DNA from: a virus
Direction: 5' to 3' (one strand)
Length of the DNA stretch: 29,852 nt
Virus record (IMG/VR): IMGVR_UViG_3300042923_001171
Coordinates: 1-29,852 of that record
The notes under the pieces were generated by a model. That model was not told the origin of the DNA, searched no databases, and saw only the letters and a program-made list of their open reading frames with translations. Position 1 is the stretch's first letter. The number at the start of each line of letters is the position of its first letter. The position numbers and the translations under genes were made by a program. Below, piece by piece: positions 1-29,852 of the stretch.

Positions 1-245
1 AGGCCTGCACCTAAACCATCAATGTAACAGTCTTCAAACTGGAGGCTGTCCCCGTGACTCAGGCCGTACAGCAACGCCAACTTGTAGGTCAGCGCTTCGG
101 ACAGGGTCGTGGAGACGTCCTCGTCGTTTAAATCCAACCCGCCGGTGATGCTGGCGGACTGGAGTAAAACCGCTGGGGTGACCCAGCGGATATCGTAACG
201 GTTACTTGGTGGTTTTGTCGCCACCGCCGATGATAGGCTGGACAT
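1..245 (-). CDS. Hypothetical protein, N-terminal part (runs off the left edge)
   Basis: An open frame on the minus strand runs from an ATG at 245 to the window edge without a stop, giving about 81 codons. A GTG at 224 in the same frame is an alternative start; neither start has a strong ribosome binding site. The gene overlaps the end of the acidic-tail gene by 44 bases (or 23 from the GTG), as is common in tightly packed phage operons. The translation looks protein-like, with a charged turn (LDLNDEDVST) followed by a probable helix (LSEALTYKLALLYGL). I do not recognise the family. It would be the next gene of the leftward block headed by the promoter near 4360. An inverted repeat at 170-189 lies inside this frame, so either the hairpin or the start assignment could be misleading. 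Confidence 0.6.
   Translation of the reverse strand, partial: MSSLSSAVATKPPSNRYDIRWVTPAVLLQSASITGGLDLNDEDVSTTLSEALTYKLALLYGLSHGDSLQFEDCYIDGLGAG
170..189 (-). terminator. Hairpin with short T run after the acidic-tail gene (possible terminator)
   Basis: CCGCTGGG and CCCAGCGG form a perfect 8-bp stem with a 4-base loop. On the minus strand the stem is followed by TTTTA, and it starts 12 bases past the stop of the acidic-tail gene. That is terminator-like. However, it lies inside a well-formed overlapping reading frame, so it may simply be coding sequence or a weak attenuating hairpin. Confidence 0.4.
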
Positions 246-1038
246 CGATTTTGTTTTCATCGTCGTCAGACTTTGGTTCATCGGAGTGGGCACCATCATT
301 GTCTGGATTGGTGTTTTCCTCAGTAGGCTCTTCGCCGACGCCTGGCAGGGTGGTGTCGGATTCGCCGTCGGTGTTGTCACCGTGGCCGGTGTGTTCAGCA
401 TCGGTGCTGGCAACGGTGGAACCGCTTGGGCCGGCGTCATCGGTACGGACTTCGTTACCGGTGCCACGGCGGTCGTCACGGGTGGTGTCGCCATCAACTC
501 GGCTGAAGTCGCGAGGGGTGGTGTCAGAGTGGGACTGCTGACGGGCGGATTCTTCGGCAGTGAGGCCGTCGGCGTGATCGAGCTGGCTGTGTCCTGGGTT
601 GAGGGCAACAGCGGGCTGCTGTTCATGATCGTCGCCGAACTCTTGGTGTTCGACAGGCTCGCCGGGGTTGTTGATGTCTTCATACTGGTAGCCATCCTCA
701 CCATACAGGAACGTTTGCTCCTGCGTGGTCTGCGCATTACGCACGGTTACCGTTTGCTTTTCGTCGTCTTTGGCGACAACGGTCAGGTAACCGGGCAGGT
801 AGCCCTCGTTACGCAGTTCCTGATCCACACGTTCATGGTCACCGGTCTTGAGGTTTGGCTCAGGACGGTAGAACGTCAGAGAAGACAGAGGTGTCTCTTC
901 TTCGCGTTCGGTGGTGATGTAGTAAGCGTGACCAATGGTCAGCTCGTCTGCGGAAACAGGGATCAGTTCTACGTTATCAAGGACAGTCAGTTGCTTGCTC
1001 ATAATTCCTTCTCCGTGGTTTGATACAGGGTTAGCCAT
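202..1038 (-). CDS. Hypothetical protein with long acidic disordered C-terminal tail
   Basis: 278 aa, function not recognised. Residues about 15-120 look folded, with alternating hydrophobic strands (LTVLDNVELIPV, GYLPGYLTVVAKD). Residues about 125-265 are low complexity, rich in Asp, Glu, Gly, Ser, Thr and Asn, and strongly acidic, so probably disordered. The end (KIDVQPIIGGGDKTTK) turns hydrophobic and then basic. The ATG at 1038 has a good ribosome binding site (AGGGGAG, 6 bases away). A second in-frame ATG at 1002 (MSKQLTV) also has one (GGAG, 8 bases away), so the first 12 residues may be absent. It lies in the leftward early-type block, 110 bases after the 114-aa gene. The tail could be a binding or DNA-mimic region, but that is speculation. 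A long plus-strand frame over the same bases appears to be a by-product of biased codon usage. Confidence 0.75.
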   Translation of the reverse strand: MANPVSNHGEGIMSKQLTVLDNVELIPVSADELTIGHAYYITTEREEETPLSSLTFYRPEPNLKTGDHERVDQELRNEGYLPGYLTVVAKDDEKQTVTVRNAQTTQEQTFLYGEDGYQYEDINNPGEPVEHQEFGDDHEQQPAVALNPGHSQLDHADGLTAEESARQQSHSDTTPRDFSRVDGDTTRDDRRGTGNEVRTDDAGPSGSTVASTDAEHTGHGDNTDGESDTTLPGVGEEPTEENTNPDNDGAHSDEPKSDDDENKIDVQPIIGGGDKTTK

Positions 1039-1148
1039 AATTGACTCCCCTGTGATTTAGACACAACGAGTACCAGTAACCCAGTCATCTCAATTGATAA
1101 CTTATTACCGCAAAGGAATAAGAGTCGATTTAAATTTTAACCGCTGGT

Positions 1149-1493
1149 TTAGTGTTCTTGGTCTTTTTTCTTCTCCCGCAGGTACTTCACGAAGTCAAAG
1201 TGTTTGGGGTGAACCGCGACAGCGCCCAGGTCTTCAAATGAAAGGTAGACCAGCTTCTTGTACACGTCTCCCACCATGAAGAAATACATCTCGTACCCTT
1301 TCTCCGCCCACGCAGCTTTCCACTGTGCCAGTGTCCGGCCGTCCGGGTAGAACGTGGGTTGATAAACCAACACCTCCTGGTCTTTGGTAAACAGTACGTA
1401 AGGCGAGTCCGCCTGTATCCCGATGAAACCGGTTCCGTGGTAAACCAAATCACTGTTGGTGTCCATTCTCGTGCTATCCCCAATGAAAGGCAT
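1149..1493 (-). CDS. Hypothetical protein, 114 aa
   Basis: Small soluble protein of unknown function. It has aromatic-rich strands (YVLFTKDQEVLVYQPTFYP), a region WKAAWAEKGYEMYFFMV that suggests a helix followed by a strand, and a basic C-terminus (KYLREKKKDQEH). No family motif was recognised. It follows the MazG-like gene in the leftward block. The start is uncertain. The ATG at 1493 sits immediately after a strong minus-strand terminator hairpin (1502-1522), and its only Shine-Dalgarno-like sequence (GGAGAGGGG) is the 3' arm of that hairpin. A second ATG at 1466 (MDTNSDLV) has only weak purines upstream (GGGGA, 10 bases). Either translation depends on read-through with the hairpin melted, or the shorter 105-aa form is made. 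Confidence 0.7.
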   Translation of the reverse strand: MPFIGDSTRMDTNSDLVYHGTGFIGIQADSPYVLFTKDQEVLVYQPTFYPDGRTLAQWKAAWAEKGYEMYFFMVGDVYKKLVYLSFEDLGAVAVHPKHFDFVKYLREKKKDQEH

Positions 1494-1501
1494 AAAAGAA
1501 A

Positions 1502-1522
1502 CCCCTCTCCAGTGGAGAGGGG
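1502..1522 (-). terminator. Rho-independent terminator after the MazG-like gene
   Basis: A perfect 9-bp stem, CCCCTCTCC and GGAGAGGGG, with a 3-base loop is followed on the minus strand by TTTCTTTTAT. It begins 6 bases after the stop codon at 1529. The T tract runs into the ATG of the next leftward gene, an unusual overlap. Confidence 0.8.
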
Positions 1523-1528
1523 CACGTA

Positions 1529-2320
1529 TTAGCTGACGACGCCGTGGTCACCTTGGTGCTGCTGACGGGTGAGGCGGTCCGCCAGGTCAGACAGGTACGC
1601 GGTGCCTTTTTCTGCCACGGTGCCGGAGGCCAACATTTCCTGCGCGCGCTCCAGGGTAATCTTGACTTCTTTCACGAACGCGCCGTTGTACATCACGCCT
1701 TTACGGTCTTTGATGTCGCTGTACGATTTCGCCAGACAGTCGTTCAGTGTCCAGCCGTGGTGTTCCGCCAGTAAGGTGAGGGCCAGTACTACCGCACCCA
1801 GGCTGTCATTGAGATCCGTTTCGTTCTCAATCAACGTGCGCAGTTGGTCAGCCGCCGCCCCGGTGAAGACTACCACCTGGTTGTCATCTTCGAACTGAAG
1901 CTCTTCGATGGCTTCAGACGCATCCCCCAGACTGCGCAGCACCAGGAAGCCCAGACGTTTTGACATCCAGCTGCCCATGCTCTGGTAATGTTCGCGGAAC
2001 ACTTCCAGTTCTTCAGCGCTGTAGTACGCCAGGTCTTCGAAGTTCAGGTGCATGTTGCCCAGACTGTTGGTCAGGCACACCAGGACATCGCCGATGTCGT
2101 CTTTCAGGCTGGCTACGTCGTTTTCACCGATGTGGTCCCACAGCTCGCCGGCTTCACTCAAGCCTTTGTTAAACTGGTCCACAGCGGACGACCCGCCGCC
2201 GATGATGTTACGGTCCTGTGCCCATTCACGAATCAGGGCGTAATAGTTCAGTTGCTCGGCAGGCTCGTCGAAAGCCAGGGTCTGTGTAGTCTGGCCACGG
2301 GCGTTATGGTGTTCGGTCAT
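1529..2320 (-). CDS. MazG-like nucleotide pyrophosphohydrolase, tandem domains
   Basis: 263 aa. MazG-type all-alpha NTP pyrophosphohydrolases convert NTP or dNTP to NMP plus pyrophosphate using metal held by acidic residues; phage versions are thought to act on nucleotide pools or alarmones. The first domain (residues about 25-95) has RNIIGGGSSAVDQFNKGLSE, then E56 and E59 in SEAGEL, and D75 and D78 in DDIGDVLV, close to the family metal-binding pattern. A second domain (about 118-220) has EAIEEL (E136, E139, E140) and ends with SDIKDRKGVMYNGAFVKE, a signature I recognise from phage MazG-like proteins. In the second copy the residues matching D75 and D78 are S173 and A176, so it is probably catalytically degenerate and may serve for dimerisation. 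The start at 2320 has only a weak Shine-Dalgarno (GAGAA). The family call is from motifs, without a profile search. Confidence 0.8.
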   Translation of the reverse strand: MTEHHNARGQTTQTLAFDEPAEQLNYYALIREWAQDRNIIGGGSSAVDQFNKGLSEAGELWDHIGENDVASLKDDIGDVLVCLTNSLGNMHLNFEDLAYYSAEELEVFREHYQSMGSWMSKRLGFLVLRSLGDASEAIEELQFEDDNQVVVFTGAAADQLRTLIENETDLNDSLGAVVLALTLLAEHHGWTLNDCLAKSYSDIKDRKGVMYNGAFVKEVKITLERAQEMLASGTVAEKGTAYLSDLADRLTRQQHQGDHGVVS

Positions 2321-2368
2321 GGTGTAAGTTCTCGTTAAAGGGGGAAGGTCAAACTATACCCGGTTGAT

Positions 2369-3811
2369 TTAAGAATTGATGGGCAAGGGTTGCCCGTTGT
2401 TGTCGTAATAGGTCACTTCGTTGGTCTCGATGTTAACCGTCCCCCGCACCCCGTCTTTTATCCGGGTGAAATCAAAGCGGTCGGTGTTTTCGAATCGACC
2501 TTCTGGGTTAATCCAGACACATTTCAGGTCCTTCGCATCCTTGTACAGTGACTGAAAATAGTTAATGTCCAGGAACGCCTCGGTGTCGCCAGGGTATTCA
2601 GGGCACTGGTGGAACTGAATCTGGTGACGAATCAGGTAACGGTCGCGGGACACCCACGTGGTCATCACCGCCGGGAGACCCGGTATAAGGTTATCGTAAT
2701 GACGGAGCTGGTAATCCCTGACTGACTCGTTTGACAGCGTCGGGGTAGAGGACGCAATCTCCGAGACCGCCGGCGGTAAGTGGTCATGGCGACGACTCCA
2801 GCGCGGTTGGGTTCGTAAACGATTCGCCATGATAACCCCGGTGTTGTTTTCCTTTTCCACCCGGTCAAACTGACCCATCGTGTCATCCAGTAAAGTCGGT
2901 TTTCCAATGACCAGATGGCACCCTTCCAGTTTATCCCCGTGGTAGGTCACGTACTCCGGTCTTGCCAGCAGCCGTTCAACTTCCAGAATCGATAACCTGT
3001 CCGTGTAGTAACGGAACAGCTTCGAATAGGATATCCCGTGACTGGCATACTGGGCGAGAACGTATTGCGTATGGGCCTGAGCATCTTCCCACTGCACTTC
3101 CCGGAAGCCGTTGTTGTCGTGCGCGTCCTTCACCGGGTCTGCTATCTTACTTTTCTCGATATCCCAGTTTTGAACCATTACTTCCTCAAGCATGCTGGCA
3201 TACGGCGTAACGTGGAAGACCACCCGTTGGTCATCGTAAGTGGCGGCACGACCCAACGCCATATATTCCACGCCTCCCACCATGCGATAGACCCCGAGGT
3301 CATTAAAGTCCTTCTGGACTGCCTGGTAGGCTTCGTGCAGCGCCTGCGCCGTCCGGGCATGGCTTGCCAGGAGAAACACCGAGAGGAGACCATCCGTTCT
3401 TTTCACCAGCAGGTACAACGGGCCGATGGTGATGTCTTTCCCGGCTATCGCTTTTGCAATCAGGGCCGTGGGCTGTTGCATTCCCGGGCTATTCACCCAG
3501 TCGTACACCGGCTGCAACCGCAGGATGTTATCCAGGTCCGCCGGGGTCATGACCCGTTTCGCCGCGTCCGGTTCTCCCGGGACTTCCTCTGTCGGGAGAA
3601 CCTCCGACATCGAGGCCGCCAACACTTTCTGCTCCACCGACTCCGCCGACTCTTCCACGCGTAACTCAAAGCCGTTGCGCATGATAATCGAACAGTGGTT
3701 GTCATCCACCGGGTGCCAGTAGTTCATCGCCGCCAGCATCACCCGGAACCCGCCCCGGAACGTACTGCGCCCATCCTTGCGAGAGGTTTCTACCGTAATA
3801 AAAGGTTGCAT
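2369..3811 (-). CDS. Hypothetical protein, 480 aa
   Basis: Large soluble protein with no recognised family, signal peptide or membrane segment. It mixes beta-type segments (DITIGPLYLLVKRTDGLLSV, YDDQRVVFHVTPYASM) and helical segments (RTAQALHEAYQAVQKDFNDL), and ends with DGVRGTVNIETNEVTYYDNN. A stretch around residues 65-95 is rich in Glu, Pro and Ala and may be a linker. The ATG at 3811 follows the stop of the 74-aa gene by only 2 bases, and its ribosome binding site (GGGGGTG) lies in the last codons of that gene, so the two are probably translationally coupled. It belongs to the leftward unit started near 4362, with the MazG-like gene 48 bases downstream. Confidence 0.8.
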   Translation of the reverse strand: MQPFITVETSRKDGRSTFRGGFRVMLAAMNYWHPVDDNHCSIIMRNGFELRVEESAESVEQKVLAASMSEVLPTEEVPGEPDAAKRVMTPADLDNILRLQPVYDWVNSPGMQQPTALIAKAIAGKDITIGPLYLLVKRTDGLLSVFLLASHARTAQALHEAYQAVQKDFNDLGVYRMVGGVEYMALGRAATYDDQRVVFHVTPYASMLEEVMVQNWDIEKSKIADPVKDAHDNNGFREVQWEDAQAHTQYVLAQYASHGISYSKLFRYYTDRLSILEVERLLARPEYVTYHGDKLEGCHLVIGKPTLLDDTMGQFDRVEKENNTGVIMANRLRTQPRWSRRHDHLPPAVSEIASSTPTLSNESVRDYQLRHYDNLIPGLPAVMTTWVSRDRYLIRHQIQFHQCPEYPGDTEAFLDINYFQSLYKDAKDLKCVWINPEGRFENTDRFDFTRIKDGVRGTVNIETNEVTYYDNNGQPLPINS

Positions 3812-3813
3812 CG

Positions 3814-4038
3814 TTACACCCCCTTAACAAAGTTTTCCGAGGCCAGTGCCGCACACAGGTCTTTATACGACACCAGGACCGTGTGCGTCCCCCGGGTCAT
3901 GGTCACGAAACACGCCCCCGGGGTTTCTTCCGCTTCCGTGATATCCAGCACGTTGTCCAGGTTAAGTAGATACGGTTGGGTAATCAGGTTCGCGGTTTCA
4001 CTGTTGGTCACGACAGGAACATTAATAAATTTTGGCAT
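3814..4038 (-). CDS. Small hypothetical protein, 74 aa
   Basis: First gene of the leftward block. The ATG at 4038 (MPKFINVPVV) has a good ribosome binding site (AAGGA, 9 bases upstream). The frame is open further upstream to 4263, but that extension starts at a GTG without a Shine-Dalgarno and crosses a highly structured leader, so I exclude it. The protein looks like several strands followed by a helix (LLNLDNVLDI, ACFVTMTRGTHTVLVSYKDL, CAALASENF). That pattern resembles small FlbD-type or other compact beta-alpha proteins, but no family is claimed. The coupled 480-aa gene follows after 2 bases. Confidence 0.8.
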   Translation of the reverse strand: MPKFINVPVVTNSETANLITQPYLLNLDNVLDITEAEETPGACFVTMTRGTHTVLVSYKDLCAALASENFVKGV

Positions 4039-4087
4039 AATACATTTTCCTTCTGTTGAATGATTAAGGTTATAAGACTTTAGGACG

Positions 4088-4354
4088 AAATAGAATAAAA
4101 CCTCACTCCCTTGCTCTACGGCAGGGAGGAGGGTGTAGTATAGGGTGAACGGTACTCCCACCTCGAATCCCCTGAAAGGATTCGAATGCAAAGACAAAGT
4201 AGGAAAGCTTCGCTCTTTCCTCTCCTCCCAGTAACCTATGGCACAGGGCCTGCGGCCGTGCACTAAGCGCGAGTAATGTGTTCAGGATATTAGTCACCCA
4301 CGTATTTTTTTACAGATTTAAGAGAGGAGGGGAAAGAAAGACTCCTTCAGCCAA
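4088..4354 (-). ncRNA. Long structured leader or small RNA (possible attenuator)
   Basis: The gene-free stretch 4039-4394 is about 356 bases, with a phiKZ-type early box at 4355-4362 pointing left. The transcript would contain, in order: a hairpin GCAC..GGCC/GGCCGTGC (4241-4261); the segment GGGAGGAG (4229-4222); a hairpin GGAAAG/CTTTCC with a 7-base loop (4202-4220); a 7-bp hairpin CGAATCC/GGATTCG with a 7-base loop (4164-4184); and a short AGTA/TACT hairpin (4137-4156). CTCCTCCC (4131-4124) can pair with GGGAGGAG to close these arms into a multi-branch fold. A terminator-like hairpin follows at 4101-4132. No convincing ORF with a ribosome binding site lies inside. Whether this is a separate small RNA or a regulatory leader of the 74-aa gene cannot be decided from sequence alone. 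Confidence 0.5.
4101..4132 (-). terminator. Intrinsic terminator or attenuator hairpin in the leader
   Basis: CCTC-A-CTCCCT-T-GC (4101-4114) pairs with GC-AGGGAG-GAGG (4121-4132), giving 12 base pairs with two single-base bulges and a 6-base loop. On the minus strand it is followed directly by TTTTATTCTATTT. It lies about 60 bases before the first leftward gene and about 220 bases after the early-type promoter. Its right arm overlaps the segment that can pair with 4222-4229, so the two structures exclude each other. Confidence 0.65.
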
Positions 4355-4362
4355 ATAATATA
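4355..4362 (-). promoter_or_regulatory. phiKZ-type early promoter box (TATATTAT)
   Basis: The minus strand reads TATATTAT, one base off TATATTAC, the early promoter consensus I recall for phiKZ and its virion RNA polymerase. It would drive the leftward block. It is flanked by a 7-base direct repeat AGACTCC (plus-strand 4339-4345 and 4362-4368). No sigma70-type -35 box at normal spacing was seen. Confidence 0.5.
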
Positions 4363-4394
4363 GACTCCAGACCCCTTTAGAACAGGTGCTAACC

Positions 4395-5606
4395 ATGTCC
4401 ATCCGTGACGTCTTTCTCCAACACTGTCGACGGAAGAATTTTGATAACCGGTTCGTGAACGACGTCAAAAACTTCCACAACAGTTTTATTAACAAGAACG
4501 CTGACCACTCCGGTTTCTTTGGTTCCGGCTTACTCGGGGTACATCGCCTGCGCTGGACCTCCCAGGAAACCGGTCGCTGGTTTGATGAACTGCTGCAAGC
4601 TGACGGGGATGACATCAAAGCGGACCTGGTCGCCCAGAAACTGGTTGACCCCAACCACATCGTCGGCTCTGACCCCCTGAACCTGTCAGTGGTGTTCCTG
4701 GTGAACCAGACGTTCCGCTCTACTCTGCCCGCCGCTACCAAACGCGAGACCGCCATTCAGTTAATCAGTATCCTGCACTTCAAGTATATCTCGTCGCTGA
4801 TGACGAACTACTTTGGTTACGGTTCTGACCCGCAGATTGCCCTGCGCTGTTACGAAGCCATGAACTACAAGTTCGACCTCAAAGTCTACAAGACCTGGGG
4901 TAAACTGATTCGGGCCCGTGCTGAAGGGATTGTCGCCACCTCCGGGATTCACTTTAAAACCCTGATGACCATGCAGGACGATGAAGCGGTGCAATACGTG
5001 GTCACCGATATCCAGACCCGTATCCGTGTGGTGATTCTGAAGATTACCTCCCTCTACTACGAGGTCCGGGCTGAGAAACAAGCCGTGGTCTCCATCAGTC
5101 GCATGATTGAGGTGGAAGGGGAAGTGGAAGTGCGGGACATGATGCGCACCTCCTCCCAGTGGCGCCGCTATCTGTTGGACATCATCTCGGATGGGCCCAC
5201 CTTTGTGCGTCAGGAGCTCGTAGGGGCGGTGACGAAGATGAACCCGTCCATGAACCCCAACTTGTTCCTGCTCACGTTACAGTGGGTCTCAGAGAACTAC
5301 AACAACCCCAAAGAGAAGAAGCTGCAAGCCTACGTGGACTTTGTGCTGGAGTTCTCCTACGGCCTTATCAAGTCCAAAGGGGTGAACCCGGCCAACCTGG
5401 TGGAAGTCTCGGAAGCGGTGAAAGGGGTGATTAACGCCTCCCGTAACAAAGACCGTCCGGTACTCTACCTGCGTAAAGAAGGGGAAACCTACGTGCGCAA
5501 AGCCACCGGCAAGAAACCCCCGGTCCCGGTCAGTGGGGAACGTACTGGCTTGATTCTCTATCTCCTGCTGCGCAGCATGACCGCCCATTATTTCAAGGGT
5601 GTTTAA
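4395..5606 (+). CDS. Hypothetical protein, 403 aa, isolated rightward gene
   Basis: The ATG at 4395 (MSIRDVFLQHC) has a modest ribosome binding site (CAGGTG, about 7 bases away); a GTG at 4386 in frame is less likely. The protein is largely helical and soluble, with motifs such as LRCYEAMNYKFDLKVYKTW, VQYVVTDIQTRIRVVILKIT and RRYLLDIISDGPTFVRQEL. No signal peptide, membrane span or catalytic signature was recognised. It is the only rightward gene in the first 15 kb. It starts 32 bases from the divergent early box at 4355-4362 and ends in its own terminator at 5713-5730. The setting suggests an independently transcribed gene; function unknown. Confidence 0.85.
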   Translation: MSIRDVFLQHCRRKNFDNRFVNDVKNFHNSFINKNADHSGFFGSGLLGVHRLRWTSQETGRWFDELLQADGDDIKADLVAQKLVDPNHIVGSDPLNLSVVFLVNQTFRSTLPAATKRETAIQLISILHFKYISSLMTNYFGYGSDPQIALRCYEAMNYKFDLKVYKTWGKLIRARAEGIVATSGIHFKTLMTMQDDEAVQYVVTDIQTRIRVVILKITSLYYEVRAEKQAVVSISRMIEVEGEVEVRDMMRTSSQWRRYLLDIISDGPTFVRQELVGAVTKMNPSMNPNLFLLTLQWVSENYNNPKEKKLQAYVDFVLEFSYGLIKSKGVNPANLVEVSEAVKGVINASRNKDRPVLYLRKEGETYVRKATGKKPPVPVSGERTGLILYLLLRSMTAHYFKGV

Positions 5607-5712
5607 TTTTTCGCCAATTGTATGCGAGAAGTTCTTTTTTATTCCTGTTGCCGGACAGCTATACCCAAATTTCGTCTTGACGAAAATTGCGCATAGACAG
5701 ATATTTATCTGG

Positions 5713-5740
5713 GAGGGCCTTCGGGCCCTCTTCTTTTTGT
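5713..5740 (+). terminator. Rho-independent terminator after the 403-aa gene
   Basis: GAGGGCC-TTCG-GGCCCTC forms a 7-bp stem with a stable UUCG tetraloop at 5713-5730, followed by TTCTTTTTGT. It lies about 107 bases after the stop at 5606, in a convergent intergenic region. Confidence 0.9.
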
Positions 5741-5771
5741 CTTATCCCATTTTAACAAAAAAAATAAGACA

Positions 5772-5797
5772 CCACAGGAGGCCGAAGCCTCCTGTGG
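5772..5797 (-). terminator. Rho-independent terminator for the leftward pair
   Basis: CCACAGGAGGC and GCCTCCTGTGG form an 11-bp stem around a 4-base loop (TTCG on the minus strand). Eight Ts follow on the minus strand within 10 bases. It closes the unit that ends with the 326-aa gene at 5806. Confidence 0.88.
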
Positions 5798-5805
5798 GTT
5801 ATGCC

Positions 5806-6786
5806 CTATTCCATACCTTCTGTTGTAACCCGATAAAGTTGGGTAAAGTACGCCAACAGCACTTCAGCTAAATTAGGAATACTTCCAATGTCGTGCCCTA
5901 AATAACGATGTGTCCACCTGACGTGTTTCCGCAACTGCCCACCCACCGGACGCGCTGGTCCCGGGTAGTATCCAATGCTAGAACCGTATTCAATAAGGTG
6001 ATAACAAGCTTGCTCATCCTGGTACAAGTCAAAGGTGTGCAACGACAGGCACACTTCCTGGTCGGTCAAGGGGATACCGAACAACTGTTCTAAGGCCCCA
6101 CGCAGACGCGGTACTATCTTGTCAGCGGGGAGGGCAGAGAACGTGACTGCATAGGCGAACGGTCGTCCGAAAAGTGAACCGATTAAAATACTGCGGACCG
6201 AGTCGCCGGACGGAACGCGACAGTGCAGTTTGAGGTCAGCCTGCTCAGAGCCAGGACTGAAAAAGTAGATATTTTTAGAGCTGTAGTTGACATTTTCATT
6301 TTGGTAACGCAGTTGGTGCCCTGCGTAAGGTTTGCAGTGTTGCATGAGCCAGTGCCGATAATCACTCGTCAACGCCTCACTGAGCGTTTGTTCACTCAGC
6401 GTGTGTGATTCTGTGACTTTATCGTTTAAGACCCACTGGAGGCCTTCTGGTGAACGCTCAGCGCGTCCTATCTCCACTTGCTTACTCAGTAACCGGAATC
6501 CGTCCTGGTCTACCGCAAAGGTCACCTTCTCGTGGAAGGCTACCGAGGTGAGGTCTGGGCGTTCCTCTTTCAAGGCCAGCGCAAACAGTTTCACCAGGTC
6601 ATGACGGTTAACCCGTGACGGGTCAAGTTGTTGCAGGAACCACCGCTCACTACGACTCCCTTCAAACAGGAACACGTAGTCTTCTTTCTCACGACTATGC
6701 ACTGTGGTCAACGCACCGAGAATCCCGGTGGGCGCCCACAGTTCGTACCCGTGGTCAGTTACAGCGAGGGTGGGACGGGTGGACAT
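5806..6786 (-). CDS. Hypothetical protein, 326 aa
   Basis: Second gene of the leftward unit started near 7598. The start at 6786 has a strong ribosome binding site (AGGAGG, 4 bases away) and overlaps the end of the 209-aa gene by 28 bases, which implies coupling. No family recognised. Strand-rich segments (DYVFLFEGSRSERWFLQQL) precede helical ones (RHDLVKLFALALKEE), and the C-terminus (RKHVRWTHRYLGHDIGSIPN) is basic and aromatic. No membrane span or signal peptide was seen. Its place behind an early-type promoter, next to another unknown gene, suggests an early takeover function, but this is inference. Confidence 0.82.
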   Translation of the reverse strand: MSTRPTLAVTDHGYELWAPTGILGALTTVHSREKEDYVFLFEGSRSERWFLQQLDPSRVNRHDLVKLFALALKEERPDLTSVAFHEKVTFAVDQDGFRLLSKQVEIGRAERSPEGLQWVLNDKVTESHTLSEQTLSEALTSDYRHWLMQHCKPYAGHQLRYQNENVNYSSKNIYFFSPGSEQADLKLHCRVPSGDSVRSILIGSLFGRPFAYAVTFSALPADKIVPRLRGALEQLFGIPLTDQEVCLSLHTFDLYQDEQACYHLIEYGSSIGYYPGPARPVGGQLRKHVRWTHRYLGHDIGSIPNLAEVLLAYFTQLYRVTTEGME

Positions 6787-7388
6787 TTCTCCTCCTGATA
6801 CATACGGTCATACGCCTCACACAGCAGCGCTTCCCAATCGTCATACGTCAGCTTCACACCGATGCGACTTTCGTGGTTCCGCATCAGTTCCTTTAACTGG
6901 TCAATGACCAGGTTATCTTGCTCGTCCATCACGAGTTCCTCAAGGTGCGACCGTACCAGACGATCCAGCGCGGTCTTGGTGGTTAAATCTAAATCTTTAT
7001 TAAACGTAATGGCGTAGGACAGGTCTTGGTCATTGATGGCGATGTCCGCAACGTCTGTCTTGCCCAAACGCAAGAACACCCGGTTGGTGTCGTGTACCAC
7101 TTCGACATTCACCGCAGCGTCTGCAAATTTAATCCACGTCCCGGCTTTACGAATGATGGACATGGCTTCGTCAGTCAATTGGGTCAGGGTTTGGTTTTCC
7201 CGAACAGCGAACACGGAGTAAACGCGTAACACACCAAATGTGCGAACCAACACGTATGCGTCGGCTTTAAGCTCATAGGTGGGACGGACTTCCACCGCCT
7301 GCTTAGGACTCACCGGAAAAGAGGGCTCGCGTGAGAAGCTGGTAACCGCCGCGCTGCCCACACACTTCTGATTGAATTGCAATAACAT
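6759..7388 (-). CDS. Hypothetical protein, 209 aa
   Basis: First gene of the second leftward early-type unit. The ATG at 7388 has a clear ribosome binding site (AGGAG, 6 bases upstream) at the end of a roughly 200-base leader. The N-terminal half looks beta-rich (AYVLVRTFGVLRVYSVFAV, VNVEVVHDTNRVFLRLGKT). The C-terminal part is helical and acidic (DRLVRSHLEELVMDEQDNL) and ends in a proline-rich tail (CPPVPPSL). No known motif. It overlaps the 326-aa gene by 28 bases, so their products may act together. Confidence 0.82.
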   Translation of the reverse strand: MLLQFNQKCVGSAAVTSFSREPSFPVSPKQAVEVRPTYELKADAYVLVRTFGVLRVYSVFAVRENQTLTQLTDEAMSIIRKAGTWIKFADAAVNVEVVHDTNRVFLRLGKTDVADIAINDQDLSYAITFNKDLDLTTKTALDRLVRSHLEELVMDEQDNLVIDQLKELMRNHESRIGVKLTYDDWEALLCEAYDRMYQEEKCPPVPPSL

Positions 7389-7447
7389 ACATGTCTCCTA
7401 ATGAATGAAGTTACGGGCCTGGCATCAAGGACCTCGCTTGGTAGAGT

Positions 7448-7455
7448 GTGATATA
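7448..7455 (-). promoter_or_regulatory. Possible second early-type box (TATATCAC)
   Basis: The minus strand reads TATATCAC, one mismatch from TATATTAC, about 60 bases upstream of the 209-aa gene. It overlaps the T tract of the upstream hairpin, so it could be a fresh promoter after a terminator or simply an AT-rich tract. Confidence 0.3.
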
Positions 7456-7460
7456 AAAGA

Positions 7461-7508
7461 GAACCGGGAGAACCACTCAACCGTAGTCAAGTAGCTCTCC
7501 CTGGGTCC
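7461..7508 (-). terminator. Terminator-like hairpin in the 7.5-kb leader
   Basis: On the minus strand GGGAGA (7501-7496) pairs with TCTCCC (7471-7466). Inside are a symmetric 3x3 loop and a 6-bp stem ACTTGA/TTGAGT with two G-U pairs. Outside, CC/GG and further pairs with bulges lead directly into TCTTTTATAT. The G-U pairs form only in the leftward transcript. Confidence 0.5.
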
Positions 7509-7590
7509 TCAGGTACTACAGAAGAAATCCGCTTCTCATATAACTGTTGGGCGGAGTAAAAAACGATTTCGTAAAAGCCTACTCACCTGG

Positions 7591-7598
7591 GTAATATA
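7591..7598 (-). promoter_or_regulatory. phiKZ-type early promoter box (TATATTAC)
   Basis: The minus strand reads TATATTAC, identical to the phiKZ early promoter box as I recall it. It lies just past the terL stop codon (7617) and points toward the 209-aa and 326-aa genes. Position and orientation fit a start for this unit. Confidence 0.6.
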
Positions 7599-7616
7599 GG
7601 TTTCAGATTCCTTTGA

Positions 7617-9731
7617 TTACCGGTACCGCCCGTAGACCTCTTTGGCCCGCTTGTGGTTCAGCTCCTCGATAAGACCTGAGATGTTAAAGCCTTCCACACC
7701 CTTCTCAGCCAGAATGGCCTCCAGGTATTTCAGCTTCGCCTCGTACTTCATCACCAACACCGGGTTCGAGGTATCGCGCAGTTTCTCCATGGTGTCTTCC
7801 ACCTCCATCTGCAACGCCTCTTTCTCCTGCGCCTCCATTTTCTCCAGCGGTGACATGCCGTCGTCTTCAATCAAACGGGACATCACGCGTTTCTGGTCAA
7901 TGCCGTAGTAGGCCAGGTTACGCCCGTACACCAACAGCCACACCGTTAACAGCCAGGCAATCACGGTATCATCGTGCGAGCCGGCGGCGTGGTCCACGCG
8001 CCCGTTCTTGTCTTCCAGGCCAGTAATCTCGGCGATAAGGGTTTTGTCCCGCACGCCAGCCGCCCCTTTCTTCGCGGCAATCTTGAGGATTTCCGTGTAG
8101 AGGGTTTTACGGGTGGTGGTCCCGGTACAGAAACCGAACTTGGTTTTACGCCGGACATAGAACGCATCGTCACGGTGTTGTAAGCCGGAGCGGATTTCCA
8201 TGAACTCGTCGGGCTTGGTGTCGTGGTTATCGACCACGGTATTAAAGATACGCTTGAACGGGTCGTGTCCCGCCGCGTGCAGTTTGATACACAGGTAGTC
8301 GATGAAGGTCTGCCCGGTAGATTTACGCTCCGGGATATAGACACAGTTCGGGTACTCGAGCATCACCTCGGCCAGGAACTCCGCATAGCGTGGAATCAAG
8401 GCTTCGTTAACCACCGACACTCCCATCACCGACAAGTCGACCGGGTCGAGAGCCACCATGGTCAGGGCATCGCGTCCGCCGCCTTCTGAGGTATCGCCCC
8501 CAATAATGAACGGGTAGTTCTTTTTCAGGGCGAGCTCGTCTTTGCTCAGGAACCAGTGCATGACAAACCCACCCGGGAACACCTGGGAGTTGTCCGCATA
8601 CCGCTGGGAGTCGACAATGCGTTTCAGCACGTCTTTGTCAATCGGGTTACGCATCCCGCCCACGGTCCAGATGTTGAAGTAGTCGCGGTCAGCATCCTCG
8701 CCTTCCACGGCGTTCTTCGCCATGTTCTCGTAGTGGTCTTCGTTAGACACGCCCACTTGCAGGTGACTCCAGGTACCGTTGAACAGAATCTTACGGCCCT
8801 TGCAGTTACGCTTGCAACGTTCACGCAACTCTTCGGCGTCCTTACAGTCGTAGTAGCTGTCTGCCCACCGGGCGGCATCAGCCCACAGACGGTAGATGAA
8901 CTTGCCGTCACGGTCGTCTTGCTTCCCGGCCGTTGTGGTGATGATACTGCCGTAGGGGAGCCCCTTCTTCTGCGCTTCTTTGATAACGGCGTCACCCGAG
9001 GCCATACAGGCAGAGTACGCAATCTTGATGTTGGCAATGTAGGGGGCTTCATCCCAGATATTGGTGGGGGTGGTGTTTCCACGGCCCACGCGGTAGGCCC
9101 CGTTCTCATCGGCTCGGCTCACGGCAATCGCGTAACGGTTACCGCGCTTCTTGTAGGTCACCAGCGAGTCATTCAACGAGTCATTGCGGTCGTTGACCAC
9201 CAGGTAGGGTGGCAGGTACTCTTTGATGTTACGCAGGCGTTTGGCGTTCTCGGCACGCAGTTCATCCGACTTGGTGACCAGGCCAATACGGGTGTTGCGA
9301 TACTTCACATACAGCAGCCAGGAACTCAGGGCATCTGAGGAGATGGACTTCCCGGTCTGACGCGGTTGAATCAACAGGTAGTCAATGTGGTTACAGTAAG
9401 ACCAGATTAACGACATGTTCGCACGGTTGGCACGAAACGGGTTACCGCCTTCACCAACCGCCGGGGGAATGAGGAGGCACTCACGCAGGTAATACCAGAC
9501 GTTGTTGTAACACTCGTTCTTGACGGCAAACTTCTGTTCCAGGGTCAGGGTCGGGTCAAACGGGTCCAACCCGGCCAATGAGGGGTCCATCAGCGCCAAC
9601 GGCCACAGACAGTTACTGATGTGGGACTCGTAGTGAAGCTTCGCCGCGAAATCTTTGAAGTACGTATTTCGCGTATCCCAATCCGGGATAGCACTGGGAT
9701 ATCGATCCCAATCTTGTTCGAAAAGAATCAT
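7617..9731 (-). CDS. terL: Terminase large subunit (DNA packaging motor)
   Basis: 704 aa. TerL docks on the portal, hydrolyses ATP to pump DNA into the prohead and cuts the concatemer. The ATPase domain shows a Walker A at residues 122-129 (QPRQTGKS), a Walker B at about 225-228 (IWDE) and a coupling-type motif TTTAG at 265-269. The C-terminal RNase H-like nuclease shows D413 (GGDTSEGGGRD), E468 (YIPERKST) and D587/D588 (GSHDD) as metal ligands. Length and motif order fit phiKZ-type TerL. The ATG at 9731 has a ribosome binding site GGAG 8 bases upstream. It is the last gene of the leftward operon 14992-7617, separated from the 573-aa gene by a long hairpin. No small terminase was recognised in the window. 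Confidence 0.96.
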   Translation of the reverse strand: MILFEQDWDRYPSAIPDWDTRNTYFKDFAAKLHYESHISNCLWPLALMDPSLAGLDPFDPTLTLEQKFAVKNECYNNVWYYLRECLLIPPAVGEGGNPFRANRANMSLIWSYCNHIDYLLIQPRQTGKSISSDALSSWLLYVKYRNTRIGLVTKSDELRAENAKRLRNIKEYLPPYLVVNDRNDSLNDSLVTYKKRGNRYAIAVSRADENGAYRVGRGNTTPTNIWDEAPYIANIKIAYSACMASGDAVIKEAQKKGLPYGSIITTTAGKQDDRDGKFIYRLWADAARWADSYYDCKDAEELRERCKRNCKGRKILFNGTWSHLQVGVSNEDHYENMAKNAVEGEDADRDYFNIWTVGGMRNPIDKDVLKRIVDSQRYADNSQVFPGGFVMHWFLSKDELALKKNYPFIIGGDTSEGGGRDALTMVALDPVDLSVMGVSVVNEALIPRYAEFLAEVMLEYPNCVYIPERKSTGQTFIDYLCIKLHAAGHDPFKRIFNTVVDNHDTKPDEFMEIRSGLQHRDDAFYVRRKTKFGFCTGTTTRKTLYTEILKIAAKKGAAGVRDKTLIAEITGLEDKNGRVDHAAGSHDDTVIAWLLTVWLLVYGRNLAYYGIDQKRVMSRLIEDDGMSPLEKMEAQEKEALQMEVEDTMEKLRDTSNPVLVMKYEAKLKYLEAILAEKGVEGFNISGLIEELNHKRAKEVYGRYR

Positions 9732-9747
9732 ATCGAAAACTCCGCAG

Positions 9748-9775
9748 CAGTAGGAGGGGCGAACCCCTCCTACTG
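9748..9775 (-). terminator. Strong hairpin between the 573-aa gene and terL
   Basis: CAGTAGGAGGGG and CCCCTCCTACTG form a perfect 12-bp stem with a 4-base loop (TTCG on the minus strand). The following minus-strand sequence, CTGCGGAGTTTTCG, has only a short T run 8 bases away. It could be a leaky terminator or a processing and stability element that lowers terL expression relative to the upstream structural genes. Confidence 0.55.
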
Positions 9776-9779
9776 TGGT

Positions 9780-11501
9780 TTAGTTGATAATCTGACGAAT
9801 GATTAAACCGGACGACGCCAGTTGTAAATCCACGCCATTGACTTCGGCTACCCAATGAATCACCGCCAGGTCGCCCACAGCCCCACCGGTTTTCACGGTG
9901 AACGGGGTGTTCCAGTCGCTGATAGGTTTCCGGTAACGTTGGCCCGCCACCATAAAGACAAAGTGGGTTGGTGCCATCGGGCCCGGTTCGGTTTGGGTGT
10001 TGTAGATAGGACGGGTGGCGTAATACAACCGATTGAGCCACTCTTCCTGACTTGCCGCCCCGCAATCAATCCCCGCGGTCCACACCTGTGACGAGACGTA
10101 GGCCAACCGCGCCTCAATCTTGTCGCCGTAGTCCACCTGGCCGTTTTCAAAGCCCACGGTCCACGGGGTGACCCCGTCCGTCACGCCATCTGCCAGCAAG
10201 GTGAACTTGGTGGTTTGGGCATGGCGGTACTCGGTGTAACGCGGGTCCACTTTGCTGATGTCCAGCGCCAGGGTCAGCGTTTGCTTGGTGCCGAACAGCA
10301 GCGGGTCAAACGGGGCAGAACCGGTTTTCAGTTCCACCAGGTCCGTGACGTCGTAATACGCATCCCGGTCCAGCGTTTGCAGGAAGTGACGCAGACCGTA
10401 CCCTTGTGCCGCATTCTTCCACCATGGGTAGGAGAACAGTCGCATCCCGTACGCTTTCAGGGTCGCATCCGCTTTCACGGTGTAGGTTTCCTGGAAGAAG
10501 CGGTCGGTGTTGCTCAGGCTGCCGTCAAAGGCTTCCGTCGCATCAAAGGTGTAGATAAGGGTCAGGTCCTGGTCGACCCCCGGAGAGGCTGGGATATACT
10601 GCGCATCCGTGACCACCCGAATCTTCGCCCCGTCAATCGGCTTATCGGACTTACGTCCCCCGCGGTACACCACCTGACACATCATCACGATACTGTCCAG
10701 GGTCGCGTTCACCGGCACCCGAATGGTTTTCGCTGAGGCGTCAACGTTCGGGCCGATTAACTGAATGGACTGCACGGCAGAGGTGGTGGTGTTGGACTGA
10801 CGGACCATGCCGGAGTTCCGGCCAATAAAGGTGGCCATGCTGTCGACATTCCCTTTGGCGTCGTACGCCACCACGGTCAGGACTTCTTCGTCTTTGATTT
10901 GACGCTTCGCCCAACCAACTTGTGGCACCACGGCCGCTAACCCGTTGCCATCCAGTATCGTGTACGCCGGGATTTTATCATCCACGTACTCGTTGGACTG
11001 GTTGTACCAGGCAGAAATCACCTCGGCACTCGGCAGCGGGTTAAAGCCGGCAAACACCCGGAAGTACGTCACGTTCGGGCGACGCCAGTACGCCATCCCA
11101 TCCACGGCCAGGGTTGGTTTCTCTACGCTGTTGTCCACGTAGATAAAGTAACCCTGCTGCGGGAACCGGTTACCGACCCCCAGGATAAAGTCTTCGTCTA
11201 CGGCACCATCTTCCGGCGATTCGGTGTAGCGCACCAGGGTCGAGAGCAACGTCCCGGGGTCCACGGCGGCGACAATAAAGGTTTTCTTTATCGCGGCGTG
11301 GAACACCCGGTCATTGACCTTGGGCACATAGCGCCCGACATTCCCGTCCCCGATACTGGCTTTCCCCCGGTACGTTTCGTCGAACGCCCACTCCTTGTAT
11401 AACCCGTTGGGGTTGTACACCGGCACATCGGCCGGCGTGGCATCGCTCAGGGAGTTAACGTACTTTACCCCCAGCGCGGTGGTTTGAATTGTCGCACTCA
11501 T
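9780..11501 (-). CDS. Probable virion structural protein, 573 aa (phiKZ gp26 position)
   Basis: A beta-rich protein without signal peptide or membrane span. It has many short strands (KTIRVPVNATLDSIVMMCQV, TTKFTLLADGVTDG) and a C-terminal region with FVFMVAGQRYRKPI and VIHWVAEVNGVDLQL. The start at 11501 overlaps the stop of the 854-aa gene in TAATG, a classic coupling arrangement, with GAGGG upstream. By order it corresponds to the gene between TerL and the 854-aa homologue in phiKZ-like phages, as I recall the map. I infer a tail, neck or baseplate component; no specific role can be assigned from sequence alone. Confidence 0.8.
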   Translation of the reverse strand: MSATIQTTALGVKYVNSLSDATPADVPVYNPNGLYKEWAFDETYRGKASIGDGNVGRYVPKVNDRVFHAAIKKTFIVAAVDPGTLLSTLVRYTESPEDGAVDEDFILGVGNRFPQQGYFIYVDNSVEKPTLAVDGMAYWRRPNVTYFRVFAGFNPLPSAEVISAWYNQSNEYVDDKIPAYTILDGNGLAAVVPQVGWAKRQIKDEEVLTVVAYDAKGNVDSMATFIGRNSGMVRQSNTTTSAVQSIQLIGPNVDASAKTIRVPVNATLDSIVMMCQVVYRGGRKSDKPIDGAKIRVVTDAQYIPASPGVDQDLTLIYTFDATEAFDGSLSNTDRFFQETYTVKADATLKAYGMRLFSYPWWKNAAQGYGLRHFLQTLDRDAYYDVTDLVELKTGSAPFDPLLFGTKQTLTLALDISKVDPRYTEYRHAQTTKFTLLADGVTDGVTPWTVGFENGQVDYGDKIEARLAYVSSQVWTAGIDCGAASQEEWLNRLYYATRPIYNTQTEPGPMAPTHFVFMVAGQRYRKPISDWNTPFTVKTGGAVGDLAVIHWVAEVNGVDLQLASSGLIIRQIIN

Positions 11502-14065
11502 TAGTTGGTACCCTCAATGCGGAAGAAACTGGAAATGTCCAACCGACTGTTCAAGTAGAGTTTGTTGATGGCAGTCAGGAACAGGAACTCACGTTCAGTG
11601 ACAGACTTGATGACATCAAACGGTGTGGGGTAGATACGCACATAGTTGGTGTTCACATCCAACCGGCACGGGTCGAAGTCCAGTAAGGTGAAATACGGCT
11701 TCAGTTTGTCTGACACCGATTTCGGGTCTTGCGGGGTATACGGTGCCGTGAGGTACCCTTGCTCCAGGTCGTACACCACCGCGGTCAGCAGCGGGCTGTA
11801 TAACCCGTAGTACTCGGTAATCGGGTTGGGTCCACTGACGTCGATTTCCGGGTACTTCACGGTCATGTATTCTTCTAACCGCCCGTCCAGGTCTTCAGCC
11901 GCAGCTTTCAGTACCCAATTCGCCTCAGTGGTGATTTCCCGAATCGGCGTCACCAGCGTTTGCGACAGGTACGGGGTCCCGTTGCCCACTGTCAACAACC
12001 CGGTCTGTCCGGCCCGCTCGGCAAACGGCACCTGGTCGGTGTGGAACACACCCCCACCGATAATCACCCGCATCACTTTGTCATCACGCAGGTCGTAGTG
12101 GTGGTTGAGACTCACCAACCCTTTGTAGGCAAAGCCACTGTCCAGCGGGGTACGCCGTTTCAGTTCCATGCCGTAGAAGCCGGTGCCGCGGACCACCAGA
12201 CGTTGCGGTTTCCCGACGTTCAGGTACGGCTTACTGATAAGCGTCACCTGTGGGAACTTCACGGTGTAGTCCAACCCTTCAATCAACGCCCGTTCGTTTA
12301 ACCAGATGTCAAGGTTCTGGGGTTGAATCGGCAGCGCCGTGCCGTTGGTGTTGGAGTGGCTAAGGGTAAAGGTGTAGACCTCGTTGTTGCTCGGGAAATC
12401 GAAGTTGTACAGCAGGAAGAACTGGTCAGACACCACCAGGCCCTCATTCTGTCCTTTGTCGTGCAGCCACACCGCCTGCCCGTTTTCGATTTTGTAGTTC
12501 ACCCCTTTGACCGCCAGCTTGTAGTCCAGTGTCGGCACGTCCTTCACTTTCTTACAATAGTAGAAGCCGTAGAGGTAGCCCCCAAGCGGTACCGGGTCGT
12601 TGCCCGCCACCCAATCCAACTGCTTCTGTCCTTTCCCAACCAAGGCTTCGACCAACACGCACCCGGGGTTATTCGGGTAGTAGCGCTGGTCTCCGCCGTG
12701 GTAGTACGCCCCCAACAACAAGCCCGCCGCATCGTATTCAAACATCGTGGCATCGAGCATCAAGCCGACAGTCAGGTCAACGTAATTCCCATTCGCCCCC
12801 TGTTGCACGGTGTAGGGGGAATCGGCCAGCAGTTTGGTTACCGCATTATAGCCGTACCCTTCCAATACGTCCCGCACCTCGAAGTTGCCGAAGTAACTGC
12901 GCATCAGCGCGGTGTACATCGACTTCTCCAGTGACTGCACGGTCCACTCCTCGATGGTCGAGTCAATCCCCATCATCGCCCGCACAATGTCCCGGTCCGA
13001 GAGTTTGTACAGTTCATTAATCCGGTGCGCCTCGTTCACCAACGGCCGCTCCTGCCCACTGTCACGAATGTGCAGGCGGAGTTTCAGGGTCGGTAACGTG
13101 GCCCAGTTGTCTTCATCCAGGTACGCTTGTACCCAGGCCACCGGCAGACTGTAATCAGCGTGGGTCACCATGCGCAGACTGCTCTCCCGGTTGCGGTGGT
13201 AGTAGCGCCCTTTCAGCAGACCGTTCGCGTCTTCGGCAAACAGGTAGACATCGACATCGTCCCGGTAACGAATGGTGTCACCGCTGCCACCGTCTTTCCC
13301 CGGGTGCAGCAGGTACTTACGAATCTTGTCCAGGTCAGAAGCAAAGTCTTTCAGGGTACTGACCGTGAAGTCCACCACCCGCGCCACCGAGACATCGTGT
13401 ACCCATTCCACGAAATCGCCCACTTGCACCGCTGGCGTCGTCACCGCAGAAACCCAATAGCCGTTGTGGTAGATGTTCACCACCCCGTCATCAAAGCGAG
13501 CCAGGTCAATCTCGTTCTGTACCCGACGGATATCTGCGGCACTGCGCATCAAGCCGCCGCCGTATTCCACCGAGGAGGTTTCCTGGTCGGCTTTCGCGGT
13601 ACCGTAGAACGCGTTACGGTACAGGCGCAGGTACAACGCCTCCACATTCAGGTCCGCCACGGCACTCCAGGCGTAACTCCACTGGCGCGGCACCTGCAAC
13701 ACGGCCACCAGGAAGTTCAGGTCATCGGCCCGGTAAATAAAGGCGGTGGACAGCGGCAGGTGTTTCCCGTTCTGGAGATAGAGGTCAATCACCTGGGTGT
13801 TGGACTGTCCCCAGGTTTGCAGGGAAATCCAGCGTCCCTTGGTCTGGGGCAGGGCCCACTGTAACGGGTAGTTCTGTCCGATCATGTAGACATGGTAGCT
13901 GTCGGTTTTGGTGGGGAGGGTTTGTTCTCCCCAGAGAGCCAGGACGCTGCCGACTTCCCCGCCGTCTCGTGAAATCCGGGACAGGTCCAGAATGGCCTGG
14001 TTATCCTGAAACGGCATACACCACACATTTTTGCGCGCGTGCTTTACTAAGTAATCGACAATCAT
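11501..14065 (-). CDS. Probable virion structural protein, 854 aa (phiKZ gp27 position)
   Basis: The largest gene of the leftward structural operon. It is soluble, rich in aromatic residues, Gly and Asn, with predicted beta structure (NVWCMPFQDNQAILDL, YHVYMIGQNYPLQWAL, TLKLRLHIRDSGQERP). No enzymatic motif or collagen repeat was seen. The ATG at 14065 has ribosome binding site AGGAG 6 bases away and lies 9 bases after the 305-aa stop; the end is coupled to the 573-aa gene by TAATG. Synteny with the phiKZ-like block between terminase and sheath supports a structural, probably tail-associated, role. This is context-based. Confidence 0.82.
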   Translation of the reverse strand: MIVDYLVKHARKNVWCMPFQDNQAILDLSRISRDGGEVGSVLALWGEQTLPTKTDSYHVYMIGQNYPLQWALPQTKGRWISLQTWGQSNTQVIDLYLQNGKHLPLSTAFIYRADDLNFLVAVLQVPRQWSYAWSAVADLNVEALYLRLYRNAFYGTAKADQETSSVEYGGGLMRSAADIRRVQNEIDLARFDDGVVNIYHNGYWVSAVTTPAVQVGDFVEWVHDVSVARVVDFTVSTLKDFASDLDKIRKYLLHPGKDGGSGDTIRYRDDVDVYLFAEDANGLLKGRYYHRNRESSLRMVTHADYSLPVAWVQAYLDEDNWATLPTLKLRLHIRDSGQERPLVNEAHRINELYKLSDRDIVRAMMGIDSTIEEWTVQSLEKSMYTALMRSYFGNFEVRDVLEGYGYNAVTKLLADSPYTVQQGANGNYVDLTVGLMLDATMFEYDAAGLLLGAYYHGGDQRYYPNNPGCVLVEALVGKGQKQLDWVAGNDPVPLGGYLYGFYYCKKVKDVPTLDYKLAVKGVNYKIENGQAVWLHDKGQNEGLVVSDQFFLLYNFDFPSNNEVYTFTLSHSNTNGTALPIQPQNLDIWLNERALIEGLDYTVKFPQVTLISKPYLNVGKPQRLVVRGTGFYGMELKRRTPLDSGFAYKGLVSLNHHYDLRDDKVMRVIIGGGVFHTDQVPFAERAGQTGLLTVGNGTPYLSQTLVTPIREITTEANWVLKAAAEDLDGRLEEYMTVKYPEIDVSGPNPITEYYGLYSPLLTAVVYDLEQGYLTAPYTPQDPKSVSDKLKPYFTLLDFDPCRLDVNTNYVRIYPTPFDVIKSVTEREFLFLTAINKLYLNSRLDISSFFRIEGTN

Positions 14066-14074
14066 GTCCTACTC

Positions 14075-14992
14075 CTAACTTTTCAATTCCCGCAACAGGG
14101 CATTCATTCGGGCGGCGTAATCGTTGACGTTGAAGTTCCGGTTCTCACGCTGGGCCAGTTCAGCCAACACGGTTTTCCGGTAAAGCTTCTCTTGACCGGC
14201 GGCCATCACCATCGCCATGAAGATAGGCGGGTACTCCAGACCACAGGCAATCAGACTGCGAGCATCAGCGCTACCAAACCAGCTGGTCATGGTGATAGTA
14301 ATAATGAAGCGCGGGTCAACCATCTGAAGGGACTTACTGGCCCCACGGGCTTTGAGCAACTCACTGAACTGCGCCAGGGTGCCCACATACCCGGCATCCC
14401 CCAACAGGGCTTCGATGTCCGGCAACGGGACCCGGAAGGTTTTCGACAGCTTCAAAAAGAACCCTTCGGCCTGCCGGGCGTCTAAGTCGGCCGCTTCGAT
14501 GTGCTGGCACAAGTAAAAGTATGCAGCAATCACCAGCGCGCGACTGCTCGCGGCGGGGTCAAGGTGTAAGCGGGTGGTCAACAGACCAGACACCCAGCGG
14601 GCATAGACCACCAACGGCAGGTCACCAACCATGCGCAGGTTACGGGGACCGAACTGAACCCAGTACATCTCGGTCAACGCACGTTTGACCAACAGGTTGA
14701 TGGACCCCTCGTTAGGAATCTTGCCCTGGTTCATGGCAATCTTTCCTTTGTATGGGCGCAGGTCAATCACCCAATACGGGGCACGACCCTGTTCTTCTAC
14801 ACGGAACGGGTGGTCAAACGTGGGGATGTCCGCAGTACGCGGTCCCGTGTCCAACAGTGCGTACAAGTTACCAACGCCATCAACGACGTTGTTATTGATG
14901 GTGGCTTCGGCCCGCGCTAACGCCAGCTTGCGAGACAAGTCCTGGCGAAACGGGGCCAAGCCAGAGGTGGTTTCATAGGCACTTTTGAACAT
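14075..14992 (-). CDS. Probable virion or tail protein, 305 aa (phiKZ gp28 position)
   Basis: First gene of the leftward operon, divergent from the sheath gene. The N-terminal part contains a helix (RQDLSRKLALARAEATINNN), the middle is mixed (SRALVIAAYFYLCQHIEA), and the end is helical (LAQRENRNFNVNDYAARMNA). No known motif. The start at 14992 has GGAG about 10 bases upstream, a rather long spacing. It sits in the position of phiKZ gp28, next to the sheath, which suggests a tail or neck protein. That role is inferred only from gene order. Confidence 0.8.
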   Translation of the reverse strand: MFKSAYETTSGLAPFRQDLSRKLALARAEATINNNVVDGVGNLYALLDTGPRTADIPTFDHPFRVEEQGRAPYWVIDLRPYKGKIAMNQGKIPNEGSINLLVKRALTEMYWVQFGPRNLRMVGDLPLVVYARWVSGLLTTRLHLDPAASSRALVIAAYFYLCQHIEAADLDARQAEGFFLKLSKTFRVPLPDIEALLGDAGYVGTLAQFSELLKARGASKSLQMVDPRFIITITMTSWFGSADARSLIACGLEYPPIFMAMVMAAGQEKLYRKTVLAELAQRENRNFNVNDYAARMNALLRELKS

Positions 14993-15036
14993 GGTGGGAA
15001 GTCTCCGTAAAAAATGATAGCTGACGGTTCAGAATA

Positions 15037-15050
15037 GTATGACGTAATAT
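15037..15050 (+). promoter_or_regulatory. Candidate late promoter region (TATG motifs)
   Basis: Two TATG tetramers (15037-15040 and 15047-15050) lie 45-58 bases upstream of the sheath start in an AT-rich divergent intergenic region. TATG is the late promoter core I recall for phiKZ. A tetramer is weak evidence by itself. The minus strand also reads CATATTAC (15050-15043), one mismatch from the early box, pointing at the 305-aa gene. Confidence 0.3.
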
Positions 15051-15061
15051 GTACATGCTGC

Positions 15062-15075
15062 GTTAATCGATTAAC
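15062..15075. promoter_or_regulatory. Perfect 14-bp palindrome (GTTAATCGATTAAC)
   Basis: A perfect 14-bp inverted repeat without spacer lies between the candidate late promoter and the sheath ribosome binding site. It is AT-rich, so a poor terminator, and looks more like a binding site for a dimeric protein. No similar copy was noticed elsewhere in the window. Confidence 0.3.
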
Positions 15076-15094
15076 AGTTATGGAGTGCCTTGTT

Positions 15095-17182
15095 ATGGCT
15101 GAGGTAATCACTAGCTCAACTCCCGTTATCAACTTCAGAGGAACGAAGGACGTTAGCGGGAATCGGGCTCAAGGAGCTGCGGAGGTTTTACCTTTCCACC
15201 GTCCGCTCCACTTTTTCTTCGCCGAGAAGGGGCCTACCGAGGCAACTTTTGACAGTACGGCGATGCTCGAAACGTTGTACGGCAGTAAATTCTTGGACCT
15301 CAACTCCGAGTTTGCCACGCACGTCACCCCGTTCTTAAAAGAAGCGGTCGCGGCCGTGTCTCGCTTCATGGCTATCCGTGTTCTGCCTGCGGATATCCCG
15401 AACAAGTCTAACCTCGGGGTTAGCTATGACTACCTCGAAACCGCAGTACCCCTGTATGAGCGCAATGCAGACGGTACCTACAAGTTAGACAAGGCCACCG
15501 GTCTGAAGACGCCGACGGGCGAAACAGCACCAGGGGTGGTCATCAAGTTCGTGGTAGAGAACGTGGGTCTGGATGACCAGGGTGATTCACTGCTGGGCCG
15601 CCGTCAGGTTGAAGACGGTGCGATGAAAGACGGTGATGTGGTCAGTAAGAAAGTGCCGTTCTTTGATTTGGAAGCCCTGGACTACGGCGATGGCACCGGC
15701 ATCGGTTTCCGTCTGTTTGCGCCGACCACCCAGTCTGCGACCCCGGCTGACCCGGACCTGAACGACGATGTGGGCGCGTTCCTGTATCGCTTCCAGATGT
15801 TGACCCGTGCCACCCCGTTGGATTCTCCGGTTATCGTGCCGACCACCTACGAAGAAAGCAGCATCAATATCAGCTTCGGCCAGGACATCCTGGACAAAAC
15901 CGGTGCCGGTACGATTCTGGACTTCGAAGAGCGTGTGCCTGCGCGTTACTCCGACACCGACGTGAGCACGTATCAGCGTTCACTGGTGAGCACGCCACAC
16001 GTCTACCATGACTTCCTTCAGGTGCTGCTGAATAAAATCGCAGTAAATGAAGCGTCATACGGTACCGTGGTGCAGGGTGAAAGCGTTGACAAAATCAACT
16101 TCATCGGTGCCACCACCGTTGATGGCATTCCTTACTACACGGTTATCGTGCAGGGCGTGCTGGATGGCGGTGTGAGCTTTGTGTCGAATGCAACCAACTG
16201 GCTGCGCGGCGGCGGTACCGGGACCATGACCGATGCCACGTACAACGTGGCGGTCAACAAAATCCTGAGCGACCTGGAAGGGGATTACCACCTGACCAAC
16301 ATCGCCCGCTATCCGTTCAACGCCTTCTGGGACTCCGGTTTTGACGAAGCCACCAAGCTTCTGATTCCGAAGATTCAGAGCGCGCGTCAGGACAGCTGGA
16401 TTGCCATTGCAACACAAGATATAACCCAACCTGCTAACGACGTGGCGACTGACGAGTCAATTGCGACCGGTATCCTGACCCGTCTGCAACAGTATCCAGA
16501 TTCTGTGGAATTCGGCACCCTGCCATTCCGCGGTATGGTCGTGGGTCAGACCGGGAACTATGTCGGGGCAACCCGCCGTTATCCGGTGCCGCTGCTGCTG
16601 GACCTGTACCGCAAGTTCTGCATGTGGGGCCGTGACGAATCCGGTCGGGCGAACGAAGACTACGCACCAGACCTGGGTGCGGATAATGCCACCGATGACA
16701 ACCGTGTTGTGACGCGCGTGAAAAACATCTCCAACCTGGATATGATTTATCGCAACCGTCGCCGCCTGTGGTTAGCCGGCGTGGTGTATTGTGAAGACTA
16801 CGACACCAGTTCGCAGTTCTTTGCCGGTCTGCAATCGTTCTACCCGGACCAGACGTCAGTTCTGCGTTCAGCCCTGGTTGGTCTGTGTGTGGCGAACATC
16901 AACCACTACGCGTGGCGTGTCTGGCGTACCTTTACCGGTAACCAGAACCTCACCGACGAACAGCTGACTGAGCGCTCCGAAAAACTCATCACCCAGTTGA
17001 CCACCGACAATATCTCGCCGGGCCGCATGGTTGCCCAGCACCACGCTGAGATTACGCGGTTGGATGAAGAGAACGGATACAGCTGGACACTGCGTAGCGA
17101 CATCGGTGTGAGCGGTATGCGCACCGTGCTGAACGCGTCTGTTGTAGCGTACCGCAGAGAGGAGCTGGAAGACAATGGCTAA
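15095..17182 (+). CDS. Tail sheath protein (contractile)
   Basis: 695 aa from the ATG at 15095 (MAEVITSSTPV), which has GGAG 9 bases upstream. An in-frame ATG at 15080 lacks a ribosome binding site and is rejected. The sheath surrounds the tail tube and contracts to drive it through the envelope. The length equals what I recall for the phiKZ sheath (gp29). The C-terminal domain has typical sheath features: WRTFTGNQNLTDEQL, SPGRMVAQHHAEITRLDEEN and GVSGMRTVLNASVVAYRREE, following the variable outer domain. Its last bases overlap the tube gene by 8, the conserved sheath-tube arrangement. Confidence 0.93.
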   Translation: MAEVITSSTPVINFRGTKDVSGNRAQGAAEVLPFHRPLHFFFAEKGPTEATFDSTAMLETLYGSKFLDLNSEFATHVTPFLKEAVAAVSRFMAIRVLPADIPNKSNLGVSYDYLETAVPLYERNADGTYKLDKATGLKTPTGETAPGVVIKFVVENVGLDDQGDSLLGRRQVEDGAMKDGDVVSKKVPFFDLEALDYGDGTGIGFRLFAPTTQSATPADPDLNDDVGAFLYRFQMLTRATPLDSPVIVPTTYEESSINISFGQDILDKTGAGTILDFEERVPARYSDTDVSTYQRSLVSTPHVYHDFLQVLLNKIAVNEASYGTVVQGESVDKINFIGATTVDGIPYYTVIVQGVLDGGVSFVSNATNWLRGGGTGTMTDATYNVAVNKILSDLEGDYHLTNIARYPFNAFWDSGFDEATKLLIPKIQSARQDSWIAIATQDITQPANDVATDESIATGILTRLQQYPDSVEFGTLPFRGMVVGQTGNYVGATRRYPVPLLLDLYRKFCMWGRDESGRANEDYAPDLGADNATDDNRVVTRVKNISNLDMIYRNRRRLWLAGVVYCEDYDTSSQFFAGLQSFYPDQTSVLRSALVGLCVANINHYAWRVWRTFTGNQNLTDEQLTERSEKLITQLTTDNISPGRMVAQHHAEITRLDEENGYSWTLRSDIGVSGMRTVLNASVVAYRREELEDNG

Positions 17183-18038
17183 GAAAGATCCGAATACCAT
17201 TCTGCCGAGTAACATCGCGTATGCGAAAGGCCTGACTGGTCCCGTGACCAACCTGGCGCTGCCAGGGCAGATGGGTTACGCGCCGAACCTGGCGTACTAC
17301 CATGCGTACGCGGATTACACCAAGCGTCCGGTGATTGCGTTCCTGATGGAGGCCCCTGCGGGCTTCCAGGACCTCGACCACCCGGATGACCGTGTTGCCG
17401 CGCTGAAGAACCTGATTGAAGTGTACCCACGCTCCATCTCAGGTCTCGACCAGTCGCTGGAAGTGGAATACACCAGTACGCCGTTTGGTGGTGCCGGTGA
17501 AGAGATGGAAACGCTGGCGAAAGTCAAACGTAACCGTTCTCAACCGTCGTTTGAGTGGGTGGAGAAAATCGGTACCCCGGTGAAAGCCTTCTGGCAGGAC
17601 TACATTATCCAGTTACTGGGTAACCCTGATACCAACGTTCCGGCGGTGGTGTCTCAGGGCCGTAGCACGCCGTACGGTCTGTACCCGGACTACACCGCGT
17701 TCTCCGTGCTGTTTGTTGAACCCGACCCGACGCAGAAGTTCTGTATCGAAGCCTGGCTCTGCACCAACATGATGCCCCGTCAAGGTCCGCGTATCGAAGG
17801 TTCTCGTGACATCACGGAAACCCCGGCGAACCTCACGCACACTATCGGCTTCACCTGTCTTCAGCAGGTCGGTAATGGCGTGCGTAAACTCGGTCAGTCC
17901 TTCCTGGATGCTGCGAACCAGACCGGTATCGACCCGAACAACCGCCGCGCGTGGTTGCAGGAAGTCGAAGCCGACGTCAAGGCACAGGACACCGGTTACG
18001 TGAACAACATGAACACGGTCCGTAACGAAACCGTGTAA
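17175..18038 (+). CDS. Tail tube protein
   Basis: 287 aa. This protein stacks as rings inside the sheath to form the DNA conduit. It is close in length to the phiKZ tube protein (gp30). Diagnostic-looking segments are SLEVEYTSTPFGGAGEEMET, SQPSFEWVEKIGTPVKAFWQ and FSVLFVEPDPTQKFCIEAWL, giving the beta-barrel character expected of tube proteins; the C-terminus is helical and polar. The start overlaps the sheath stop by 8 bases with GGAAG upstream, so the two are translationally coupled. A strong bidirectional terminator follows at once. Confidence 0.92.
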   Translation: MAKKDPNTILPSNIAYAKGLTGPVTNLALPGQMGYAPNLAYYHAYADYTKRPVIAFLMEAPAGFQDLDHPDDRVAALKNLIEVYPRSISGLDQSLEVEYTSTPFGGAGEEMETLAKVKRNRSQPSFEWVEKIGTPVKAFWQDYIIQLLGNPDTNVPAVVSQGRSTPYGLYPDYTAFSVLFVEPDPTQKFCIEAWLCTNMMPRQGPRIEGSRDITETPANLTHTIGFTCLQQVGNGVRKLGQSFLDAANQTGIDPNNRRAWLQEVEADVKAQDTGYVNNMNTVRNETV

Positions 18039-18050
18039 ACGGTATAAAAA

Positions 18051-18072
18051 ACAGGGGCCTTCGGGCCCCTGT
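18051..18072. terminator. Bidirectional terminator between tube and 238-aa genes
   Basis: ACAGGGGCC-TTCG-GGCCCCTGT is a 9-bp stem with a UUCG tetraloop. It is preceded by an A run and followed by TTTATTTT, so it works in both directions. The stop codon of the leftward 238-aa gene (18074-18076) lies in its T tract. Confidence 0.92.
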
Positions 18073-18073
18073 T

Positions 18074-18790
18074 TTATTTTGCGTCTGCCGCAACGTCTCT
18101 TTTTTGGCCGAGCAACAGCGGTAAGCATTCCGGGTGAGCCAGCAGGTGTTTCACGATGGTTTCTACCAACGGGTCTTCCTTATACACTTCCCGGATATCC
18201 AAGCCCCCCACGACAAAGAGGAACTCCCCGCTTACCCCTTCCATCCCTTCCGCGACCACGTTCCCTAAGAGATGACGTTTGTAGTCGGACGGTTCACCGG
18301 CAACCACCACTTCAGCACCCCCGCCACTGCGGCGCAGAAAGACCTGGTACTCGTAGTGACGGTGATGGTCTACGTCATCAAAGATAGTCCCGACGTTCAC
18401 CGTGAACCGCTGGTCTAACTCCACGTGGTGTTGTGGCACCGTGGCTTTGCGCAGCATACTCATCAGGGTTTCTTTGATGCCGTCTTCAAACATGAACTGG
18501 ATGGTGGTGGTGTACCGGGCGGCGTTGTTGGTTTCCCCTAACGTCACCGGGCGGGAGTTAAAGGTCTCTCCGCCAATGGTCATGTTGACATAGAGGTCTT
18601 CGTTACCGAGTGCGGTACTGGTGGTGAAGAAATCGGCAACGGCTTGTGGGTCATCCAGGCGTTGCAGTTCGGCCAGGGCAATAAACACTTCAGCCGCTTC
18701 TTTCCGCTGGATGTCAACTGTCACCAGGTCATTGGGTTTGGCGTTCATGACTTTGATGGTAACAGGAATAATTTCGATATAGTTAGGCAT
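18074..18790 (-). CDS. Hypothetical protein, 238 aa
   Basis: Last gene of the leftward island that contains the endolysin. It begins with a strand-type N-terminus (PNYIEIIPVTIKVMNAKPND), has RYTTTIQFMFEDGIKETLMS in the middle, and a Gly- and His-rich stretch (DVDHHRHYEYQVFLRRSGGG) around residues 140-160. There is no signal peptide or transmembrane segment. The ATG at 18790 has a ribosome binding site GGAG 6 bases upstream. It lies 66 bases beyond the 115-aa gene, after a terminator-like hairpin, so it may have its own promoter. Function not recognised; a virion or late role is possible from context only. Confidence 0.8.
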   Translation of the reverse strand: MPNYIEIIPVTIKVMNAKPNDLVTVDIQRKEAAEVFIALAELQRLDDPQAVADFFTTSTALGNEDLYVNMTIGGETFNSRPVTLGETNNAARYTTTIQFMFEDGIKETLMSMLRKATVPQHHVELDQRFTVNVGTIFDDVDHHRHYEYQVFLRRSGGGAEVVVAGEPSDYKRHLLGNVVAEGMEGVSGEFLFVVGGLDIREVYKEDPLVETIVKHLLAHPECLPLLLGQKRDVAADAK

Positions 18791-18831
18791 GACGGGTTCT
18801 CCTTGGGGTCATAAAAAGAAACAAAAAAAAA

Positions 18832-18847
18832 GAGGGCCGCAGCCCCC
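18832..18847 (-). terminator. Terminator after the small membrane protein gene
   Basis: On the minus strand GGGGGC-TGCG-GCCCTC forms a 6-bp stem including one G-U pair. It is followed by nine consecutive Ts, with the stop of the membrane protein gene 10 bases upstream. Confidence 0.75.
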
Positions 18848-18856
18848 TTCCTTTTA

Positions 18857-19198
18857 TTACACCACGAAACCGGTGAAGCGTTGTCGTGGTAGCGCCTCTT
18901 CCAGTGTGCGGGTAGGCGGATACGTCAGGCGGTTATATAACCACTCGGGGTTCCCTTTGGACAACCGCACCAGGCGAGAAAACTCCGACCGCGTGACCCG
19001 GTAGAACAACGTGCGCCGCGGGACATGGAAGAACGGGTAGTGTCCAGCGAACCACCCCCGCAATTCGCCGTCAGTGACAAAACAACACCGTCGCACACTC
19101 CACCACACCACGGCCGCAATCACCAGACACAACAGTGTCGCCAGCACGCCACCCAGGAACCCGTCAAACACCGGGCTTGACCACAGCATCTCAAACAT
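18857..19198 (-). CDS. Small membrane protein next to the endolysin (candidate lysis protein)
   Basis: 113 aa from the ATG at 19198, which has GAGG 5 bases upstream; a GTG at 19204 would add two residues. Residues about 13-34 are a strongly hydrophobic segment (GFLGGVLATLLCLVIAAVVW) followed by SVRRCC, so positive charges sit on the C-terminal side. The remaining 75 residues are basic and aromatic (FFHVPRRTLFYRVTRSEF). It lies 13 bases after the endolysin stop in the same direction. That placement suggests a holin-, spanin- or other lysis-related membrane protein. It lacks the long coiled coil of an inner-membrane spanin and has only one clear span, so the class is unresolved. Confidence 0.72.
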   Translation of the reverse strand: MFEMLWSSPVFDGFLGGVLATLLCLVIAAVVWWSVRRCCFVTDGELRGWFAGHYPFFHVPRRTLFYRVTRSEFSRLVRLSKGNPEWLYNRLTYPPTRTLEEALPRQRFTGFVV

Positions 19199-19211
19199 AC
19201 CCACCTCAACC

Positions 19212-19889
19212 TTACACTAACCGACGAAGGGACGGCTCTAAACCGGCCACGTATTTATCGCGCACCTTTTTCCCGGCCTCGGCCTTGGTGATGATGCCGT
19301 CACCGTTGATGTCTAACCCTTTGTTCTGGAGGTAGGCTTTGGTGCCCACGTTCCACAGGTTATACCCTTCCGGTTGACCCACGGCTTTCGGCCACAGGAT
19401 GCGCATATAAAAGTCGCTGATGTTATTGAGCTTGCCCCGGTACGGTTTGAAGAAGTTGTACACGTACTCGAGCTGCTGCTCGGCCGTCATCTTCAATAGC
19501 GCATTCAGGGTGGTGCCCGCATCGGTCGCCGCGGCTTCACCAAACTGGATGATACCGTAATACGGTGCCCCGGCGGCGTTCTTGATGGTCGGGGAGAAGG
19601 TCCCGCCTGACTCAAACGCCATCCCACCCATGAACCAGCCCGCGCCATCACGCGGCATCGCCAGGTCCTGAGCCATCTTGCGCACCCGGGCCACAAACGC
19701 CGGGGAAACGTTGTTCGACCACGGCAGGTCAAAGCAACCCACGGTGATTTCGGACTCCTGTCCCCGGTCGGCTGCGGTAATCAGACCGTTACGGGAATTC
19801 GTTCCCCACAGCCCATCAACCCTTCCCGCATACAGCCCTTCTTTCTTTAGTCGCTCCTGAACGGTTGCGATTGCATCTTTCAACGCCAT
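19212..19889 (-). CDS. Endolysin: peptidoglycan-binding plus lytic transglycosylase-like, with EF-hand
   Basis: 225 aa. The N-terminus (residues 5-40; IATVQERLKKEGLYAGRVDG then LWGTNS) resembles a type 1 peptidoglycan-binding domain. Residues about 63-180 look like a lysozyme or SLT-type muramidase, with probable catalytic Glu93 in MAFESGGTFSP and the helper region YYGIIQFGEAA. Near the C-terminus is a perfect 12-residue EF-hand loop, D193 to E204 (DINGDGIITKAE), predicted to bind calcium. The layout (binding domain first) recalls phiKZ endolysin gp144. No signal peptide, so export would need a holin or injection. It could also be virion-associated. The ATG at 19889 has AGAGGTG 4 bases upstream. 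Confidence 0.85.
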   Translation of the reverse strand: MALKDAIATVQERLKKEGLYAGRVDGLWGTNSRNGLITAADRGQESEITVGCFDLPWSNNVSPAFVARVRKMAQDLAMPRDGAGWFMGGMAFESGGTFSPTIKNAAGAPYYGIIQFGEAAATDAGTTLNALLKMTAEQQLEYVYNFFKPYRGKLNNISDFYMRILWPKAVGQPEGYNLWNVGTKAYLQNKGLDINGDGIITKAEAGKKVRDKYVAGLEPSLRRLV

Positions 19890-19967
19890 GTGACACCTCT
19901 ACAGTTGTGGTACGGTTACACACAATTGCTAAAAGGAACCACTGCCGTAAAAAAGGAAAGGGTATTA

Positions 19968-19971
19968 TATG
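19968..19971 (+). promoter_or_regulatory. Candidate late promoter (TATG) upstream of the fibre cluster
   Basis: GTATTATATGATC lies in an AT-rich part of the 117-base divergent region between endolysin and the 183-aa gene. TATG, the phiKZ late core as I recall it, is 35 bases upstream of the start at 20007. It is the only good candidate for the rightward adhesion cluster, but the motif is short. Confidence 0.3.
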
Positions 19972-20006
19972 ATCATTAGGGTCTTCTTTTCTGCTGGAGA
20001 ACGGTT

Positions 20007-20558
20007 ATGGCCGATTGGGCTTACCTTAAACTACCCTCTCGAGAAGCAATGTTAGCGCTCATTAATGACACCAACGGCTTTACCGGCGAGGACCGGTTAA
20101 CCTTTGACCAGGTGACCTTCCAACCCCCGGTAGCGGTGGACAGCGACGACCCGGATATCAACACCAAAGTGGTGGTGGAGTCCGTGGAAGGTGTGAAGTA
20201 CGTTGGCCCGGTAGAGATAGACGCGTTCCGTCTGGATGCCGGGGTGTTGTTTGGTAGTCAACTTGTTCGACTCGATGTGCAGGGCGCGGTTTCGACCGCT
20301 GACTTACTCCCGCGCTTGAATGAGAAGTACGGCCTGGCGTTAGACGCCCAGGATATCGTTGACCAACCCATTGACCACGAAATTGTGGAAGAGAACGGTT
20401 CCCCGCACACCATCACGTTTGCGCCGGACTGTTTTCATTTTATTGGGAAGTTCCCGGTATACGTGGGACCCGAAACCGCTGTGAACCCGATTTTGTGGGA
20501 AGCGGGCAATGTCTTCCGCTGGCAGGACGGCTCCATTATGGTGCAGGAAACGGCGTAA
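20007..20558 (+). CDS. Probable virion or baseplate protein, 183 aa
   Basis: First gene of the rightward fibre cluster. The ATG has GGAG 8 bases upstream. It starts with a short helical part (SREAMLALINDTNGFTGEDR), then beta segments (VGPVEIDAFRLDAGVLFG), and includes LLPRLNEKYGLALDAQDIVD, a pattern I associate with phage virion proteins although I cannot name a family. The C-terminus (FHFIGKFPVYVGPETAVNP) is beta-type. It ends 26 bases before the long fibre gene, so it may form the attachment point, or an adaptor, for that fibre. Confidence 0.75.
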   Translation: MADWAYLKLPSREAMLALINDTNGFTGEDRLTFDQVTFQPPVAVDSDDPDINTKVVVESVEGVKYVGPVEIDAFRLDAGVLFGSQLVRLDVQGAVSTADLLPRLNEKYGLALDAQDIVDQPIDHEIVEENGSPHTITFAPDCFHFIGKFPVYVGPETAVNPILWEAGNVFRWQDGSIMVQETA

Positions 20559-20584
20559 TAACAGTTAAACAATTGGAGTAAGTT

Positions 20585-23500
20585 ATGGCGACACCACGTC
20601 CGGGCTCCATCCTCGCGATGGACCACGTCAGCACACTTACCGGGAAGGAACAAATCCCCCTGGTAGATGAAGCTGGCAAAAACGTTCGCGTCGACGCCGG
20701 CCTCCTTTATGGCAAGACCGCGTATCAGCTTGCACTCGACGCCGGTTTTCAGGGCGACGAAGCGGCGTACCTTGCTAGCCTGAAAGGGGACAAAGGCGAC
20801 GACGGTAATGATGGTAACGACGGTAAGTCAGCGTTTGAACTTGCGCTGGCGGCCGGCTTTACCGGTAACGAAGCCGATTACCTGGCCTCGTTGCATGGCA
20901 AGTCTGCGTTTGAGATTGCCAAAGACGACGGCTTCGCCGGTGATGAGCCCACGTGGTTGGCGTCACTGGTTGGTAAAGATGGAATGCTCCCGGACTTCGC
21001 GGTCACGGTTGAGCCCAACGACCTGAGCGAAGCGGACTTCGGGGCGAAGATTGGCGCCATCCTGTCCGGTGCAAAACCGGCAGACGTGGTCAGCTATCGG
21101 GCATTTGTGGTTGATGCCAACGACAGCACCCTGAAACACCTGAGCGGCTATACCGTGTTCCCAACAAAAACGGGTCTCTACCTGTGGGCGTTCGGTAAGA
21201 ACATCAACGGTGATGGCAAACTGGCCAGCGTCGCGTTGTATAAAGCCGACAACGGTGACCTGAACTACCTGACTTCGGTCTCGACGGTAAAAGGGGAGAA
21301 CGGGAAGAACGGCGTTGACGGGAAGAGTGCGTACCAGCTGGCGGTTGCTGGCGGTTATGTCGGCACCGAGCAACAGTGGCTCGCCTCCCTGAAAGGCGTG
21401 AAAGGGGATACCGGTTTGGCGCTGAACGTGAAAGCGACCTTGTCCGATGTCTCTGAATTGCCTGCCCCGGGCGATTACCCGCCAGGCACCGCCTTCATTA
21501 TTGATGGCCACTGGTGGGCAGACCTGGGTGACGGCCCGTACGTTGACCTCGGCTCCGTGTTGGGTCCGGAAGGGAAATCGGCCTATGACGTGGCGGTTGA
21601 GCACGGTTACAACGGCTCGGTAGAAGACTGGCTGGAAAGTCTGAAAGGACTGGACGGTATCGGTCTGCGCATTCTCGGTTCCTTTAGCTCTACCGACAGC
21701 CTCCCAACCTCGGGTCAGTTGTCCGGTGATGCGTACATCATTCAGTCGGTGATGTATGTCTGGGATACCACCCGTTGGTCCCCAGTGGGTCAGCAAGGTC
21801 CAGCCGGTCTGTCGGCGTATGACATTGCGGTGCGCAACGGCTTCGCCGGGTCGCAGACCCAGTGGCTTGCCTCCTTGGTCGGTCAGAAGGGTGAGCAGGG
21901 CGTTGAAGGTAAGCAGGGTGAGAAAGGTGAATCCGCAGCGGCCATCAACACCAAAGGCAAAGTGGCGGATGAAGCGTCCTTACCGCAAACCAACAACCTG
22001 CCGGGTGACGGCTACTTCATTGGCCTGAACCTGTGGATTTGGACCGGTGATGCGTGGGAAGACGTCGGTACCGTTAAAGGCGAGAAGGGTGACCAAGGTA
22101 TCCAGGGTGAACCTGGTAAGCAAGGTGACCCGGGCCCGCAAGGTAAAGACATCTACGCCCTGGCCATTGAGAATGGCTTCACCGGCAGCTTCGCTGACTT
22201 CCTGGCGCAGTATAAAGGTGAGAAAGGTAACCCCGGTAACCCGGGCCCACGTGGTCTGCCAGGTCCCGACGGCAAGAGCGCTTTCGATGTGGCCGTGGTA
22301 AACGGTTACAAAGGTAGCGTCACCGATTGGTTACTGTCTCTGAAAGGTCAGAAGGGTGACACCGGTGCCGGCATCACGCTGCTTGGTGTTCAGCCGGACG
22401 AAGCTTCGCTGCCGGCGGGTGCTACCGTTGGTGATGCGTACCTGATTGGCCAGCACGTCTGGATTTACAACGGCTCTGCGTGGGTCGATGGTGGTCCGGT
22501 ACAAGGCCCAGCCGGTAAGTCTTCTTACGAACTGGCGGTTGAGGGTGGCTTTAACGGCAGTGTTGAGGCGTGGTTAACCTCACTGAAAGGTGACAAAGGT
22601 GACCCAGGCACCAACGGGGAGTCTGCCTTTGAGATTGCGCAAGCGGCCGGTTTCCAGGGTACCGAGCAGCAGTGGCTTCTGTCACTGAAAGGGACCCAAG
22701 GCGATAACGGTAAGTCAGCGTACGACATCGCGAAAGCGGATGGCTACACCGGCACCGAAGCAGAATGGTTAACGTCCCTGAAAGGGAAAGACGGCACCAA
22801 CTCTATCGCGTTGAACTACCTGGGTCTGGTGACGGCACAACCGTCAACCGATGGCCGTACCCTGGGCGATGCGTATCTCCTGAAAACCAACGGGGTCACC
22901 ACCCTGATTGTGTTCCAGGACGGTGCGTTCCAGAGTGCCGGTAAAGTACAGGGTAACGACGGTAAGTCCTCTTACCAGATTGCCGTGGACGGTGGTTTCC
23001 AGGGCACGGAAGCGCAATGGTTAGCGACCCTGAAAGGGGCGGACGGCAAATCGGCCTATCAGGTTGCCGTGGCAAACGGGTATACCGGGACTGAACCGCA
23101 GTGGTTGGCCTTTATCCAGGGTCAGGGCTTGACGCCGAAAGGCAGCGTCGCCACCAAGGCCGCTCTGAACGCCCTCACGGGCATGGCGAAGGGTGACCTG
23201 TACGTGGTTGCCACGAACAGCGGCGACACGTCAGCGGGTCACATGTTCGTTTATAACGGCACAGCCTTTATCGACTTCGGTGACATGCGCGGTATCCAGG
23301 GTACCCAAGGTATCCAGGGTAACCCAGGCCCGGACGGAAAATCGGCGTACGATGTAGCGAAAGCCCAGGGCTTTGTGGGTAATGAAGCTGCCTGGCTCGC
23401 CACACTGGTCGGTCCGGACGGGAAGTCCGCCTTTGATGTTGCGGTTGACCAGGGTTACACCGGTGACCTGCCAACCTGGCTTGCCTCACTGAAAGGTGAT

Positions 23501-24325
23501 AAAGGCGAGAAAGGGGATGTGGGTCCGGGTGTCCAAATCATGGGCAAATTCGACAACACCAGTCAGTTACCGACCACCGGTGACTTTGGCCAGGGTTACC
23601 TGATTAGCGGTAACTTCTGGGGCTGGACGGGTGCGGCCTATGAAAACCTGGGACCTATCCAGGGACCGAAAGGTGACCCGGGTATCCGTGGTCTGACGGG
23701 CTTGAAAGGTGACCCAGGCGATAAAGGTCTGACCGGTGACAAAGGTGAGACCGGCACGCTGTGGATTGTCCTGGACCGCCCGCCAGAGTCCGGTGATGGC
23801 CGTCTCAACGACTACTACCTGAACAGCAAAACACTGGAGTTCTTCCGTAAAACCAGTTCGACGCTGTGGAGCTCACTGGGCTTCCTGGGTGGTGGTAACG
23901 TCTACGACGCCAGTGCCGACGGTAAACTCAAAGCCCGTCTTGACGGGACCTGGGTGGATACCCCGATTCAGGCCGACGTTGCCAGCACCGACCAGGGCGT
24001 GTACCTGCGCCAGAACGGGAAGTGGACGCGCCTCAACCGTTACGATGTCGCCGTCGCAGACTCAACCGGGGCGATGGATGTGTCCACCGCGGGTCTGTTC
24101 AAACTGGACGGTACCAAAACAGCAACCATCAGCTTCACCAACCTGCCGGCGAACCGTGGGATGACCTTCGTCATCGTGCTGTCCGGTAAGGGTGGTTCAC
24201 TGACCTGGCCTGCTGCACTGAAGTGGTCCAACAACGAAGCACCAACCATGGGTGACACGCGCACCTCGGTGGTGATTCTGTGGGACGGGACGAACCTGAC
24301 TGGCGCAACCGGTCTGGTCGTGTAA
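20585..24325 (+). CDS. Long collagen-like tail fibre (receptor-binding)
   Basis: 1246 aa, the largest protein here; expected to trimerise and project from the tail for host binding. The start has GGAG 6 bases upstream. Residues 1-42 are a probable attachment domain. From about residue 43 to 970 there are 15 copies of a roughly 25-residue module (GKSAYDVAVEHGYNGSVEDW then LESLKG), separated by short Gly-X-Y collagen-like stretches (GDKGDDGNDG, GIQGEPGKQGDPGPQG). About seven copies of a roughly 40-residue beta module (ASLP..GDAYLIG..VWIYNGSAW) alternate with them. Residues 1058-1246 form a non-repetitive tip ending with FVIVLSGKGGSLTWPAALKW and SVVILWDGTNLTGATG, a C-terminal domain type common in phage fibres. 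A DUF4376-like assembly protein gene follows the terminator. Confidence 0.93.
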   Translation: MATPRPGSILAMDHVSTLTGKEQIPLVDEAGKNVRVDAGLLYGKTAYQLALDAGFQGDEAAYLASLKGDKGDDGNDGNDGKSAFELALAAGFTGNEADYLASLHGKSAFEIAKDDGFAGDEPTWLASLVGKDGMLPDFAVTVEPNDLSEADFGAKIGAILSGAKPADVVSYRAFVVDANDSTLKHLSGYTVFPTKTGLYLWAFGKNINGDGKLASVALYKADNGDLNYLTSVSTVKGENGKNGVDGKSAYQLAVAGGYVGTEQQWLASLKGVKGDTGLALNVKATLSDVSELPAPGDYPPGTAFIIDGHWWADLGDGPYVDLGSVLGPEGKSAYDVAVEHGYNGSVEDWLESLKGLDGIGLRILGSFSSTDSLPTSGQLSGDAYIIQSVMYVWDTTRWSPVGQQGPAGLSAYDIAVRNGFAGSQTQWLASLVGQKGEQGVEGKQGEKGESAAAINTKGKVADEASLPQTNNLPGDGYFIGLNLWIWTGDAWEDVGTVKGEKGDQGIQGEPGKQGDPGPQGKDIYALAIENGFTGSFADFLAQYKGEKGNPGNPGPRGLPGPDGKSAFDVAVVNGYKGSVTDWLLSLKGQKGDTGAGITLLGVQPDEASLPAGATVGDAYLIGQHVWIYNGSAWVDGGPVQGPAGKSSYELAVEGGFNGSVEAWLTSLKGDKGDPGTNGESAFEIAQAAGFQGTEQQWLLSLKGTQGDNGKSAYDIAKADGYTGTEAEWLTSLKGKDGTNSIALNYLGLVTAQPSTDGRTLGDAYLLKTNGVTTLIVFQDGAFQSAGKVQGNDGKSSYQIAVDGGFQGTEAQWLATLKGADGKSAYQVAVANGYTGTEPQWLAFIQGQGLTPKGSVATKAALNALTGMAKGDLYVVATNSGDTSAGHMFVYNGTAFIDFGDMRGIQGTQGIQGNPGPDGKSAYDVAKAQGFVGNEAAWLATLVGPDGKSAFDVAVDQGYTGDLPTWLASLKGDKGEKGDVGPGVQIMGKFDNTSQLPTTGDFGQGYLISGNFWGWTGAAYENLGPIQGPKGDPGIRGLTGLKGDPGDKGLTGDKGETGTLWIVLDRPPESGDGRLNDYYLNSKTLEFFRKTSSTLWSSLGFLGGGNVYDASADGKLKARLDGTWVDTPIQADVASTDQGVYLRQNGKWTRLNRYDVAVADSTGAMDVSTAGLFKLDGTKTATISFTNLPANRGMTFVIVLSGKGGSLTWPAALKWSNNEAPTMGDTRTSVVILWDGTNLTGATGLVV
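20711..23499 (+). repeat. 15 tandem-like copies of a GKSA..WLASLKG module in the fibre
   Basis: Fifteen in-frame copies follow G-K-S-A/S-Y/F-x-x-A, then G-F/Y-x-G, then W/Y-L-x-S-L-x-G, about 75 bases each. Some are back to back and some are separated by collagen-like or beta modules. Copies are divergent at the DNA level (synonymous changes), so they are old rather than recently expanded. Confidence 0.9.
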
Positions 24326-24331
24326 TTCATC

Positions 24332-24347
24332 GGGGCCTTCGGGCCCC
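24332..24347 (+). terminator. Terminator after the tail fibre gene
   Basis: GGGGCC-TTCG-GGCCCC, a 6-bp stem with UUCG tetraloop, is followed by TTTACTT, 7 bases after the fibre stop. The next gene's ribosome binding site (AAGGAG) lies just behind, so some read-through is likely. Confidence 0.85.
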
Positions 24348-24367
24348 TTTACTTAAGGAGCTTTTCC

Positions 24368-25057
24368 ATGAGTATTAACGGCAGCACGCGCCTGATTAAG
24401 GTCGAACCCGTCGACCCGACTACCGACGCTACGAACCCGGTTGAAGAAGGCACGTACCCGTGTTATCTCTCTGACGCACGACGTGAATATCCGAACATCA
24501 CGTTTTCAGACGAATACAAGGAAGACGATGCCTTGCTTCCGCAGGGGTATCTCCCGGTCTATCCAACCGACGCCCCGAAAGGGGACATCGTAGAACGCGG
24601 TCGTCCTGAATTACGGGAAGACGGCAAGTACTACGAAACCTGGTCTGCGCGTGATTACACGGAGCAGGAACTGGCGGACAATCTGGCGGTGGCGCAGAAG
24701 AACGCCCTCTACCTGATTGACCAGTGTCGGGACCAGACGTATGCCCAGGGCTTTAAAGACGTGGTGGGTGAAGGTGACGACGCCGTAACCAACGTCTACA
24801 GCCTGACGCAGGACAACCAACAATTACTGGTTGCCGTGCGGTTGCTGGCCAACGAGTCTGCGGAAGACCGTATCTTTAAACTGCGTACTGTGGATAACCG
24901 TCCGGTGACCATGAATACCGCAGAACTGAAACGGGTGACAACCGCAGTGCTGGAGCATTGTCTGGCGATTCTGGAGATGCTGGGTGACCTGGCTGACCAG
25001 GTGCTGGCGGCAACCAAAATCGAAGATGTTCCTGCGATTCCGGAAACCGTCGACTAA
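24368..25057 (+). CDS. Tail fibre assembly protein (DUF4376-like)
   Basis: 229 aa. Such proteins are chaperones for fibre folding or trimerisation and usually lie directly after the fibre gene, as here. The middle part (YYETWSARDYTEQELADNLA) resembles tail fibre assembly proteins. The C-terminal part contains FKLRTVDNRPVTMNTAELKR followed by a long helix ending ADQVLAATKIEDVPAI. This fits the DUF4376 pattern of a short strand pair plus a helix that closes with an A.t..e.l..I-type motif. The ATG has AAGGAG 7 bases upstream. An intrinsic terminator follows. No membrane or signal sequence. Confidence 0.78.
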   Translation: MSINGSTRLIKVEPVDPTTDATNPVEEGTYPCYLSDARREYPNITFSDEYKEDDALLPQGYLPVYPTDAPKGDIVERGRPELREDGKYYETWSARDYTEQELADNLAVAQKNALYLIDQCRDQTYAQGFKDVVGEGDDAVTNVYSLTQDNQQLLVAVRLLANESAEDRIFKLRTVDNRPVTMNTAELKRVTTAVLEHCLAILEMLGDLADQVLAATKIEDVPAIPETVD

Positions 25058-25063
25058 CAAGAA

Positions 25064-25084
25064 GGGAGGGGTCTTCCCCCTCCC
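25064..25084 (+). terminator. Terminator after the fibre assembly gene
   Basis: GGGAGGGG and CCCCTCCC form an 8-bp stem (extendable by two A-T pairs) with a 5-base loop. Seven Ts follow. It begins 7 bases after the stop at 25057. Confidence 0.9.
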
Positions 25085-25116
25085 TTTTTTTATGACCGTT
25101 TACCGGAGATATCGCC

Positions 25117-26415
25117 ATGTTTGAAAACCTTTTGATGGCCACGGGCAGCAAGTTTTATCCGTGGTCAGGACCGGGCAGCAAGAAGTTAGTACAAGGCACC
25201 CGGGCCGTGGGCTACTTCGGGGAAGTGTCTCAGACCGAACTGTTTGATGGGCGGCTACCGTTCAGCATGTTGACTATCCCCTACGGCTTTATTAATTACC
25301 GTGTCGACAATGTCTGGTTAAAGTTCATGGTGGATGGTCGGGTCTATTACACCCCGAAGTACCCGCTGGCTAACGGGATGCGCTGGAATGACCTCTACGC
25401 CACCGGGGCCGTGTTTGGGGTACGTGGACCAGGACCAACCCCCGTGCCCGCGACCGGGCCGGTTGACCAGATTAACCTGATGTTGAAGCGGGAGAAGGTG
25501 GCCGGGAAAACCAAAATCTGGCCCCTGAAACTCCAGCTGTTCTCCGGTGCCGATACCGTTGTTGACATCAGTACATCGTATCCCACTGACAATTCTCCGT
25601 ATGACCGCTTCTGGAAACCGTTCTTTGCCAATAAGTGGGAGAGCTACACCTGGCTGGATATGAACTCCGGGCGGTCCTATGTTTATACGTTGATACAAGA
25701 ACGCAGCAGTGCGGGTGACCTGGCCGGGGTCCGCGGCGGTGGAAACTACGTTATTAAAGGTTCAATAAACCCCGCCAGTGGTGCATCGGACATGACCTGG
25801 CGTCCGGTGTTTGAGCTTATCACCGACCCCGGCTTTGCATTGGACGTCATCGAGGTGAGCGGGAACCCTGTCGGAGGCTTGGTCCCGCTCATCCCCAGCT
25901 TCGCAGATGAAGGGGTACCGGTTCAGAAAGTGACGGGGGTCGTAGGGTACAACAGTTACCTGCTGCCACCGGAAGTGAGCTTCACACCGATTGAAGCCCA
26001 AATCTTTGCCGTGGTACCGGGGGCAATACAGAACGGCGTGATGACACTGGATAATGTGGACACGGCGCTGACCACCGTGAAAGCGGTACAAGGGTACAGC
26101 AGTCGTCTGCGCACCCCACAAAGTACGGTGATGAAAGTTATCCCAGAGGCGTGGGCCAGCACCCCGGATGCTATCGTGACACTCTCGGCACGGCTTAGCA
26201 ATACCGGCGTTACCCTGAAACCGGTGAAACGGGTCGACGGTGTCCGGACCCGATTGCTCCCTGGTGACCTGGTTACCCCGGTGAATGTTATCCCGACGGT
26301 AGGCGCGACCACTCAACAGCAACAGAGTCTACCGAATGTGACGTTCACCTACGAAGAACCCCAGGACCTGGCGGCCACGTTCCCTAATACTGCCCTTGAC
26401 GGCTTTGTGATATAG
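25117..26415 (+). CDS. Tail adhesion or virion protein, paralog 1 (long C-terminal extension)
   Basis: 432 aa. Residues about 18-235 match the shared domain of the two next genes: GPGSKKL, GYFGEVSQ, VDNVWLKFMVDGRVYYTP, MRWNDLYATGAVFG, the VRGGGNYV segment and the closing WRPVFELI. This GW(R)PVLEL-ending domain is, from memory, widespread in phage tail fibre-type proteins; the fold is uncertain. Unlike the others it lacks the Fn3-like N-terminus. Instead it carries residues about 245-432, with three loose repeats (VVGYNSYLLPPEVSFTPI, VQGYSSRLRTPQSTVMKV, VDGVRTRLLPGDLVTPVN). The start has GGAG 8 bases upstream. Likely a receptor-binding or decoration protein of the tail. Confidence 0.8.
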   Translation: MFENLLMATGSKFYPWSGPGSKKLVQGTRAVGYFGEVSQTELFDGRLPFSMLTIPYGFINYRVDNVWLKFMVDGRVYYTPKYPLANGMRWNDLYATGAVFGVRGPGPTPVPATGPVDQINLMLKREKVAGKTKIWPLKLQLFSGADTVVDISTSYPTDNSPYDRFWKPFFANKWESYTWLDMNSGRSYVYTLIQERSSAGDLAGVRGGGNYVIKGSINPASGASDMTWRPVFELITDPGFALDVIEVSGNPVGGLVPLIPSFADEGVPVQKVTGVVGYNSYLLPPEVSFTPIEAQIFAVVPGAIQNGVMTLDNVDTALTTVKAVQGYSSRLRTPQSTVMKVIPEAWASTPDAIVTLSARLSNTGVTLKPVKRVDGVRTRLLPGDLVTPVNVIPTVGATTQQQQSLPNVTFTYEEPQDLAATFPNTALDGFVI

Positions 26416-26423
26416 AGGTAATT

Positions 26424-27398
26424 ATGTTTATTGACTTAAGTTGGACCGACTTGAATGCCGTGGGAACCAAGCTGGAGATTTACCGGGGCGATGCACCCCT
26501 CGACCGGGCGAACTTACCGGCCTCACCCCTGACGACCCTGACCAACGGTGAGACCACCTACCGCGATGAAAGTAACGTCCTGCTGGGGAAAGACTACTAC
26601 TACGTCTTTGTCAGTTCAACCGCTACTGACCGGGTGGTCAGTCAGAACTACCTGATTACGGCGATTACTCGCCGCGGTCCCGGCCCCCAGACCCTGAAGC
26701 AAGGGGACAACAACCTGGGCTACTTCGGGACACTTCAGTCCGGTGAGTTCATTGACGCCAACGGCCTGGTTGACCTGACCGGGATAAAGAACTTCGCCAC
26801 CGCCGCCTCTGTGGTTAACCCATTCCCGCTGTGGCACAAGTACGTGCGCAACAACAAAATCCTGATTGTGCCGGAAGGCCCTATCATGACCGCCGCTGCG
26901 TGGACACAGTTGTACCTGGCCGGTGCCGTATACGGTACTGACGACAACGGTCCGTTGGTGCCTACAGGGGTAACGCCAACCAAACAAAATGCCCGGGTGA
27001 CCATTGGTCGGGATACGTATCGCCTGCGTCTACTAAAAGGGATGACCGACCTGCCGTACACCGACGTCCAGGCGACGGTGATTACCCCGAACGAGTGGAA
27101 TGACCTGGTATACCCGATGGTCCACAGCGTCCCGGATGACCAACGCCTGGATAACCTGAACATCAACGGGAAGCCGACGTACCAGGTCATCGGTGCCAGC
27201 GGTGCAGTAAGCTGGACCCATGTGCAGGAACTGGCCGCAATTGCTGCAAACAGCAGCAACAACGCCCGGGGACAGAGCGTGAACGTTGACGACACGGTCA
27301 ATGATTACAGTAGCTATGTTGCGAACCGTACCGCCACCGGTGCTGCCACGACCAGTTCCTACGGCTGGTTACCTGTTTTAGAACTGATTGAGGGATAA
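26424..27398 (+). CDS. Tail adhesion or virion protein, paralog 2 (Fn3-like N-terminus)
   Basis: 324 aa. Residues 1-84 look like a fibronectin type III-like beta sandwich (LSWTDLNAVGTKLEIYRGDA, TYRDESNVLLGKDYYYVFV). Residues about 85-324 are the domain shared with the neighbours: GPGPQTL, GYFGTLQSGEF, PLWHKYVRNNKILIVPEGPI, WTQLYLAGAVYGTDDNGPL, TYRLRLLKGM, TPNEWNDL and the final YGWLPVLELIEG. The ATG has GAGGT 4 bases upstream and lies 8 bases after paralog 1, so the three genes form one operon. A role at the tail fibre or baseplate is inferred from domain type and place. Confidence 0.82.
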   Translation: MFIDLSWTDLNAVGTKLEIYRGDAPLDRANLPASPLTTLTNGETTYRDESNVLLGKDYYYVFVSSTATDRVVSQNYLITAITRRGPGPQTLKQGDNNLGYFGTLQSGEFIDANGLVDLTGIKNFATAASVVNPFPLWHKYVRNNKILIVPEGPIMTAAAWTQLYLAGAVYGTDDNGPLVPTGVTPTKQNARVTIGRDTYRLRLLKGMTDLPYTDVQATVITPNEWNDLVYPMVHSVPDDQRLDNLNINGKPTYQVIGASGAVSWTHVQELAAIAANSSNNARGQSVNVDDTVNDYSSYVANRTATGAATTSSYGWLPVLELIEG

Positions 27399-27401
27399 GT
27401 C

Positions 27402-28328
27402 ATGGCTATCCGTATTGCAATTGTTAACCCCAACCAGGACGCAGACAGTGTCACGGTGTACCGTTCCCTGAACAAGATTCAGCTCTCTGCCCTACCAGAA
27501 CCCTTGGCGACGCTTCCGGGTACCGCCACGTCGTATTCGGATGCCACCGCGGCCCGTAACACCGTGTACAACTATATGGTTGCTATCACCCGAGGGACCG
27601 ACACGCTGTACACCCAGAACCAGCAGTACGGGTACTTCCCGGACACCGGCCCGGGTTCGAGTAAACTGCTGCGCGGCAACTGGAAGGAAGGGTACTTTGG
27701 TACCTGTACCCAAAACGAGTTGTTCGGCGCCCTGGAACTGTGCACGGCCCTGAACTTCTCATCCTCCGTACAGACCGCCAACCCCATCGTCTGGCACAAG
27801 TTTATTCTGGACGGGAAAATCCTGTTCATCCCGAGCGTGTCTATTGCGTCCGTTACCCTGTACAGTTTGTACGATGCCGGGTTGATGTACGGGACGGATG
27901 ACGCTGGGGTTCGTCCGGCAACGGGTACGGTGAGTACTCGCGCGCCTAAGAACCAGAAAACGCTGGTGACCAAGAGCGACCGCCAATACCTGGTGCGCTT
28001 ACCGAAAGCCTCGACCGCCCCGACGTCAGAGTTCTTAACGGACCTCACCACGGCAGACGGCCGCTGGAGTGAAGGCGAGTGGAACCGGACCATGGGGCGG
28101 TTAGGATTCACCAACTTCACGTTCTGTACCCGCACACGCTGGGGTCGATTACCTGTTGTTACTTCGAACAACACCTCTGCCACGTTTGCTTATACCCAAC
28201 ACCATAACTCCGCGGGTAACGCGGTGGTGATGGCATACATCGCCGCAGGTTGGGACGCCCCGAACAACGGTGCTGGCGTCACCACGAACTACTACGCATG
28301 GAAGCCGGTGTTGGAACTGGTGCTGTAA
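27402..28328 (+). CDS. Tail adhesion or virion protein, paralog 3 (Fn3-like N-terminus)
   Basis: 308 aa. The N-terminal 80 residues are Fn3-like (NPNQDADSVTVYRSLNKIQL, NTVYNYMVAITRGTDTLY). The remainder repeats the shared domain: GPGSSKL, GYFGTCTQNELF, IVWHKFILDGKILFIPSVSI, LYSLYDAGLMYGTDDAGV, QYLVRLPKA, SEGEWNRTM and the terminal YAWKPVLELVL. It is closest to paralog 2 in layout, but its receptor-facing parts differ strongly. It starts 3 bases after the paralog 2 stop, with GAGGG upstream inside that gene. A bidirectional terminator follows. Confidence 0.82.
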   Translation: MAIRIAIVNPNQDADSVTVYRSLNKIQLSALPEPLATLPGTATSYSDATAARNTVYNYMVAITRGTDTLYTQNQQYGYFPDTGPGSSKLLRGNWKEGYFGTCTQNELFGALELCTALNFSSSVQTANPIVWHKFILDGKILFIPSVSIASVTLYSLYDAGLMYGTDDAGVRPATGTVSTRAPKNQKTLVTKSDRQYLVRLPKASTAPTSEFLTDLTTADGRWSEGEWNRTMGRLGFTNFTFCTRTRWGRLPVVTSNNTSATFAYTQHHNSAGNAVVMAYIAAGWDAPNNGAGVTTNYYAWKPVLELVL

Positions 28329-28340
28329 AAGAAACAAAAA

Positions 28341-28368
28341 AAAACAGGGAGCGCAAGCTCCCTGTTTT
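28341..28368. terminator. Bidirectional terminator between the fibre cluster and the DHH unit
   Basis: AAAACAGGGAGC-GCAA-GCTCCCTGTTTT forms a 12-bp stem with a GNRA-type loop. An A run lies on the left and a T run on the right, so it terminates both converging units. It starts 12 bases after the paralog 3 stop. Confidence 0.92.
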
Positions 28369-28376
28369 ATGCTGTG

Positions 28377-28853
28377 TTACGCCTTTTTAAACAGGCGTTG
28401 GAGGTATTGTTTAATGCGACCGCCCGTCTGACGCTTCAAGGGAGCGGGTGTCTCTGCGGTCTTTAAGGCCTGCGCTTTGTCTTTGATTTCTGTTTCGAGA
28501 GCCGATTTCCGTTCGGCGTTCTTTTTCCTGATTAAGGTGATACGTTCCAGGTCTTCGCGTTTGATGGCGAGGAGACCGTCGTGCACTTCGCGGGCAATAA
28601 CTTCGTCTTGATACCAGAGTTTCAAGTAGCCGGTACGGGACTCGGGAAAGTCCAGTCGTACACCCCACAGGTTATCATTGCGGGGAGTGGCTTCTATCAA
28701 CGCGACGCCGCGGAGTTGAGACAACTTGATGAAATGGTTCCCTGACTTTTCAGTTAGGATTTCGTAATCGTCATCCGTGATTTGATTAAGGTGACTTGAC
28801 TCCAGAGAAAACCCCAGGTCTAATTTTGTCACTGCTGTACTCTTTTCCACCAT
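28377..28853 (-). CDS. Hypothetical protein, 158 aa
   Basis: Function not recognised. The N-terminal 90 residues look beta-rich (DYEILTEKSGNHFIKLSQLR, LWGVRLDFPESRTGYLKLWY). Residues about 95-130 form a highly charged, probably coiled-coil helix (LERITLIRKKNAERKSALET), followed by a basic C-terminus (RIKQYLQRLFKKA) that could bind nucleic acid. It lies 13 bases downstream of the DHH gene in the same direction; the start at 28853 has AAGGGG about 9 bases upstream. Co-transcription with the phosphoesterase suggests a related function, unproven. Confidence 0.78.
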   Translation of the reverse strand: MVEKSTAVTKLDLGFSLESSHLNQITDDDYEILTEKSGNHFIKLSQLRGVALIEATPRNDNLWGVRLDFPESRTGYLKLWYQDEVIAREVHDGLLAIKREDLERITLIRKKNAERKSALETEIKDKAQALKTAETPAPLKRQTGGRIKQYLQRLFKKA

Positions 28854-28866
28854 GATGCTCTACCCC

Positions 28867-29820
28867 TTACGCCATTAACTGTTCAAAACCACCTGACACA
28901 CCTGCTGCTAACTCATCTGGGTCACTGAACCAGTTGAGGTACGCACCCGCGGCCGCTACGTGCCCACCGCCACCCATACGGCCCGCTATCTTGGACACGT
29001 CGACTGACCGGTTAGAACGCAGGGACACACGGGTACCTTGTCCTTCATGAGTGTAGCAGACCACGAACGGGTATTTGTCTTTGAGGGTATCAGACAGTTC
29101 CGATACCAGGGGGTAGTAACAGTTAACAAAGGGAATATCGCCTTCCACGGTTTCCCCGTTCTGTACGTAAGTCACTTTACGCATGAACAGATTTTGATTG
29201 AGGATGAACTCAATGTCATTGGTACGCTTTAATACCAGGACATTCACCAAGTCCAACGCACGGTCGTCAGGTATAGCCACTAACTTCTGGTAAAACATTT
29301 CCAGCGAACTGGACATGTAGAGCATCAAGTATTCGCAGTAGCGTCGCGAGTTCGGAATCTCGTTACGCCACAGGTCACGGTCTTCCACCATCGCAATGTA
29401 CGGCGGGGTTCCTTCCTGGTTGGCTTGCAGGGGGAAGAAGTACTCCCAGGCAATGCCGGCACCGGACCGCTCCTGACGGAAGATAAGGTCCACACGGGTC
29501 CCTTTCTCCGTGAAGCCCATCACCGGTCGGTATCCTACCTCGGCGTACCGTTCGCACGCGCTCTTGTGGTGGTCGAGGATATGGATACCTTTAACATGTC
29601 CGTATAAGGACGTCAAATCACTGATAGTGGGCGAGATATCCAGAAACCACACCTGGTCTGTGTTGGAAACTGCTTCTGGATTTACTGGGTCCCCGTAGTT
29701 AAAGGGGACGAATTCCGCACCGGCCGGCAAAGCACGCTTTGCGATGGCAGCGGCGGTTTTCCCATCGAGACAGTTCTTGTGGTAATACACAAGGTGTCTT
29801 TCTTCGGAAGATGAAGTCAT
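28867..29820 (-). CDS. DHH/DHHA1-family phosphoesterase
   Basis: 317 aa. DHH-family enzymes hydrolyse phosphodiester or phosphoanhydride bonds with metal (for example NrnA-type oligoribonucleases, cyclic dinucleotide phosphodiesterases and pAp phosphatases). Visible motifs are YYHKNCLDGKTAAAIA (H14, D19; motif I), FLDIS with D61 (motif II), ILDHHKS with D83-H84-H85 (motif III), and a C-terminal DHHA1 glycine-rich motif GRMGGGGHVAAAGAYL at 280-295. All key residues are present, so it is probably active. The ATG at 29820 has AAGGAA 5 bases upstream. Substrate unknown; degrading short RNA or a defence-related nucleotide signal are possibilities. Confidence 0.92.
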   Translation of the reverse strand: MTSSSEERHLVYYHKNCLDGKTAAAIAKRALPAGAEFVPFNYGDPVNPEAVSNTDQVWFLDISPTISDLTSLYGHVKGIHILDHHKSACERYAEVGYRPVMGFTEKGTRVDLIFRQERSGAGIAWEYFFPLQANQEGTPPYIAMVEDRDLWRNEIPNSRRYCEYLMLYMSSSLEMFYQKLVAIPDDRALDLVNVLVLKRTNDIEFILNQNLFMRKVTYVQNGETVEGDIPFVNCYYPLVSELSDTLKDKYPFVVCYTHEGQGTRVSLRSNRSVDVSKIAGRMGGGGHVAAAGAYLNWFSDPDELAAGVSGGFEQLMA

Positions 29821-29852
29821 TGGGATTCCTTTTTCATCTGTATAGCGAGCGA

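Follow-up and report, generated by a model that had tools for sequence, protein, structure and literature searches.

A structured non-coding leader with a predicted intrinsic terminator downstream of an early promoter box in a phiKZ-like jumbo phage

In the trp and his attenuators four leader segments are able to pair 1:2, 2:3 and 3:4 and the first gene is preceded by a terminator; in transcription-terminating riboswitches a multi-branched 5' domain is followed by a terminator. The HK022 put and lambda nut systems have a layout of early promoter, RNA element, terminator and early genes. For phiKZ, a ~180-nt non-coding RNA was described from the 5'-UTR of p40; its second stem-loop may cause premature termination and longer transcripts were found too (Gerovac et al. 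2021, PMC8545117). By analogy, this RNA appears to be the closest precedent for the leader reported here, which is likewise a structured 5'-UTR of a phiKZ-family phage, lacks small ORFs preceded by a good Shine-Dalgarno sequence and carries a terminator-like 3' stem-loop ahead of the gene. The p40 RNA is ~180 nt long, has two stem-loops and was detected experimentally, whereas the present leader is predicted only, and the two RNAs are not related in sequence. The p40 leader was rejected as a direct counterpart since a search of the 685-nt gap upstream of p40 gave no TATATTA early box.

The leader is found in the virus record IMGVR_UViG_3300042923_001171, whose 29,852 bases are called the window below. 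This 29.9-kb contig is from a phiKZ-like, PhiEaH1-related jumbo phage. Its closest annotated relatives are the Erwinia phages PhiEaH1 and vB_Ea277G, which match 12% of the query at ~77% DNA identity. The leader is real and unusual, and it differs from the leaders of related phages, which are short. The features of the locus, in the order in which a leftward polymerase would meet them after the divergent gene, are:

4395 to 5606, plus strand: divergent conserved phiKZ-family gene (phrog_2921; some records annotate a head protein)
4362 to 4355, minus strand: TATATTAT box of the early promoter (virion RNA polymerase)
4337 to 4312, minus strand: segment A, the 5' side of the stem (22 bp) that closes the three-way junction
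4302 to 4268, minus strand: hairpin 1 within the three-way junction, 9 bp
4263 to 4241, minus strand: hairpin 2 within the three-way junction, 9 pairs
4239 to 4214, minus strand: segment B, the 3' side of that stem; it includes the arm 4222-4229 of the earlier note
4186 to 4162, minus strand: stable hairpin of 10-11 bp that separates the 5' domain from the terminator
4132 to 4101, minus strand: intrinsic-terminator hairpin formed by segments C and D, -18.8 kcal/mol
4100 to 4088, minus strand: U-tract UUUUAUUCUAUUU directly after the hairpin
4038 to 3814, minus strand: P0001, first gene of the leftward early block, 74 aa, ATG at 4038, Shine-Dalgarno sequence AGAAGGA
3811 to 2369, minus strand: P0002, second gene, 480 aa
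2320 to 1529, minus strand: MazG-like pyrophosphatase gene of the same leftward block

Relatives of the divergent gene occur in 273 phage records, of which many are from phiKZ-like jumbo phages. No relatives of P0001 and P0002 were found in the IMG/VR searches, nor of P0002 in phage records or GTDB genomes, and both proteins are without a Pfam or PHROG match. The codon score of P0001 is coding-like. Its frame remains open for 75 codons further upstream (4263-4039, minus strand), through the terminator hairpin, and an in-frame extension starting at GTG 4263 was rejected on its Shine-Dalgarno sequence and its codon score of -0.335, compared to a coding minimum of 0.009. The ~316 nt between the box and P0001 are ORF-free. 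Near the leader 5' end and at segment A no start codon has a convincing Shine-Dalgarno sequence, which makes ribosome-driven attenuation through a leader peptide unlikely.

The promoter box is of the TATATTAC/T type, faces the early block and is followed by TGA five bases downstream. It has one deviation from the surveyed motif, C at the D position, and PhiEaH1 and the IMG/VR locus L008 have an identical box at the corresponding divergent site. The family box agrees with the published early motifs of phiKZ, 201phi2-1 and OBP (PMC7058600). In every related genome that carries the motif TATATTAYNNNNDTGA (phiKZ, 201phi2-1, 2050HW, SPLA10, PCH45 and a PhiEaH1-like contig) it is confined to one strand, and the reversed control gave 0 matches. 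This directionality upholds the proposal of an earlier note, made from the sequence of the window, that a phiKZ-type early box precedes the block. The early motif is centred near -10 relative to the transcription start site (PMC7598289), and from the box position transcription of the leader is expected to start at ~4348-4352.

The whole leader folds with z = -3.3. Its most significant fold is the 5' domain (4340-4212; z = -4.6, 1 in 1000 shuffles as good), a three-way junction closed by the stem 4337-4312/4239-4214. This stem has 22 bp in blocks of 7, 8 and 7, with -30.8 kcal/mol as an isolated duplex, and segment A, overlooked in the earlier note, is paired in it with a probability of 0.98-1.0. 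In folds of successive transcript prefixes the stem is essentially complete once position 4214 is transcribed, and it is kept at all later 3' ends tested. The middle hairpin 4186-4162 has z = -3.4, with 4 of 1000 shuffles as good. The terminator hairpin 4132-4101 has 12 pairs (4+6+2) separated by single-base bulges (z = -4.0; 1 shuffle in 1000 as good), and its pair probability in the full RNA is ~0.98-1.0. It is G+C-rich and runs into UUUUAUUC, as expected of an intrinsic terminator; the U-tract resembles those that follow operon-end hairpins in the same window. The 12-bp hairpin and U-tract described in the earlier note are thus recovered at the same place, in a long non-coding leader with the early box upstream and P0001 downstream. 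As the upstream gene is divergent, this terminator does not represent the end of a co-directional operon located upstream.

The leader stands apart from those of related phages. The median distance from the box to the first gene is 46 nt in 69 of their early leaders, compared to 316 nt in the window, and at least some of the few leaders longer than 300 nt stem from short first genes skipped by the ORF filter. At the orthologous PhiEaH1 site the same box is followed by a 66-nt leader without terminator. No homologue of the leader DNA was found by blastn against phages and plasmids or in two 20-mer scans of IMG/VR, and a comparison with four related genomes gave just chance matches of 12-21 bases. 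No such leader was seen in other phages found through P0003, the terminase or MazG. Terminator-like hairpins are present in 7 of 47 early leaders, against 2.65 expected, an excess suggesting that some of these signals may be tolerated by the virion polymerase or belong to upstream operons. Four of the seven hairpin-bearing leaders come after the terminase gene of four different phages; within this set a divergent upstream gene is seen for the window leader alone.

Hairpins were also seen after other early boxes. The window has a second early leader at 7598-7389 (minus strand), with the box TATATTAC and a 16-bp hairpin (7501-7466) plus T-tract before the gene at 7388. Just past the terminase, the early box is followed by a hairpin with a T-rich tail, of a sequence different from the one in the window, in PhiEaH1 (L003), Serratia phage 2050HW (L006/L035) and Salmonella phage SPLA10 (L005/L061). 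Two further early leaders of 2050HW (L034, L038) carry the near-perfect hairpins GAGAGTAGGATTTTCCTACTCTC and GGTGTTGGTTTAAAAGCCAACACC, also with T-rich tails.

The earlier note had read the leader as a possible two-state attenuator in which an 8-bp helix excludes the terminator. The complementarity exists, as GGGAGGAG (4229-4222) matches CUCCUCCC (4131-4124) perfectly, but it is not confirmed as a realistic alternative fold: the probability of the helix in the free leader is <1e-4 and forcing it costs ~11 kcal/mol. The note itself cautioned that purine-rich tracts often pair by chance. Of dinucleotide shuffles of the upstream leader, 6.1% give duplexes with the terminator arm that are at least equally good; 8-bp Watson-Crick runs against this arm are found in 3.4% of shuffles, and in 16% when G-U pairs are allowed. 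The two-state reading is not supported because 4229-4222, the would-be antiterminator strand, is already locked as part of the 3' strand of the 22-bp stem, which is stronger and forms earlier, so that the predicted default is terminator-on. A related explanation is a factor-dependent attenuator of four segments, with A:B as anti-antiterminator, B:C as antiterminator and C:D as terminator. Binding of a protein or RNA to A would free B, which would capture C before D is made and let the polymerase pass. The topology fits the classical 1:2/2:3/3:4 scheme and, with A masked, B:C reaches 0.985-0.996 while the transcript 3' end lies at 4120-4112, before the terminator 3' arm is complete. However, once the transcript extends to 4106 or beyond, B:C falls to at most ~0.005 even with A masked and C:D prevails, with 0.96-0.99 in the full RNA. 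The switch would therefore require kinetic trapping in addition to a factor. In this the leader differs from the trp and his attenuators: its 1:2 pairing is much stronger than 2:3, which 3:4 outcompetes even with 1 masked, and a leader peptide is missing. Rfam gave 0 matches at the gathering threshold (with relaxed settings a miRNA model came out best, E = 1.3); unlike riboswitches, the leader has neither an Rfam match nor homologues, and its stable 5' domain leaves the terminator arm unsequestered. With B:C complementarity near chance and below 1e-4 in the unmasked RNA, the four-segment attenuator is unlikely.

Other explanations leave the terminator as it is and differ on what the polymerase does there. 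The 5' domain could modify the polymerase, by itself or through a protein that it binds, as in processive antitermination of the lambdoid nut or HK022 put type, so that the leader terminator and later ones are ignored. The order of promoter, structured RNA, terminator and early genes is shared with these systems and no fold of the leader is more significant than its 5' domain, but no known RNA family is matched in Rfam, the polymerase is a different one and related phages manage without such an element at the same place; we consider this mechanism very unlikely. A somewhat less improbable view, on a par with the four-segment attenuator, is that the hairpin and U-tract fail to stop the virion polymerase and that the long 5'-UTR merely protects the mRNA or sets its translation. 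In four phages a hairpin-U signal does follow the early promoter that lies where the terminase gene ends, and the early genes there must still be expressed. Those hairpins are located shortly past the terminase stop codon, with the box 14-22 nt beyond it, and may end the upstream operon, an explanation that does not apply to the window leader with its divergent upstream gene and a terminator strong in both hairpin and U-tract. Finally, the structure might have arisen by chance in intergenic DNA that is unconstrained or was inserted recently, and be functionless. It is unique to this contig and missing at the orthologous PhiEaH1 site, and G+C-rich purine/pyrimidine tracts can pair by chance; yet the 5' domain, the middle hairpin and the terminator each surpass 99.5% of shuffles, and little credence is given to a chance origin.

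The explanation that we favour, and to which we give about an even chance, is that the leader is a structured, non-translated 5'-UTR in which premature termination yields an RNA of ~250-260 nt and read-through feeds the operon. It builds on the computed promoter motif, folds and non-coding state of the leader and on its absence, also computed, from the orthologous PhiEaH1 site. Transcription would begin just downstream of the TATATTAT box, at a start site predicted from the expected spacing. The first ~130 nt would fold at once into the three-way-junction domain closed by the stem 4337-4312/4239-4214, the hairpin 4186-4162 would come next, and the terminator hairpin and U-tract (4132-4088) would follow. 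Provided that the virion RNA polymerase obeys the terminator, as we infer, much of the transcription would by default stop near 4090 and leave the compact RNA, presumably stable and possibly with a role of its own, and the remaining transcripts would run past the terminator into the genes P0001 and P0002 and the MazG-like gene. Most likely the leader sets a low, approximately constant expression of the operon, or yields a UTR-derived small RNA, or both, rather than acting as a two-state riboswitch.

That a phage or host factor bound to the folded 5' domain controls the passage of the virion RNA polymerase through the terminator is rather unlikely, though less so than any of the rival explanations above. 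If true, a viral multisubunit polymerase would be subject to transcription attenuation or antitermination in the early phase of jumbo-phage infection. The motif TATATTAYNNNNDTGA provides a clean marker of early operons across the phiKZ family. In nucleus-forming jumbo phages, termination by the virion polymerase and the tuning of early operons after initiation appear to be little studied. Its outlying length (~316 nt compared to a median of 46 nt) and strong terminator make the leader a good natural template for the response of this polymerase to a hairpin-U signal.
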